Shown here in pieces: positions 1-64,000 of a stretch of 64,000 bases of DNA. The notes beneath the pieces are model-generated. The model searched no databases. It had not been told where the DNA came from and was given only the letters and a program-made list of their open reading frames with translations. The position numbers and the translations under genes were made by a program. Location: NCBI RefSeq assembly GCF_016469335.1, contig NZ_CP059888.1, positions 2,666,001-2,730,000 of the forward strand, read 5' to 3'. Within the stretch, counting starts at the first letter, position 1. Every line of letters begins with the position of its first letter. This DNA is from Flocculibacter collagenilyticus (GTDB taxonomy: Bacteria > Pseudomonadota > Gammaproteobacteria > Enterobacterales > Alteromonadaceae).

Positions 1-263
1 ACAGCGTACTGTGTGCCTTTATGTTTTTCGATATATGCATTAGCATCAGCTAACGCATCCGCATCACCTGCACTTTTCTCGATAACTTGCGCGAAGCCGT
101 CAGAGGCAGTTTCAGCTTTTTCAATTTGCATCGCTGAATATTGACGCCAGCCAAAAATACCCGCTAAACCGATAGCTGCGCCTAAAATTATTGCATTACC
201 GTTTTCTTTCCAAAAACGTTTAATCGCTTCAACTTGTTGCTCTTCTGAATTATAAATTTCCAT
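1..263 (-). CDS. yfgM: YfgM-like SecYEG ancillary protein, 5' part only
   Basis: Partial gene: the first 87 codons are present and the frame runs off the left edge of the window. The start is the ATG whose complement lies at 261-263, 9 bases after the hisS stop. The translation starts MEIYNSEEQQVEAIKRFW, followed by a single hydrophobic segment (about residues 21-40), then a soluble part rich in Ala and Glu. This short cytoplasmic N-terminus plus one membrane span plus TPR-like periplasmic domain is the YfgM architecture. YfgM associates with the SecYEG translocon and periplasmic chaperones. Position directly after hisS is the usual gammaproteobacterial order (bamB normally follows). The C-terminal TPR domain cannot be judged here. 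Confidence 0.85.
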   Translation of the reverse strand, partial: MEIYNSEEQQVEAIKRFWKENGNAIILGAAIGLAGIFGWRQYSAMQIEKAETASDGFAQVIEKSAGDADALADANAYIEKHKGTQYA

Positions 264-272
264 GACTTCCTC

Positions 273-1547
273 TTACAACCATTCTTTTAAAGTGTCAGCT
301 AATGCGTTTAACGCAATGCTTTGTTGTTCTTGTTCTTTTCTTAAGTGCTTTACAGTAACCGTTTTATTAACGATTTCATCTTCACCAATAATTAACGCAA
401 AGGAAGCACCGCTTTTATCTGCACGCTTCATCTGCTTTTTAAAGTTACCACCACCACAATGTGACATAATTTTCGCACTCGGCAGTTGGTCTCTCAATTG
501 TTCTGCGACAATACTGGCATGACTTGCTGCTTGCTCTCCCATCGCACACACATATACTTGTGCTGGCGATAAATCAGCATTTGACGCCTCTAATGTTTCT
601 AACAATAAGATCAAGCGTTCAATTCCCATCGCAAAACCAACTGCTGTAGTGGCTTTACCACCTAACTGCTCAACCAAACCATCGTATCGGCCACCCGCAC
701 ATACTGTACCTTGCGCACCTAGCGAGTTAGTTACCCACTCAAAAACAGTACGATTATAATAATCTAAACCACGCACTAGCTTTTCATTAACCAGGTATTC
801 GATACCTAATTCATCTAATCGTTCACATAATTGTGAAAAATGTTGTTTCGACTCTTCATCTAAGTGTTCGGATAACTTAGGCGCATCTTGCAGAACGGCT
901 TGAACATCTGGGTTCTTCGAGTCCAAAACACGTAATGGATTAGAATACATTCTGCGCTGACTGTCTTCGTCTAAACTTTCTTTATGTTGCTCTAGGTAAG
1001 CAATCAGAAGATCACGATAGGCAGCGCGAGACTCTTTTGAGCCAAGGCTATTAATTTCTAGCGTTAAATGCTCAGCAATACCAAAACGTTTCCACATTCT
1101 TGCGGTCATTAAAATCATTTCAGCATCGATGTCAGGACCCGCAATACCAAATGCTTCTACACCTAACTGGTGGAATTGACGATAGCGCCCTTTTTGAGGA
1201 CGTTCATGACGAAACATAGGCCCCATGTACCATAAACGTTGCTCTTGATTATAAAGCAATCCATTTTGGTTTCCGGCACGAACACAACAAGCTGTGCCTT
1301 CAGGACGCAACGTTAAAGACTCACCATTGCGGTCTTCAAATGTGTACATTTCCTTTTCAACAATATCAGTAACTTCGCCTATCGAGCGTTTAAAAAGTTC
1401 TGTTACTTCAACAATTGGAAAACGGATCTCTGAATAACCGTAGGACGCTACAGTTTCACGAATAACCGATTCCGCCATTTGCCAAACAGGCGTTTGGGTC
1501 GGCAGACAATCGTTCATTCCTCTAATTGCTTGAATTTGTTTTACCAC
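273..1547 (-). CDS. hisS: Histidyl-tRNA synthetase
   Basis: Charges tRNA-His with histidine in the cytoplasm (class II aminoacyl-tRNA synthetase). 424 residues, the usual length. Motif 2 region is seen around [16 protein letters not shown], the HisA signatures as [15 protein letters not shown] and GGRYDGL, and motif 3 as [11 protein letters not shown]. The C-terminal about 90 residues are the anticodon-binding domain. The start codon read is GTG, with GGAA about 9 bases upstream; it places the protein in register with the E. coli start (K[10 protein letters not shown]). It is 148 bp downstream of ispG and has its own candidate sigma-70 promoter at 1592-1619. yfgM follows after 9 bp. Confidence 0.97.
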
Positions 1548-1591
1548 TGATTTAGTTTCCAGTTGTTTCTATTGTTGACAAAATAGCGCGC

Positions 1592-1619
1592 ATTATAGCC
1601 GTTAACCTTAATTTGATAA
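1592..1619 (-). promoter_or_regulatory. Candidate sigma-70 promoter for hisS
   Basis: On the minus strand a perfect -10 TATAAT (complement at 1592-1597) is followed by a GC-rich discriminator (GCGCGC). A weak -35 TTATCA lies 16 bp upstream (1614-1619). It sits in the 148-bp ispG-hisS gap, the only sizeable gap in this gene run, so hisS can be transcribed apart from the upstream operon. Read by eye only. Confidence 0.55.
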
Positions 1620-1695
1620 AGCACAGGGTGTTGATTAACGCTCAAAAGCATTGAATGCTAGGACATATTAAAACGCACGCTTTTTCATTCGGTAA

Positions 1696-2796
1696 TTAAA
1701 GATTCGTCACTTTAATCCGGTTGCTTAAATATTGACGTACTTGAGACTCTAATTCATCAACAATATTATCGTTATTTATACGCAGTTTTTGTCGCTCACC
1801 GTTAACGTATAACCCACTTCTCGTTTTTGCCCCTGCAAGACCTACATCAGAAACTAACGCTTCACCTGGTCCGTTAACAACACAGCCAATAACCGATACC
1901 GTCATAGGGTCGATGATATCTTCTAAGCGCTCTTCAAGCGCATTCATTGTATTTACTACGTCGAACTCTTGTCTTGAACAGCTTGGGCAGGCAATAAAGT
2001 TAATACCTCTTGAACGAATACCTAACGACTTGAGAATATCAAAGCCAACTTTAACCTCTTCTACTGGATCTGCGGCCAATGAAATGCGCAACGTATCACC
2101 AATGCCTTCAGCTAAGAGCATACCTAAGCCAACCGCAGACTTAACTGCACCGCTTCTAAAACCACCAGCCTCTGTAATACCAAGGTGTAAAGGTTGTTCA
2201 ATTTGCTGAGCAAGAAGTCGATATGAGCCGACAGCCAAAAATACATTCGACGCTTTCACACTTACTTTAAATTGGTCAAAGTTCATGCGATCCAATATAT
2301 CCACATGGCGCATTGCAGACTCAACCAGTGCTTCAGGCACAGGTTCATGATATTTTTCTTGGATATCTTTCTCTAAAGAGCCGCCATTCACGCCAATTCG
2401 AATTGGGATCCCTTTATCTTTGGCACAATCGACTACTGAGCGAATGCGTTGCTCGTTACCAATATTACCTGGGTTTATTCTTAAACAATCAACACCGTAT
2501 TCCGCTACTTTTAGTGCTATCCGATAATCAAAATGAATATCAGCAACTAAAGGAATAGATGTTTGCTGCTTAATCAATTTAAATGCTTCTGCGGCATCCA
2601 TTGTAGGAACCGACACGCGCACAATATCGGCACCCGCTTGTTGAATTGCTTCAATTTGCTTTACGGTTGCAGCAACATCGGTAGTTAATGTATTCGTCAT
2701 TGACTGAACTGAAATAGGTGCATCACCACCTACAAGTACATTACCTACTTTTATTTGTTTGGACTTGCGTCGCTGAATCGGAGATTCACTAAACAT
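1696..2796 (-). CDS. ispG: 4-hydroxy-3-methylbut-2-en-1-yl diphosphate synthase (flavodoxin)
   Basis: Penultimate step of the MEP isoprenoid pathway: reductive dehydration of MEcPP to HMBPP using a [4Fe-4S] cluster. 366 residues, close to the E. coli enzyme. The N-terminal TIM-barrel signature [13 protein letters not shown] and the C-terminal cluster ligands [11 protein letters not shown] (two Cys) and CVVNGPGE (third Cys) are intact. The start lies 4 bp downstream of the rodZ stop, so it is probably translationally coupled within the rlmN-pilW-rodZ-ispG operon. No anomalies seen. Confidence 0.97.
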
Positions 2797-2800
2797 AATT

Positions 2801-3781
2801 TTACTCTATTGGAACTTCAAAATTTGCGGCAATATTTTGCGATAATGAAGACAGATCAACATCTTCACCATCTAACTGAATGATAACAGCACCCGGGCTA
2901 CATACTGTAACTTGGAAAGGTGCAATACCTTTTACATTCATTTCGTAACCTTCTTTTTTGGTACCGTAAGCAATGCGGTCTTCTGTTGAGTCCACCACAT
3001 TTATCCAACAATCCTTTGAAAAAAGCATGGTTAATCTGCTCGGCTCTGCTTGCACCCACTCACCTTCGGCGTTTTTACTAGTTTGCGCAACAGCAGCAAG
3101 ATCACTTGCCGTTAATGTTTCACTTTCGCTAGATGTACTCGTATTGCTTATTTCTTTAGCTGTAGTCTGCTGATCATCTGGATTTTGTATATTGGACGTA
3201 TCGGCTTTATTGCTTTGTTGTACCTCAGCATTACTCGCTACTTTTTTTTTATTACTGGTATCCGTGTTTATTGCTGCGTTAGCAGCATCGTTCGATGATT
3301 CAGCTGGCAATGCTACTTCAACCGCTTCTCCAACTGGCTCTCCTGTCGATATTTCCAATGACGGCAGTGCCAATGTGTCACGCTCTTGCCACCACCAAGC
3401 CAAGAAAGAGGCCACAATAATAAAACCAACAACATAGCTCACCCACATTAATTTTGTGTCATGACTTAGTCGTTCAGTACGTTTAGAAAATGACTGCATT
3501 TCAGAAGACTGTTTTGTAGCCACATCGAAATGCTCAAATGCAGAAAACACTTCGCTTTCAGATACATTAACTAATTTTGCATACGCTCTAATATATCCAC
3601 GAACAAAGGTTTGTGAGCCTAATTTCTCAAACTCGTTTGACTCAATATTTTCAATTACTGCAGGCTTTAAATTAAGCTTAGCCGCTACATCTTGCTGCGA
3701 CAGCCCTTTGCTTGCTCTCGCTTCTTGTAACAGTTGTCCTGGCGTGACAACTTCAATATTTTCAGATAACTCTTCACTCAT
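2801..3781 (-). CDS. rodZ: RodZ, cytoskeletal MreB-linked cell-shape protein
   Basis: Single-pass inner-membrane protein that links MreB filaments to the cell-wall elongation machinery. 326 residues: an N-terminal Xre-type helix-turn-helix (about 15-75, with [16 protein letters not shown]), a basic juxtamembrane stretch, one membrane span (about 110-130, ending in WWW), a long Ser/Thr/Asn-rich periplasmic linker (about 145-235), and a C-terminal DUF4115-type beta domain. The ATG overlaps the pilW TAA by one base (TAATG), so translation is probably coupled. The linker is low complexity and is the part expected to vary between species. Confidence 0.93.
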
Positions 3782-5361
3782 TAGTATTTACTCGGATTAA
3801 CGATTATTATTTTCTGACCGAGCGTTATACGATCATCTTTTTTCATTTTATTCCATTTTAATAACTTGCTTAAGCGAACTTTATACTTCAACGCCAACCC
3901 GTATAGGGTGTCACCCTCTTTAATAGCATGATACACCTTTGGGCTCTTAAGATAGACTTTAGAGTCTGCGAACAAAGGCCCGTTTTCGGTTAAATCATTC
4001 CACTCCATTAACTTTTCCATGCGAATGTTATATTTCATTGAAATAAGATACAAGGTATCGCCTTTTTCTACACGGTGAAATGGCACTTCAACTTTCTTTA
4101 ATCTAGCAATGATCTGGTTCGTAGTAAGATCATCATATGCGTCTACCTGTTCGAACACTTGACTGTTAGTACTGGTAGTACTGGCCGTTTCATCAGTTAC
4201 ATCCTTTACAGCTTGCTCTTTAACAGTATCACTATCAGAAACAGAGCCATTAACTAATAAAGGTTCTGCATCTTCTTGCTGGCTTTCTCTTTTATTTATC
4301 GTTGGTTTAGCACTTAGTCTAGATAAAACCTCATCACTTCCTTGCTTATTTTGAGCTGTCTCAATGCTAGTTTGAACAGTAGAGGTTGCCTGCGTATTTA
4401 TTTCTACACTAGAAGCCGCAGGTGATTTTTTCTTTACAATCTTAATTTTAGGAGCTGCACTTGGTTGACCGCGCTTTTCACTCTTATTAGTCGTTTGGTC
4501 AGCATTACCATGCATCGTTGATGCCTTAAGTAACTCTTGTAATCGATGCTCTTCGTATCTATTTTTTAGTCGCTCAAACTCACTCGTGTGTAATCTATTT
4601 TTAATATAGCTCTGCGCTTCATAAGACTCAGGAAATAGTTTCACTAACATACTAGCGTAAGTTTTAGCAGCATCCACATTGCCCATGATCCGCTCTACTT
4701 TATGCCTAAGCATCAAGCCACGAGCACTCATTTTATTGTTTTTATCCATTCGCTCTAAATATGTGCGGGCAGCAACATAGTCGCTCTTAGCATACGCTAA
4801 TGCCGCTAAACTTAATAAAGTGTTAGCTCGGAATGGGTTATGAGATAGGGAAAACGTTAAATATTCTTCACCTTTATCGTATAAATCATGCTCAAGTGCG
4901 CATAATCCTAAGTTTTCATAAGTGTCAGCAACACGAATATAGCTAGGTACTTTAATCGCACGCAGCATAAGCTTTTCTGCTTTCTCATATTGACCAACTT
5001 TACACAAAAAAGCGCCGTAATTATTTAGCGTATCTGGATTTTTTGGATCTAAGTCTATCGCTTTTTCATATGACTTAATCGCTAAGCCATGTTCATTCAC
5101 CATCTGATAATAGTAAGCTAAGCTGATATGCACTTCAGGCATTTTAGGTGCAAAAGTTAAGGCTTTTTCTAAATTGTATTTAGCTTGAGAAGGCTCGCCG
5201 TTTTTTAAATAATTCAACCCTAAGGCGATACGGGTGTGAGCAGCATCTTGCGGATCAAACTTTCTTTGAAATACCGGTTTTTCAGACCCCTTTACCGAGG
5301 TCTGAGTAACACATCCGCTTAGTAATGCAAGTGATAAGGTGGTAACAACAAGACGTAACAT
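3781..5361 (-). CDS. pilW: Type IV pilus biogenesis lipoprotein PilW/PilF with two C-terminal LysM domains
   Basis: Outer-membrane lipoprotein (lipobox LLSGC near residue 17) with a TPR superhelix (about 35-260). This is the PilF/PilW pilotin family that helps the PilQ secretin assemble. Unlike the common form of about 250 residues, this one has 526. After a low-complexity linker (about 285-425) come two tandem LysM repeats, each with the (V/I)xxGDTLYxxxxKY core (RVEKGDTLY and AIKEGDTLY), suggesting peptidoglycan anchoring. It lies between rlmN (27 bp upstream) and rodZ (one-base overlap). The TPR identity is firm; the LysM role is inferred from the domain family. Confidence 0.88.
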   Translation of the reverse strand: MLRLVVTTLSLALLSGCVTQTSVKGSEKPVFQRKFDPQDAAHTRIALGLNYLKNGEPSQAKYNLEKALTFAPKMPEVHISLAYYYQMVNEHGLAIKSYEKAIDLDPKNPDTLNNYGAFLCKVGQYEKAEKLMLRAIKVPSYIRVADTYENLGLCALEHDLYDKGEEYLTFSLSHNPFRANTLLSLAALAYAKSDYVAARTYLERMDKNNKMSARGLMLRHKVERIMGNVDAAKTYASMLVKLFPESYEAQSYIKNRLHTSEFERLKNRYEEHRLQELLKASTMHGNADQTTNKSEKRGQPSAAPKIKIVKKKSPAASSVEINTQATSTVQTSIETAQNKQGSDEVLSRLSAKPTINKRESQQEDAEPLLVNGSVSDSDTVKEQAVKDVTDETASTTSTNSQVFEQVDAYDDLTTNQIIARLKKVEVPFHRVEKGDTLYLISMKYNIRMEKLMEWNDLTENGPLFADSKVYLKSPKVYHAIKEGDTLYGLALKYKVRLSKLLKWNKMKKDDRITLGQKIIIVNPSKY

Positions 5362-5388
5362 AAATCCAAACTGTGTAATTATTTTCTC

Positions 5389-6513
5389 TTACACCATTTT
5401 CACTGAAATCTCGTCACCTTTCATCTGTTTTTTTACTAATCTTTTAGTACGGTCGATAACATCACCTACTAATTGTCCGCATGCAGCATCAATATCATCC
5501 CCTCGCGTACGTCTTACAATACACGTAAGTCCCGCGTCCTGCAGCACTTTAGAGAAACGATCAATGCGGCTATTACTAGAACGCTCATACGGTGAACCCG
5601 GGTAAGGGTTAAACGGGATCAGATTTATTTTAGATGGCGTACCACGTAGCACTTTCACCAATTCGTGAGCCTGATCGGTTGAGTCATTAATACCAGACAG
5701 CATCACATACTCAATGGTTACACTGCTATTTGCTTTGGAACCATCAATGTAACGACGACAGGCAGCTAAGAATGTATCAATATCATACTTCTTATTAATA
5801 GGAACTAATTCGTTTCTAAGCTCGTTATTAGGCGCATGAAGTGAAATGGCTAGGGCAACGTCAATTTTTTCTTTTAAAATATCCAGAGCTGGAACAACAC
5901 CCGATGTGCTTAATGTCACGCGGCGTTTAGATAAACCAAAGCCCCAGTCATCCATCATTAATTCCATAGCAGGGACTACATTATTTAAGTTTAATAATGG
6001 TTCACCCATTCCCATCATTACGACGTTTGTAACTGGGCGACGAGTACTATCACCATGTAACCCAATATCACGCGCAACGCGCCAAACTTGGCCGATAATT
6101 TCTGAGACTTTTAAATTACGGTTAAAGCCTTGTTGAGCAGTAGAGCAAAAAGTACATTCAAGTGCACAGCCTACTTGAGAAGAGACACAAAGTGTGGCTC
6201 TATCTTTTTCAGGGATCCAAACCGCTTCAACTTCTTGACCACCTTCTAACAGTAAAGCGTATTTTTTAGTACCGTCGGAGGCGTCTTGTCTAACAGAAAT
6301 TTCAGGCGCTTTGATTTCACACATGGCGCGAAGCTTTTCTTTCAGCTTTTTGTTAATGTTGCTCATTTCGTCAAAGTTGTCATGACCAAAATGATAAATC
6401 CATTTCATTACTTGATCGCCACGGAACGGCTTTTCTCCGATAGATTCGAAAAATTCGCGCATTTGCGAACGAGTTAGATCAAGAAGATTAATTTTCTTTG
6501 AAGTGGCGCTCAT
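5389..6513 (-). CDS. rlmN: Dual-specificity 23S rRNA/tRNA adenine-C2 methyltransferase RlmN
   Basis: Radical-SAM enzyme that makes 2-methyladenosine at A2503 of 23S rRNA and A37 of some tRNAs. The CxxxCxxC cluster motif is intact ([11 protein letters not shown]), as is the C-terminal mechanistic Cys ([11 protein letters not shown]). I chose the ATG at 6513 ([13 protein letters not shown]) over a start 11 codons upstream: GAGGA precedes it at good spacing, and 374 residues fits the family. First gene of the rlmN-pilW-rodZ-ispG run, downstream of ndk and its terminator. Confidence 0.96.
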
Positions 6514-6626
6514 GGATTTCCTCAAACAACTTACAAAAAATAACACTTAGTGTTGTAAACGATAGTAATGCATTACATTTATTCACCCTACCCTTGATTA
6601 GCTCTCTAGGGTAAAAATGGCGACAA

Positions 6627-6656
6627 ATTGTACAATATTTATACAAAAATAACCAA
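6627..6656 (-). promoter_or_regulatory. Candidate promoter for rlmN operon
   Basis: Minus strand: -35-like TTGGTT (complement 6651-6656), 18-bp spacer, -10 TACAAT (complement 6627-6632). It lies between the ndk terminator and rlmN, about 115 bp before the chosen start. An AT-rich run surrounds it, so chance matches are likely. Confidence 0.4.
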
Positions 6657-6708
6657 CTGAATTGTATTTTTACCAATCCTAGTTAGATTTGCTATAAATA
6701 CTGGCACT

Positions 6709-6735
6709 AAAAAAGGGGGCTTCGCCCCCTTTTTT
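6709..6735 (-). terminator. Intrinsic terminator after ndk
   Basis: GGGGGC-TTC-GCCCCC hairpin flanked by six A on the left and six T on the right, so it is a symmetrical, very strong rho-independent terminator. It ends 18 bp before the ndk stop codon position on the plus strand and separates ndk from rlmN. Confidence 0.92.
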
Positions 6736-6753
6736 AACGTTAATCGCTAGCGA

Positions 6754-7185
6754 TTAACGAGTACGTGAGCAAAGCTCTTCTTCAGTGAAGAAGTAAGCAA
6801 TTTCACGTGCAGCAGATTCAGGAGCATCTGAACCGTGTACTGCATTTTCGTCAATTGACTCAGCGTAATCAGCACGAAGAGTACCAGCTAACGCTTCAGC
6901 AGGGTTAGTAGCACCCATGATTTCACGGTTTTTAAGTACTGCATTTTCGCCTTCAAGAACTTGAACCATCACTGGACCAGAAGTCATGAACTCAACTAAC
7001 GCGCCAAAGAAAGGACGTTCTTTGTGCTCAGCGTAAAAGCCTTCAGCTTGCTCTTGAGAAAGGTGAACCATTTTAGATGCTACGATACGAAGACCAGCAC
7101 TTTCAAAACGGTTATAGATAGCGCCAATTACGTTTTTAGCAACTGCGTCAGGTTTGATGATTGAAAAAGTACGCTGTAAAGCCAT
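6754..7185 (-). CDS. ndk: Nucleoside diphosphate kinase
   Basis: Transfers the gamma-phosphate between NTPs and NDPs through a phosphohistidine, balancing nucleotide pools. 143 residues, exactly the family size. The N-terminal [14 protein letters not shown] and the active-site motif [12 protein letters not shown] (catalytic His) are both intact. Monocistronic: a strong promoter upstream (7293-7321) and a strong terminator downstream. Conserved location immediately upstream of rlmN. Confidence 0.98.
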
Positions 7186-7292
7186 TTTTCTGCTCCAAAA
7201 ATTGATGGTTTGTTAAACGTATTTCCAATACATACATGAAAAACCGCTTAACCAACCTAGTTAATTAAGAAATCTAAAAATTCTGGGCGCGA

Positions 7293-7321
7293 ATTATACG
7301 CTAGCTTGATGCAAGCCACAA
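7293..7321 (-). promoter_or_regulatory. Sigma-70 promoter for ndk
   Basis: Minus strand: -35 TTGTGG (complement 7316-7321), exactly 17 bp, then a perfect -10 TATAAT (complement 7293-7298), followed by a GC-rich CGCGCCC discriminator typical of growth-rate-linked promoters. It would give an ndk leader of about 100 nt. Confidence 0.7.
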
Positions 7322-7367
7322 TTATATTTTTAGCTTGAGTGAACCACCTAAAATTCAAAAACATAAC

Positions 7368-7381
7368 TTGATCAAAATCAA
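7368..7381 (+). promoter_or_regulatory. Perfect FNR-type operator upstream of trhP-yfhL
   Basis: TTGAT-CAAA-ATCAA matches the FNR consensus TTGAT-N4-ATCAA at all ten fixed positions. Its centre (7374.5) is about 71.5 bp before the start site predicted from the candidate trhP promoter (about 7446), a spacing used by class I FNR activation. It lies farther from, and upstream of, the divergent ndk promoter. Binding is inferred from sequence. Confidence 0.65.
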
Positions 7382-7410
7382 CATAATAGAAATGAAAGGA
7401 TAAAGAGCCC

Positions 7411-7439
7411 TTTACCCTGCACTGTAAGGGTTATAAAAT
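7411..7439 (+). promoter_or_regulatory. Candidate promoter for trhP-yfhL
   Basis: -35 TTTACC (7411-7416), 17-bp spacer, -10 TAAAAT (7434-7439), then a GC-rich GCGCACCC discriminator. The -10 is one mismatch from consensus and the -35 is weak, as expected for an activator-dependent promoter. Confidence 0.5.
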
Positions 7440-7563
7440 GCGCACCCGCTATTTTTAGAGCTAGACTCAGTGCTTAACTTAAACGGTCATGCCACAGATT
7501 TATCAATAGTCCGATTTATAGCTAACACAAATGCGTTAACAGATTAAGGTTCATGAGGTAATT

Positions 7564-8991
7564 ATGTCAGACACACAAAATATCCAACAAACGCAAGCAC
7601 AAGCTTGGCTTAAACCGGAATTACTTGCACCTGCTGGCAGCCTTAAAAACATGCGTTATGCCTTTGCATATGGTGCAGATGCCGTATACGCAGGGCAACC
7701 TCGTTATAGCTTACGTGTTCGCAATAATGAATTTAACTTAGAAAATCTCGCTATTGGTATAAAAGAAGCACATCAACAAAATAAAAAGTTTTATGTGGTT
7801 AGTAATATCGCACCCCACAATGGCAAAATTAATACTTATTTAAAAGATATTAAGCCTGTAATTGAAATGGGGCCAGACGCGCTTATCATGTCAGATCCCG
7901 GCTTAATTATGTTAGTGCGTGAAGCCTTTCCAGATATGCCAATTCACTTGTCGGTACAAGCGAACGCCGTCAATTACGCCACTGTAAAGTTTTGGGCAAA
8001 ACAAGGTATTGAACGTGTTATTTTATCGCGCGAATTATCACTTAATGAAATAGAAGAAATACGTGAGTTGTGTCCAGAAACTGAACTAGAAGTGTTTGTT
8101 CATGGTGCTTTATGCATGGCTTACTCTGGCCGCTGTTTATTATCAGGATACATGAACAAACGCGACCCTAATCAAGGCACTTGCACTAACGCCTGCCGTT
8201 GGAGTTACGACGTAAAAGAAGCGAAAGAAGATGAAACGGGTGATGTTGTTCAAAAAATCACCCCTAATGACGTTATACCTACGCTAGGTGAAGGCCAGCC
8301 AACCGATAACATTTTCATGTTGGAACAAGATGGTAAGCCAGGTGAGTTAATGCCGGCATTTGAGGATGAACACGGCACTTACATAATGAACTCGAAAGAT
8401 CTTCGTGCGGTACAGCATGTTGAACGTTTAACTAAAATGGGCGTGCATTCATTAAAAATTGAAGGCCGAACAAAGTCCCATTATTACTGCGCCCGAACTG
8501 CTCAAGTGTATCGTCGCGCAATTGATGACGCTGTTGCTGGTAAGCCATTTGATGCAAGTTTAATGAAAGTGTTAGAAAACCTCGCGCATAGAGGCTACAC
8601 CGAAGGTTTCTTAAGACGTCATGCTCATCAAGAATATCAGAACTATGACTATGGCCACTCGGTAAGTGATCAGCAGCAATTCTGTGGTGACGTTATTGAG
8701 CGTAACCAATACAACGGTCTAGTCGAAATTGAAGTTAAAAATAAATTCAGTGTTGGCGATCAATTAGAGTTAATGACGCCAAACGGCAATATTAGTTTTA
8801 CTCTAAATAAAATGTTAGATAAAAGTGGCAAAGACACTGATGTTGCAAAAGGTTCTGGTCACACCGTTTATATTCCACTGCCAGAGGATATAGATTTGTC
8901 TTTTGCCATTTTGCTACGGAATTTAGATACACCTAGCATACAGAGTGAGAGTAGTAAAAAATCAATCGCCACCTTATCTGGTAACCTTTAA
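7564..8991 (+). CDS. trhP: tRNA 5-hydroxyuridine synthesis protein TrhP (U32 peptidase-like)
   Basis: Member of the U32 family known as YegQ/TrhP in E. coli, where it makes 5-hydroxyuridine at the wobble position (U34) of tRNAs by an O2-independent route. 475 residues. Seen: LLAPAGSLKNMRYAFAYGAD near the N-terminus, the U32 signature ELEVFVHGALCMAYSGRC, and Cys residues in the following segment (GTCTNACRW) that probably bind a cluster. The start is the ATG after GAGG (9 bases). Its TAA overlaps the ATG of the yfhL ferredoxin by one base. An FNR-type site lies upstream. The reaction is known from E. coli; regulation here is inferred. Confidence 0.93.
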   Translation: MSDTQNIQQTQAQAWLKPELLAPAGSLKNMRYAFAYGADAVYAGQPRYSLRVRNNEFNLENLAIGIKEAHQQNKKFYVVSNIAPHNGKINTYLKDIKPVIEMGPDALIMSDPGLIMLVREAFPDMPIHLSVQANAVNYATVKFWAKQGIERVILSRELSLNEIEEIRELCPETELEVFVHGALCMAYSGRCLLSGYMNKRDPNQGTCTNACRWSYDVKEAKEDETGDVVQKITPNDVIPTLGEGQPTDNIFMLEQDGKPGELMPAFEDEHGTYIMNSKDLRAVQHVERLTKMGVHSLKIEGRTKSHYYCARTAQVYRRAIDDAVAGKPFDASLMKVLENLAHRGYTEGFLRRHAHQEYQNYDYGHSVSDQQQFCGDVIERNQYNGLVEIEVKNKFSVGDQLELMTPNGNISFTLNKMLDKSGKDTDVAKGSGHTVYIPLPEDIDLSFAILLRNLDTPSIQSESSKKSIATLSGNL

Positions 8992-9236
8992 TGGCACTAA
9001 AGATTTTAGACAGCTGCATTAATTGTGATATGTGTGATCCAGAATGCCCCAATGAAGCCATTTCTATGGGGCAAAAGATATATGAGATTGAGCCAGACAA
9101 GTGTACAGAGTGTGTTGGGCATTACGATAACCCAACATGTGTCAGCGTTTGTCCTATTAACTGTATTATTGTTGATCCAGATAATATTGAAACGGTGGAT
9201 CAATTAGCTGAGAAATTTGTCAAACTACATGGTTGA
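8991..9236 (+). CDS. yfhL: YfhL-type 2[4Fe-4S] ferredoxin
   Basis: 81 residues, nearly colinear with E. coli YfhL. Two clusters of Cys ligands are seen: CINCDMCDPECPNEAI and CTEC followed by the characteristic insertion CVGHYDNPTC then CVSVCP. Soluble electron carrier. Its start codon overlaps the trhP stop by one base, giving a two-gene operon. This suggests it delivers electrons to, or helps mature, the Fe-S-dependent tRNA hydroxylation system. That partnership is inferred from the coupling. Confidence 0.92.
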   Translation: MALKILDSCINCDMCDPECPNEAISMGQKIYEIEPDKCTECVGHYDNPTCVSVCPINCIIVDPDNIETVDQLAEKFVKLHG

Positions 9237-9252
9237 TCATTGACTCAACCAT
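9229..9252. other. Hairpin between convergent yfhL and c-di-GMP gene
   Basis: ATGGTTGA, an 8-nt loop, then TCAACCAT: a perfect 8-bp stem that includes the yfhL stop codon. There is no T-run on either strand, so it is at best a weak or factor-dependent terminator, or an mRNA 3' stabiliser. Confidence 0.3.
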
Positions 9253-9264
9253 AACTCCACTACT

Positions 9265-12200
9265 TTATTTATAATGCCACGTTGCAATTAATTGCTCTTC
9301 TGTAAGTGGCTTGCTGTAAAAGTATCCTTGCATCACGTAGCAACTATTTTTACATAAGAAATCTATTTGCTCTTTCGTTTCAACACCTTCTGCAACTAAC
9401 GCTAAATTCAATTTTTGCGCCATGGCAATAATAGCCGCAGTGATCTCTTCATCATCCTTGTCTTCAGGTATGTCTTTAATAAACGAGCGATCTATTTTTA
9501 AGGTGTCGACCGGGAGCTGTTTAATGTAACTAAGTGATGAGTATCCAGTACCAAAATCATCAATTGAAATAGAAAAGCCTAACTGCTTCAACTCGTTTAA
9601 TTGCGTAATAGCCGCTTCAATATTCCCCATTAACATACTTTCAGTGATCTCTAAACCAATGCGATGTGGCTCAATGTTGGTCCGTTCAATCACACTGATT
9701 AATAAGGGGACTAGGCTTTCATCTTTAAATTGTCTAGCAGATAAGTTGATAGACACTTTCGCCGCTTGGTTAGATGCTAAGTTACGCAGTATAAAATTAG
9801 CAGCCTCTTCCACTACCCACTGCCCTAAGGGCACAATTAATCCTGTTGTTTCAGCCACTGGAATAAAACTATCCGGTGATATCATGCCTTTTTCAGGGTG
9901 GTTCCAGCGGATCAGCGCTTCATACCCCACTGTCGAACTTGTTCTAGCATCAACTTGTGGCTGATAATAAAGTGTTAATTCATTTCGGCTTAGGGCTAAC
10001 CTTAATTCATTTTCTATGATGAGCTTTTCTTTAGCCGCTTTATCAAGCGCCTCATTAAAGAAATGAAAGTTGCAGCGTCCATCAACTTTAGCTTGATACA
10101 TTGCCAAGTCAGCTTGCTTTAATAAAGTATCTTCATCTACCTCGCCATCGGTTGCTATCGTAATGCCGATACTTGCACTAACAATCACTTCATTAGCCCC
10201 AAGCTTAATAGGCTTGATAATCGTCTTTTGAACAACATCAGCAAGTTCAGCGGCATCTTGTTCGTTAGAAGTGTTACTCAGCAAGATAGCGAATTCATCA
10301 CCGCCTAACCGAGCAATAATGTCGTCTTGTCGTAACCGTATTTTTAGTCGGTTAGCCACCTCAACTAGCAATCGGTCTCCTGCATCATGGCCTAAAGTAT
10401 CGTTAATACGTTTAAATTCATCTAAGTCGAAATAAAATAAACAAAATGCATAGCTGCCACGTGTCACTCTTGCTATCGCTTTTTTCAGTTCAGCTTTAAA
10501 GTAGGTTCTGTTAACGAGTCCAGTTAATGTGTCGAAATATGCCAGCTTCTCCATTTGCTTTTGGCTTTCTTTCATAAAAGTGATGTCTTGAAATGAGTAC
10601 ACATAATTGGTGACAGCTCCCCTTTCATCTCTGATTGGCGCAACCGACATGCTCACCCACTTAGGTTTGTCTTTACGTGAAATAAGTAATAAATCACCCG
10701 ACCAATGGCAACGCGTACGAAGATCATGCTCAATTAAGTTGGCTGTTATGTCTCTATCCATCGCAATCACCTGCCTTGCAGGCCCGCCAACAAAGTCATC
10801 CACTTCACTATCGGTTAAATTCAGCAAGCTCTTATTCACGTACTCAATTCTAAAGTGTTTATCCGTTATAAAAATGCCACTGCCCGCATTTGCCACCGCT
10901 TTAGACAGCCGCCTCGCTTCAGATTTTGCTTCTTCTTTCTCTGCAATACGTTTATTTAATCCTTCAATAAGCGCATTAACATCATCTCCCATGCGAAGAA
11001 ATGCACGGCTTAACACTCCAATTTCATCATTACTGTTCGAAAGCGCAACGGGAGGAATATGACTAAGGTTACTGACTTTGCCGCGTCTAAAATTTTTAGT
11101 GTAATTTACTAGCCTATTAATGCGCTTAAATCCAAGATGATAAAGAATTTGCTGAAGGAGAATGGATAATAAAATAGCAACAAAGATAAATATCACAATT
11201 CGCTTATTTCGAAACTCAACTAGGGTCTCTAACACTTTGTGCTCTGGAATAAATACACCAACATACCAGTCTACCGTTCGCAAAGGCTGTAAACTAATCA
11301 TGATTGTGCCGTGTTCATTATCAAAAGAGGCTTTAACTCGCTTATTTACTTTTTGCTCAATAAACTCAGCAATAAACTGATGCAACGCATTACCACCAAT
11401 CAACTTAGAGTCCATTGGCTGATTAAGTGTTCCTTGCCGACCTAAAATGCGTTTTTCTAAATCTGGGTGTAGTAAAATATTTCCCTTTTTGTCGAATAAA
11501 ATTAAATTCCTGTCGTTTTCGGTTTCACCTATATCCTTATAGCGATTAAACAAACTATCAAGTATTAAATCACTGCCTGTTACCCCTTTAAATTCTCCCT
11601 TTTTATAAATAGGCACAATTAAACTTGTCATCCACTTCTGCCAAATATCGTCGTAATATACTGGGGTCCATATCGGCTGTTTGCTAGGGTTATTTTCTGG
11701 CGTTGCAATACTATAAAAGATGTCGTCTGCAAATCGATGTTCGGTTTCAAGCTCTATTGCCCAGTCAGCCGGGGCAATCCGAATAAAGTTATCGTTAGTG
11801 ATTAAATAAAAATTAAAAAATGAATGGGTAATTACCGGTGCAATTTTTCGCCATAAATGTTCACTTTTAATGATGTACTGCTCTACCTCATTATTAAAAT
11901 TAACGAATGGAACAAATGCACCAGAATACCCATCCGTGGTGCGAACAGCCCCATCCTCCCCGCTAATAATATTGGCATGATTAAAGTTAGATACTTTAGG
12001 ATTTACGAAAATCTCATCTGACACGATTAAATTTGCGGATAATGCAATTGTCTCTTTTTCTTCAAACAATGCATTTATTTGTTTTGCATACCGCTGATTA
12101 GTAAAAGACAGTGCATCAAATTCTTGGGCAATGAGCTGCTGCTTTTGTATGTTATAAGTCCAATAAACCACCATACTGCCAACACACAAACAGGTAAAAA

Positions 12201-12270
12201 AAATGATGATAGGAAGCCTAACTGTTAGCGAATTCAAACCAAATTTAAATGAAACTACATCTTTATTCAC
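9265..12270 (-). CDS. Membrane sensor with dCache-HAMP-PAS-GGDEF-EAL domains
   Basis: Inner-membrane c-di-GMP enzyme of 1001 residues. Order: membrane span 1 (about 19-37), a large periplasmic Cache-type sensor (about 40-350), membrane span 2 (about 353-375), a HAMP-like linker, a PAS domain (about 455-565), GGDEF (about 580-735) and EAL (about 750-995). The cyclase motif RLGGDEF is intact and is preceded at five residues by RQDD, matching the RxxD inhibitory site. The phosphodiesterase motif is EAL (GYEALIRW), with DDFGTGYSS intact. Both activities are therefore possible; which dominates cannot be read from sequence. Convergent with yfhL. Confidence 0.9.
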   Translation of the reverse strand: MNKDVVSFKFGLNSLTVRLPIIIFFTCLCVGSMVVYWTYNIQKQQLIAQEFDALSFTNQRYAKQINALFEEKETIALSANLIVSDEIFVNPKVSNFNHANIISGEDGAVRTTDGYSGAFVPFVNFNNEVEQYIIKSEHLWRKIAPVITHSFFNFYLITNDNFIRIAPADWAIELETEHRFADDIFYSIATPENNPSKQPIWTPVYYDDIWQKWMTSLIVPIYKKGEFKGVTGSDLILDSLFNRYKDIGETENDRNLILFDKKGNILLHPDLEKRILGRQGTLNQPMDSKLIGGNALHQFIAEFIEQKVNKRVKASFDNEHGTIMISLQPLRTVDWYVGVFIPEHKVLETLVEFRNKRIVIFIFVAILLSILLQQILYHLGFKRINRLVNYTKNFRRGKVSNLSHIPPVALSNSNDEIGVLSRAFLRMGDDVNALIEGLNKRIAEKEEAKSEARRLSKAVANAGSGIFITDKHFRIEYVNKSLLNLTDSEVDDFVGGPARQVIAMDRDITANLIEHDLRTRCHWSGDLLLISRKDKPKWVSMSVAPIRDERGAVTNYVYSFQDITFMKESQKQMEKLAYFDTLTGLVNRTYFKAELKKAIARVTRGSYAFCLFYFDLDEFKRINDTLGHDAGDRLLVEVANRLKIRLRQDDIIARLGGDEFAILLSNTSNEQDAAELADVVQKTIIKPIKLGANEVIVSASIGITIATDGEVDEDTLLKQADLAMYQAKVDGRCNFHFFNEALDKAAKEKLIIENELRLALSRNELTLYYQPQVDARTSSTVGYEALIRWNHPEKGMISPDSFIPVAETTGLIVPLGQWVVEEAANFILRNLASNQAAKVSINLSARQFKDESLVPLLISVIERTNIEPHRIGLEITESMLMGNIEAAITQLNELKQLGFSISIDDFGTGYSSLSYIKQLPVDTLKIDRSFIKDIPEDKDDEEITAAIIAMAQKLNLALVAEGVETKEQIDFLCKNSCYVMQGYFYSKPLTEEQLIATWHYK

Positions 12271-12599
12271 TATCAGCCTTTGTGTATTGTTTAATCAATG
12301 CTTGCCATTACCGTCTTTATAATTAAGAACTTATAAAAAAGTGCTATAACTTCTATCATAATGTTTTTTCATTTACTGACAACTCCCAATTTTTTAATTT
12401 ATATTTGGCCAGAATATCTTCAAAGTGTAGTCAATATTGTAGGTTTACTCTGAATATTTTAAGGATGTGCGCTTCTTTCAGGTTAGTCTTCCCCTAAAAT
12501 AAGTGTTCAAATAAACACCAAGTACTGATTAGTTGTGTTTTAAAAACATAATTTTTATGCTGGGACGTTACGTTTTACAAACATCAGCTAAAAAAATGA
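12271..12599. other. Divergent region between c-di-GMP gene and acylase gene
   Basis: A 329-bp AT-rich gene-free stretch. A candidate plus-strand promoter (12533-12561) is listed separately. I see no clear minus-strand promoter, operator palindrome or small RNA. Confidence 0.5.
12533..12561 (+). promoter_or_regulatory. Candidate promoter for the acylase gene
   Basis: TTGTGT (12533-12538), 17 bp, TATGCT (12556-12561). Reasonable spacing and four of six matches in each box, but in AT-rich DNA. The resulting leader would be about 30-60 nt. Confidence 0.35.
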
Positions 12600-15053
12600 A
12601 TGCGAATATTGGATGTGAAAGCACGTATGCATAAAATAAAAATCAGCCTTATCTTCATTATAAGCTTGAGCATTATATTAGCCTTGAGCACATTTATAGC
12701 ACTTACGCTAAGCAAACCGATGATCGAAGGAAATATCCCTTCACCAGTGTTAGCAAACGATGTACTGGTAGAAAGAGATAAACAAGGTGTAGTGACTATT
12801 ACTGCTAAAAGCCGACATGACGCCTCCTATGCACTGGGTTTTGTTCACGCACAAGAACGATTTTTTCAGATGGATTTACTTCGTCGAAATGCTGCGGGAG
12901 AAATCTCTGAAATTTTTGGTAGCATTGCCGTTGAATATGATAAAAGCATTCGCATCCATCAGTTTAGAAAACGCGCGAAGCACGCATTAAAACACTTAGA
13001 CGACGCCCATTTAGCGATTTTGAAACAGTATGCTAAAGGCGTTAATGATGGGTTATTAAAGCTTACTGTCACTCCTTTTGAGTACTTATTATTGCAACAA
13101 TCACCACAGCCATGGCTTGCCGAAGACTCGTTACTGGCTATCTACAGCATGTACCTGCAATTACAAGATAAAGAAGGTAAGCGAGAGCAACTATTAGGTA
13201 TTTTAAACGATACATTACCTAAATCTGTTTTCCGCTTTTTAACGCCCAAAGGGAGTCAGTGGGATGCCCCTATTGATAGCACAAATTATTTAGCAAGCTC
13301 ACCAAGCTCAGTTCCTAAATTTGACATTAACTCGCTAACTCCGCCGGAACAAGCTGGCTTTATAAATAATATTGATTCTCCGCACCTTTATGGCTCAAAT
13401 AATTGGGCAATTTCAGGGCAATTAACACCACACGGTGCCGCCATCGTGGCTAATGATATGCATTTGAACATATCAGTGCCGAATACATGGTTCAGAGCAA
13501 CGTTAGTTGTATCAAATAAAAATAAAAGTAACTTAAGTCAACCGCATGCAAATGCCGAACTTTGGGTAAGTGGGCTTACCCTTCCGGGTGCCCCAGCGAT
13601 AGTTGTAGGTAGTAACAAACACATTGCATGGGGCTTTACCAATAGTTATGGAGACTGGAGCGATTTAGTAAAAATAAAGTGGGTCGACGATAACACTTAT
13701 CAAACAGCTTTCGGCATAAAAAACATACAGCACATGACAGAGGTAATTAATGTAAAAGGCAACGAGCCAATACACTTTACCTTTAAATCAAGCATTTGGG
13801 GACCTATTATCGGGCAAGATCATAACGGTACTGATCTCGCTTATCGCTGGGTTGCTCACGATGTTGAAGGCATTAATTTTAATTTACTCAACCTTGAAAA
13901 TAGTCAATCTATAAATAATGCATTAGAAGTAGCGGCAACAGCAGGTATGCCAGCACAGAATTTAGTGGTTGGTGATGCCCAAGGCAATATTGCATGGACC
14001 ATTATGGGGCCAATTCCCATTAAACTATCAACAGAAACAGAAACAGAAACAGAAACAGAAACAGAAACGCCCCAATATTGGACAGAAAAAAATGTGGGCT
14101 GGCAAGGCTACCTACCTGAGAACAAATATCCTCATGTGATTAATCCTCCTGAAAGGCGCTTATGGACAGCAAATTCTAAAGTCGTTGGCGGCAGTCACTA
14201 CAATAAACTTGGTAACGGTGGCTACGCGCTTGGCGCAAGAGCAAAGCAAATAAAAGAAAATCTATTTAACCAAGATTCATTCAATGAACTTCAAGCATTT
14301 GAAGTTCAACTAGACGATCGCGCGCTATTTTTAGCACGCTGGCATGCACTGATTATGCAACATGCTTTGTCAGAGCCATTTATAAAACATAATCATCTTG
14401 AGGCTCTAAAACTTCATCTACATAATTGGCAAGCACGGGCGTCTGTCGACTCCGTGGGGTACACCATTGTAAAGCACTTCAGAAATGAAGTGTTTAATTT
14501 AGTGCTCGCACCGATTCAACAGCACGTACTTGCCCATAATGACCAGCTGACACTGTCACCGCTTAAAAGGCAATTAGAACCCTCAATTTGGCTACTTGTG
14601 AATCAACAACCTACATCTTGGCTACCTAATAAATACCAATCATGGACTGCATTATTAGAGCATGCACTTCTAAATGTACACACCAAGCTAACCGCAACCT
14701 ATGGCAGTTTAGAAAATGCGAATTGGGGAGCCGTTAACAGGACCCATATTCGCCATCCGATGAGTAAAAGCTTACCATTATTGGGTTGGTTAACAGATAT
14801 GCCACAAAGCCAAATAAGTGGTGATACCTTTATGCCTAAAGTTCAAGGGGTGGCGTTTGGCTCATCACAACGTATGACTGTTGCGCCGGGGAAAGAAGAG
14901 TTTGGTATATTAACGGTGCCGACAAGCCAGTCGAGCCACCCGCTTTCGCCTTATTATAGAAAAGGCCACGATGATTGGGTTAAAGCCATACCAGCACCGT
15001 TTCTGCCAACAGAAACACAATACTCACTGACATTAAAAGCCACACATAATTAA
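12600..15053 (+). CDS. Penicillin acylase family (Ntn-hydrolase) protein, membrane-anchored or secreted
   Basis: Ntn-hydrolase of the penicillin G / aculeacin / AHL acylase family, 817 residues, acting outside the inner membrane. Seen: an N-terminal hydrophobic segment (about 14-38) acting as signal or anchor; an alpha part with SYALGFVHAQERFFQMD; the beta-chain nucleophile Ser266 in GSNNWAISG, where the precursor would be cleaved; and further family motifs VANDMHL and LWTANSK. Substrate (beta-lactam, acyl-homoserine lactone or peptide) cannot be told. The start may be the ATG at 12600 or the one at 12627 (MHKIKIS); neither has a clear Shine-Dalgarno. A Thr-Glu dipeptide run lies at 14031-14066. 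Confidence 0.85.
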   Translation: MRILDVKARMHKIKISLIFIISLSIILALSTFIALTLSKPMIEGNIPSPVLANDVLVERDKQGVVTITAKSRHDASYALGFVHAQERFFQMDLLRRNAAGEISEIFGSIAVEYDKSIRIHQFRKRAKHALKHLDDAHLAILKQYAKGVNDGLLKLTVTPFEYLLLQQSPQPWLAEDSLLAIYSMYLQLQDKEGKREQLLGILNDTLPKSVFRFLTPKGSQWDAPIDSTNYLASSPSSVPKFDINSLTPPEQAGFINNIDSPHLYGSNNWAISGQLTPHGAAIVANDMHLNISVPNTWFRATLVVSNKNKSNLSQPHANAELWVSGLTLPGAPAIVVGSNKHIAWGFTNSYGDWSDLVKIKWVDDNTYQTAFGIKNIQHMTEVINVKGNEPIHFTFKSSIWGPIIGQDHNGTDLAYRWVAHDVEGINFNLLNLENSQSINNALEVAATAGMPAQNLVVGDAQGNIAWTIMGPIPIKLSTETETETETETETPQYWTEKNVGWQGYLPENKYPHVINPPERRLWTANSKVVGGSHYNKLGNGGYALGARAKQIKENLFNQDSFNELQAFEVQLDDRALFLARWHALIMQHALSEPFIKHNHLEALKLHLHNWQARASVDSVGYTIVKHFRNEVFNLVLAPIQQHVLAHNDQLTLSPLKRQLEPSIWLLVNQQPTSWLPNKYQSWTALLEHALLNVHTKLTATYGSLENANWGAVNRTHIRHPMSKSLPLLGWLTDMPQSQISGDTFMPKVQGVAFGSSQRMTVAPGKEEFGILTVPTSQSSHPLSPYYRKGHDDWVKAIPAPFLPTETQYSLTLKATHN
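14031..14066 (+). repeat. Hexanucleotide microsatellite (ACAGAA)6 in the acylase gene
   Basis: Six perfect tandem copies of ACAGAA, then ACG, coding (Thr-Glu)6-Thr within the beta chain between the family motifs PIPIKLS and PQYW. Because the unit is six bases, copy-number changes keep the frame and only lengthen or shorten an acidic surface loop. Confidence 0.95.
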
Positions 15054-15072
15054 CGTGCAGCACATTAATTAC

Positions 15073-15100
15073 TTGACAGAAAGCAGTAAAGTTTTACAGT
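15073..15100 (+). promoter_or_regulatory. Candidate promoter near pheL
   Basis: Perfect -35 TTGACA (15073-15078), 16 bp, -10-like TACAGT (15095-15100). It would start transcription at about 15107, on the leader ATG itself, leaving a leaderless or nearly leaderless leader peptide. Either that occurs or the true start is upstream; sequence alone does not decide. Confidence 0.4.
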
Positions 15101-15106
15101 AGAAGC

Positions 15107-15175
15107 ATGCACACGATATCTATTTTTACTTTTCGATTTTTTATTACCTTTTTTTGCTTAGGCAAAGAGGGGTAA
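15107..15175 (+). CDS. pheL: Phe-rich leader peptide of the pheA attenuator
   Basis: A 22-codon frame, MHTISIFTFRFFITFFCLGKEG, with six Phe codons (all TTT) between positions 7 and 16. It ends 35 bp before the rho-independent terminator that precedes pheA. This is the layout of the E. coli pheL attenuator: ribosome stalling at Phe codons when charged tRNA-Phe is scarce would favour an antiterminator. A short hairpin (TTTGC-TTAG-GCAAA, 15153-15166) overlaps the end of the frame. Only a weak Shine-Dalgarno (AGAAG) is visible. Not homologous to E. coli pheL by residue beyond Phe richness. Confidence 0.8.
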   Translation: MHTISIFTFRFFITFFCLGKEG

Positions 15176-15210
15176 TTCGTATGCATTGAATTTTCAATCA
15201 CCCGAATTTT

Positions 15211-15239
15211 AAAAGCCTCTCATTTTGAGAGGCTTTTTT
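15211..15239 (+). terminator. pheA attenuator terminator
   Basis: AAAAGCCTCTCA-TTT-TGAGAGGCTTTT hairpin followed by T residues, 18 bp before the pheA start. The CCTCT of its left arm can instead pair with AGAGG at 15166-15170 at the end of the leader peptide frame, a plausible antiterminator. The competing structures were assigned by eye without folding. Confidence 0.85.
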
Positions 15240-15256
15240 GTTTTTAAGGACAACAG

Positions 15257-16435
15257 ATGAATACTGAGCAACACCTTAGCGCATTAAGAAATGACATAAA
15301 CGAAATTGATTCCGACATATTAGTACTCTTAGCTAAGCGTCGCCGCATAGCTAATTTAGTAGCAGAGAGTAAATTAAATTCTAAAAAAGCTGTACGAGAC
15401 TTAGAACGAGAAGAAGCAATGTTAATTAACTTAATTAGCTACGGCAAATCGTTAGGGCTCGATGCACATTATGTTACGCAGCTTTTTCATGTCATTATTG
15501 AAGACTCTGTACTCCATCAACAAGCCTTGCTACAGCGCCATCAAAATCCTGATATCAGCGCTCCCACTAATCGCGTTGCTTTTTTAGGCAATCAAGGCTC
15601 TTACAGCTACCTTGCAATGCAAAAGTACTTTAGTCGACGCCCAGGTAAATTAGTGGAACTAGGCTGCAAAAGTTTTGATGAAATTATTACAACTGTTGAA
15701 AAAGGATTAGCCGAATACGCCATACTGCCTATTGAAAACACCTCGTCAGGCAGTATTAACGAAGTGTACGATGTTCTTCAACATACCACATTAAGTATTG
15801 TTGGCGAGCTTACTCATCCCATTAATCATTGTTTATTAACAGCAACAGACACCACGTTAGACAATGTTGATACTTTCTTCGGACACCCTCAAGTTTTCGC
15901 CCAGTGCAGTCACTTTTTACGAAACTTGCCTAATGTGCATATTGAATATTGCGACAGTACTAGCTCAGCATTTCAACAAGTCAAAAAGCTTAATGCTCCT
16001 AACATTGCAGCTATAGGAAGTGCGGAAGGAGGAAAAAGTTATGGCCTAACAGTATTAGAGGAAGCCTTAGCTAATCAAAAAGAAAATCATAGTCGCTTTA
16101 TTGTGGTTGCCAGAAAGGCCGTGAATGTTGCGCATCAAATTCCAGCGAAAACAACACTTATTATGTCTACAGAACAAAAGCCCGGTGCTTTAGTTGATGT
16201 ACTAAGTGTATTGAAAAAGCACGATGTAAACATGTGCAAATTAGAGTCTCGCCCTATCAACGGTAATCCATGGGAAGAAATGTTTTATGTGGATGTTGAA
16301 GCCAACATTAATGCAGAAAATGTGAAAGTAGCTCTTTCAGAGCTTACGCAAATAACACCTTTTCTTAAAGTGCTAGGTTGCTATCCCAGTGAGAATATTA
16401 GACCTGTAAATATATCCTCAACTAATGAAGCCTAA
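15257..16435 (+). CDS. pheA: Bifunctional chorismate mutase/prephenate dehydratase (P-protein)
   Basis: Converts chorismate to prephenate and on to phenylpyruvate for Phe synthesis. 392 residues: AroQ-type mutase (about 1-90), dehydratase (about 105-285) and a C-terminal ACT domain (about 300-380). The Phe-binding motifs GALV and ESRP are both intact, so the enzyme should be feedback inhibited. In the dehydratase the usual Thr-Arg-Phe motif reads Ser-Arg-Phe (Ser279), a conservative change at a catalytic hydroxyl. AAGGA precedes the ATG. Controlled by the pheL-type attenuator. Convergent with the next gene. Confidence 0.96.
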   Translation: MNTEQHLSALRNDINEIDSDILVLLAKRRRIANLVAESKLNSKKAVRDLEREEAMLINLISYGKSLGLDAHYVTQLFHVIIEDSVLHQQALLQRHQNPDISAPTNRVAFLGNQGSYSYLAMQKYFSRRPGKLVELGCKSFDEIITTVEKGLAEYAILPIENTSSGSINEVYDVLQHTTLSIVGELTHPINHCLLTATDTTLDNVDTFFGHPQVFAQCSHFLRNLPNVHIEYCDSTSSAFQQVKKLNAPNIAAIGSAEGGKSYGLTVLEEALANQKENHSRFIVVARKAVNVAHQIPAKTTLIMSTEQKPGALVDVLSVLKKHDVNMCKLESRPINGNPWEEMFYVDVEANINAENVKVALSELTQITPFLKVLGCYPSENIRPVNISSTNEA

Positions 16436-16501
16436 GTTATAGTCTAATTAAACGCTAGCATATCGAGCAGGTTTGTCACCCTATCAACATAAATCACTGA
16501 A

Positions 16502-16527
16502 CAGCCCGCTAAATGAATTTCGGGCTG
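16502..16527. other. Hairpin after pheA
   Basis: CAGCCCG, 12-nt loop, CGGGCTG: a 7-bp GC-rich stem between the convergent pheA and 16579-17367 genes. No T-run follows, so terminator function is uncertain. Confidence 0.35.
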
Positions 16528-16578
16528 AACATGTTAATGAAAGTAGTTGTAGAAAGTAGCTAAATGCCATTTTCTACT

Positions 16579-17367
16579 CTAAGGATCCACCTTAGCGCTA
16601 GTGGCTTTATTGGCGTTACTCGCCTTACCTGTATTGGTTCCTTTACTAGAAACCGCACGTTTTTTTACTGGCTTTGGTTTAGTGACTGAATTAGAGCTAG
16701 CAGCGGTTACCGCTTTTTTACCTACGGTATTTGGCGCTGCAGCGCCAGTAGTTTCATCAAATTGTAATTCTGGTATTTGCTCAGTTTTTTCATCTACTGG
16801 AAGAGACGCATCAACCGTACCGTCACTGCGGCTAAGGTGTGAATATTCATCATTAGGGTTGCTGGAATTAAAACGGAGTAAGCGGTTGGCAACAATATCA
16901 GAATAATCAAATACTAAGCGAGGAAGTGTTTCATTGTAGAAACTAGCGGTAAAGTTACGTGCTCCCATAGGCAGTTTTAGCGCAAATCCAACTAATAACG
17001 GCTTGGTGACTTCCATCGTTGCTTGATCTTGAACTAAAGATTCAACATTACTGGTTAACCCAAAAGCAATAAGGATAGAGTCAATGCACTGCTTAAATTT
17101 TTTGATGTTAACTTCATTGATGGGCTGGAATACAAAGTAATTATTCGCGATGGCATAAAGCTTACCTTCGTCATGTCTATCAATGATATTAGTCTTAACT
17201 AATTGCACTAATAGTGTTTTATATTCTCTTCGTATTTCGCCAACTTGGCGAGATAAATTCGCTTTGTGTTCAGCAATTTTTTGTTTTTCTTTATTCTTCG
17301 CAATCACATTTAACGTTAGCAAAGTAATAAATATTATTAAAATGATAACTAATACCGCAATGAGCAT
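16579..17367 (-). CDS. Uncharacterised single-span membrane protein
   Basis: 262 residues, not recognised. Residues about 1-22 form one strongly hydrophobic N-terminal span, followed by a charged, probably coiled-coil stretch (about 23-60, rich in Lys/Glu/Arg). A soluble alpha/beta-looking middle (about 60-170) follows, then a Ser/Thr/Ala/Lys-rich disordered tail (about 200-262, strongly basic at the end). The basic tail could bind nucleic acid or membrane lipids, but there is no motif to support it. Single gene, convergent with pheA and divergent from cheV. ATG start at the window position given. Confidence 0.75.
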   Translation of the reverse strand: MLIAVLVIILIIFITLLTLNVIAKNKEKQKIAEHKANLSRQVGEIRREYKTLLVQLVKTNIIDRHDEGKLYAIANNYFVFQPINEVNIKKFKQCIDSILIAFGLTSNVESLVQDQATMEVTKPLLVGFALKLPMGARNFTASFYNETLPRLVFDYSDIVANRLLRFNSSNPNDEYSHLSRSDGTVDASLPVDEKTEQIPELQFDETTGAAAPNTVGKKAVTAASSNSVTKPKPVKKRAVSSKGTNTGKASNANKATSAKVDP

Positions 17368-17575
17368 TTACTACATCCATTTTTATAATTATTAATTTAA
17401 GACGCTTAAAGCAACTGACCTATGTTTAGATCATTCAAGCGCCTCTATTATAAACAAATACTTTTTGTTGTCTTGTTTATATTTTAGTTAGAATTAAACT
17501 ATTCTTAATATATTCAGCGTATAAGACGGGGTCTTCTAACCCTAATAATTAAAGATAACCTAAGGTGAGTGTGAA

Positions 17576-18472
17576 ATGAAAAGCAAAGCTAGTCAGTCTC
17601 AAGGCATGCTTTTATTTAATTTAACCAATCAACAAACGTTTGCTATTGGCACACTTAAAGTTAGAGAAATTGTCCCTTTTACTAAATTAAGCGATATCCC
17701 CAATTCACACCCCAAAGTACTCGGCGCAGCAACGATAAGAGGAAACACCCTACCCATTATCGATATGGCTTATGCTGTAGGCTACCCGCCCTTAACAGAA
17801 GAAGAGCGAGAACAAGGTGTCATTATTATCACTGACTGCCAACGCAAGGAAATCGGCTTCTTAGTTAAAAATATTGAAAAGATAATTGAATGTAATTGGC
17901 GCGATATACTGCCTCCTAGCGAAAGCTTAGGAAAGAATGCATTTTTAACAGGTGTCACAACCTATCAAGACAAATTAATTCAAGTACTTGATGTTGAATT
18001 ATTATTGTCTAAAATATTTCCAGACGACCCTAGCGTAACTACCGCGATTCTTACCGACATTCAACGAGAACTAATTAAACCGTTAAATATTTTACTAGTA
18101 GACGACTCTTTAGTTGCAAGAAAACAACTTTCAGATGCATTAGATAGACTCAATATTCCTTATTTTGTTACAGATAACGGTACGGAAGCATTAGAAATAA
18201 TGACAAATGCAGCCGCAGAAAACAGAGCAATCAACATACTTGTCAGCGATATAGAAATGCCCGGTCTTGATGGTTACGAATTAGCATTCGAGGTAAGGGA
18301 TAACCCAGCCATCAGCCAAGCCTATATTATTTTACACACATCACTTTCAAGCCAAATAAGCGTTGGTCAAGCACATCAAGTTGGTGCTAACGAAGCATTA
18401 ACCAAATTTGTTGCAAACGAATTAATAGAAGCCATGCTTAGAGGCGCGGAATACGTTAATGCTAAAAAATAA
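17576..18472 (+). CDS. cheV: Chemotaxis coupling protein CheV (CheW-REC)
   Basis: 298 residues: an N-terminal CheW-like coupling domain (about 8-150) and a C-terminal receiver domain (about 170-295). The receiver has the acidic pocket (LLVDDS) and the phospho-acceptor Asp in VSDIEMPGLDGYE, followed by the conserved Thr/Ser (HTS) and Lys (TKF). CheV couples chemoreceptors to CheA and probably serves adaptation or as a phosphate sink. No chemoreceptor or cheA lies nearby, so it is an orphan scaffold gene here. AAGGTGAG precedes the ATG. It ends 13 bp from the convergent tyrA. Confidence 0.93.
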   Translation: MKSKASQSQGMLLFNLTNQQTFAIGTLKVREIVPFTKLSDIPNSHPKVLGAATIRGNTLPIIDMAYAVGYPPLTEEEREQGVIIITDCQRKEIGFLVKNIEKIIECNWRDILPPSESLGKNAFLTGVTTYQDKLIQVLDVELLLSKIFPDDPSVTTAILTDIQRELIKPLNILLVDDSLVARKQLSDALDRLNIPYFVTDNGTEALEIMTNAAAENRAINILVSDIEMPGLDGYELAFEVRDNPAISQAYIILHTSLSSQISVGQAHQVGANEALTKFVANELIEAMLRGAEYVNAKK

Positions 18473-18485
18473 TCGTCAGTTTTGA

Positions 18486-19610
18486 TTATAAAAACGCTCT
18501 ATCATCATGTGCTTTTAACAGTAAATTTCTACTCTCATTTAAAAAGAAGCTGGAATACTCGCCAAACCATTGCTGCGTTTCATAAAACGCATTAATAAAG
18601 CCTTGTTTATCGTTCCGCTCGACAAAACCCAGTGCATTTTCGAGTTGTTTTTTATACTTATTTAACATGCTTACCCCGCCTTGAGACGAGAAGATAATAT
18701 CAGCATATAACTCTGCATTTTGTGCGAATAGACGCCCTACCATTGCCAACTCAAGTCTATAAATAGGCGAACTACACGCCAATAATTCGGTTAAATTTGG
18801 GTTTTCTTCTCTTAAGTAATTACCATAAACAAAGCTGGTAAAGTGACGCATTAATTGAATAATTGACATCACTTTATCGTGCTCTTCCGCCGAAGTTTCA
18901 TGCAACATTACGCCCCACGTGCGAATCTGTTGCAGCAACCAGCCACAATCGCCTCGCCCCTCACAAACAATCACAATTTGTTTTACTAGGCACGTCACGT
19001 CAGCACCAAACATAGGGTGCAATCCCACAACCGGCCCTTTGTGTACTTCTAGCATTTTCTTCAAAGGACTAGATTTAGTGCTGGTTAAATCGGCTAAAAT
19101 GCAGTTTTCAGGTAAATTAGTTAGTTTTGAAAGTACTTGTTCTGTTACATGGATCGGTACCGCTACGATAACCAAATTTGCATCAGCTAAAATGGTGTCA
19201 GCTTGCTGCCAATCTTTCTTTTCCAGCACATCCACTCGGTAACCTGACCGTAGTAACATCGATACAAAGGTTCGGCCTAACGAACGCCCACCACCAATTA
19301 CCACTATTTTTTTAATTGATTCATTTATACATTTAAAATCATTTACTTGGCTGGCGTATGACTCTCGCATCATTCTACGTAGTACATCTTCAATTAAATC
19401 TGGCGATACCCCTAACAACTCGGCCTCTTGGCGCCGTTTAGATATTAATTCAGTTTCACGCTCAGGCACATATATTGGCGTACCTGTGTGACTTTTTAAG
19501 GCGCCTATTTTAGTCGTGATGGCATTTCTTGTTGCTAATAACTTAACCAGTTCACTGTCTATATCATCAATGGCATGTCTTAAGTTATTTAACTCGGTCT
19601 CATTGGTCAT
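18486..19610 (-). CDS. tyrA: Bifunctional chorismate mutase/prephenate dehydrogenase (T-protein)
   Basis: Chorismate to prephenate to 4-hydroxyphenylpyruvate for Tyr synthesis. 374 residues, matching E. coli TyrA (373): an AroQ mutase domain (about 1-90), a Rossmann NAD-binding motif (VVIGGGRSLGRTF) and the prephenate dehydrogenase region with LHPMFG. I chose the ATG at 19610 (MTNETELNNLR) over one nine codons upstream: it overlaps the aroF TGA as ATGA, the standard coupled arrangement. Second gene of the aroF-tyrA operon under TyrR-type operators. Confidence 0.96.
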   Translation of the reverse strand: MTNETELNNLRHAIDDIDSELVKLLATRNAITTKIGALKSHTGTPIYVPERETELISKRRQEAELLGVSPDLIEDVLRRMMRESYASQVNDFKCINESIKKIVVIGGGRSLGRTFVSMLLRSGYRVDVLEKKDWQQADTILADANLVIVAVPIHVTEQVLSKLTNLPENCILADLTSTKSSPLKKMLEVHKGPVVGLHPMFGADVTCLVKQIVIVCEGRGDCGWLLQQIRTWGVMLHETSAEEHDKVMSIIQLMRHFTSFVYGNYLREENPNLTELLACSSPIYRLELAMVGRLFAQNAELYADIIFSSQGGVSMLNKYKKQLENALGFVERNDKQGFINAFYETQQWFGEYSSFFLNESRNLLLKAHDDRAFL

Positions 19611-20695
19611 GAAGCTAATTCCATAGTACTGTTGCACCTGCGATTAAGCGCCTCTTTTAATTTCTTGTGTAATGCTTCTAGTAACGTGGTTGTCGTATCC
19701 CAATCAATACAAGCATCTGTAATAGAAATACCGTATCGCAATTTTGTTTTGTCTTCAGGGATAGACTGATTGCCAGCACACAAGTGACTTTCTAACATTA
19801 GACCAACTATTGAATCGTTGCCTGCAACAATTTGATCTGCAACATTTAATGCGACCAATGGCTGACGAGTATAATCTTTGTTTGAGTTTGCATGACTACA
19901 GTCAACAATGATTGAAGGGGTAACGTTAGCTTTACATAAATCGGCTTCACACAAAGCAATTGCGTCACTGTGATAATTCGCGGTTTTGCCACCACGTAGA
20001 ATAATATGAGCATCCTTATTACCCACAGTGTTTATTACACTCACTTGACCTGACTGATTAATACCAATGAAACGATGTGCTGAAGATGCGGATTTCATCG
20101 CATTAATCGCCACGTCAGTATTACCATCAGTACCATTTTTAAACCCGACAGGTGCAGACAAGCCACTTGCCATTTCACGGTGAGTTTGTGACTCTGTTGT
20201 TCTTGCACCTACCGCTACCCAACTTACTAAATCCATTAAATATTGCGGACTAATCGGATCTAAGGCCTCAGTTGCAACCGCAATTTCTTGATCGGCTAAC
20301 CATAACAACAACTCTCTTGCTTGATATAACCCAGTTTCAATATCACAACTACCATCTAAATTCGGATCATTGATTAACCCTTTCCAACCCACTGTGGTTC
20401 TTGGTTTTTCGAAGTACACACGCATCACAATTAAAAAGCTGTCTTGGTATTGCTGCTGAATACTTTTGAGTTTAAGTGCATAGTCTTTTGCAGCTTCAAT
20501 ATCATGTATTGAACATGGGCCACTGATAACAAGCATTCTTGGGTCGTTCTTATGAATGATATTGGCAATCGTATTGCGAGACTGCTGAATAAACTGACGA
20601 TGTTGAGGTGACATAGGTAGTGCCATTTTTACTTTGCTTGGCGTTGAGAGCACTTGTTCGGACGCGACGTTAAGGTTGTTGATTGGGAGATCCAT
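19607..20695 (-). CDS. aroF: 3-deoxy-7-phosphoheptulonate synthase (AroF type)
   Basis: First step of the shikimate pathway: PEP plus erythrose-4-phosphate to DAHP. 362 residues. Class I signatures are present: VISGPCSIHD, FEKPRTTVGWKGLINDP and DCSHANSNKD. I chose the ATG at 20695 (MDLPINNLNV): the alternative ATG at 20743 has no Shine-Dalgarno and falls inside a TyrR-type operator, while 362 residues fits E. coli AroF (356). Linkage to tyrA and the TyrR boxes point to the Tyr-sensitive isoenzyme. Confidence 0.94.
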   Translation of the reverse strand: MDLPINNLNVASEQVLSTPSKVKMALPMSPQHRQFIQQSRNTIANIIHKNDPRMLVISGPCSIHDIEAAKDYALKLKSIQQQYQDSFLIVMRVYFEKPRTTVGWKGLINDPNLDGSCDIETGLYQARELLLWLADQEIAVATEALDPISPQYLMDLVSWVAVGARTTESQTHREMASGLSAPVGFKNGTDGNTDVAINAMKSASSAHRFIGINQSGQVSVINTVGNKDAHIILRGGKTANYHSDAIALCEADLCKANVTPSIIVDCSHANSNKDYTRQPLVALNVADQIVAGNDSIVGLMLESHLCAGNQSIPEDKTKLRYGISITDACIDWDTTTTLLEALHKKLKEALNRRCNSTMELAS

Positions 20696-20736
20696 TTGGT
20701 ATTGCCTACTTGAATTTATGGTTAGCGATAAGCATT

Positions 20737-20754
20737 TGTACATTTATATTTACA
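20737..20754 (-). promoter_or_regulatory. TyrR-type operator 1 (proximal) of aroF-tyrA
   Basis: TGTACA-N6-TTTACA, one mismatch from the TyrR consensus TGTAAA-N6-TTTACA. Centred about 50 bp upstream of the aroF start codon. Its centre lies 21 bp (two helical turns) from a second box, so TyrR dimers could bind side by side on one DNA face. Confidence 0.65.
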
Positions 20755-20757
20755 CAG

Positions 20758-20775
20758 TGTAATTTTTAAATTACA
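20758..20775 (-). promoter_or_regulatory. TyrR-type operator 2 (distal) of aroF-tyrA
   Basis: TGTAAT-N6-ATTACA: a perfect inverted repeat, one mismatch per half from the TyrR consensus. Adjacent to operator 1. The promoter itself probably overlaps these AT-rich boxes, as expected for repression. Confidence 0.55.
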
Positions 20776-20986
20776 AATATGGAATTTACGCGGTTATTGG
20801 ATAAAACTCAACAGTAAAATTGTTGTTAGCTAACATTTTGTCTTATATTCGTTCGGTGGTAATTTAGCCAAACTAGTAGATAATTGTTTAGTAAGATTTT
20901 ATTCCCGTTAAGTAGAATTTTTTTAAACGTTGCTAGGTCTATTCAAACGTATAGATCTTTAAGTGTGAGCCAAATTTGTTTTCATC

Positions 20987-23377
20987 ATGTTGGTTAAATC
21001 CACTGATGCTGCTCTCAACAAACTTGCCTTTAACCAAGCGTATAAAAGATGCTTTGGTTTTTATGTGGCTGTAGGTAGGTATATATTGATAAAAAATAAC
21101 TCAAGAGTTTTAAAGCGAAATGCATTAATTATTTACGCTGTCATCATCATTTTTACGGTTGGGCTACTTTCCGTGGTATACAGTAATGCTACTTCTGTGA
21201 AACGTGATACGTTGCAGTTTATTGATAAGTATTTACCTACATTAAATTTAATTCGAGAGATGGGCGCCAACCTCTCTGAACAAGAACGACTCATATATGA
21301 ATACTACGCTTCACAAGACAGCCAGCTTTATACAATTAATTTTTCCAATATTAATCAAGAAATAAAACAACAAGCCGTCACACTCTCTCAATTGCTGGAT
21401 GGACAACTCCCTCACCAAGAAATAAAGGCAGAACAAACTGAATTACAGGAATTGGTAAAACAATTTCACATTAATATGGATTCAAATGCGACTGACTGGG
21501 ATCTCGCGAGAGAATTACTCGTCAACATTACTGATTCGCGCAAAAATATTAGTCGTATGTTAGGAGCATTAGAAAATGAAACAGCACACAAAGTAGAAAT
21601 AAAATATCAAGATGTTGTTACTCAGTTAAATAACACAAACCTTTTTGTGTTCAGCTATAGCTTAATTATATTTCTACTCGCACTTATCGTTGGCAGATAT
21701 TTATTGGCTTACCAATCTGCCAGTGAAAAAGCGAATCGATTAGCACAATTTGCCGAACGAACACCAAATCCAATTATCAGTATTAATGATGCTGGCCAAA
21801 TTACCTACTTCAATCCAGCAACAGATTCATTACTAAAAGCGCTTAAGTTGTCGCATGAGGAATTACAAAAAAGCGTGTTGAATATGATTGAAAAGTTCTT
21901 TGTAAATAAATCAAATAAAACTGAAGATGTGATTAGTTTCGAACACATCATGATGACTAAAACCTTTTCTTGTCAACTTCACTGGTTAAAAGATCTCAAT
22001 CAATACGATTTACACATTACAGATATTACCGAACGTAAAGTCGCCGAAAACCAATTACAATTCCAAGCATTTCATATTCAAGAAACAGGTTTGAAAAATA
22101 AGAACAAACTGCTGCTCGATTTATCCGATCAACTAACAGATAAACCTGAACAGCACTTTTCTTTATGCTTAGTCGAAATACGTCAATTCAACTTACTAAC
22201 ATCCACTAACGGATTAAAAGCAGCGAGTGAAGTTTCAACCCAGTTTGCCAAGTGTTTAGCTAGTATATTTAATCACGAACAAAGTAATGTTCACCATCCA
22301 CATAGCTCACAAGCTCCGTATCAACTAAGCGAGTCAGTATTTGCCTTCTACTTACCTTGGCTTGAAGGCACAGATCCATCACCCGATGTTCACAGCAGCA
22401 TTGAAAAACACCTTGAATCCACTATTTCAACGCGCTACGGGGACTTTTTAATTGAATGTGACATGGGGGTGAGTTATTACCCAGATCACGGCGAATCGAT
22501 ACCAACGTTGTTACAACGCAGCCGAATGGCACTTGAACATGCAATTACCCTTGAGCACATCAATCGCATTGTATTCGATCATTCATTTAGCCAACAACTC
22601 GAGCGAACTGTCTTCCTAACCGACTCACTGAGAACCGCAATCGCTAGCCAAGAGTTAGCCCTTTTCTTCCAGCCACAACTCGCATTGAAAAATAACAAAA
22701 TCGTTGGCTTTGAATCTTTGATCCGTTGGCAGCATCAAAATAACTTTATCTCGCCAGCTGAGTTTATTCCCGTTGCCGAGCATTCGGGCTTGATCATTTC
22801 ACTCGGTGAGTGGATTTTAAATCGCGCATGTGAAGTAGCTGCACAATGGGTCGACCAATTCGATTCAAAATTAGTGATTGCCGTCAATATTTCCCCACGG
22901 CAGTTCAGGCATCCAGATTTTATTGAGCATGTTAAAAATGCCTTACAACGGCATCAGTTACCACCGCACAACTTGGAATTGGAAATTACCGAAGGTGTCA
23001 TTATGCATAACGAAGAAGATGTTATTGAGCAACTTCACGCACTAAAAGCGATTGGCGTTCAATTATCTATTGATGATTTCGGCACTGGTTATTCATCATT
23101 GGCCTATTTAAAACAATTCCCAATCGATAAATTAAAAATAGATCAGTCGTTCGTGAAAGATTCACATAATAACAAAGCTGATCAAGCCATTATTCGCACT
23201 ATTGTGGATCTAGGAAAAAACTTAGATGTACAACTTATCGCCGAAGGTGTTGAAGAACAAGCCCACGTAGATTACTTAAAAAGCATTCAATGTGACGAAT
23301 TACAAGGCTACTGGTTTAGCCGCCCGTTAAATGTAGAGGATGCGACGGAGCTACTTGAAAATCATGAAGTAAAGTGA
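20987..23377 (+). CDS. Membrane c-di-GMP phosphodiesterase with degenerate GGDEF and intact EAL
   Basis: 796 residues: a membrane span (about 46-66), a periplasmic helical sensor (about 67-215), a second span (about 218-237), a PAS-like domain (about 240-340), a GGDEF-derived domain (about 365-530) and EAL (about 540-790). The GGDEF signature is lost (about LSESVFAFY). The EAL domain reads GFESLIRWQ but keeps the catalytic Glu, the Asn of VNISPRQF, ExTE (EITEGV) and DDFGTGYSS, so it is probably an active phosphodiesterase. The start is uncertain: ATG at 20987 lacks a Shine-Dalgarno, while an in-frame TTG at 21086 has GGTAGG before it. It overlaps the convergent DnaJ-like gene by 16 bp. Confidence 0.87.
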   Translation: MLVKSTDAALNKLAFNQAYKRCFGFYVAVGRYILIKNNSRVLKRNALIIYAVIIIFTVGLLSVVYSNATSVKRDTLQFIDKYLPTLNLIREMGANLSEQERLIYEYYASQDSQLYTINFSNINQEIKQQAVTLSQLLDGQLPHQEIKAEQTELQELVKQFHINMDSNATDWDLARELLVNITDSRKNISRMLGALENETAHKVEIKYQDVVTQLNNTNLFVFSYSLIIFLLALIVGRYLLAYQSASEKANRLAQFAERTPNPIISINDAGQITYFNPATDSLLKALKLSHEELQKSVLNMIEKFFVNKSNKTEDVISFEHIMMTKTFSCQLHWLKDLNQYDLHITDITERKVAENQLQFQAFHIQETGLKNKNKLLLDLSDQLTDKPEQHFSLCLVEIRQFNLLTSTNGLKAASEVSTQFAKCLASIFNHEQSNVHHPHSSQAPYQLSESVFAFYLPWLEGTDPSPDVHSSIEKHLESTISTRYGDFLIECDMGVSYYPDHGESIPTLLQRSRMALEHAITLEHINRIVFDHSFSQQLERTVFLTDSLRTAIASQELALFFQPQLALKNNKIVGFESLIRWQHQNNFISPAEFIPVAEHSGLIISLGEWILNRACEVAAQWVDQFDSKLVIAVNISPRQFRHPDFIEHVKNALQRHQLPPHNLELEITEGVIMHNEEDVIEQLHALKAIGVQLSIDDFGTGYSSLAYLKQFPIDKLKIDQSFVKDSHNNKADQAIIRTIVDLGKNLDVQLIAEGVEEQAHVDYLKSIQCDELQGYWFSRPLNVEDATELLENHEVK

Positions 23378-24024
23378 TTAGAAAAAGAGACACGCTTTAA
23401 TGTTCGAACATAAGCCGACTGAATTTGCTTAAACAATTCTGCATCTCCATTTTTGTCTGGGTGATGCTGATGTGCTAGCTTTTTGTAATTCGCTTTCAAG
23501 TCACGTTGAGAAATAGGAACACTGAGCCCTAATAAGTTTAAATCTGCATTGTGCAAGTCTGTATTGCTTAACCATTCTTGATTATTAGAGTACCGATAAA
23601 ACTTTTGCCAAAATTGTGACAACAAATCGTCAATGTCAGCCTTAGTTAAAGAAAAGTTTTCCCAGTCTAAATAAAAGCTTCTGACTGAATTTTTTTCAAT
23701 TAATTTATGCATCGTACTTTGCTCTACATCATTAGTAACCTTTTGATATTCTTTAACGGTTATTTTTGTTAGCGCCAGTTCAATAGTAGCAAATTCACTT
23801 GCACGCCAACGGTCAGCCAACAGGTATAGCGCATTGTATAACACAAAATGGGTCTTAAATAATTGCTCGCTACCTGATAATGCATCTACAGCAAAAATAT
23901 TGTATGGCGGCTGCTGTAACGCTTTAATCACGTCAAACTCTTGATGGTCACCATAATTAAACGACAGGTAATCCTCTAAACAACTTATTAATATTTCACT
24001 GTGCACAGATGTATCCTTTGGCAC
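23362..24024 (-). CDS. DnaJ-related protein with C-terminal J domain
   Basis: 220 residues. The C-terminal about 55 residues form a J domain with the HPD tripeptide (HQHHPDKNGDAELFKQI), which would stimulate a DnaK-type ATPase. The N-terminal about 150 residues match the DnaJ-related family seen in Vibrio and Shewanella relatives: acidic, helical, no membrane span. Cytoplasmic co-chaperone of unknown client. Its 3' end overlaps the EAL gene tail by 16 bp in the convergent direction. Upstream there is a gap of about 65 bp to the rplS terminator. Confidence 0.85.
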   Translation of the reverse strand: MPKDTSVHSEILISCLEDYLSFNYGDHQEFDVIKALQQPPYNIFAVDALSGSEQLFKTHFVLYNALYLLADRWRASEFATIELALTKITVKEYQKVTNDVEQSTMHKLIEKNSVRSFYLDWENFSLTKADIDDLLSQFWQKFYRYSNNQEWLSNTDLHNADLNLLGLSVPISQRDLKANYKKLAHQHHPDKNGDAELFKQIQSAYVRTLKRVSFSNHFTS

Positions 24025-24088
24025 TTTTAAATGAGTGCTCAGGCTAAGTAAATTTAAATTCGATTAAGTAAACTTAAACTTCAGATAC

Positions 24089-24115
24089 AAAAAAGGCCAG
24101 CTAAGCTGACCTTTT
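24089..24115 (-). terminator. Terminator of the rpsP-rimM-trmD-rplS operon
   Basis: Minus strand: AAAAGGTCAGC-TTA-GCTGGCCTTTT followed by more T. The single U-G wobble in the stem is tolerated in the minus-strand RNA but would be a C-A mismatch on the plus strand, which confirms the direction. It lies 25 bp after the rplS stop. Confidence 0.9.
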
Positions 24116-24139
24116 CTTAAAAAACTAACTAAAAAAGTA

Positions 24140-24499
24140 TTAGTTAAGCTTTTCTTTAATACGTGCAGATTTACCTGAACGCTCGCGTAAATAGTAAAGC
24201 TTAGCGCGACGTACATCACCACGACGTTTAACGTCAATGCTGTCTACTAACGGGCTGTGAGTTTGGAAAACACGCTCAACGCCTTCACCGTTTGAAATTT
24301 TACGTACAGTGAAAGAAGAGTGAAGACCACGGTTTTTCTTAGCGATTACAACACCTTCGAAAGCCTGTAGACGCTCTTTCTCGCCTTCTTTAACTTTTAC
24401 TTTTACAACAACAGTGTCACCAGCGCCGAAAGCAGGAACGTCTTGCTTTAGTTGCTCTTCTTCTATTGCTTTAATGATATTTTGACTTACTTTTGACAT
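24140..24499 (-). CDS. rplS: 50S ribosomal protein L19
   Basis: Large-subunit protein at the 30S-50S interface. 119 residues, close to E. coli (115). Sees the family core [29 protein letters not shown] and [11 protein letters not shown]. Last gene of rpsP-rimM-trmD-rplS; 36 bp after trmD and followed by a strong terminator. Confidence 0.98.
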
Positions 24500-24535
24500 A
24501 TTAATCTCTCTTACCTAGGTAAACTAAAATACAGC

Positions 24536-25315
24536 CTAGTTTTGTTGCTTGTGCTCTTGTTTGAACTCATTCAACAATTTTTCTTGCTCATCAGTCAGAG
24601 CTAGGTTTTTCAATAATTCAGGACGCCTTAACCACGTTCTTCCTAATGACTGCTTCAGCCGCCATAGTCTGATTTTTTCGTGGTTACCACTCAATAATAC
24701 TGAGGGCACCCCTTCGCCATTTAATAATTCGGGTCTTGTGTAGTGTGGACAATCTAACAAGCCATCAGAAAACGAATCTTCCTCGGCCGACAACTGATGT
24801 CCTAACACACCTGGCACTAATCGCGCTACAGCATCAATTAGGGTCATTGCAGGTAGTTCACCACCGCTTAATACATAATCACCAATTGACCATTCTTCGT
24901 CAATTTCGCTTTGTATCAAGCGTTCATCAATACCTTCATAACGGCCTGCAACAAGAATTAATCGTTGGTGCTTTGCCAACTCTCTTGCGCCTGCCTGATC
25001 TAATGTTCTCCCTTGAGGAGACATATAAATCACTTTTGCATTTGGTCCAGCAGCAATTTTTGCATCGTGAATGGCTTTACGTAATGGCTCTACCATCATT
25101 AACATACCAGGCCCGCCCCCGTAAGGTCGGTCATCAACGGTTTTATACTTATCAGTCGCATAATCCCGAGGATTCCAGCAGTTAAAGGCAATCGTTCCGT
25201 TACGAACCGCTCTTCCCGTTACACCTTGCTCTGTAATGGCTGAAAACATTTCTGGAAATAAGCTTACAGCGCCAATCCATAGTTTACAGTCATTTTTTGG
25301 TTGTTGGTCCGACAC
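24536..25315 (-). CDS. trmD: tRNA (guanine-N1)-methyltransferase TrmD
   Basis: Methylates G37 of tRNAs reading CNN codons, preventing frameshifts. 259 residues. SPOUT trefoil-knot elements are seen: [24 protein letters not shown] and the SAM-binding knot [15 protein letters not shown]. It begins 3 bp after rimM, so translation is probably coupled. The N-terminus carries about 10 extra residues ([10 protein letters not shown]) relative to E. coli. Confidence 0.97.
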
Positions 25316-25318
25316 TGA

Positions 25319-25861
25319 TTAAAAACCAGGATCCCAATCAACAAGAATTTGCTTTTCTTCACGGTCAACGTTTTTAATCACGTCATCCATTAAGAATGGA
25401 AGCAAACGCTCTTTTTGCCCAAATGCATCTTGACGATTAGCTTTTACAACTAATACGTCATTAGCGCCAGTTTCCATTAAGTCAATAACGCTGCCCATGT
25501 TGTAACCTTTTTCATTCACAACATTCATGCCAATTAAGTCTTTCCAGTAAAAATCATTACCTTCAAGTTCAGGTAAAGCATCAGCATCTACGGCAATTTC
25601 TACATGAGTCATTGCTTGAGCTTGATCTCTATCCTCAACATTACTTAATCGCACAATAAGGCTTTTATTATGACGACGCCAATCAACAATCTCTAAAGAC
25701 TGCCATGCCCCTTCTTTATTTATTAGCCAAGGGTTGTAGCTAAATATCCCTTCGGGATCATCGGTATAGGACGTTACTTTTAGCCAACCTTTAATGCCAT
25801 AAGGAGCACCAAGTTTGCCTAAAATAATTTTGTCTCCACTGTTATCAGTGTTGATAGTCAT
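25319..25861 (-). CDS. rimM: 16S rRNA processing protein RimM
   Basis: Binds ribosomal protein S19 and assists 30S head maturation. 180 residues. The N-terminal RimM barrel has the family signature LGKLGAPYGIKGWLKV; the C-terminal PRC barrel contains DLIGMNVVN and ANDVLVVKA. It lies between rpsP and trmD in the classical order. Confidence 0.96.
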   Translation of the reverse strand: MTINTDNSGDKIILGKLGAPYGIKGWLKVTSYTDDPEGIFSYNPWLINKEGAWQSLEIVDWRRHNKSLIVRLSNVEDRDQAQAMTHVEIAVDADALPELEGNDFYWKDLIGMNVVNEKGYNMGSVIDLMETGANDVLVVKANRQDAFGQKERLLPFLMDDVIKNVDREEKQILVDWDPGF

Positions 25862-25890
25862 TTAATCCTAACCTCTTTGCATGCTTATAA

Positions 25891-26139
25891 TTAAGCTGCT
25901 TTTTTTGCATCTTTAACCAATTTAGCAACACGATCAGTCATTGATGCGCCTTGGCCCACCCAATGCTCAACGCGATCAAGGTCTAAACGTAGCTTTTCAG
26001 CTTGACCTTGTGCTACAGGGTTGAAGAAACCTACTTTCTCGATGAAACGACCGTCACGAGAATTACGGCTATCTGCAACCACGATTTGGTAAAATGGGCG
26101 CTTTTTAGCACCACCGCGTGCTAGACGAATAGTTACCAT
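25891..26139 (-). CDS. rpsP: 30S ribosomal protein S16
   Basis: Early 30S assembly protein. 82 residues, standard length. N-terminal [18 protein letters not shown] and [11 protein letters not shown] are diagnostic. First gene of the rpsP-rimM-trmD-rplS operon, about 120 bp downstream of a candidate promoter with a GC-rich discriminator. Confidence 0.98.
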
Positions 26140-26258
26140 AATATCCTCTAAATATAATATTTTAGGTTTTGTTTAATACACACTTCCGAGCCAAAACCAG
26201 TGATGACAGAGGTAATTGTATTAATTACTTAACAACCGCTAAGACTGGAAGCCCGCGA

Positions 26259-26286
26259 ATTGTACGTATTTTTGGCAAAAAAGCAA
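26259..26286 (-). promoter_or_regulatory. Promoter of the rpsP operon
   Basis: Minus strand: -35 TTGCTT (complement 26281-26286), 16 bp, -10 TACAAT (complement 26259-26264), then a GC-rich CGCGGGC discriminator of the kind seen at stringently controlled ribosomal promoters. It lies in the 303-bp ffh-rpsP gap (26140-26442), which otherwise contains only the ffh terminator hairpin. Confidence 0.6.
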
Positions 26287-26350
26287 GTAAAAATACGGTT
26301 AGCAGCGATTACTTCACGTATATAAGGAAGGAAAAAATCATAGAATTGGA

Positions 26351-26384
26351 AAAGGCAGCATGAAGATAAGGGGTTGCTGCCTTT
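26351..26384 (-). terminator. Likely terminator after ffh
   Basis: AAAGGCAGCA, a 14-nt loop, TGCTGCCTTT: a perfect 10-bp stem with a short T-run on the minus strand. Long loop and short tail make it moderate. Lies 58 bp past the ffh stop and before the rpsP promoter. Confidence 0.55.
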
Positions 26385-26442
26385 AAATTATATTTTATAT
26401 GTCATGGACATTTACAAAACACGTGGTGCTTTTTCTTAGTAA

Positions 26443-27837
26443 TTATTTAGGAAACTTTCCGCCACCTAGCATGTTACCTAGGCCACCCATACCACCGGGC
26501 ATTGCGCCTTTCATACGCTTCATCATTTTTGCCATGCCACCGCCTGACATTTTTTTCATCATCTTCTGCATTTGAGTAAACTGCTTTAAAAGCTTATTCA
26601 CATCTTGAATTTGTGTGCCAGAACCAGCAGCAATACGACGTTTACGCGACCCTTTAATTAGATCTGGACGCTCACGCTCTTTTACTGTCATCGAGTTTAT
26701 TATCGCTTCCATCTGGTTAAACGATTTTTCTCCCATTTGCCCAGTCACTGCATCTGGCAATTGGCCTGCGCCGGGTAGCTTTTCTAACATTGACATCATG
26801 CCGCCCATAGAACGCATTTGCACTAGCTGCTCTCTAAAGTCTTCTAGCGTGAAGCCTTTCCCCTTCATCACTTTTTGTGCAACTTTAGCGGCTTTGTCTT
26901 TATCTACTTTACGTTCCACTTCCTCGATTAAAGAAAGCACGTCGCCCATGCCTAAAATACGTGAAGCAATTCGTTCTGGGTGGAAAGGTTCTAAGGCATC
27001 GGTTTTTTCACCCATACCAATAAATTTAATCGGTTTACCAGTAATGTGGCGAATAGATAGTGCCGCACCGCCTCGCGCGTCACCGTCTGCTTTTGTTAAA
27101 ATAACACCAGTAAGTGGCAATGCTTCGTTGAAGGCTTTAGCCGTATTTGCTGCATCTTGCCCCGTCATAGCATCAACAACAAATAATGTTTCAATTGGAT
27201 TAATCGCCGCGTGTAGCGCTTTAATTTCATCCATCATTTGTTCATCAACATGTAATCGACCAGCGGTATCGACCATAACTACGTCAATGAATTTTTTACG
27301 GGCATGAGCGATTGCAGCATTTGCAATGTCAACCGGGTTTTGGTCTGTTGAACTTGGGAAGAATTCTACATCAACATCATTTGCTAAGGTTTCTAGCTGT
27401 TTAATTGCTGCTGGACGGTAAATATCGGCACTAACAACTAATACTGATTTCTTTTTTCTTTCTTTTAAAAATTTAGCTAACTTACCCACCGAGGTTGTTT
27501 TACCAGCACCTTGAAGACCTGCCATCATAATAATTGCAGGTGGCTGCTGGTTTAATGCTAACTCTTCGTTAGCTTCACCCATAGCACTTTCAAGCTCTTG
27601 CTGAACAATTTTTACGAATACTTGGCCGGGTGTTAAACTTTTGCTTACTTCAACACCTACTGCACGTTCCTTTACCTTTTTAACAAACTCTCGCACCACA
27701 GGCAGTGCAACGTCAGCCTCAAGCAACGCCATGCGTACTTCACGCAGGGTTTCTTTAATATTGTCTTCAGTTAGACGTCCGCGTCCGCTGATATTTTTAA
27801 GTGTTTTTGTTAAACGTTCAGATAAATTTTCAAACAT
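26443..27837 (-). CDS. ffh: Signal recognition particle protein Ffh
   Basis: SRP54 GTPase that binds 4.5S RNA and hydrophobic signal sequences for co-translational membrane targeting. 464 residues: N domain (about 1-85), G domain with P-loop GLQGAGKTTSVGKLA, DTAGRLHVDEQMM and TKADGDARGGAALS, and the Met-rich M domain (about 300-464) ending in Gly/Met-rich repeats. Its own promoter lies upstream (27884-27912). Divergent from ypjD, the usual gammaproteobacterial arrangement. Confidence 0.98.
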   Translation of the reverse strand: MFENLSERLTKTLKNISGRGRLTEDNIKETLREVRMALLEADVALPVVREFVKKVKERAVGVEVSKSLTPGQVFVKIVQQELESAMGEANEELALNQQPPAIIMMAGLQGAGKTTSVGKLAKFLKERKKKSVLVVSADIYRPAAIKQLETLANDVDVEFFPSSTDQNPVDIANAAIAHARKKFIDVVMVDTAGRLHVDEQMMDEIKALHAAINPIETLFVVDAMTGQDAANTAKAFNEALPLTGVILTKADGDARGGAALSIRHITGKPIKFIGMGEKTDALEPFHPERIASRILGMGDVLSLIEEVERKVDKDKAAKVAQKVMKGKGFTLEDFREQLVQMRSMGGMMSMLEKLPGAGQLPDAVTGQMGEKSFNQMEAIINSMTVKERERPDLIKGSRKRRIAAGSGTQIQDVNKLLKQFTQMQKMMKKMSGGGMAKMMKRMKGAMPGGMGGLGNMLGGGKFPK

Positions 27838-27883
27838 GCTATGAAACTTCTATTAATTCGCGTTGATGCAAAAGTGGTGGCAC

Positions 27884-27912
27884 ATTATAACCAATTCAAG
27901 TAGGTATACCAA
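27884..27912 (-). promoter_or_regulatory. Promoter for ffh
   Basis: Minus strand: -35 TTGGTA (complement 27907-27912), 17 bp, perfect -10 TATAAT (complement 27884-27889). It gives a leader of about 40 nt. Confidence 0.65.
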
Positions 27913-28082
27913 TTGCAATGCAACACCTTGTTAAAATTAACTATAAAATGATAGGTAAATTACATTGGCGCATTGAGCGCAACTTGTTAATATTGGCGTA
28001 TTCGCCTTTATTGGCTATTTAGCATTTCAAGCAGCACGACTTAAACTGCATGATGAAAAATAAACACTTTTTTGAGTAGAAC

Positions 28083-28886
28083 ATGGAATTGACTGCTACC
28101 TTTACAGTTATTACTAGCCTCCTATATTTGTTTTCAGCTGGCTTAGTTATATTTAAATTATTTGATACCGATGGCCCAAATCTGAAATGGGTTTATTTAA
28201 GCGCATTTTCTTCTATTAGTATTCATGCCATTTTACTTGCTAATCAAGTTGTAACCGATGTTGGCCAAAACTTAAGCTTAATCAACGTTGCCTCTCTAGC
28301 CTGTTTGCTTATTGTAATTGCCTCAACGTTAGGCTCATTAAAGGCGCGAAGTACCTTGTTATTACCAGCAGTGTATAGCTTTGCTTCGCTACTCATTTTT
28401 ACCACTTTATTCTTTCCAAAAAATATTATGGTGATGCAATTAGCAGGTAACATGGTGCTAATTGGGCATATCGCATTATCATTTTTAGCGTATTGTGTAC
28501 TTGTTATCGCCACTTTGTACGCTGTGCAGTATCAGTATATTAATCACAAATTAAAGTCTCGTGATGTTAGAATTGCCTACAGCCATTTGCCACCGCTTAT
28601 GCAAGTTGAGCAGCAACAGTTTAAGCTACTTGTAATGGGTACATTGTTGCTTACTACTGCATTAGCAACTGGTTTTTGGTTTTTACATGATATGTTTGCT
28701 AAAGAAATTGCGCATAAAACGGTATTATCGTTAGTGGCATGGGCAGTATTTGTTACTGTAATTTGGGGGCATAAATTTGGCGGTTGGCGTGGTCGCTCCA
28801 CGGTAACGGGCACAGTTGTTGGCGCAGCAATATTAACGTTGGCCTATTTTGGTAGTCGATTTATTAGGGAAGTTGTTATTGGATAA
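28083..28886 (+). CDS. ypjD: YpjD-type inner-membrane protein (CcsA/HemX-like)
   Basis: 267 residues with about eight membrane spans, in the cytochrome-c-assembly/HemX superfamily fold. Conserved family elements include HIALSFLAYCVLV and WAVFVTVIWGHKFGGWRG. The gene sits divergently from ffh and upstream of a CNNM transporter gene, as ypjD does in E. coli. Its biochemical role is not established; a heme- or redox-related membrane function is only inferred from the superfamily. Confidence 0.88.
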   Translation: MELTATFTVITSLLYLFSAGLVIFKLFDTDGPNLKWVYLSAFSSISIHAILLANQVVTDVGQNLSLINVASLACLLIVIASTLGSLKARSTLLLPAVYSFASLLIFTTLFFPKNIMVMQLAGNMVLIGHIALSFLAYCVLVIATLYAVQYQYINHKLKSRDVRIAYSHLPPLMQVEQQQFKLLVMGTLLLTTALATGFWFLHDMFAKEIAHKTVLSLVAWAVFVTVIWGHKFGGWRGRSTVTGTVVGAAILTLAYFGSRFIREVVIG

Positions 28887-28998
28887 ACCGTATATTCACA
28901 ATTTATCTTATTAAACTCAAAGAAATAAGCTATTACGCTTGACTCAACGCGCAGCTTGTTACTAAATATCATTACTGTAAAAAATAGGAATTCCGTAA

Positions 28999-30279
28999 TT
29001 GGACGACATAGCAACGAGTACGCTCTTTATTGTATTGGCCGTACTCATCTTTATTTCAGCGTATTTTTCTGGTTCAGAAACCGGAATCATGTCAATCAAC
29101 AAGTACCGCTTAAAGCACCTTGTTAAAGAAAAACACCCTGGCGCGATCCGCGTTACAAAACTGCTAAAGCGACCTGATCGCCTTATTGGTTTAATACTAA
29201 TTGGTAACAACTTAGTTAATATTGCCGCCTCATCAATTGCGACAATCATTGGTTTGCGTTTATTTGGTGACGTCGGTATAGCTATCGCTACTTTTGCGCT
29301 AACGCTTGTTGTTTTAATTTTTGCAGAAGTTACGCCTAAAACCTTGGCCGCTCTTCATCCTGAAAAAGTGTCATTCCCTAGCTCTTTACTGCTAACTGTA
29401 CTGCTTAAGTTTTTATTTCCTGTTGTTATTGTTATTAACTGGATCACCAATGGTTTCTTGAAACTATTAGGTATGAGCCCGCAAGAAATTGATGAGCACA
29501 ATCTCAGCACTGAAGAACTGCGTACTGTTGTAAATGAAGCGGGTGCACTGATTCCTGATCGTCACCAAAATATGTTAGTCAGCTTATTAGATTTAGACAC
29601 CATTAAAGTAGAAGACATTATGGTACCGAGAAATGAGATTTTCGGTATCGATGTGAATGATGATTGGAAATACATTGTTAAGCAGTTAACCAATGCGCAG
29701 CATACTCGATTACTTCTGTATCGTGACAATATTGACGATGCAGTAGGTATTATCCACGCTCGTGATGCATTACGATTATTGATGAAAGATGTACTGTCTA
29801 AGTCCAGCTTATTACGTGCGGTACGAGAGCTTTACATTATTCCTGAAGGCACCTCGCTGAATACACAGTTATTGAAATTTCAGCAGTCTAAAGAGCGTAT
29901 AGGTATTGTTGTTGATGAATATGGTGATATTCAGGGGCTTGTTACGCTAGAAGATATTCTAGAAGAGGTGGTTGGTGACTTTACCACTACGATGAAGCTG
30001 ACACCAAGTGACGAGGTTAAGCCTCAACCAGACGGTAGCTTTTTGGTAGATGGTAGCGTTAATATTCGCGATCTAAATAAAGAAATGAATTGGGATTTTC
30101 CTATTGACGGACCCAAGACATTGAACGGATTAATTTTAGAATATCTTGAAGATATACCACAAACGAAAGTAAGTATTCGCTTAGCCGACTATCCAATAGA
30201 AATCATCGACGTTCAGGGTAACCGAGTGAAGAGCGCTCGTATTTCACCTAAGTTAAAGAAAAAGAAAGCGCACGCCTAA
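28999..30279 (+). CDS. CNNM/CorB-type transporter with DUF21 and CBS domains
   Basis: 426 residues: an N-terminal DUF21 membrane domain (about 1-140, with SAYFSGSETGIMSINKYRL), two CBS domains (about 190-335, with VEDIMVPRNEIFGID and GIVVDEYGDIQGLVTLEDI) and a C-terminal CorC/HlyC domain (about 345-420). Family linked to Mg/Co handling. The start is a TTG at 28999 with TAGGAA 8 bases upstream, aligning exactly with the start of E. coli YfjD; no ATG fits. Follows ypjD by 112 bp. Confidence 0.92.
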   Translation: MDDIATSTLFIVLAVLIFISAYFSGSETGIMSINKYRLKHLVKEKHPGAIRVTKLLKRPDRLIGLILIGNNLVNIAASSIATIIGLRLFGDVGIAIATFALTLVVLIFAEVTPKTLAALHPEKVSFPSSLLLTVLLKFLFPVVIVINWITNGFLKLLGMSPQEIDEHNLSTEELRTVVNEAGALIPDRHQNMLVSLLDLDTIKVEDIMVPRNEIFGIDVNDDWKYIVKQLTNAQHTRLLLYRDNIDDAVGIIHARDALRLLMKDVLSKSSLLRAVRELYIIPEGTSLNTQLLKFQQSKERIGIVVDEYGDIQGLVTLEDILEEVVGDFTTTMKLTPSDEVKPQPDGSFLVDGSVNIRDLNKEMNWDFPIDGPKTLNGLILEYLEDIPQTKVSIRLADYPIEIIDVQGNRVKSARISPKLKKKKAHA

Positions 30280-30286
30280 TTGTTAC

Positions 30287-30320
30287 GACTGCTCAAAAGA
30301 ACCTTGTATTTTGAGCAGTC
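30287..30320 (+). terminator. Hairpin after the CNNM gene
   Basis: GACTGCTCAAAA, 10-nt loop, TTTTGAGCAGTC: a perfect 12-bp stem 8 bp after the stop. The tail TAATTCTC is poor in T, so termination may be inefficient, but stem and position support a 3' end. Confidence 0.5.
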
Positions 30321-30475
30321 TAATTCTCATATAGCCGAACCTCTTATTTCTTGCTCCTTAACTCTTAGTTCTCAAGCAGTTACGTTCCAACACGGCTTTA
30401 CATCATTCCCCAACCTTATTAGAGTAAACTTAATTAGAGTGAATTTGTTCTGCCGATGATGAGTAGGTGTGCAAT

Positions 30476-31057
30476 ATGAATGTGGGTATTTATGTTTATA
30501 ACCAAGCTGAAGTATTAGACTTTTCTGGACCTTTTGAAGTGTTTAGTACTGCATCAAGGATTAGTAAAAACAATCCATTCAATGTATTTTTAATTGGTGA
30601 GTCAAATGCACCTGTTTTGGCACGAGCGGGTTACTGTGTAACGCCCCAGTACAGTATTGATGATCACCCAACACTTGATGTACTTATTATTGCAGGTGGC
30701 GTACATGACGATGAAATGAACAAGCTAAATATATTAAGCTGGATTGCCACTCAAGCCAGAAACATTTCAGTTATTGCATCAGTTTGTACAGGTGCATTTA
30801 TACTAGCCGCAGCAAAAGTCATCACCACCGAAAGAGTAACCACTCACTGGCAAGATATTGAGCCCCTGCGTAAGCAGTTTCCTCGTTTAGAGGTTATCCC
30901 ACGCGTTAGGTGGGTAGATGAAGGCAAAGTTATTACTTCAGCGGGGATCACTGCGGGTATTGATATGAGCTTATATTTAGTAAGCAAACTACACAGTAAA
31001 ACGCTTGCAGAAAACACTGCCAAGCAAATGGACTTTGTATGGACTGGATGTAATTAA
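30476..31057 (+). CDS. DJ-1/PfpI (class I glutamine amidotransferase-like) protein
   Basis: 193 residues. The fold signatures are MNVGIYVYNQAEVLDFSGP and the nucleophile elbow VASVCTGAFILA, with the conserved Cys; an acidic residue lies in the FSGPFEVF region. Related proteins include isonitrile hydratases and the N-terminal half of GlxA-type regulators, but no AraC DNA-binding domain follows here. I chose the ATG at 30476 over a GTG three codons upstream, since AGTAGG lies 8 bases before it. Activity unknown. Monocistronic. Confidence 0.85.
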   Translation: MNVGIYVYNQAEVLDFSGPFEVFSTASRISKNNPFNVFLIGESNAPVLARAGYCVTPQYSIDDHPTLDVLIIAGGVHDDEMNKLNILSWIATQARNISVIASVCTGAFILAAAKVITTERVTTHWQDIEPLRKQFPRLEVIPRVRWVDEGKVITSAGITAGIDMSLYLVSKLHSKTLAENTAKQMDFVWTGCN

Positions 31058-31167
31058 AAACTAGGAGTCATTAAGACCTACGAATTCTTAAGCACAGGAA
31101 ATACTTAACATACTATGTATACTTGCCTGCTATGCTGCTTATTAACAAGCCTTCCTAGAAGCAAATA

Positions 31168-31791
31168 CTAAAACAACAAACGCCACAGCCAACCTTTTTC
31201 TAGTTCTTTCTCACACGTTTTAAGTTGAGCGCCATAGGTAGATGCACGCGCTTTTACTTTTCTAGCAACCTTTATTAGCCATTTCTTTTTTAGGTAGGTT
31301 TTCTTTCGATAACCGCCCCAACCTTCATGATAATTTAAGTACTGAGTGTATGCGTCCCACTTAGATACGCCATTAATTTTTTGTGTTTTATAAATAAACC
31401 AACCCATAAAATCAATTGCATCATCAAAGTCATCTCTATCAGCCCAGCTGTTGCCAGTTTCTTTTTTATAGTCGGCCCACGTCATAGTTTTTGCCTGAGA
31501 ATAGCCGTACGCAGAACTTGCTCGGCCCAGCGGAATAAACCCTAAAAACCATTCGAAAGGAGGCTGAGCATCGTCTCTAAACGAGCTTTCTTGGTACATC
31601 ATGCTCATGGGGACTTGAATTGGAACCCCCCACTTTTCTCTCATATCTACAGCCGCATCATACCAGTCGCGCTTTTCGAAAAAGATCTTACAAAGATTAC
31701 TCGTAACTTTAGGTGGTGTGGTAGAGCACCCGACAAGTGTAAAGGTAAGTATTGCAGACACAATAAGAGATTTAAAATGTAGCTTGAACAT
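31168..31791 (-). CDS. Lysozyme-like (SLT fold) lipoprotein
   Basis: 207 residues with a lipoprotein signal peptide (lipobox LVGC at about residue 22). The body has the hallmarks of a goose-lysozyme/SLT fold: a catalytic-Glu motif MMYQESSF, then SSAYGYSQAKTMTWADY and YLNYHEGWGG. Probably a periplasmic or outer-membrane-attached peptidoglycan lytic transglycosylase; activity is inferred from the fold. The C-terminal about 55 residues are Lys/Arg-rich. It is transcribed alone on the minus strand; an intergenic region holding an orphan terminator and a MITE lies upstream. Confidence 0.82.
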   Translation of the reverse strand: MFKLHFKSLIVSAILTFTLVGCSTTPPKVTSNLCKIFFEKRDWYDAAVDMREKWGVPIQVPMSMMYQESSFRDDAQPPFEWFLGFIPLGRASSAYGYSQAKTMTWADYKKETGNSWADRDDFDDAIDFMGWFIYKTQKINGVSKWDAYTQYLNYHEGWGGYRKKTYLKKKWLIKVARKVKARASTYGAQLKTCEKELEKGWLWRLLF

Positions 31792-31814
31792 AACAACCTA
31801 AATAAAGCGTTTAA

Positions 31815-31980
31815 TTGACTCGCTCACCCTACCAAGAAAATATTTTTTAATAAAGTTTTAAATAATTTGAACTTTTCTAAGAAGGCTTAGTCTGAATACA
31901 TGAAGGTTTTCTTAATATTTGTTTTCATCCCTGGAACCCTTTGTATTTTCGCGACTCGCCTGAGTCGCGTTTTTTTTGCT
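31815..31980 (+). ncRNA. Possible small RNA ending at an orphan terminator
   Basis: A strong plus-strand terminator (31950-31977) lies in a 540-bp gap with no plus-strand gene upstream for nearly 900 bp, and the gene just to the left is on the minus strand. A TTGACT (31815-31820) could be a -35, but the best -10-like TATTTT is 20 bp away, which is poor. Limits are therefore a guess. Nothing in the sequence identifies a known RNA family. Confidence 0.3.
31950..31977 (+). terminator. Orphan plus-strand rho-independent terminator
   Basis: CGCGACTC-GCCT-GAGTCGCG with eight T directly after on the plus strand. On the minus strand the downstream side reads GAAAATAC, so the signal is directional. 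There is no plus-strand gene for it to serve. Confidence 0.85.
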
Positions 31981-32038
31981 TTTCAAAAAGCAGCCAATGA
32001 GATCCTTTTCATGCCTGCAATATAAATATTGTTAAATC

Positions 32039-32307
32039 CTAGGGCGTGTTGACCTTTCGAGGTTATTTTTGCAGCAGTTTGTTTATCATTTATACAAGGC
32101 AGAGCAGGTAAAGTGTAGTTATTCTACACGCACATGCGATAACGCAGTATAAATGACAAACAAGCGCTGCCTTTAGGTTCATCTAAACGTTTTATGCTCT
32201 TTGTTGTGACGCGCTCTCTTGGAATAACCAAGCTACACTTGTCACGCCGCGATCAAAAAACGTTTAGATTGAACAAAATTCGACCTCGAAAGGTCAACAC
32301 GCCCTAG
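32039..32307. mobile_element. MITE-like element with 25-bp perfect terminal inverted repeats
   Basis: The ends 32039-32063 and 32283-32307 are perfect inverse complements over 25 bp, starting CTAGGGCGTGTTGACC. CTAG is self-complementary and could be a target duplication (YTAR-type, as for IS5 relatives) or part of the repeat. The element is 261-269 bp and codes for nothing. Inside are a near-perfect arm pair (32071-32095 with 32147-32170) around a GTGTAG/CTACAC hairpin (32113-32129), and a second pair (32178-32193 with 32257-32273) around a CTTGG/CCAAG hairpin. No transposase is present in the window, so it would need one in trans. It lies 24 bp past the gshA stop. Confidence 0.8.
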
Positions 32308-32331
32308 CTCAACAATCGCGTACCTCATTTA

Positions 32332-33984
32332 TTATCGTGCAAAATACTGCTGCAAGAACGTATCAAAAGAAATACTATCGGCTTGTTCAATCGCTTGTTG
32401 TGCTTGCAAAGAACGTGTTGCCTCTTGCTGTAATTGCTCTTCGCTAAAAAAACGGTAGCCATTTGATGTTAATGTTGTTTGGTATTTTTTTGCTAAATCA
32501 AGCGCATAGCAGCCATTATCAATATTATTATCGATAAGATATTTCATTAACTGACCTGAAAACGTTAACTCAGGCTGCTTAACCCAAGTCGCCATCTTAC
32601 TAATTACATCACTATAATCTTGAGTATCGTAAGCATTGTCTAGCAGTTCGGCTACATCGCGTAAATCTTCAAAAATCTCATTCGCCCAATCTTCTTTTAA
32701 AACACTCTTGCCGTTTCTGTTTAAATAAAGCTCAGGCTTTCTGCCTTCATTAACCACCTTATTCAAATTTTGCTGTGCATACTCTTGCTCTTGCGCATCC
32801 ATAGATGGGCTATCTAACAATATGCAGTACAACAAAAATACATCTAAAAACTGAATTTGCTCTTTACTAATCCCAACATCAGAAAAAGGATTAATATCTA
32901 AAGCTCTCACCTCAATATACTCAATGCCTCGATCTTCTAATGCATCGGTTGGCTTTTCGCCACTTTTACCATTACGCTTTGGTCTTATAGGCGAGTAAAA
33001 CTCATTTTCTATTTGAAGTACGTTGGCATTAAGCTGCTTATACACACCATTTTCATAGGTTCCAATATTGGCATACTCTTCAGACGGCGTATTAATCGCG
33101 GCTCGTAAGCCCTTAACATATTCTTCAATGTTGTTGTAACTAACGTTTAATGATGCTTGCGCATGATTGGTATAACCTAAGTCACTCATTCTTAAAGAGG
33201 TCGCATAAGGTAGATATATCGTTCCGTTAGCCAGCTTTTCGAATTTAATGTTTTTAGGTTCTTGTTGTAAAAACGAACTACAAAGTGCCGGAGAAGCGCC
33301 GAATAAATAGCTTATTAACCATACTTGTCGTTTAAAATTTCTGATACCTGCCAGATAACGTTTAGAGATAAAATCTTGTAACGAAATGGCTTCAGAGTTA
33401 GCGCCCTCGTTCTGCTTTGTATAAAGCGAAGCCCAGAATGATTCCGGCATTGAAAAATTAAAATGCACACCTGCAATCGCTTGCATCATACTGCCGTATC
33501 GATTTTTCAATCCTTGTCGATACGTAGTTTTCATTCTGCCAATGTTAGACGTGCCGTAATTTGCTAACGCAATATCATCTTCATTTGAAATAAAGCAAGG
33601 CATGCTTACAGGCCATAAGTACTCATCACCAATATTATCTATTGTAAATTTATGAATATCTTTTAATTGGTCAAGCGTGTCATCAATGCTATAGCTTACA
33701 GGTGTAATAAATTCGAGTAATGATTCTGAATAATCTGTAGTGATATACTTGTTTGTAAGTGCTGAGCCTAACTTAGAAGAGTGCGGCGATTGTGCCAAAC
33801 TGCCACTGTCGATAATACGTAATGTCTCTCGCTCTATACCGCGACCAATTCCATTCAATACAGACACATTTTCAGCGTGAGAAAGAAAGGTAAGGTTTTG
33901 CTTTAATTCTGTTTTCAAATTAGTTTCCAACGCAAAACTTGAAGATGTAGCACCTGTATCTTGGGGCGCTAAGTTTAATTTCAA
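32332..33984 (-). CDS. gshA: Glutamate-cysteine ligase
   Basis: First, rate-limiting step of glutathione synthesis (ATP-dependent, cytoplasmic). The proteobacterial GshA family is clear from GIGRGIERETLRI, LEFITPV, MPCFISNEDDIALANYGTSNIGR and VHFNFSMPESFW. 550 residues as drawn, longer than E. coli (518) because of an N-terminal extension. The frame opens with TTG, and in-frame TTG codons at Leu19 and about Leu25 are alternative starts (GGAA precedes the latter), so the N-terminus is uncertain. Single gene; the MITE sits just beyond its stop. Confidence 0.93.
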   Translation of the reverse strand: MKLNLAPQDTGATSSSFALETNLKTELKQNLTFLSHAENVSVLNGIGRGIERETLRIIDSGSLAQSPHSSKLGSALTNKYITTDYSESLLEFITPVSYSIDDTLDQLKDIHKFTIDNIGDEYLWPVSMPCFISNEDDIALANYGTSNIGRMKTTYRQGLKNRYGSMMQAIAGVHFNFSMPESFWASLYTKQNEGANSEAISLQDFISKRYLAGIRNFKRQVWLISYLFGASPALCSSFLQQEPKNIKFEKLANGTIYLPYATSLRMSDLGYTNHAQASLNVSYNNIEEYVKGLRAAINTPSEEYANIGTYENGVYKQLNANVLQIENEFYSPIRPKRNGKSGEKPTDALEDRGIEYIEVRALDINPFSDVGISKEQIQFLDVFLLYCILLDSPSMDAQEQEYAQQNLNKVVNEGRKPELYLNRNGKSVLKEDWANEIFEDLRDVAELLDNAYDTQDYSDVISKMATWVKQPELTFSGQLMKYLIDNNIDNGCYALDLAKKYQTTLTSNGYRFFSEEQLQQEATRSLQAQQAIEQADSISFDTFLQQYFAR

Positions 33985-34142
33985 TCACATAAAATAGAAT
34001 ATCTTATATAAGGTAAGTAAAACCCCTTAGATGCGGGATAGTCAACTCTAACCTTTAATTACCTTATGCTTTAGTTTATTGGAGTTCAGCATGTAAATGC
34101 AATCAAAGTTGTAGGCAATTATTTTTAATATAAGTATTTAAA

Positions 34143-36185
34143 TTGTGTGCTTATTTGGCTGATATTGCTAATCTATTGATTAAGAATAAAACTAAATATG
34201 AGGATGTAAATAACTTGCCTGGTTACAAGCCATATAAATTGTCACTCTATGTAATTGTGGTTATTACTGGCTTGGCATTTCTTGTTTTAGCAAATTACTT
34301 TGGTTACAAGGCCAGTGTAAACGCGTATACAAAAGAAAAAATGGCCAATATAACTGCAATGTTACCTCAAGGGTTGCTGGTATTTTCCGAGAAATCATCC
34401 GCATCAATAGAAATGCTTACGCTGTTTATTGAGCAACCATCTCTGTTCAATATTAAAGGCTTAAATCCAACATTATCAAAAAGCGGAAAGACGCAGCTAC
34501 AGAATTATTATCAAGACCACTTATTACAGGTAAGTATTGTTCCTCCTCGTCCACCAGCAACCAGTCAACTCGCTAAAAGGCCACGCTCAACGCTACTAGC
34601 AAATAACGCATACACTGAGGGGCTTCATACAAGCACGGCTCAACAGAGCAACCATAAAGTAAAAATATCAAACTTTGTTCATTGGCAACCTATTAACAAG
34701 TTTGCTTATGAAAATGCCCCTTGGCTAGTAGTTGAGATAGAGTCAGATTATTTTCTGCCAACCTCGACCATGGATTATCAATGGCAGTTTACCAATCAAC
34801 TTGTTGACGATAATCAACAGCTAAGCAGCACTAATATTTACACACTCGTTGATAAGCATATTTTGACTGCAGCCATAAGCATTCCAAATCGAGAATTAGC
34901 ACTTGAAGTGAAAACAGATTTCAGCGCTTTTGCAAATACACTTAGGGAGCGGCAAGTAACACTTTTGTTAACCGAGTCATGCATGTTTCTTTTGGCCGTG
35001 TTTATTTTTTATTTCGTCAACAAAAAAGTTACCCGAGAGCAGACGTTAACACAGCCCCCTTTAGGAAAAGAGGAAGTCCCCCCCAGCTCAAGTTCAGTTG
35101 CAGCAGTAGAGAGTGATGAAAAGAAATTAAATCATTCAAGCATAAATATATTACTCGTTGAAGATAATGCAATTAATCAGAAAGTGACTGGAGGGATACT
35201 GTCTCGTTATCAACTTAATTTTCATATTATCGAAAACGGCAAACAAGCACTCGAATATTTAGCAGATAATGACGTTGACTTAATTCTTATGGATTTAAAG
35301 TTACCAGTAATGAACGGTTATGACGCAACGGAAAAAATTCGCTCAGAGCTGAAAATGTATGATGTTCCAATCGTTGCCCTTACTGTTTTAGGTAAGCAAG
35401 ATGAAATAAATAGAGCTATGGCTGTTGGAGTAACCGAATACTTAGTCAAACCAATTAGTGAACGCAAGCTCATCTCTACTTTACAACGCCTAATTAAAAA
35501 TAAACCGATTACAATAAAGCATGTCCTCCCTTTCTCGCCGCCTGCAGGAGTTAATAAAAACCACGCTGATACTGTTGTAAAGCGCTCAACGCCTCCCAGT
35601 GAATCGCTTTTTAATATTAGTTTTGCTAGAAAGCAAACCATGAACAACGATAATTTATTAAAACAGTTATGCGCAAAGTTCGTATCGAATTACTCTGATT
35701 GCAGCAGCACTATACGCACTCTTAATGCTGAAAAAAACATTAAAGAGCTCGATAGCCTGCTTCACAATATAAAAGGAGTTGCAGGGAACTTGGGGTTAAT
35801 CGCCCTGCATCAAATTACAGAACAATTAAATAACCAAATTAAGCTTGGCACCTTACTGAGCGCCAACCAAGAGGCAACGTTAAATACTATCATTGACCAA
35901 ACGATTAATGTGCTCTCAAACTATATTGACCAAGCGCCCTCACAAACAGCTCAGCAAAAAACCAAAACTGCGCCCTTCAAACGTGAAGAGTTCGACTTGC
36001 TTATCGAAAAAGTTCAAAGCAATGAGTTAATCAACGATAGTTTTATAGCTAGTGTCGTTCATAGCCTTCCTGACATTATTGAGGAGCCGTTAAGAAGTAA
36101 TCTTGCAGAGGCGCTGGATGATTTTGATTATGAAAAGAGCATGGAGTATTTAAAAGTAATCAAAGATAAAATAGATAACCAATAA
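34143..36185 (+). CDS. Membrane-anchored REC-HPt phosphorelay protein without kinase domain
   Basis: Up to 680 residues. Membrane span (about 35-55), periplasmic region (about 60-275), second span (about 278-297), then a receiver domain (about 330-450) with phospho-acceptor Asp384 in LMDLKLPVMNG, and a C-terminal HPt domain (about 500-590) with His541 in LLHNIKGVAGNLG. There is no HisKA or HATPase region, so it cannot autophosphorylate. It looks like a BarA/LuxQ-type hybrid kinase that lost its kinase core. The start is uncertain: TTG at 34143 (no Shine-Dalgarno) or TTG at 34215 with GAGGA upstream. Partners are not in the window. Confidence 0.82.
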   Translation: MCAYLADIANLLIKNKTKYEDVNNLPGYKPYKLSLYVIVVITGLAFLVLANYFGYKASVNAYTKEKMANITAMLPQGLLVFSEKSSASIEMLTLFIEQPSLFNIKGLNPTLSKSGKTQLQNYYQDHLLQVSIVPPRPPATSQLAKRPRSTLLANNAYTEGLHTSTAQQSNHKVKISNFVHWQPINKFAYENAPWLVVEIESDYFLPTSTMDYQWQFTNQLVDDNQQLSSTNIYTLVDKHILTAAISIPNRELALEVKTDFSAFANTLRERQVTLLLTESCMFLLAVFIFYFVNKKVTREQTLTQPPLGKEEVPPSSSSVAAVESDEKKLNHSSINILLVEDNAINQKVTGGILSRYQLNFHIIENGKQALEYLADNDVDLILMDLKLPVMNGYDATEKIRSELKMYDVPIVALTVLGKQDEINRAMAVGVTEYLVKPISERKLISTLQRLIKNKPITIKHVLPFSPPAGVNKNHADTVVKRSTPPSESLFNISFARKQTMNNDNLLKQLCAKFVSNYSDCSSTIRTLNAEKNIKELDSLLHNIKGVAGNLGLIALHQITEQLNNQIKLGTLLSANQEATLNTIIDQTINVLSNYIDQAPSQTAQQKTKTAPFKREEFDLLIEKVQSNELINDSFIASVVHSLPDIIEEPLRSNLAEALDDFDYEKSMEYLKVIKDKIDNQ

Positions 36186-36251
36186 ACCTATTACTCAACC
36201 CATGCTCTCCATAAACATTAAGTCCATAAATAAACACTGCGAATACCACCT

Positions 36252-37076
36252 ATGATTTCTATATTAATAAAACCATCACAACTTATCATTAAGTTAGCCT
36301 GCTTAATCGTTATACTAGCCGTCCTTTTCACTTTAAGCAGTAATCAAATACACGCCCAAATACCTGAAATAAAATCGCACAAGCACCAAACACGAGTGGG
36401 TACTCACGGCATGGTTATGTTTGGTGAACAACAGCTATACGTTTCCCATTTGGGCTTATATCATTTCCCACATGACTACCAAATCATATTACCTGTTAAG
36501 CTGTCGGACAATGATGAAGCAGAAACAATTAATCTTTGGCGTAAAACTTACAAAGGCTTAATTACCATAAAGCCTGAAATATTTAACCTGTCTTTATTAT
36601 TTCCACATCACAACGCGTCTTCAGCTAGCCACGCTACAACCAAGCTAACCACAATAACAGTAGATATTTATGAAGGGCACTTTGAACGTGGCGGCGTGCT
36701 CAAGTGGCCTAATGTTCAATTAACATTAGATAAAGCGATTATCTTTCGCCCTCTTCAAATTGACTCAGATATTTCGGGTGTGAATTACTATGTTTTTGGT
36801 GATAAACAGAATAGTTATATGGTGTACCAAATTGGTGCTCGCCCCGATCGTGATCACATATTGAAAATCTCTGGCCTCATGCATTTTCCATTTCAAAAGA
36901 ATCATGTAAAGCTCGTAACATCTAGCCTAGCTAAACAAACTCGCGGTGAAGACTTTCAATACTATTTACAGCAAACAAAGATAGGTGACACTTTTAAAAT
37001 AACGTTGAATGATGAAGAGTATAACGTGAAGGTTGAGAAGAACATTTACTTCGAAACGGCTGACTTTTCATTTTAA
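36252..37076 (+). CDS. Exported protein of unknown function
   Basis: 274 residues, not assigned to a family. A long hydrophobic N-terminus (about 10-30) ending before HAQIPEIK looks like a cleavable Sec signal peptide (Ala-x-Ala-type site near 35), so the protein is periplasmic or secreted. The mature part has His-rich segments (SHKHQTRVGTHGMVMFGEQ, YHFPHDYQI, FPHHNASSASH), possibly metal-binding, and is predicted mostly beta. It follows the REC-HPt gene by 66 bp on the same strand and may be co-transcribed. It ends before a bidirectional terminator. Confidence 0.75.
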   Translation: MISILIKPSQLIIKLACLIVILAVLFTLSSNQIHAQIPEIKSHKHQTRVGTHGMVMFGEQQLYVSHLGLYHFPHDYQIILPVKLSDNDEAETINLWRKTYKGLITIKPEIFNLSLLFPHHNASSASHATTKLTTITVDIYEGHFERGGVLKWPNVQLTLDKAIIFRPLQIDSDISGVNYYVFGDKQNSYMVYQIGARPDRDHILKISGLMHFPFQKNHVKLVTSSLAKQTRGEDFQYYLQQTKIGDTFKITLNDEEYNVKVEKNIYFETADFSF

Positions 37077-37131
37077 ATAAAAAGCTGTGACCTTTAAGTG
37101 ACAACCTTATTTAGGATGAGGCAGCAAATAT

Positions 37132-37157
37132 AAAAAAAGCCCCTTGGGGCTTTTTTT
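37132..37157. terminator. Bidirectional terminator between exported protein gene and pssA
   Basis: Seven A, GCCCC-TT-GGGGC, seven T. Symmetrical, so it serves the plus-strand gene ending at 37076 and the minus-strand pssA ending at 37168. Confidence 0.92.
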
Positions 37158-37167
37158 ATATCATTAA

Positions 37168-38061
37168 CTAGTTTTTATCATTGCTCTCATTATCAGCATG
37201 AGCTTTTGGTTGTTCGGTCGCTCCATCCGCTTTAGCGGTTTGCTCAGAGTTGCTTTGTTTTTTATCTTTTTCAGCTGCTTGCTCGTGCTCATCAAAATCA
37301 GCATCATCACTGTCACCTATAAAATGCTCAAGCTTTAATTTGCGCACTCTACGTACCGTCATAACTGGGCCAGACAATGCGTAAAGTAAGAAAATAACCA
37401 GTAAAATCTCTGCTGGGCTATACGCAATAACAACAAACGCTAAAACAATTACCAGTACGGCTAAAAATGGTACTTTGCCGCGCCAGTCTACATCTTTAAA
37501 TGAGTTATAGCGGAAGTTACTTACCATTAATAATGCAATGAACATCGTGATTAATCCGACAAAAATCCCGTAATCTTTGCCATTAATCTGATAATCAGCG
37601 CCCACCCATACTAAAGAAGCAATAACAGATGCCGCTGAAGGAATAGCTAAACCTTGGAAGTAGCGTTTATCTGCAACACCTAGTTGTGTATTAAAGCGCG
37701 CTAAACGTAATGCACCACAAGCAACAAATAAGAAAGACGCTAACCAACCAAATTTTCCCATATCGCTCAGTGCCCAGTTATAAACAACTAATGCTGGGGC
37801 AATACCAAATGATACAATGTCCGCCATTGAGTCGTATTCTGCGCCAAAAGCACTCTGAGTGTTGGTTAACCGCGCGACTCGTCCATCTAATCCGTCAAAT
37901 ATCATTGCAATAAAAATAGCAATAGCGGCCGCTTCAAAGTGCCCATTCATGGATGACACTACAGCATAAAAACCCGAGAATAACCCTGCCGTAGTTAACA
38001 AGTTGGGAAGTAAATAAATGCCTTTTCTTTTTGCTGCTTCAGCGATTTTATGTTCTGTCAT
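37168..38061 (-). CDS. pssA: CDP-diacylglycerol-serine O-phosphatidyltransferase (PssA, type II)
   Basis: Makes phosphatidylserine, the precursor of phosphatidylethanolamine, in the inner membrane. 297 residues with about eight spans. The CDP-alcohol phosphotransferase motif DGx2ARx8Gx3Dx3D is complete (DGRVARLTN ... GAEYDSMAD). The C-terminal about 60 residues are hydrophilic, acidic then Lys/Glu/Ala-rich, and lie outside the catalytic domain. This is the membrane-type family, not the soluble E. coli PssA. Single gene with a bidirectional terminator after it. Confidence 0.93.
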   Translation of the reverse strand: MTEHKIAEAAKRKGIYLLPNLLTTAGLFSGFYAVVSSMNGHFEAAAIAIFIAMIFDGLDGRVARLTNTQSAFGAEYDSMADIVSFGIAPALVVYNWALSDMGKFGWLASFLFVACGALRLARFNTQLGVADKRYFQGLAIPSAASVIASLVWVGADYQINGKDYGIFVGLITMFIALLMVSNFRYNSFKDVDWRGKVPFLAVLVIVLAFVVIAYSPAEILLVIFLLYALSGPVMTVRRVRKLKLEHFIGDSDDADFDEHEQAAEKDKKQSNSEQTAKADGATEQPKAHADNESNDKN

Positions 38062-38460
38062 ATAGTTTTATCAACAACTCAATTAAATTCTATTTATTCT
38101 GGAATATTAAGCATTCAAAGTTGAATTTATTTTAATATCCATGCATTTTACGAAGCTCGAACCATAGCACATTTTGCTTAGGCATGCACAAAACCTATCG
38201 TATAGCTAAACATTTGTAACACATTAAGTTATTTGACTTAAAACGTGTTCGTCTTAATCATCAGTATTAAATAACCAATTCAACACACATCACTGTTAAT
38301 CAAGCCAAACGATTTAGCTGTTTACGTAAAAATACGTTTAATTTTTCAGCAGCTTCTATAATTAGTGAGTGAATTATAGCTTAAGATTGATTCGTCATGG
38401 CTTTTACATGCGGTTTAAAGGTAAATGTCATGAAGTCTTTCAACACTGTTTGGAGACATT
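38062..38460. other. Divergent region pssA / DUF4124 gene
   Basis: A 399-bp AT-rich gene-free region. I see no promoter with two good boxes, no operator palindrome and no reading frame worth listing. Only the GGAGA Shine-Dalgarno just before 38461 is clear. Confidence 0.5.
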
Positions 38461-38913
38461 ATGTTAAATGTAAAGACATTTATATGCATTGTTATTAGCA
38501 CCTTCGTTTATGTTTATACAACTAGTCTACTTGCATCCGCAAGCAGTACCACTGTTTATCGTTGGGTTGACGAAAGAGGTGTGATTCACTTTAGCCAAAC
38601 CAAGCCCGCTAGCGGTGAATATAAAAAAATGGAGGTAGAAGAAAGAATTAGCCCTGCTGTATCGTCATCTAACTTAGCAAGTAATAATGATAACAGTGGC
38701 AACTCACTCGCCGCAGAGTTTTCTGAAAAGGCATCTCAATTTTGCCAACGTGCAAAACTAAACGTCGAATTATTAAGCAGTAATGAAGAAATACAGATAA
38801 GAGATAAACGCGGTGAGTATAAAACACTTTCTCCAAGAGAGGTAAAGCAACAACGTGCACTGGCAAAACGACAAGTGAGCACGTTTTGTGGTGGTACAGC
38901 ATTAACGGAATAA
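38461..38913 (+). CDS. DUF4124 domain-containing periplasmic protein
   Basis: 150 residues. A Sec signal peptide (about 1-27) is followed by the DUF4124 core VYRWVDERGVIHFSQTKP, a small domain common in periplasmic proteins of gammaproteobacteria, then a variable charged tail with two Cys (in QFCQRAK and STFCGGT) that may form a disulfide. Function unknown. GGAGA with a 4-5 base spacer supports the ATG. Convergent with clpB. Confidence 0.85.
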   Translation: MLNVKTFICIVISTFVYVYTTSLLASASSTTVYRWVDERGVIHFSQTKPASGEYKKMEVEERISPAVSSSNLASNNDNSGNSLAAEFSEKASQFCQRAKLNVELLSSNEEIQIRDKRGEYKTLSPREVKQQRALAKRQVSTFCGGTALTE

Positions 38914-38938
38914 GATGACTCCGCTCAGCGGAGTCATC
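38914..38938. terminator. Hairpin between DUF4124 gene and clpB
   Basis: GATGACTCCGCT then AGCGGAGTCATC: a near-perfect 12-bp inverted repeat with almost no loop, starting right after the stop codon. No T-run on the plus strand and only TTATT on the minus strand, so it is a probable but not ideal bidirectional terminator. Confidence 0.55.
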
Positions 38939-38966
38939 ACTTACCCAGATAACCTATCGGCGTACG

Positions 38967-41555
38967 TTATTGTACGCCTTTACTTGCGCTGACCTTAAAC
39001 TCATCGTCAACTTCGTCAACTTTAATCGTTGCCCCGGGAGTAATTTTTCCAGACAGAATAGCCTGAGCCAATGTGTTTTCAATATTTTGTTGTACCGCAC
39101 GCTTTAACGGCCTAGCACCGTAGACGGGATCAAACCCTGCTTTAGCCAATTTATCCAGCGCAGCATCTGTAATAGTAAGCGTATAATCCTGCTCTTTTAA
39201 GCGTTGCTCAAGGTGTTTTAACTGAATCGAGGCAATAGACTTAATTTGGCTGTTATCGAGTGGATGGAACACTACGGTATCGTCAATGCGGTTAATAAAC
39301 TCAGGCCTAAAATGCTGAGCTAAGTTATCCATTAGCATATCTTTCATTTGATCATAACTTTGCTCTCTGTGATGCTCTTGGATAAGCGCTGAGCCAATGT
39401 TAGACGTCATGATAATTACCGTATTTTTAAAATCTACCGTGCGCCCTTTTCCGTCTGTTAATCGGCCATCATCAAGTACCTGTAGCAGAATATTAAATAC
39501 ATCTGGATGCGCTTTTTCCACTTCATCTAACAAGATAACTGAATAAGGCTTTCTTCTCACTGCTTCCGTTAGATAGCCCCCTTCTTCGTACCCTACATAG
39601 CCCGGAGGTGCTCCAACCAAACGCGCTACGGAATGTTTTTCCATAAACTCCGACATATCTATGCGTACCATCGCCTCTTCGGTATCAAATAAATAATGTG
39701 CTAGTGCCTTAGTTAATTCCGTTTTACCTACTCCCGTTGGGCCTAAAAATAAGAACGAGCCAATCGGTTTATTCGGATCTGCTAAGCCAGCACGAGATCG
39801 TCTAATCGCATTCGAAACCGCATTTACAGCTTCTTTTTGACCGATCACTCGTTGGTGTAAATTTTCTTCCATTCTTAATAGCTTATCACGCTCGCCTTCA
39901 AGCATTTTTGAAACAGGAATACCTGTCCAGCGTGATAACACTTCAGCAATTTCGTTATCGCTGACTTTATTTCGCAACAAACTCATGTCTTGCATTTCAG
40001 CTTGCGATGCCAAATCTAATTTCTTTTCTAGCTCAGGGATACGGCCATACTGTAACTCTGACATACGTTGTAGATCACCTGCACGGCGGGCAAAATCTAA
40101 GTCTAAGCGCGCTTGCTCAAGCTCTTCTTTAATGTGTTGCGTGCCTTGCAATGCTGCTTTTTCAGCATGCCAAACTTCTTCTAATTCATTGTACTTTTGA
40201 TCAAGTTCGCGCATATCTTGACGGATAATCTCGCGACGCTTTTTACTAGCCTCATCGATTTCTTTATCAAGCGCGTTATCTTCTAGCTTTAATTGAATGA
40301 TGCGTCGCTCTAACCGGTCAAGCGCCTCTGGTTTAGAGTCAATTTGCATACGAATACTTGATGCCGCTTCATCAATAAGGTCAATGGCTTTGTCGGGTAG
40401 TTGGCGATCACTAATATAACGGTGGCTTAATGACGCAGCAGCAACGATAGCAGGATCAGTAATATCTACCGAATGATGAATTTCGTAACGCTCTTTTAAA
40501 CCTCGTAAAATTGCAATGGTGTCTTCTACATTTGGCTCTTCTACAAGGACTTTTTGAAAACGACGCTCTAATGCAGCATCTTTTTCAATGTACATTCGGT
40601 ACTCGTCAAGCGTGGTGGCTCCCACACAGTGTAGCTCTCCTCTAGCTAATGCAGGCTTTAACATATTACCGGCATCCATTGCGCCGTCGGTTTTACCCGC
40701 CCCCACCATGGTATGAATTTCATCAATGAATAGAATGACTGAGCCTTCTTCTTTTGCTAACTCATTGAGTACCGCTTTTAATCGCTCTTCAAATTCACCA
40801 CGGTATTTGGCCCCAGCAACCAGCGCTCCCATATCTAAGGAAAGCACACGTTTATTTTTAAGGCCTTCTGGCACTTCGCCATTAATAATACGTTGTGCCA
40901 ATCCTTCCACAATAGCCGTTTTACCAACGCCCGGTTCACCAATTAATACTGGGTTATTCTTCGTTCTACGCTGTAATACCTGTACCGTTCTGCGTATTTC
41001 TTCATCGCGGCCTATAACCGGATCTAATTTCCCTTGCTCTGCTCTTGCGGTTAAATCAAGGGTGTATTTTTCAAGTGCTTGGCGAGTATTCTCGGCATTT
41101 TGATCTTCGATTTTTTGTCCGCCACGTAATGTTTCAATTGCTTGTTCAATTTTAGCTTTATCAGCACCAAGTAATCGCAGAATATCGCCCAATGCGCCTT
41201 TATCTTCTAACGCTGCTAATACAAAAATCTCACTGGAAATAAATTTATCTTTCCGTTTTTGTGAGTATTTATCACACAAGTTGAATAGGTTAACCATTTG
41301 CGGTGATAACTGAACATCACCACCAATTCCCTCTACTTTGGCGATGCGGTCCAATGCTTGCGAAATTTTAGAGCGCAAGTCAGTTACATTAATATTTGCC
41401 TGATTAAGTAAAACGCGAACGCTGCCGCCTTCTTGATCTAACAATGCGTTCATTAAATGCACAGGCTCGATATACTGATGATCGCGACCCAGCGCCAAAG
41501 ATTGTGCATCTGATATTGCTAATTGAAATTTACTAGTAAGACGGTCTAATCGCAT
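38967..41555 (-). CDS. clpB: ClpB disaggregase
   Basis: Hexameric AAA+ chaperone that resolubilises aggregates with DnaK. 862 residues: Clp N domain (about 1-145), NBD1 with Walker A GEPGVGKT (about 205) and Walker B LFIDEIHT, the coiled-coil M domain (about 400-520) that distinguishes ClpB from ClpA, and NBD2 with GPTGVGKT (about 605) and [11 protein letters not shown]. No ClpP-binding loop is expected. GAGGG precedes the ATG. A heat-shock-type promoter lies upstream (41594-41623). Neighbours pgeF, rluD and bamD are the standard set. Confidence 0.98.
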
Positions 41556-41593
41556 ATCTTCACCCTCAAAGAATTTTTCTGTTTGCTTTCTTC

Positions 41594-41623
41594 TAAATAG
41601 GTGCTTAATAACGTTTTTTCAAT
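41594..41623 (-). promoter_or_regulatory. Sigma-32-type heat-shock promoter for clpB
   Basis: Minus strand: ATTGAAA (complement 41617-41623), 14 bp, ACCTATTTA (complement 41594-41602). Against the sigma-32 consensus CTTGAAA / CCCCATNTA this has one and two mismatches with normal spacing. Lies 39 bp before the clpB ATG. Binding inferred. Confidence 0.6.
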
Positions 41624-41690
41624 TAATGGCGTGTAAAAACAAACAGAAACATGGAATATATAATACTAACTAGATGAGTATTAACGTTTT

Positions 41691-42467
41691 TTAGCTAGCA
41701 ATCCAAATTAAACTAGCCATTCTGCCAGTGACACCGTCACGTCGGTAAGAGAAAAAGCGAGGATCAGTGAAAGTGCATTCTTCTCCGCCAAAAATATCAG
41801 TAACTCCAGCACGATTTAATCGAAGTTTGGCTAGCTGGTAGATGTCTGCTAACCACTTTTTGCCTTCAATGTTAAATGCTTTACTGTCTTGTGGGTTTTT
41901 AGCGATAAAAAACTTATATACATCTTGGCCTACTTCAAACTTTGTAGCACCAATAGCAGGCCCTAGCCATACCAGTATATCGGCAGGTTCACAGTGAAAT
42001 AATGCTAACGTTTGTTCAATAATCCCAGCGCCTAAACCTCGCCACCCCGCATGCACTGCGGCAACTTGCGTCCCCTGCTTGTTCGTAAATAAAAGCGGCA
42101 AGCAATCCGCGGTAAGCACGGTACATACAACATTTTCCAATGCCGTAAGACTTCCATCGCACTCCGGAGCAAATTCAGGTGTGCGCGCATTGGCCTGAAA
42201 AGTCGCTAAATAGTCTTCGGAAATATGAATAACGTGAGTGCCATGCACTTGGTTTAACCAAATTGGCTTACTCGGAAGGTCTAACTGTTCTTGAAGAAGT
42301 GTTCTATTCGCAGTTACGTGACTGGTGTTATCACCAACGTGCTGCGCTAAGTTAAATGATTGATAAGGAGGAGCAGACAGCCCGCCTGCACGAGAAGTGA
42401 CATAAGCCTTAATCTGTGCAGGTGCTGGCCAATTAGGTTGAATGATATCAATCAAGCATCTCATCCA
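41691..42467 (-). CDS. pgeF: PgeF/YfiH peptidoglycan editing factor (purine nucleoside phosphorylase-like)
   Basis: Laccase-domain (DUF152/LACC1) protein. E. coli YfiH removes wrongly placed Ser from peptidoglycan precursors; other members act on purine nucleosides. 258 residues. Conserved metal-site and family motifs: NQVHGTHV, LTADCLPLLF and AVHAGWRGLGAGI. The start is uncertain: ATG at 42467 overlaps rluD by 20 bp, and a TTG at 42458 would align best with E. coli YfiH. Translation is probably coupled to rluD. Confidence 0.9.
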   Translation of the reverse strand, partial: WMRCLIDIIQPNWPAPAQIKAYVTSRAGGLSAPPYQSFNLAQHVGDNTSHVTANRTLLQEQLDLPSKPIWLNQVHGTHVIHISEDYLATFQANARTPEFAPECDGSLTALENVVCTVLTADCLPLLFTNKQGTQVAAVHAGWRGLGAGIIEQTLALFHCEPADILVWLGPAIGATKFEVGQDVYKFFIAKNPQDSKAFNIEGKKWLADIYQLAKLRLNRAGVTDIFGGEECTFTDPRFFSYRRDGVTGRMASLIWIAS

Positions 42468-43425
42468 GATGTAATTTAGTGTCTTCACGCAGTGCGAGTG
42501 TTAATGCCACCATATCATCAGGAATTGGGGCGTGCCATTCCATTTCTTCACCAGTAATAGGATGGTGTAACTTTAGCATCGCCGCGTGTAATGCCTGACG
42601 TTTGAACTGCTTTAGCGTTTCTCTTAGCTCATCTGACGCATTCTTTGGTGGCCTTGGTCTACCACCATACACCGGATCACCAACAAGAGGGTGTGTTAAA
42701 TGCGACATATGCACCCTAATTTGGTGAGTACGCCCAGTTTCCAGCCTTAACCTTAAACGAGTATGAAGACGGAACTTCTCGGCAACGCGATAATGAGTAA
42801 TAGCAGGTTTACCCAACTCATTAATGGCCATTTGCGTACGTTTTGTTGGATGCCTGCCAATTGGCTTTTCTACCGTACCGCCCGCGGTCATGATGCCGTT
42901 ACAAATAGCTTCATATTCACGCGTTATCAGCCTTTCTTGTAAGTCAGCTACTAAATGAGTTTGGGCCGGAATCGTTTTCGCAATAACCATTAAACCGGTC
43001 GTTTCCTTATCCAAGCGGTGTACTATTCCTGCTCGTGGTACGTTAGCAATGTCTGGATATTTATGTAGCAACGCATTAAGCACAGTACCATCAGGAGTGC
43101 CAGCTCCAGGATGTACAACCAAGCCTGCTGGCTTATTGATAACTAAAATATCATCATCTTCGTAAACAATATCAAGTTCGATATTCTGAGGCACCCAGCG
43201 CACTTCTTCTTCGATGACGGTTTCAATACAGATGGTTTCACCACCCATCACTTTTTCTCGGGGCTTATCTACAACAACGCCGTCAACGGTAACGGCCTTA
43301 TCTTTGATCCACTCTTTAATTCGAGTGCGTGAATAGTCTGGGAACAATTCTGCAAGAACTTGGTCTAAGCGTTTACCAAGTTGTGATTCGGAGACTTCTG
43401 AAGATAAAGATATGTGTTCTGCCAT
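42448..43425 (-). CDS. rluD: 23S rRNA pseudouridine(1911/1915/1917) synthase
   Basis: Makes three pseudouridines in helix 69 of 23S rRNA. 325 residues: an N-terminal S4 RNA-binding domain (about 18-80) and the RluA-type catalytic domain with the active-site Asp in IVHRLDKETTGLMV and the later motifs HTRLRLRLETGRTHQIRVH. Divergent from bamD, with pgeF overlapping its 3' end; this is the conserved bamD/rluD/pgeF/clpB neighbourhood. Confidence 0.97.
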   Translation of the reverse strand: MAEHISLSSEVSESQLGKRLDQVLAELFPDYSRTRIKEWIKDKAVTVDGVVVDKPREKVMGGETICIETVIEEEVRWVPQNIELDIVYEDDDILVINKPAGLVVHPGAGTPDGTVLNALLHKYPDIANVPRAGIVHRLDKETTGLMVIAKTIPAQTHLVADLQERLITREYEAICNGIMTAGGTVEKPIGRHPTKRTQMAINELGKPAITHYRVAEKFRLHTRLRLRLETGRTHQIRVHMSHLTHPLVGDPVYGGRPRPPKNASDELRETLKQFKRQALHAAMLKLHHPITGEEMEWHAPIPDDMVALTLALREDTKLHLDEMLD

Positions 43426-43559
43426 TAATTAAGACCATAATTGTGAAAACAAAAGAAATAAATACAATTTGTCAGTGCATGCATGTCGCGACTGGAGTAC
43501 AATCGATTCGCTTAAATATGAATCGACGTTTAAATTTAAACCTGCATAATACTTGTTTT

Positions 43560-43588
43560 TCAACACTGTATACAGCGCTAATTATAAT
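43560..43588 (+). promoter_or_regulatory. Candidate promoter for bamD
   Basis: TCAACA (43560-43565), 17 bp, perfect -10 TATAAT (43583-43588). The start of transcription would be about 18 bp before the chosen bamD ATG at 43613, which excludes the longer reading-frame start at 43553. Confidence 0.5.
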
Positions 43589-43612
43589 TATAGAAGTGAC
43601 CAAAGTAGATTT

Positions 43613-44368
43613 ATGATTAAATTTAGGAAATTATCCATTCTTATCATGGCTGGTGCATTAGCAGCATGCTCTTCAAGTTCTGATGAACAGATTCAAAAAA
43701 TACCAGACCGTTCTGCACAAGCGCTTTATCAAGATGCAAAAGAAACGTTGGAAGCTGGTTTACATACGAAAGCAATTCAATTACTTACTGCGCTTAACTC
43801 TCGCTACCCTTTTGGCCCGTTTTCAAAACAAGCTCAGCTAGACTTGATATATGCGTATTACAAAGTAGGTGACGTTGCACAAGCTACCGCCACCATTGAT
43901 CGTTTTGTTCGTTTGAATCCTAATCATCCTGATTTAGATTATGTAACCTATATGCGCGGTGTGGTAAATATGGAAGCGAGTGAAAACGCGTTTCAAGAAT
44001 TCTTCGGTATTGACCGTGCCGACCGTGACGCTTCCACTGTTCGAGAGTCATTTAAAGACTTTCAAAAAGTAACTCAACTATATCCTGACAGTAAGTATGC
44101 AGCTGATGCAAAAAAACGTATGGCGTTTTTATTAAACAAATTAGCTCGCAGGGAACTAATGATTGCTGAGTATTACACCAATCGAGGTGCGCATTTGGCA
44201 GCAGCTAACCGTGGTAAATATGTGTTAGAGAATTACCCTAATTCGCCACATGTTGAGCAAGCGCTCGAAATAATGATTGAGAGTTATGGCATTCTTGGGT
44301 TAAACGACTTAAAAGAAGATGCTATTGAAGCTCTTAAATTAAACTTTCCTGATAACGACGAATATTAA
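43613..44368 (+). CDS. bamD: Outer membrane assembly lipoprotein BamD
   Basis: Essential lipoprotein of the BAM complex that inserts beta-barrel proteins. 251 residues from the ATG at 43613 (MIKFRKLSILIM), which gives a proper lipoprotein signal (GALAAC, Cys about residue 19); the in-frame ATG 20 codons upstream would bury it. Five TPR-like repeats follow, including ALYQDAKETLEAGLHTKAI and YPFGPFSKQAQLDLIYAYYK. A candidate promoter lies just upstream and a strong terminator downstream. Confidence 0.95.
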   Translation: MIKFRKLSILIMAGALAACSSSSDEQIQKIPDRSAQALYQDAKETLEAGLHTKAIQLLTALNSRYPFGPFSKQAQLDLIYAYYKVGDVAQATATIDRFVRLNPNHPDLDYVTYMRGVVNMEASENAFQEFFGIDRADRDASTVRESFKDFQKVTQLYPDSKYAADAKKRMAFLLNKLARRELMIAEYYTNRGAHLAAANRGKYVLENYPNSPHVEQALEIMIESYGILGLNDLKEDAIEALKLNFPDNDEY

Positions 44369-44382
44369 AGTTTTAAGCTAAT

Positions 44383-44407
44383 AAGCCGGTTATTTACCGG
44401 CTTTTTT
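44383..44407 (+). terminator. Terminator after bamD
   Basis: AAGCCGGT-TATTT-ACCGGCTT followed by six T in total. Directional for bamD. It abuts the stop codon of the convergent minus-strand gene at 44406. Confidence 0.9.
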
Positions 44408-45962
44408 ATTGCGATTTAATTTCATACTCTAACTGCAACAATCGTTCTTCAGCATAAGGGTGGCCAAGTTTTTTTGCTTGCTTATACCACTCAAGCGCTT
44501 CTTTTTTATTCACGCCTACCGTAATACCCTCGTCATAAAATCGTGCGAGGTGAAAACTTGCTAGCACATTATGTCTAAGTGCCGCCTGTTCATACCATTC
44601 AAATGCAGCTTCTAAATCCTTGCCAATTCCCCAGCCGTTTTCATAAGCTTTACCCACAAAGTATTGCGCGTACGGATCGCCAGCTTGTGCGGCTTTGTGA
44701 TACCAAAGGTATGCTTTTTCTAAGTTTTGCTTTACTTGCTGACCTTCAATATACAAATGCGCCAAACTTAGCTGTGCTGGAATAAACCCCGCTGAAGCTG
44801 ATTGTGTTAACCAATAAACCGCTTTACTGTACTCACCTAAATTAACCTTTTCGTGCGCTAATAAATATTGTGCGTGGTTAAAACCTAGCTCGGCTGAGCG
44901 TTCTAACCAATGTAAATATGGTGCAATGTAGCCTGTTTTTTTCACGGCTTTCGCAATACTAATCGTGTACGGAATAACATCACTAATACCTTGTGCTAGC
45001 TTATCTTGCATTATTTTAAGGTACATTGGCGGTATGCTTTCTTCGTAAAAACGCATAAAGTTCACATCCATTGCAGGCCTTAACACATACCCGCCGTCAC
45101 TGTTACACGCTTCTGTGACGTAGTAGTCGTTATTTTTTTTAAATTTAAACCAAGGTAATGTGAGTAAGTTCGGGTTAATGCGCGAGTCAACGTGTTCAGG
45201 CATCCATACTACGTTACTGCCTAACACTTTAGGATAATTGCCTACGCACAACTCCTGCTGCTGCTCTTTACTCCAAGGATATTCATCTTTAAAACCTAAC
45301 ACATGTGCAAACTCATGAATAAATACGCGAATATCATCCTGATTGTTTAGGTAAATAATGCCATTATTGAAATTAGCAGTGCCTTTGCCTGCAATCACCA
45401 CCACCACGCTTACCGTTTTATCAATCTGTAAATCTACCAATTTTGCGGCATCGCATTGTATTCGCTGTTTTTGTCTATTATTACAAGCTATCTGACTTGA
45501 TTTCACTAACAAGCTGGGTTTAAAACATACTGGCAACGTGCCAACTTGCTGATGTTGTTTAAATTGTTTTATTAATAAATTGGCGTGGGCTAAATCTTCG
45601 TTTGTTGCCGCAATAAATTGAAGCGTAATCTTACAGTTTGCTGAACTCTGTACGTGTTGTTTTTCTAACAAGGCAAATGAAGGGGTAGTTAAAAAAGGAG
45701 GAATGGAGTCAATCGGTGTATTATCCGCCCAAAAAGCTGGTTGAAGTAAGCTATTCGACTCTTTTTTAGCTACAACACTATCTACCTTGATTGTCTCTAT
45801 TTGCCTACTGTGATCTTTCTCACTAACAACTAAGGAAAGATGATTTGTTTGATTAGTGGCATCAGAAAGTGTTGTTTCTGCCAAAGCGCTCTCACAAAAG
45901 AACGACACCAAAAAAACAACAAGCAAAAATCGTATACAACACACGTTAGATCGGAAAAACAT
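44406..45962 (-). CDS. Secreted metzincin-like zinc peptidase fused to Sel1-like repeats
   Basis: 518 residues. Sec signal peptide (about 1-28, ending ESALA). A central domain contains H216-E217-x-x-H220-x-x-G223-x-x-D226 (IHEFAHVLGFKDEY), the metzincin zinc motif with Asp as third ligand, and downstream NFMRFYEES, which may act as the Met-turn. Four or five Sel1-like repeats follow (about 340-515), for example AQLSLAHLYIEGQ, AQYFVGKAYENGWGIGKD and ASFHLARFYDEGITVG. Probably a periplasmic or extracellular metallopeptidase with a protein-binding solenoid. Substrate unknown. It precedes nothing in an operon; nlpI lies 55 bp upstream on the same strand. Confidence 0.8.
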   Translation of the reverse strand: MFFRSNVCCIRFLLVVFLVSFFCESALAETTLSDATNQTNHLSLVVSEKDHSRQIETIKVDSVVAKKESNSLLQPAFWADNTPIDSIPPFLTTPSFALLEKQHVQSSANCKITLQFIAATNEDLAHANLLIKQFKQHQQVGTLPVCFKPSLLVKSSQIACNNRQKQRIQCDAAKLVDLQIDKTVSVVVVIAGKGTANFNNGIIYLNNQDDIRVFIHEFAHVLGFKDEYPWSKEQQQELCVGNYPKVLGSNVVWMPEHVDSRINPNLLTLPWFKFKKNNDYYVTEACNSDGGYVLRPAMDVNFMRFYEESIPPMYLKIMQDKLAQGISDVIPYTISIAKAVKKTGYIAPYLHWLERSAELGFNHAQYLLAHEKVNLGEYSKAVYWLTQSASAGFIPAQLSLAHLYIEGQQVKQNLEKAYLWYHKAAQAGDPYAQYFVGKAYENGWGIGKDLEAAFEWYEQAALRHNVLASFHLARFYDEGITVGVNKKEALEWYKQAKKLGHPYAEERLLQLEYEIKSQ

Positions 45963-46017
45963 TAGCTTTTACTATATTAAAAATATACTGAACTTAAATA
46001 GTCGTTTGCATAGCAGT

Positions 46018-46944
46018 TTAAATACTACCACCATTTTCTTGAGTCGAACGCTCCTTCGCTTTTTGGGCTCTCATTCTATTTAACTCAAGCTTGGCATATT
46101 TATGCTCAACATACTCATATACATTTGTTGCTAATGATAATTTATAAAAATTAGCTGCAATACCAGTATCACCTTTCATTGCGCTTAGTTTGCCTAAATA
46201 AAAATAAGCTTCGCAAAGCCTATCTGCAAGCTCATGGTTAGTACTGATGCCTTCTGTCAGGCCTTTTAAAAATTGATCTGGTGTGATCTCTTCAAGAAAT
46301 AGCGATGTTAATTGATAAGCCCATTGCGACTCATCAATTTTTTCTTGGCTTGAAGATAGTCTATTTTTAGCAGCAAGTACATCAACCTCATACTCGGCAA
46401 TATAAAGCCAAACTGCACGATATGGATCATCTTCGTCAAGTTCATAAAATGCTTCAAAGTCATCAACCGCTAGTTTAAAGCGACCGCCATAATATAATGA
46501 AATACCACGATTTAAGTATGCAAATGAAAAATCTGGTTGTAACTCCAAAGTAGAATCGAATGCTTCATAAGCTTCAGCGAAATCTTCGGCAAGCGTAAAG
46601 TGGATCCCAATAAAGTTATACGCATCAGCAAGATCGGGTTTAAGCCGTATGGCACGATTGAAGTCTAAGCGAGCTAATGACTTTAGACCGATACTGTCGT
46701 ATATCACTCCGCGGTCATAATATAGCTTGGCACGTTGTTCGTCTGTTAACTCTGCGCGTTGTAATATTTCGCCTAACTTAATTAACGTAAGTTCACTTTT
46801 ATAGCTAACTGATAATGGCTCAGCCAAAATCACATGTTCCAGCGAAGGTTTGCTATTAACTACAACTGACTTTGAAGACGTACTAGCGCAACCAGATAGG
46901 CATAAAATGAAAAAAAACAAATACAAACAGAGCTGTAGTTTCAT
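46018..46944 (-). CDS. nlpI: NlpI-type TPR lipoprotein
   Basis: 308 residues. Lipoprotein signal (CLSGC, Cys about residue 19), then TPR repeats: AKLYYDRGVIYDSIGL, ADAYNFIGIHFTLAEDFAEAYEAF and SFAYLNRGISLYYGG. NlpI scaffolds cell-wall hydrolases and their degradation by Prc at the outer membrane. In E. coli nlpI follows pnp directly; here an MscS gene on the other strand lies between them. The Sel1-peptidase gene is 55 bp downstream and may share its transcript. Confidence 0.9.
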   Translation of the reverse strand: MKLQLCLYLFFFILCLSGCASTSSKSVVVNSKPSLEHVILAEPLSVSYKSELTLIKLGEILQRAELTDEQRAKLYYDRGVIYDSIGLKSLARLDFNRAIRLKPDLADAYNFIGIHFTLAEDFAEAYEAFDSTLELQPDFSFAYLNRGISLYYGGRFKLAVDDFEAFYELDEDDPYRAVWLYIAEYEVDVLAAKNRLSSSQEKIDESQWAYQLTSLFLEEITPDQFLKGLTEGISTNHELADRLCEAYFYLGKLSAMKGDTGIAANFYKLSLATNVYEYVEHKYAKLELNRMRAQKAKERSTQENGGSI

Positions 46945-47180
46945 AATTCACAACTTTAGAAAATTGATAAGCGTTTAGAGGCTATTAGAACATAAAAAAA
47001 TATTTACGAACAGAATTAAGCTTAGGAGTAATAAAGGAATTTTGCTAACTTTTATATGAGGAGCACACCTTACTACCTGCTTGGATTCTTTTTGGTAAGT
47101 CTCTCAAAGTTATAAATATATTCTACACTTACACAACAACGGCACTCATTAATCTAAAACAATAATTCAGGAGTGAAGCA

Positions 47181-48293
47181 ATGCCAAACTTAAGTCGCAT
47201 GTTTACGTGTTTGTTATTTTTTATTTCTACAGCCAGTTATGCTCAGCAAAAAGAAGAAGAAGTCACCCAGGCTGATATAGAAAAAGCACTCGACCTTTCG
47301 TCAGCCACCGAGACACTTGAACAAACCGTGATAGGTATCTTGCACGACTTTATTTCCCATATACCTTATATCATTGCTGGTCTTGTTGTTTTAATGTTTA
47401 CCGCACTATTTTCTTTTTTGATAGGTAAATTTGTACATAAGATGGCAGGCCGTAGTGACATGAGAAATTCATTACGCGAACTGTTACAACGCCTAACCAG
47501 AATCACCGTATGGGGCTTTGGCTTTTTGTTAACAGCTATGGTTATCTTCCCGGGGTTAACACCCGCTAAAGCACTTGGAGGTTTAGGTCTCGCATCTGTT
47601 GCAATTGGTTTTGCATTTAAAGAAATTTTTGAGAACTTTTTCGCTGGCATATTATTACTGTGGAAATATCCGTTCGAAAAAGGCGACTTTATCGAGTGCG
47701 AAGGCATTATGGGCAAAGTGGAGGATATTTCAGTAAGAATGTCTCAAGTACGTAAGACTGATGGACAATTGGTGGTCATGCCAAATTCGTTCTTATTCAA
47801 AAACCCTGTCTATGTGCTTACTAACAAAACCATTCGTCGTATTACGATTATGACTGGTGTTGCTTACGATGAAGATGCAAATGCAGCCATTCCCGTTATT
47901 GAGAAAGCCGTTAAAAGTTGTGAAACTGTAAAAACAGACCAACCTGTAGAAGTGTTTCTACACGCATTTGGCGCCAGCAGTATAGACATTGAGGTAGCTT
48001 GGTGGGCAACGCCGACACCACTTGGCTATAGAAAATCTAAAAGTGAAGTGGTTGGGGCAATCAAGGCAGCCTTAGACGAAGCTGGCATTGAAATTCCGTT
48101 TCCTTATCGCACGCTCACTTTCAAGGAACCACTGCCTATTCAGCAACAAAATAATGGTTCTGACTTAAAAGAAAACGTTTCCAACGAGCAAACCGATGCT
48201 AAAGAATCACATAGACCAGACGACTCAACAAAACACAAAAGTAAGCCTGCTACAAACGGAGAAGCAAAGGGTGGCCAGAATACGAATGAATAA
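47181..48293 (+). CDS. MscS-family small-conductance mechanosensitive channel
   Basis: 370 residues. A Sec-type N-terminus (about 1-21), then three membrane spans (about 55-80, 105-125 and 130-160). The pore-lining and beta-domain signature is ASVAIGFAFKEIFENFFAG, followed by the MscS beta barrel (KGDFIECEGIMGKVEDISVRM; VVMPNSFLFKNPV). The C-terminal about 45 residues are polar and disordered. Opens on membrane tension to release solutes during osmotic downshock. Inserted between nlpI and pnp, oppositely oriented to both. Convergent with pnp. Confidence 0.92.
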   Translation: MPNLSRMFTCLLFFISTASYAQQKEEEVTQADIEKALDLSSATETLEQTVIGILHDFISHIPYIIAGLVVLMFTALFSFLIGKFVHKMAGRSDMRNSLRELLQRLTRITVWGFGFLLTAMVIFPGLTPAKALGGLGLASVAIGFAFKEIFENFFAGILLLWKYPFEKGDFIECEGIMGKVEDISVRMSQVRKTDGQLVVMPNSFLFKNPVYVLTNKTIRRITIMTGVAYDEDANAAIPVIEKAVKSCETVKTDQPVEVFLHAFGASSIDIEVAWWATPTPLGYRKSKSEVVGAIKAALDEAGIEIPFPYRTLTFKEPLPIQQQNNGSDLKENVSNEQTDAKESHRPDDSTKHKSKPATNGEAKGGQNTNE

Positions 48294-48397
48294 AAATAAA
48301 AGTGAAAAGAAAATAGCGTGTTTCGGAGCGGCTGATTTTATTTAACTAAATGTAATGCCCTATCAATGCAAAACACAGCATATAAATAAGGGAATAC

Positions 48398-48424
48398 AAA
48401 AAGGGGCTAAATAGCCCCTTTTTT
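48398..48424. terminator. Bidirectional terminator between mscS-type gene and pnp
   Basis: Five A, GGGGCTA-AA-TAGCCCC, six T. Symmetrical; serves pnp (ends 48449) and the MscS gene (ends 48293). Confidence 0.9.
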
Positions 48425-48448
48425 AAAAGTCAGAATTTAGCTAAATAA

Positions 48449-50581
48449 TTATTCAGCTTTTTCTTCAGCAGGTTGAGCATCAGCTTGTTCTACAGCATCT
48501 TTAATGCTTAAACGAACACGGCCTTGACGATCAATCTCAAGCACTTTCACTTTAACCATTTGGCCTTCAGATAAGTGATCAGTGACATTGTTCACACGTT
48601 CTTGAGAGATTTGTGAAATATGTACTAATCCATCTTTACCAGGTAATACATTTACAAATGCACCAAAGTCTACGATACGTGCAACTTTACCTTCATAAAT
48701 ACGGCCTACTTCTAGCTCAGCAGTTAACGCTTCAATGCGTGAAATAGCATCGTTCGCACTTCCACCGTCAGATGCAGCAATCTTAATCGTGCCGTCATCT
48801 TCAATTTCAATTGTTGTACCCGTTTCTTCAGTAAGTTGACGGATAGTAGCGCCACCTTTACCGATAACTTCAGCAATTTTCTTAGGTTCAATTTTCATTG
48901 TATAGATACGTGGAGCAAACTCAGAAAGCTCATCACGGTGGCCGCCAATCGCAGAATCCATCACGTTAAGGATATGCAAACGCGCACCTTTCGCTTGGTT
49001 TAATGCAATTTGCATAATATCTTTAGTGATACCTTCAATCTTAATGTCCATTTGAAGTGCTGTAATACCGTCAGTAGTACCAGCAACTTTAAAGTCCATA
49101 TCACCTAAGTGATCTTCATCACCTAAGATGTCTGAAAGTACAACAAATTTTTCGTCTTCTTTTACAAGGCCCATTGCAATACCAGCAACAGAAGCTTTAA
49201 TTGGAACACCTGCATCCATTAGTGCTAACGATGTACCACATACTGATGCCATTGAAGAAGAACCGTTAGATTCTGTGATTTCAGATACTACACGGATAGT
49301 GTAAGGGAAATCTTCTTGCGAAGGCATTACCGCTTTAACACCACGTTTCGCTAAACGACCATGACCAATTTCACGACGCTTTGGCGAGCCAACCATACCT
49401 GTTTCACCAACACAGTACGGAGGGAAGTTATAATGTAGTAAGAAGCGATCTGTATGAGTACCCGCTAAGCTATCAATCATTTGACCGTCACGCTCTGTAC
49501 CTAACGTAGCCGTTACAATTGCTTGCGTCTCGCCACGAGTAAATAGTGCAGAACCGTGAGTTCTTGGTAACAAACCAGTTAATACATTTAGTGCACGAAC
49601 TGTTTCAGGATCACGACCATCGATACGCGGTTCACCTTCAATAATACGACCACGTACTACTTTTTTCTCTAAACTACTTAATAGTTCACCAACTTCTTTT
49701 TCATCTAGTGCTTCATCTTCAGCTAGTGACTCAGTCAGTTTTTCAATAGCGGCAGCTTTAACTTCTGATATTGCATCTTTACGTGCTACTTTATCAGCAA
49801 TGTTATACGCATCACCCATGCCTGCTTCAGCAAGTTCAGCAATTTGAGTTGCTAACGACTCATTCTTTTCAGGCGCTGCCCAATCCCATACCGGAGTTGC
49901 TACTTCTTTTGCAAACTCTTTGATTGCTTCAATAGCAACTTGCATTTGTTCATGGCCGTAAACAACTGCACCTAGCATTACATCTTCAGAAAGCATATCT
50001 GCTTCAGACTCAACCATAAGTACAGCGTTGTCAGTACCTGCAACCACAAGGTCTAGACGGCTTTCTTCTAATTCAGTTTTAGATGGGTTAAGTACAAATT
50101 TGTCATTTGTATAACCAACACGTGCAGCACCAATAGGACCATTGAATGGAATACCTGAAATTGAAAGTGCAGCAGAAACACCTAACATAGTAACGATGTC
50201 TGCGCTAATTTCTGGATTTGAAGAAACAACAGTTGCAATTACTTGCACTTCATTCATGAAACCATCAGGGAAAAGTGGACGAATTGGACGGTCAATAAGA
50301 CGTGCAATTAGTGTTTCTTCTTCTGAAGGACGACCTTCACGCTTTAAGAAACCACCAGGAATTTTACCAGCAGCGTAAGTACGCTCTTGATAATTTACTG
50401 TTAATGGGAAAAAGTCGCGACCAGAGTCCGCGTTTTTCTTACCTACAACAGTAACTAATACAGATGTATCTTCAATGCTTGCTAAAACAGCAGCTGAAGC
50501 TTGACGAGCAATAACACCGGTTTCTAGTGTTACTGTGTGTTGTCCATATTGAAAGGACTTGATAATTGCTTCCACAATCAT
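48449..50581 (-). CDS. pnp: Polynucleotide phosphorylase
   Basis: 3'-5' phosphorolytic exoribonuclease of the RNA degradosome. 710 residues: two RNase PH domains (about 5-145 and 300-545) around a helical linker, then KH (about 550-610, with [15 protein letters not shown]) and S1 (about 620-690). A last acidic Ala/Glu tail is typical. Own promoter upstream, with a leader of about 200 nt. Downstream of rpsO in the conserved order. Confidence 0.98.
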
Positions 50582-50788
50582 ACCTCATTTTATTAATAAT
50601 AATTTTATCAACACACAGAGGAATATAAGAAAAGCTGTGAAATCAAAGATTTTTTAGTTTGCACTGTATCATTAGGTTGAGACTGTATGGCCTATACATA
50701 TCAACAAAACAAACGAAAAAATCATTAATTTCTTAGTAGCAGTTGCTTATATCAACTGAATATTGATTCTCTTGTAAAATCCGCGCTT

Positions 50789-50817
50789 AGTATAAAGCCT
50801 ATATACACTTTTACCAA
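50789..50817 (-). promoter_or_regulatory. Promoter for pnp
   Basis: Minus strand: -35 TTGGTA (complement 50812-50817), 17 bp, -10 TATACT (complement 50789-50794), then an AAGCGCGG discriminator. It gives a long leader (about 200 nt) before pnp; in E. coli the pnp leader is the site of RNase III/PNPase autocontrol, so the length is fitting, though no perfect long hairpin was noticed here. Confidence 0.65.
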
Positions 50818-50827
50818 GTGCAGATGC

Positions 50828-50854
50828 AAAAAAGGAGGCATAAGCCTCCTTTTT
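50828..50854 (-). terminator. Terminator after rpsO
   Basis: AAAAAA-GGAGGC-ATAA-GCCTCC-TTTTT, symmetrical, 20 bp after the rpsO stop. It separates rpsO from pnp and overlaps the upstream side of the pnp promoter region. Confidence 0.92.
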
Positions 50855-50874
50855 AAAATTTGTATACTATCGAA

Positions 50875-51144
50875 TTAACGACGTAGACCTAAACGCTTGA
50901 TTAGCGAAGTATAACGCTCAGTGTTTTTGCCTTTTAGATAATCTAAAAGACTACGACGAGTACTAACCATACGTAGAAGACCACGACGTGAGTGGAAATC
51001 GTGTTTGTGATCAGCAAAGTGACCTTGTAAGTGGTTAATTTGAGCAGTTAAAAGTGCAACTTGAACTTCAGGTGAACCTGTATCGCCTTCTTTTACAGCG
51101 TATTCAGCTACAATTTTCGCTTTTGCTTCAGTACTTAGTGACAT
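50875..51144 (-). CDS. rpsO: 30S ribosomal protein S15
   Basis: Primary 16S binder of the central domain. 89 residues, standard, from the ATG at 51144 ([11 protein letters not shown]), which has GGAGA 5 bases upstream; a TTG four codons earlier is not needed. Core [20 protein letters not shown] is diagnostic. Own promoter (51248-51275) and terminator. Confidence 0.98.
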
Positions 51145-51247
51145 AACATTCTCCAAATATTTACCAATTTATTAAACATAAATGGTAATGAGTTTACTAA
51201 ATCCGTAGCCGATCACTAATTCAGCATACGGGTCGAAAGAGCGCGCT

Positions 51248-51275
51248 ATTCTACCAGCGCAGCAAAATTATGCAA
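51248..51275 (-). promoter_or_regulatory. Promoter for rpsO
   Basis: Minus strand: -35 TTGCAT (complement 51270-51275), 16 bp, -10 TAGAAT (complement 51248-51253), followed by AGCGCGC, a GC-rich stringent-type discriminator. The region between it and rpsO (about 100 nt) is where S15 autoregulation would act. Confidence 0.65.
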
Positions 51276-51283
51276 GTAACCTA

Positions 51284-52219
51284 TTACTCAGCTGCATAAT
51301 TAACTAGACGTTTTGGTGACAGCGTCATATGTTTTAATTCTGCGACCCCCAAAAATAAACCACTTTCATCATTTACACGAACCAATTCTGTACTTGCAGT
51401 TAATGTTGCAGTGACAGGATTACCATTTCTAAATGGCGTCAGCACCTCGTTTGGCACAACAACTTGATCAAGCATAAATGCAGCGCCATCCATCGGAAGC
51501 AATAACTCATCTAGGTATGTTCCTAAGTCAACCTCTTCATCGGTTGCTTTGTTACGTAATGCTTCTAGTGCTTCAATGGTCATCATTTTTTCGTATGGAT
51601 AATGCCCAACTTTAGTGCGACGTAACACTGTAACATGCGCACCACAGCCCAGTGCTTCACCAAGATCATCAATTAAGCTACGAATGTAAGTTCCTTTACT
51701 GCAATGCACACTAAAGCTTGCCGTATCTCCATTGAACTCGTTCAAACGAAAGTCATAGATATTAATATCTCGCGCTTCACGCGGTACTTCAATTCCTTCA
51801 CGAGCGTACTTATATAACGGCTGTCCTTGATATTTTAGCGCTGAAAACATGGAAGGCACCTGTTTAATAGGTCCTCTAAATGATTCCATTTTGCTTAGCA
51901 CGTCATCTTTCGTTATTGTTACATCGCGCGTTTCTACTACCTCACCTTCCGAGTCGCTTGTCGTGGTTCGCTCACCAAATTTAGCAACCACATCGTAAGC
52001 TTTATCTGTATCGAGTAAAAACTGAGAAAATTTTGTCGCTTCACCTAAGCAAATAGGCAACATACCTGTGGCTAAAGGGTCCAACGCACCAGTATGCCCC
52101 GCTTTTTGAGCGCCAAAAATCCAACGCACTTTTTGCAGTGCATTGTTTGAAGAAATTCCCTGAGGTTTATCTATTAAAATAATACCGTTTATCGCACGGC
52201 CTTTACGACGCCTAGCCAT
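51284..52219 (-). CDS. truB: tRNA pseudouridine(55) synthase TruB
   Basis: Makes pseudouridine 55 in the T-loop of tRNAs. 311 residues. The active-site motif [21 protein letters not shown] (catalytic Asp) is intact, as are [13 protein letters not shown] and the C-terminal PUA-like region. Its ATG overlaps the rbfA stop by one base. The rpsO promoter begins inside the last codons. Confidence 0.97.
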
Positions 52220-52614
52220 TATTCAGCCTCTGACTCACCACTATCTTCTTTTTTGCGCTGATCTTCTTGAACCACTGTCTCAACTAGATTCGAAATGCGC
52301 ATACCTTCAACTAACGACGTGTCAAACACAAAACGAATATCAGGTACGATACGAGACTTAATGCGCTTACCAATTAAAGAGCGCACAAAACCAGCTGCTT
52401 TATTTAAAATATCTACTGATATTTTTACTTTTTCAGGATCTTGCTCATACAAAGTCACATACACTTTTGCATACGACAGATCACGAGATACATCAACGCT
52501 AGAAACTGTTGTCATTCCTAAGCGGGGATCTTTGATTTCTCGTTGTAATATTTGCGCAACTTCTTTTTGAATTTGTTGCGATACACGGTCAACACGTGAA
52601 AATTCTTTTGCCAT
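52219..52614 (-). CDS. rbfA: Ribosome-binding factor A
   Basis: Late 30S maturation factor with a KH-like fold, needed for 16S 5' end processing and cold growth. 131 residues. [19 protein letters not shown] and [19 protein letters not shown] are diagnostic. The tail is acidic. Preceded by a 174-bp structured gap after infB, unusual for this operon. Confidence 0.96.
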
Positions 52615-52660
52615 TTAATACTCCAATTTAATCTTTATTCTCAAACCAGATAACGTCATG

Positions 52661-52729
52661 ATTTCTGGTAAGGATCTGTTGACCTGTCTCACTTTCTTTA
52701 AAGTAATACAGGTCAAAAGACCCAGAAAT
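52661..52729 (-). other. Long imperfect hairpin in the infB-rbfA gap
   Basis: Nested inverted repeats: outer ATTTCTGG (52661-52668) with CCAGAAAT (52722-52729); middle GACCTGT (52681-52687) with ACAGGTC (52708-52714); inner ACTTT with AAAGT. Together they could form one long extended stem in the mRNA. Function unknown; an RNase processing site is one option. Confidence 0.6.
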
Positions 52730-52733
52730 AACT

Positions 52734-52763
52734 AAGGGGGCAAGTCAAAAAACTAGCCCCCTT
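52734..52763 (-). terminator. Hairpin after infB (possible terminator or processing site)
   Basis: AAGGGGGC, 14-nt loop, GCCCCCTT: an 8-bp GC-rich stem 26 bp past the infB stop. On the minus strand the 3' side continues AGTTATTTC, a weak T-run, so read-through into rbfA is likely. Confidence 0.45.
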
Positions 52764-52788
52764 TAATATGTTAGTGCTTAAGTAACAA

Positions 52789-55446
52789 TTATAAAGTACG
52801 TTTTACTTCGATAATCTCAAATACTTCGATCATATCGCCAACTTTAACATCGTTGTAGTTCTTAACACCGATACCACATTCCATACCGTTACGAACTTCG
52901 CTCACATCGTCTTTAAAGCGACGTAATGATTCAAGTTCACCTTCGTATATAACAATATTGTCACGTAGTACACGAATTGGGTTAGAACGTTTCACTGAAC
53001 CTTCAACAACCATACAACCAGCAATTGCACCTAGTTTTGGTGATTTAAACACGTCACGAACTTCTGCTAAGCCCATGATTTCTTGTTTAAATTCTGGCGC
53101 TAGCATACCAGTCATCGCTTGCTTAACTTCTTCAATTAGGTCGTAAATGATGCTGTAGTAACGTAAATCGATAGACTCTGATTCTATTACTTTACGAGCA
53201 GAAGCATCCGCACGTACGTTAAAGCCAACAACAATTGCGTTAGACGCAGCTGCTAATGTTGCATCAGTTTCAGTAATTCCACCTACACCGCTACCAACAA
53301 TTTTAACTTTAACTTCGTCTGTTGAAAGTTTCACAAGTGCATCAGAGATTGCTTCAAGTGAACCTTGTACATCAGATTTAAGTACAACATTAACTTCTGA
53401 AACATCACCTTCAGTCATGTTTGCAAACATGTTCTCTAGCTTAGACTTCTGTTGGCGAGCCAGTTTAATATCACGGAATTTACCTTGTCTAAACAATGCA
53501 ACTTCACGTGCTTTTTTCTCGTCTTTAACAACAGTAGCTTCATCACCCGCTTGTGGTACACCTGATAAACCAAGAATCTCAACAGGAATTGATGGACCAG
53601 CTTCTTTAATCTCTTTACCGTTTTCGTCTCGCATCGCACGAACACGGCCGTATTCAAGACCACAAAGGATGATATCGCCTTGGCGTAACGTACCTTCTTG
53701 TACAAGTACTGAAGCAACTGGACCACGGCCTTTATCAAGACGAGATTCAATCACAACACCTGAAGCCATCGCATCTTGAACTGCAGTTAACTCAAGTAAT
53801 TCAGACTGAAGCAACACAGAATCTAGTAAGTTATCAATACCTTCACCAGATTTAGCTGAAACATGACAGAATTGCGTATCACCGCCCCAATCTTCAGGGA
53901 TAACATCATGTTGAGCAAGCTCATTTTTAACACGATCAGGATCCGCTTCTTCTTTATCAATTTTGTTTACAGCAACAACCAGTGGAACACCTGCTGCCTT
54001 AGCATGTTGTACAGCTTCTTTCGTTTGTGGCATAACACCATCATCAGCTGCGACTACTAAGATAACAATATCTGTTGCTTTAGCACCACGAGCACGCATT
54101 GATGTAAACGCGGCGTGACCTGGAGTATCAAGGAAAGTGATCATTCCCTTGTCAGTATCAACGTGATATGCACCAATGTGCTGTGTGATACCACCTGCTT
54201 CACCAGATGCAACTTTTGCTTCACGGATATAATCAAGTAATGATGTTTTACCGTGGTCAACGTGACCCATTACTGTAACTACTGGAGCACGTGTTACTGC
54301 TTCACCAGTTGAGCTACGATCTGACATTACGCCGTCTTCTAGTGCATTTTCGTTCACTAATTCAACGTTATGACCCATCTCTTCACAAACTAATGCAGCT
54401 GTGTCACGGTCTAATACTTGGTTAATCGTTACCATTTCGCCCATTTTCATCATGGTCTTGATAACTTCAGCAGCTTTAACTGCCATACGTGACGCTAACT
54501 CTGCAACAGTAATAGTTTCGCTTAGCTTAACAACACGCTCAACCGGAGAAGCTGGCTTTTGGAAGCTATGCTGAAGGCTGCTAGGTGTTTTAATTTTACC
54601 TTTTCTGCCTTTAGGCTTAACTGCTTCAGCTTCTTGGCCTTTCTTTTTCTTTTTACGACGAGCGCGCTTTTCTTCTTGAACATCTTGCTCATCTTCCGCT
54701 TGGCGTGCGTAAGTAGAAGTCGTTAAGTGAATATCTTCTTCTTTCTCGTGCTCTTCAGCATATTTACGCTTAGCTTCTTCTTCTTCCCAACGCTTAGCAT
54801 TTTCTTCTGCTAAACGGCGAGCTTCTTCAATAGCACGTTGCGCTTCTTCTTCAGTCTTTTTACGAGTCGCTTCCACTTGCTCTAAACGAATTTTTTCGGC
54901 TAGTGCTTTTTCTTCTTCTGTAAGATTGTCAGCTTCTTGAACTTCTTCAGCAGGCTGAGTTTCTTGCTTATCTTTAGCTGCTGCCTCACGCTTCGCTTTC
55001 TCTTCTGCGTCACGTTTTGCTTTTTCTTCAGCTTTACGTTTTGCTTCAGCTTCGCGCTTAGCTTTTTCTTCAGCTTCACGCTTTGCTTGTTCTTCTGCTA
55101 AACGCTGCGCTTCTTGAGCAGCTTGTTCTTCAAGTTGCTTTTCATCTAATACGCTTTTTTTCACGTAAGTACGCTTTTTGCGAACTTCAACCTGAACAGC
55201 TTTACCCTTACCAGCACCACCAACACTTAGCGTACTTTTAGTTTTACGCTGAAGTGTCATTTTCTTTGGTTCAGTACCTTCACCACCGTGTGCTTTGTTT
55301 AGGTGAGTTAATAGCTTAGACTTTTCGTCTTCATTAACTTGATCACCAGGCTTTTTAACAATGCCAGCTTGTTCAAATTGCGTAACGAGTCGGTCAACCG
55401 TCGTGCCTACGTCTTCGGCGAGTTTTTCTACACTTACTTCTGCCAT
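52789..55446 (-). CDS. infB: Translation initiation factor IF-2
   Basis: GTPase that delivers fMet-tRNA to the 30S P site. 885 residues: IF2_N domain (about 1-50), a long Lys/Glu/Ala-rich coiled coil (about 105-250), a second IF2_N-like domain (about 310-375), the G domain with [12 protein letters not shown] (about 394), DTPGHAAF and NKIDKE, then the C-terminal barrels. Follows nusA by 22 bp. The charged repeat region is low complexity in DNA (TTCTTC/GCTTC repeats) but in frame. Confidence 0.98.
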
Positions 55447-55468
55447 ATTAATTAATACCTCCGATTGC

Positions 55469-56974
55469 CTATTCGTTATCTTCGTCGCCGAACCAGCAAA
55501 TGTTACGCGCTGCCATGATTAGTTCGCCGGCTTTTTCGTCTGTTAATTCTTCAATATCACTGATATCGTCTACGCCTTGCTCTGCAAGGTCTTCAAGCGT
55601 TGCAACACCACGACTTGCCAGTACGAAAGCTAAATGTCTGTCTAAACCTTCTAATGCAAGTAAGTCTTCTGATGGTTGTGCACCCTCTAGAGATTCTTCA
55701 TTTGCAAGTGCAAGCGTGGTTAGTGCTGCTTTAGCACGTTCACGTAACTCTTCAACAATCTCTTCTTCCATACCGTCTACTTCTAAAAGCTCTGACATTG
55801 GTACGTAAGCAACTTCTTCTAATGATGAGAAACCTTCTTCTACAAGTACTGCTGCGAAGTCTTCATCAATATCTAAATTATCTGTAAATAGTTTAACCAG
55901 TTTACCCGCTTCTTCAGCGTGCTTACTGTTCATTTCATCTACAGTCATTACGTTTAGATCCCAACCAGTAAGTTGGCTAGCTAAACGTACATTTTGGCCT
56001 TTATGACCAATGGCTTGTGCTAGTTGATCTTCTTCAATAGCAATGTCCATTGTATTGGTATCTTCATCAACAATAATGGACGCTACTTCAGCAGGAGCCA
56101 TTGCGTTAATTACATACTGCGCAGGGTTATCGTCATAAAGTACAATATCAATGCGTTCGCCACTTAATTCACCAGAAACGGCTTGAACACGTGCACCGCG
56201 CATACCAACACACGCGCCTACAGGGTCAATACGTTTATCGTTACTTTTAACTGCGATTTTAGCTCGTGAGCCTGGTTCACGAGCTGCTGACATGATGTCT
56301 AGCATTTCTTCGCCAATTTCAGGCACTTCAATTCTGAATAATTCGATTAGCATTTCCGGACGAGTACGGCTAACAAATAATTGTGAACCTCTCGCTTCAG
56401 GTTTAACCGCGTACAATAAACCTCTTACACGGTCGCCTGGACGATAGCTTTCACGCGGTAGCATTTCATCTCGGAAGATAATTGCTTCAGCGTTATTACC
56501 TAAATCAAGAATAGTGCTATCACGATTTGCTTTCTTAACTACACCAGTAATCAATTCACCAACCTGATCTTGGTATGCATCCACTACCATAGCGCGCTCA
56601 GCTTCACGTACTTTCTGTACGATAACTTGCTTTGCCATTTGTGTAGTAATTCGGTCAAACTTTACTGACTCGATTTCATCTTCTACAAATTGACCAAGTT
56701 CAATTTCAGGTTCTTCCACTCTTGCCGCTTCTATCGTTATTTCGCGATAAGGATTTTCTAGTCCTTCTTCACGATCTTCTACAACTTCCCAGCGACGGAA
56801 TGTTTCGTAATCACCTGTTTTACGATCAATTGAAACACGAACGTCAATATCACCTTCGTGCTTTTTCTTTGTTGCAGTAGCCAATGCAATTTCTAGTGCT
56901 TCAAAAATCTTTTCCCTAGGAACAGCTTTTTCATTCGATACTGCTTCAGCGACTAATAAAACTTCTTTTGCCAT
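55469..56974 (-). CDS. nusA: Transcription elongation/termination factor NusA
   Basis: Binds RNA polymerase and influences pausing, termination and antitermination. 501 residues: N-terminal polymerase-binding domain (about 1-130), S1 (about 135-200), KH1 and KH2 (about 230-345, with [15 protein letters not shown] and [13 protein letters not shown]), and two acidic repeats (about 365-495) typical of gammaproteobacteria. Preceded by rimP (39 bp) and followed by infB. Confidence 0.98.
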
Positions 56975-57013
56975 ATCGTGTGCCTCGAGTTTCCTATTTC
57001 CTTGCCATTAAAC

Positions 57014-57469
57014 TTAAAAATTTGGAACGATGTTAGCTTTATCAATATTGCTAATCATCAAGTTATATTCTTTGCCATCAACTTCCATTGTTATTGCGTC
57101 GTTTTCCACGCTACACAATTTCCCTTTAAATTTTCTACGCCCATCTTGCGGAACTACCAATCTTAGTGTGATAGTTTCATCAATGGCTTTTTTGTAATGG
57201 TCTAAATTAAAGAGTGGTCTATCGGCTCCTGGCGAAGAGACTTCAAGAAAGTATTCCGTAGAAATAGGATCTTCTACATCCATAATTCCGCTAACTTGAT
57301 GACTGACAGCTGCACAATCATCAACGGTAATACCATTTTCACTTTCAATATAAATACGTAGAGTTGAATTTTTTCCAGCTCTAACGAATTCTATCCCCAA
57401 CAACTCAAATCCTAATGCCTCAATACTCGGAGCAAATAATTCGTGTAATTGCTGTTCAAGTTTCGCCAA
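57014..57469 (-). CDS. rimP: Ribosome maturation factor RimP
   Basis: Needed for 30S assembly. 151 residues (E. coli 150). Family motifs: SIEALGFELLGIEFV, STLRIYIESENGI, DDCAAVSHQVS and SSPGADRPLF. I place the start at a TTG (57469): a perfect GGAGG lies exactly 5 bases upstream and the length then matches. A GTG at 57481 has no Shine-Dalgarno, and the longest open frame (to 57592) reads back through two hairpins. First protein gene after the initiator tRNA, as in E. coli metY-rimP-nusA-infB. Confidence 0.93.
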   Translation of the reverse strand: MAKLEQQLHELFAPSIEALGFELLGIEFVRAGKNSTLRIYIESENGITVDDCAAVSHQVSGIMDVEDPISTEYFLEVSSPGADRPLFNLDHYKKAIDETITLRLVVPQDGRRKFKGKLCSVENDAITMEVDGKEYNLMISNIDKANIVPNF

Positions 57470-57488
57470 AGTGCCCTCCACTAAAAAT

Positions 57489-57508
57489 AAAAAAAGGCCA
57501 TAACGGCC
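57489..57508 (-). terminator. Terminator-like hairpin in the fMet-rimP leader
   Basis: Minus strand: GGCC-GTTAT-GGCC followed by seven T, 20 bp before the rimP start. The stem is short but the T-run is good, suggesting an attenuator between tRNA-fMet and the nusA operon. Confidence 0.55.
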
Positions 57509-57540
57509 CAGATGTAAAAAGTTCAGAAAAGAGATACGAA

Positions 57541-57565
57541 AACGCCCCGTATAAAGCGGGGCGTT
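57541..57565 (-). terminator. Strong hairpin after tRNA-fMet
   Basis: Minus strand: AACGCCCCG, 7-nt loop, CGGGGCGTT then TTCG. A 9-bp GC-rich stem with a short T-run. Flanking GATGTAA and TTACATC (57511-57572) can close it in a larger stem. It probably ends part of the tRNA transcript and lets some polymerase continue into rimP. Confidence 0.65.
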
Positions 57566-57634
57566 ACATCTGAACCCTGAATTGTAAAGCATAGTTTAAA
57601 TCAATAACTATTAATCTAAACTATACCAAAAATC

Positions 57635-57711
<77 letters not shown>

Positions 57712-57723
57712 TCAGTGGGGTGA

Positions 57724-57752
57724 ATTATAAACACATTACCAATTAATTGCAA
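57724..57752 (-). promoter_or_regulatory. Promoter for tRNA-fMet / rimP-nusA-infB operon
   Basis: Minus strand: -35 TTGCAA (complement 57747-57752), 17 bp, perfect -10 TATAAT (complement 57724-57729), then CACCCCAC, a GC-rich discriminator typical of stable-RNA promoters. Start about 7 bp before the mature tRNA 5' end. Confidence 0.75.
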
Positions 57753-57814
57753 TCGTATGTTTTGCTTACTTACAAAGCTAACTAAGAAACAAGCGCTTTG
57801 GTACGGCCAAAAAC

Positions 57815-57840
57815 GAAAAAAGCTCCAAATAGGAGCTTTT
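57815..57840 (-). terminator. Terminator after tRNA-Leu
   Basis: Minus strand: AAAAGCTCC-TATTT-GGAGCTTTT with further T: 9-bp stem and T-run. It separates the rlmE...secG-tRNA-Leu transcript from the tRNA-fMet promoter. Confidence 0.88.
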
Positions 57841-57861
57841 AAATATATTCGAAAAATAGTT

Positions 57862-57947
57862 TGGTGCGGATGGGGGGACTTGAACCCCCACGAGCATAGC
57901 TCACCACCCCCTCAAGATGGCGTGTCTACCAATTCCACCACATCCGC
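57862..57947 (-). tRNA. leuU: tRNA-Leu (GAG)
   Basis: 86 nt with encoded CCA. Class II tRNA: acceptor GCGGATG/CATCCGC, D-arm GGTGGAATTGGTAGACAC typical of Leu, anticodon loop TTGAGGG (anticodon GAG) closed by CCATC/GGTGG with one T-G wobble, a long variable arm and T-arm GTTCAAGTC. In E. coli leuU (GAG) also lies between secG and metY. It begins 20 bp after the secG stop and is probably processed from the secG transcript. Confidence 0.97.
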
Positions 57948-57967
57948 AATAAAACTATAATTTTCGA

Positions 57968-58315
57968 TTAATTTGGTACGTCAGACGCACTATCTTCTGC
58001 TGGCACATCGGCATCAGCAGCTTCAGTACTAATTGTTTCTACAGCTGGCGCATCAATATTTTCCCACTCGTCAGTTTGCTTAACTTGACCAGATGTTAAG
58101 CTACCTAAAATCATGCTTAACAAGAAAAATAATGTTGCTAAAACTGTTGTTGTTTTCGTTAAAAAGTTGCCAGCACCACTCGCGCCAAATAATGTGTTTG
58201 ATGCACCTGCACCAAACGACGCGCCCATGTCGGCACCTTTACCTTGCTGTATAAGAATTAAGCCAACTAACCCTATAGAAACAACCAAGTATAAAACGGA
58301 TAAAATTTCGTACAT
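57968..58315 (-). CDS. secG: Preprotein translocase subunit SecG
   Basis: Small auxiliary membrane subunit of SecYEG. 115 residues with two spans (about 3-21 and 52-72) and the conserved loop GLILIQQGKGADMGASFG, then an acidic tail. I start it at the ATG 58315 (MYEILSVLYL), 2 bp after the tpiA TAG; the longer frame overlapping tpiA is not supported. Followed closely by tRNA-Leu. Confidence 0.96.
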   Translation of the reverse strand: MYEILSVLYLVVSIGLVGLILIQQGKGADMGASFGAGASNTLFGASGAGNFLTKTTTVLATLFFLLSMILGSLTSGQVKQTDEWENIDAPAVETISTEAADADVPAEDSASDVPN

Positions 58316-58317
58316 AA

Positions 58318-59070
58318 CTACTCTATTCCTTGCGCCGATTGACAAATTAAATAAAATTCATCTGGCTTTAAACTTGCACCACCAATTAATCCGCCATCAA
58401 TATCTGGCTGACTAAATAGTGATTCACTATTAGAAGCATTAACGCTTCCACCGTATAAAATCTGTAAACCTTGTGCGATTTCTGGCGATAACTCAGCCAA
58501 AAATTCACGAATAAATGCATGTACAGCTTGTGCTTGTTCAGGCGTAGCTGTTTTACCAGTACCAATTGCCCAAACAGGTTCATATGCAATTACAGCTTGT
58601 GCAAATGCATCTACACCACATTCATTAATAACAGCACTTAATTGCTCGCGAATGACTTTTTCAGTTTCTCCGCGTTCATTTTCTTCTGCTGTTTCACCAA
58701 CACATAAAATGGGTATTAAGCTGCACTGTTGAGCCAACGCAAACTTATTACTAATTTCAGTGTTAGTTTCACCAAATATTGTTCGTCTTTCAGAGTGACC
58801 TAAAATAACATATTGGCAAGCTATATCAGCAAGCATGTTAGCAGACACTTCACCTGTATATGCACCACTTTGATGTAGCGATATATTTTGAGCGCCAACC
58901 TTAACATTGCTTTCATTAAATAATGTTATATATGGATAGGATGGGAAAAATACCACATCAACGTTAGAAAAACTTTTTTCTTTAAAAGTTTCTGTCATTT
59001 CATTAACTAATTGCGTGCTACCGTTTAATTTCCAGTTAGCTGCAACTAAAAAACGTCGATCGACCATCAA
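58318..59070 (-). CDS. tpiA: Triosephosphate isomerase
   Basis: Interconverts DHAP and glyceraldehyde-3-phosphate. 250 residues. Substrate Lys in AANWKLNG, catalytic His in YVILGHSERR, catalytic Glu in IAYEPVWAIGTGKTA and the phosphate-binding YGGSVN are all intact. The frame begins with two Met; either may be used. Between glmM and secG, as in many gammaproteobacteria. Confidence 0.98.
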   Translation of the reverse strand: MMVDRRFLVAANWKLNGSTQLVNEMTETFKEKSFSNVDVVFFPSYPYITLFNESNVKVGAQNISLHQSGAYTGEVSANMLADIACQYVILGHSERRTIFGETNTEISNKFALAQQCSLIPILCVGETAEENERGETEKVIREQLSAVINECGVDAFAQAVIAYEPVWAIGTGKTATPEQAQAVHAFIREFLAELSPEIAQGLQILYGGSVNASNSESLFSQPDIDGGLIGGASLKPDEFYLICQSAQGIE

Positions 59071-59141
59071 ATTACTCCATTAAAAAGCGGGCGAGATATT
59101 ATCTAACATCGCCCAATTATACAAGTCTAAAGAAAGATTTT

Positions 59142-60479
59142 TTAACAAACGCTTTCAACTGCCTGTGCAATTTTCTCTGCGCTGTCTTTAACTAAATCAG
59201 TTTCTTGCCCTTCTACCATTACTCTGATTAGTGGCTCTGTGCCTGATTTTCTAAGTAATACGCGGCCTTTATCAGCTAAAGCAGTTTCAACTTCTTTCAC
59301 AACACTTTTAACCGATGCGCTATTTAGAGGATCGGTATCTTGAGCGTATTTAACATTAATTAATGTTTGTGGAAATTTAACCATGCCTTTGCGTAATTCA
59401 GCTAAACTCATTCCCGAGGTTTGAATTGCCGATAGCACTTGGATTGCTGAAATAATGCCATCACCTGTTGTGTTGTAGTCTAAATTGAGTACATGCCCCG
59501 AGCTTTCACCGCCAATCACCCAACCATTATCAAGTAGCATTTCCATTACATATCGGTCGCCAACTTTACTTCTTAAAAATGGAATGCCTAAGCTATTTAA
59601 CGCCACTTCTAACCCTAGGTTACTCATCACAGTGCCAACAACACCACCTTTAAGCTTACCTGCTTTAAGCGCATCTCTTGCAATGATAAATACGACTTCA
59701 TCACCATCAACCACTTCACCGTTATGGTCAACCATCATGAGTCGGTCGCCATCGCCATCAAGAGCAATGCCTAAATCTGCGCCTGTGTCTTTTACCGCTT
59801 TACATAAAAAGTCGGTGTGCGTTGCACCACAACCGTCATTAATGTTAGTGCCGTTTGGCTCAGCCGCGATATCAATAACTTCGGCACCTAATTCGCTAAA
59901 AACATTTGGTGCGATATGGTAAGTTGCGCCATTTGCGCAATCTACCACAATTTTTAAACCACTTAATGATAGGTGGCTAGGAAAATGGCTTTTACAATAC
60001 TCAATATAGCGACCTCTGGCATCTTCAATGCGAACAGCACGGCCTAGCTTGTCTGACTCAACACAAGTCATTGGTTTGTCGATTTCAGCTTCTATTGCCT
60101 GCTCAATGTCATCTGCTAGCTTTAATCCATGTGCAGAAAAAAACTTAATGCCATTATCGTAAAATGGATTATGTGAAGCACTAATAACGATACCAGCTTC
60201 AGCACGGAAGGTACGTGTTAAATATGCAACTGCGGGTGTTGGCATGGGTCCTAATAGTCGAACATCGATACCGGCTGCGATGAGGCCTGACTCTAATGCG
60301 GTTTCTAGCATATAGCCTGAAATACGCGTATCTTTACCTATAATTACTTTTTTAGTTCCTGCTTCAGACAGCACTCTTCCAGCTGCCCAGCCTAACTTTA
60401 AAGCAAATTCAGGCGTGATCGGATAATGCCCTACTTTGCCCCTAACACCATCGGTGCCAAAATATTTTCTTTTAGTCAC
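59142..60479 (-). CDS. glmM: Phosphoglucosamine mutase
   Basis: Converts GlcN-6-P to GlcN-1-P for UDP-GlcNAc. 445 residues from a GTG at 60479, exactly the E. coli length. Phosphoserine loop [12 protein letters not shown], metal loop [11 protein letters not shown] and sugar-binding GGESSGH are intact. The GTG has GGAG 6 bases upstream and overlaps folP by 8 bp; an ATG four codons earlier carries that GGAG inside its own second codon and is less likely. Confidence 0.96.
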
Positions 60480-61311
60480 TTTTAACTCCATTTAGTGTGG
60501 CAGTCACCACAGCTAATGCTTCTTTCGTTTGCTTAACATCGTGCACTCTTAATATATGTGCACCATGCATGGCGGCAATCACCGCACCAGCGATACTACC
60601 GCTAATTCTATCACTTTGAGGAGCAATTACAGCCCCAATCATAGACTTTCTTGATAGTCCGATGAGTAACGGTAGTTCTAATTCATGAAATTTAGCCAGC
60701 GTAGCTAATAACTGATAGTTATGAGAGACGGACTTACCAAAACCAAACCCTGGATCTAATAATAACATCTCTCGTTTAATCCCTGCCTTTAAACATGCGG
60801 AGATACGCTCTTTAAAAAAACGAATAATATCCCTTGTGACATCTTCATACTGCGGCGCTTTTTGCATTGTTCTGGGCGTACCTTGCATATGCATGATGCA
60901 AACAGGCACAGCCAATTCAGCAGCCATCTCCTTAGCACCGTCAAGCTGCAATCCGCATACGTCGTTAATCATATCGGCACCTGCATCGATCGCCGCTTTC
61001 ATTACTTCTGGTTTGCTGGTATCAATCGATATAATACAGTCACACTCTCTTTTAAGTATTTCGATAACAGGGATAACTCGCTTTAATTCATCCTCAAGAG
61101 AAACAGCTGGTGCTCCTGGGCGAGTTGACTCACCACCAATATCAATAACTTCAGCACCTTCTTCTAGCATTCGTTTTGCATGTTTCACTGCTAGCTCAAC
61201 TGTATTGTGTTGGCCACCATCAGAGAATGAATCTGGAGTGACATTTAAAATCCCCATCACAACTGGAGAGGATAAATTCAATTGTTTGTTTTTGAAATGT
61301 ATTTGCTTCAT
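60472..61311 (-). CDS. folP: Dihydropteroate synthase
   Basis: Joins DHPP and p-aminobenzoate in folate synthesis; the sulfonamide target. 279 residues from the ATG at 61311 ([11 protein letters not shown]). Motifs: [14 protein letters not shown], the pterin-binding DTSKPEV and MINDV, and LDPGFGFGK. An upstream in-frame ATG would put 11 residues inside the ftsH-folP hairpin and is rejected. Overlaps glmM by 8 bp. Confidence 0.96.
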
Positions 61312-61321
61312 AAAATATAAG

Positions 61322-61353
61322 AAAGCCTCAGGGCATGACTGCACTGAGGCTTT
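61322..61353 (-). terminator. Hairpin between ftsH and folP (partial terminator)
   Basis: Minus strand: AAAGCCTCAG, 12-nt loop, CTGAGGCTTT then CTTATATTTT. 10-bp stem, T-rich tail, placed only 10 bp before the folP ATG. Probably lowers transcription into folP, or masks its ribosome site. Confidence 0.6.
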
Positions 61354-61377
61354 TAAAAGAGTAATGTTATTTAAGAT

Positions 61378-63291
61378 TTAGTGAACTGACTTACCATTGG
61401 TATCCAAATCACCTGGCTCAGACTCATCTTCAGACTGCGCTGAAGGCGTACCTGCACCTTTGTCATTATCATCCCATCCTTCCGGCGAAGAAACAGGCTT
61501 TCTTTCCATTAATTGATCGATTTGTTTCGCATCAATCGTTTCATATTTCATTAACGCATCTTTCATTGAATGAAGAATATCCATATTTTCATTCAAGATA
61601 GTTTCTGCACGCTGATAATTACGATCGATTATCATTCTAATTTCTGCATCAATTTGTTTTGCCGTATCATCAGACATTGATTTAGACTTAGATGCTGTAC
61701 GGCCTAAAAACACTTCGCCTTCTTCATCTGCATATAGCATTGGTCCCATCGAGTCTGAAAGACCCCACTGAGTTACCATTTTACGCGCTATTTCAGTTGC
61801 ACGTTCAATATCATTAGAAGCACCAGTGGTTACTTTATCAGCACCGTAAATAACAGCTTCAGCGATACGACCACCATATAGGCTAGATAACATACTTTCT
61901 AAATGCTGTTTTGAATGACTGACGCGATCTTGCTCTGGTAAATACATGGTAACACCCAGTGCGCGACCACGAGGAATAATTGATACTTTGTATACAGGAT
62001 CATGATCAGGAACCATACGGCCAACAATGGCATGTCCAGCTTCATGATAGGCAGTCATTTCTTTTTCTGATTCGTTCATCACCATCGACTTACGTTCAGC
62101 GCCCATCATAATTTTATCTTTTGCTTTATCAAACTCTTCCATCGAAACAACACGGCGGTTTGAGCGTGCAGCAAATAATGCAGCTTCATTAACAAGGTTG
62201 GCTAAATCAGCACCTGAAAATCCTGGTGTACCACGTGCAATTACCGACGCCTTAACATCGTCGCCTAATGGCACTTTACGCATATGCACTTTTAAAATCT
62301 GTTCACGGCCACGTACATCAGGTAAGCCAACGGTTACTTGACGGTCAAAACGACCTGGACGTAATAACGCAGGGTCTAACACATCAGGACGGTTAGTTGC
62401 AGCAATAACAATAATACCCTCATTACCTTCAAAACCATCCATTTCAACTAGCATTTGGTTTAATGTCTGCTCACGTTCATCGTGACCACCACCTAAACCT
62501 GCACCACGTTGACGACCTACCGCATCTATTTCATCAATGAAAATAATACATGGTGCAGCTTTTTTCGCTTGTTCGAACATATCACGAACACGTGAAGCAC
62601 CTACACCGACAAACATTTCCACAAAATCTGAACCAGAAATTGTAAAGAAAGGTACTTTTGCTTCACCTGCAATCGCTTTCGCTAATAACGTTTTACCTGT
62701 TCCTGGTGGGCCTACCATTAGTACACCTTTAGGAATTTTACCGCCCAGCTTTTGGAATTTAGAAGGTTCTTTAAGATAATCAACAAGCTCTTGCACTTCT
62801 TCTTTTGCTTCGTCACACCCTGCCACATCAACAAAAGTAGTTTTAATTTGGTCTTCACTCATTAAGCGCGCTTTACTCTTACCGAAAGACATCGCGCCTT
62901 TTCCGCCACCGCCTTGCATTTGACGCATGAAGAAAATCCATACACCAATAAGCAGTAACATTGGGAACCATGAAATAAAGATAGACGCTAAAATACTTGG
63001 CTCTTCAGGTGGTTCGCCCGTTGTCTCAACCCCCTGTTTATATAAATCATTCAGTAAGTCAGGATCATATTGGGTTGGAATAAAAGTATCAAATCGTTCG
63101 CCGCTGCGCTTTATTCCTGTGATCTTTCCATCTCGTGAAATTTTAACTTCACGAATGAGGCCTTGATTCACCTCTTGCAGAAACTTCGTATAGCTCGCTT
63201 GCCTGTCAGAGGAGTCGCTTGGACTAAAACTCTGGAACACCGACATCAAAACAACTGCTATCACTAACCAGAGTATTAAATTTTTTGCCAT
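61378..63291 (-). CDS. ftsH: ATP-dependent zinc metalloprotease FtsH
   Basis: Hexameric membrane protease that degrades misfolded membrane proteins, LpxC and sigma-32. 637 residues from the ATG at 63291 (MAKNLILWL), aligning with E. coli FtsH; a TTG three codons upstream is not needed. Two spans (about 5-24, 100-120), Walker A GPPGTGKT (about 195), Walker [14 protein letters not shown] region and zinc motif HEAGH. The Gln/Ser/Glu-rich tail is disordered. Pairs with rlmE upstream as in E. coli. Confidence 0.98.
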
Positions 63292-63369
63292 ATCACTCAA
63301 GGTAATAACCTCTTTCCTAAATTGGGGGTTCTTTTAAATTTATTACATGTTCAACAAATACGTAATTTA

Positions 63370-63999
63370 CTACAACTTGTATCCAGTAGCTACTATATAA
63401 ACTTCTCTTGAACGTGCACGCGAAGAATCAGGTTTTCTTGTTTTAACAACTTTAAACACTTCTTTAACTTGTTTCATATACTCATCAAAGCCTTCACCCT
63501 GAAATACTTTAACAGCAAAACTGCCATTTTTCTTCAAAACGTGACTACACATATCAAGTGCAAGCTCAACTAAATACATGGCTCGAGGTTGATCAACCCC
63601 ACCCGTGCCGCTCATATTTGGTGCCATATCAGATAAAACCACATCTACATTTTTGCCGCCAATGCGCGCAAGTAATGCATCTAATACCGCTTCTTCGCGA
63701 AAGTCACCTTGTAGAAAATCAACGCCCGCGATCGGGTCCATTGATAAAATATCACAGGCAATAACATGCCCTTCCATACCTACTAGCTCTGTCGCTAACT
63801 GTGACCACCCACCTGGTGCAGCGCCTAGATCAACAACCGTCATGCCTTGTTTCAGAAGTTTATCTTTTTGCTGTAACTCTTCCAATTTGAATACAGCACG
63901 AGAACGAAGCCCTCGTTTTTTTGCTTCTTGTACATAATGGTCATCAAAATGTTCTGTCAACCAGCGTTTACTGCTGGGTGTGTGCTTCTTTTTTGTCAT
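63370..63999 (-). CDS. rlmE: 23S rRNA 2'-O-ribose U2552 methyltransferase RlmE
   Basis: FtsJ/RrmJ enzyme that methylates U2552 in the A loop at a late 50S stage. 209 residues, complete; its ATG is one base from the window end. SAM-binding [13 protein letters not shown] and the catalytic K-D-K-E set (Lys in RSRAVFKL, Asp in VLSDMAPN, Lys in FAVKVFQG, Glu near SREVYIV) are all visible. The promoter is outside the window. ftsH follows. Confidence 0.98.
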
Positions 64000-64000
64000 T

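Follow-up and report, generated by a model that had tools for sequence, protein, structure and literature searches.

A conserved FNR-type box upstream of trhP points to oxygen-responsive control of O2-independent tRNA hydroxylation in Flocculibacter collagenilyticus and its relatives

Introduction

When would a bacterium that encodes two enzymes for the same modification of the tRNA wobble base use one of them rather than the other? The question is raised by the trhP locus of Flocculibacter collagenilyticus. In E. coli, 5-hydroxyuridine at tRNA position 34 (ho5U34) is formed by TrhP, which uses prephenate and needs no O2, and by TrhO, which depends on O2 (PMC6599085); the initial annotation of this DNA had drawn the same division between the two enzymes. 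The annotation had also placed an operator for FNR in front of trhP. The site is followed up here in the window, which is the whole stretch of 64,000 nucleotides that was analysed, in the rest of the genome and in the trhP upstream regions of other organisms.

Results

From left to right, the minus-strand genes rlmN (identified by reading) and ndk are followed at this locus by the divergent plus-strand genes trhP and yfhL. The trhP gene (also called yegQ; 7564-8991, plus strand) encodes the prephenate-dependent, O2-independent tRNA U34 hydroxylase; its product matches PF01136 and PF16325 and passes the NF011996 equivalog with 822.7 bits against a cut-off of 534. The start of yfhL (8991-9236, plus strand) overlaps the stop of trhP by 1 base, and its product is a 4Fe-4S dicluster ferredoxin (NF033683 equivalog, 132.6 bits). 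In most relatives yfhL is likewise found directly 3' of trhP, and our guess is that this Fe-S ferredoxin may be the electron supplier.

The candidate FNR box, TTGATCAAAATCAA (TTGAT-CAAA-ATCAA; 7368-7381, assigned to neither strand), is located midway between the start codons of ndk and trhP. A pattern scan against TTGAT-N4-ATCAA found 10 of 10 fixed bases matched, in agreement with the perfect consensus that had been claimed for it. The promoter-like element nearest to the box, which is also the best one before trhP in a consensus scan, is TTTACC-17-TAAAAT (7411-7439), with a score of 9/12. It consists of the -35-like hexamer TTTACC (7411-7416, plus strand), which is weak and was detected by the consensus scan only, and a predicted -10 hexamer TAAAAT (7434-7439, plus strand), also from the consensus scan, for which -10-like hexamers are seen at FNR-phased distances in relatives. 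This is followed by the G/C-rich discriminator GCGCACC (7440-7446, plus strand). Counting from position 7439 as -7, the predicted start site (+1) falls at 7446, which puts the centre of the box (7374.5) at -71.5. The spacing of about 71.5 bp and the weak -35 that the initial annotation had described were therefore both recovered, and the class I position that it had assigned stands by this prediction and by the ladder of activating distances in most box-bearing lineages that is described below.

A -10 hexamer with a G/C-rich discriminator is common before trhP, being present in 138 of 230 upstream regions compared with about 22 in shuffles. In relatives the discriminator reads GCGCCGC or GCCGCGC where the window has GCGCACC, and this G/C-rich element resembles the promoters of stable RNAs that are under stringent control.

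Taken singly, the site in the window is not significant and is weak evidence. When one mismatch is allowed, 8 matches occur in the window where 4.85 would be expected, which is no clear excess, and the 3.97-Mb genome contains 32 exact matches, most of which are inside open reading frames apart from 6 that represent one spot in the copies of the 23S rRNA gene. These six (TTGATGTCTATCAA, identity by reading) are at G000:C1:59455, 428960, 2582534, 2980336, 3339653 and 3671810, and such same-spot matches mean that raw pattern counts overstate the number of FNR sites. The genome-wide count was dropped as proof of FNR control, since the excess of 32 over 6 in the reversed control includes the six 23S rRNA copies and many sites internal to open reading frames.

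The case is decided by conservation upstream of trhP, a check in relatives that had been proposed along with the box. Loci were sampled from named organisms (80) and from the family of the window's organism (more than 100), and identical regions were removed to give 174 distinct 300-base trhP upstream regions. Of the 174, 31 carry the exact box and 96 a box with no more than one mismatch, counts that should be read with the caveat that the family sample is uneven and that closely related loci are non-independent. Dinucleotide shuffles of the same 174 regions gave 0.17 exact boxes and 4.4 with at most one mismatch (maximum 10), and 19 control palindromes with permuted half-sites averaged 0.16 and 4.5, respectively. 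The box is conserved with trhP far above chance, and this conservation is limited by lineage. In the window's family 25 of the 37 genera sampled bear the box and about one third do not; many Pseudoalteromonas have ATGAT or CTGAT as the left half, which is a weaker FNR half-site. Outside the family the box was detected in Moritella, family f2, Motilimonas and a few other loci. It was not found in the trhP upstream regions of Shewanella or Ferrimonas or of the Vibrionaceae examined, nor at nearly all of the Pasteurellaceae-like loci examined, and the 300 bases upstream of E. coli trhP likewise lack one.

FNR activates at class II and class I promoters from centres at about -41, -61, -71 and -82, which are helically phased. 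To survey the spacing at trhP, boxes followed by a -10-like hexamer and a G/C-rich discriminator were collected and the gap between box and -10 was measured. The largest cluster, with 40 loci, has gaps of 21-22 nt (centre about -41 to -41.5); the others lie at 40-41 nt (20 loci, centre about -60), at 50-52 nt (3 loci, namely the window, L120 and L181; centre -69.5 to -71.5) and at 60-62 nt (8 loci, centre about -80), and few gaps fell between these clusters. Pseudoalteromonas and Moritella belong to the -41 type, Alteromonas belongs to the -60 type, and the -71.5 spacing of the window falls in the rarest class in the survey. The trhP boxes share their helically phased centres with typical class II and class I FNR promoters but differ from them in that the class varies between lineages for one target gene. 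The helical phase is kept while the distance changes, which would not be expected of a repressor site or a relic, and this is the strongest argument that the box would serve activation.

The genome encodes a single FNR, which shares 64% identity with its E. coli counterpart and scores above the cut-off of NF008365 (NCBIfam Fnr). It has the recognition helix TVETISRLL, of the E-x-x-S-R type, as in E. coli, and the cluster cysteines in CQNCSISELC and MVCEIP. An exact box also stands about 130 bp before fnr itself, so FNR autoregulation is possible. Another exact box precedes a MarR-like gene that adjoins a cytochrome bd-type oxidase gene (by reading); the sites concerned are L214:1501-1514 and L224:1501-1514. 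Since FNR and CRP, the cAMP sensor, share a TGA...TCA core in their sites, the binding protein could instead be CRP, in which case trhP would be controlled by carbon supply and not by oxygen, and left halves such as ATGATCTAGATCAA are indeed intermediate between FNR and CRP sites. However, the site in the window does not fit the CRP consensus TGTGA-N6-TCACA, being of the FNR type in both halves, and that consensus occurs with at most one mismatch in only 3 of the 174 regions. Additionally, 88 of the 96 boxes have A as the last base of the right half, whereas CRP needs a C. CRP was rejected as the binder on these grounds and is a very unlikely alternative to FNR.

The position of the box in the window, midway between two start codons, would also suit a role for FNR at the divergent ndk gene, either in place of trhP or at both genes. 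However, of the box-bearing loci whose neighbours could be scored (60), ndk is missing from the vicinity in 39 and present in 21, and the fact that the box is kept at those 39 loci indicates that it belongs to trhP. The spacing is, moreover, phased to the -10 of trhP. The ndk gene was rejected as the target, and we consider such a role still less probable than binding by CRP. Least probable of all is a chance match: although a few exact copies of such a palindrome should turn up in a genome, and most of the exact matches here are in open reading frames or rRNA with no clear excess in the window, the roughly twentyfold conservation over shuffles and the phased spacing refute chance for the family as a whole, and for this single copy it is possible if the promoter is elsewhere.

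The oxygen-dependent partner, TrhO, is encoded elsewhere in the genome (NF001133 equivalog, 346.4 bits, cut-off 170), and no box was found in the upstream gap of trhO. Of the 295 genomes from the window's family, 289 have a TrhO match, and this near-universal presence fits with TrhP being an oxygen-free supplement. The 6 genomes without a TrhO match all have trhP; a box with at most one mismatch is absent in 4 of them and present in 2. An association between the box and the presence of TrhO was dropped as a candidate, given so few genomes without TrhO and this split. Three of the 4 genomes without either belong to genus g9 (G008, G056 and G119), as would be expected if TrhP must work aerobically there, but the box is also lacking in a fourth g9 genome, G091, which does have TrhO.

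A different element was detected in trhP leaders outside the window. It is a hairpin of the form CUGA-[YYUGNNA]-UCAG, with a seven-base loop, located just upstream of the trhP start codon and often with a second hairpin directly before it. It is present in most of the Enterobacteriaceae, Pasteurellaceae, Vibrionaceae and Pseudoalteromonas examined and in several other families; the first three names stand for families f18, f8 and f21 and were inferred from gene content and likeness to named loci. The E. coli example is at L126:5580-5668, and others are in the leaders of L060, L231, L237, L246, L016, L027 and further loci. In total, 90 of 230 distinct upstream regions carry the hairpin, compared with 1 of 3720 shuffles. 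The first (upstream) hairpin covaries strongly, with both partners altered in 8 of 9 pairs and 36 cells against 10.9 in the shuffled data, and the loop hairpin of Pseudoalteromonas covaries as well (12 cells against 4.2). When a covariance model of the leader was run on 59 whole genomes, the strongest matches adjoined trhP, except for one inside an open reading frame.

This hairpin copies the anticodon arm of the tRNAs that are substrates of TrhP, of the Thr UGU, Ala UGC and Ser UGA type. The anticodon arm of E. coli tRNA-Thr(UGU) is CUGA-CUUGUAA-UCAG and the loop of tRNA-Ala(UGC) is UUUGCAC, and both loops are found in trhP leaders. Recurrent short matches of the covariance model to the loop hairpin proved to be tRNA-Thr(UGU) genes in 10 of the 10 loci checked. 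As the tRNAs of the mimicked class are TrhP substrates, substrate mimicry as a means of feedback comes readily to mind, and the leader sequences suggest that trhP autoregulation of this kind is possible. Rfam contains no known RNA family at the trhP locus and does not contain the leader hairpin, and a literature search found no paper on it. The anticodon-arm hairpin was not found in the window. One scheme would have trhP under two alternative layers of control, with feedback through the mimic hairpin in many families, loss of the hairpin and use of FNR instead in the lineage of the window, and retention of both in Pseudoalteromonas, Moritella and Motilimonas. We offer this scheme tentatively, as something that is rather more doubtful than probable.

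Discussion

The comparison of upstream sequences suggests activation of trhP-yfhL by FNR when there is no oxygen, through the box at 7368-7381, and we give this reading a probability of about 0.87. In the proposed mechanism, the [4Fe-4S] FNR dimer would bind at about -71.5 in the absence of oxygen and would contact RNA polymerase in the class I manner, raising the output of a trhP-yfhL promoter whose -35 is poor. The induced TrhP would then provide an O2-independent route to 5-hydroxyuridine at tRNA position 34 at a time when TrhO cannot work. The sign and magnitude of the response, like the benefit to decoding, are what we infer from this arrangement. The bacterium of the window and the many marine relatives that share the site probably turn TrhP up when oxygen runs out.

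There is a precedent for this arrangement. In E. coli, FNR activates ubiUV, and the products are O2-independent hydroxylases of the U32 family that are paired with O2-dependent ones (PMC10470549). The E. coli ubiUV/ubiT genes and the trhP locus have in common an FNR box and U32-family O2-independent enzymes that back up O2-dependent ones. However, the product there is ubiquinone and not a tRNA wobble base, and FNR control was demonstrated by mutation whereas here it is deduced from sequence. The report on the dual TrhP/TrhO pathways of E. coli (PMC6599085) describes the same two enzymes, O2-independent and O2-dependent, in one genome. That paper makes no mention of FNR, and E. coli trhP, unlike that of the window, has no box. 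Other signals may also control trhP, since low salinity raised YegQ (TrhP) 11.9-fold in Photobacterium damselae, one of the strongest inductions of any gene there (PMC10308900). In the open full-text literature no report of control of yegQ/trhP by FNR or by anaerobic growth was found, although a listing in subscription papers or in RegPrecise is possible. FNR-activated genes as such are already known, and trhP would appear to be a newly recognised and well-conserved member of that group.

If this reading is true, trhP would rise in an FNR-dependent manner without oxygen, and loss of the box would lower ho5U/cmo5U34. Oxygen would then control the route by which a wobble modification is synthesised, a logic shared with the control of the O2-independent ubiquinone enzymes by FNR. 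This suggests a reason for keeping both enzymes in the family, with TrhP as the anaerobic partner of the near-universal TrhO.
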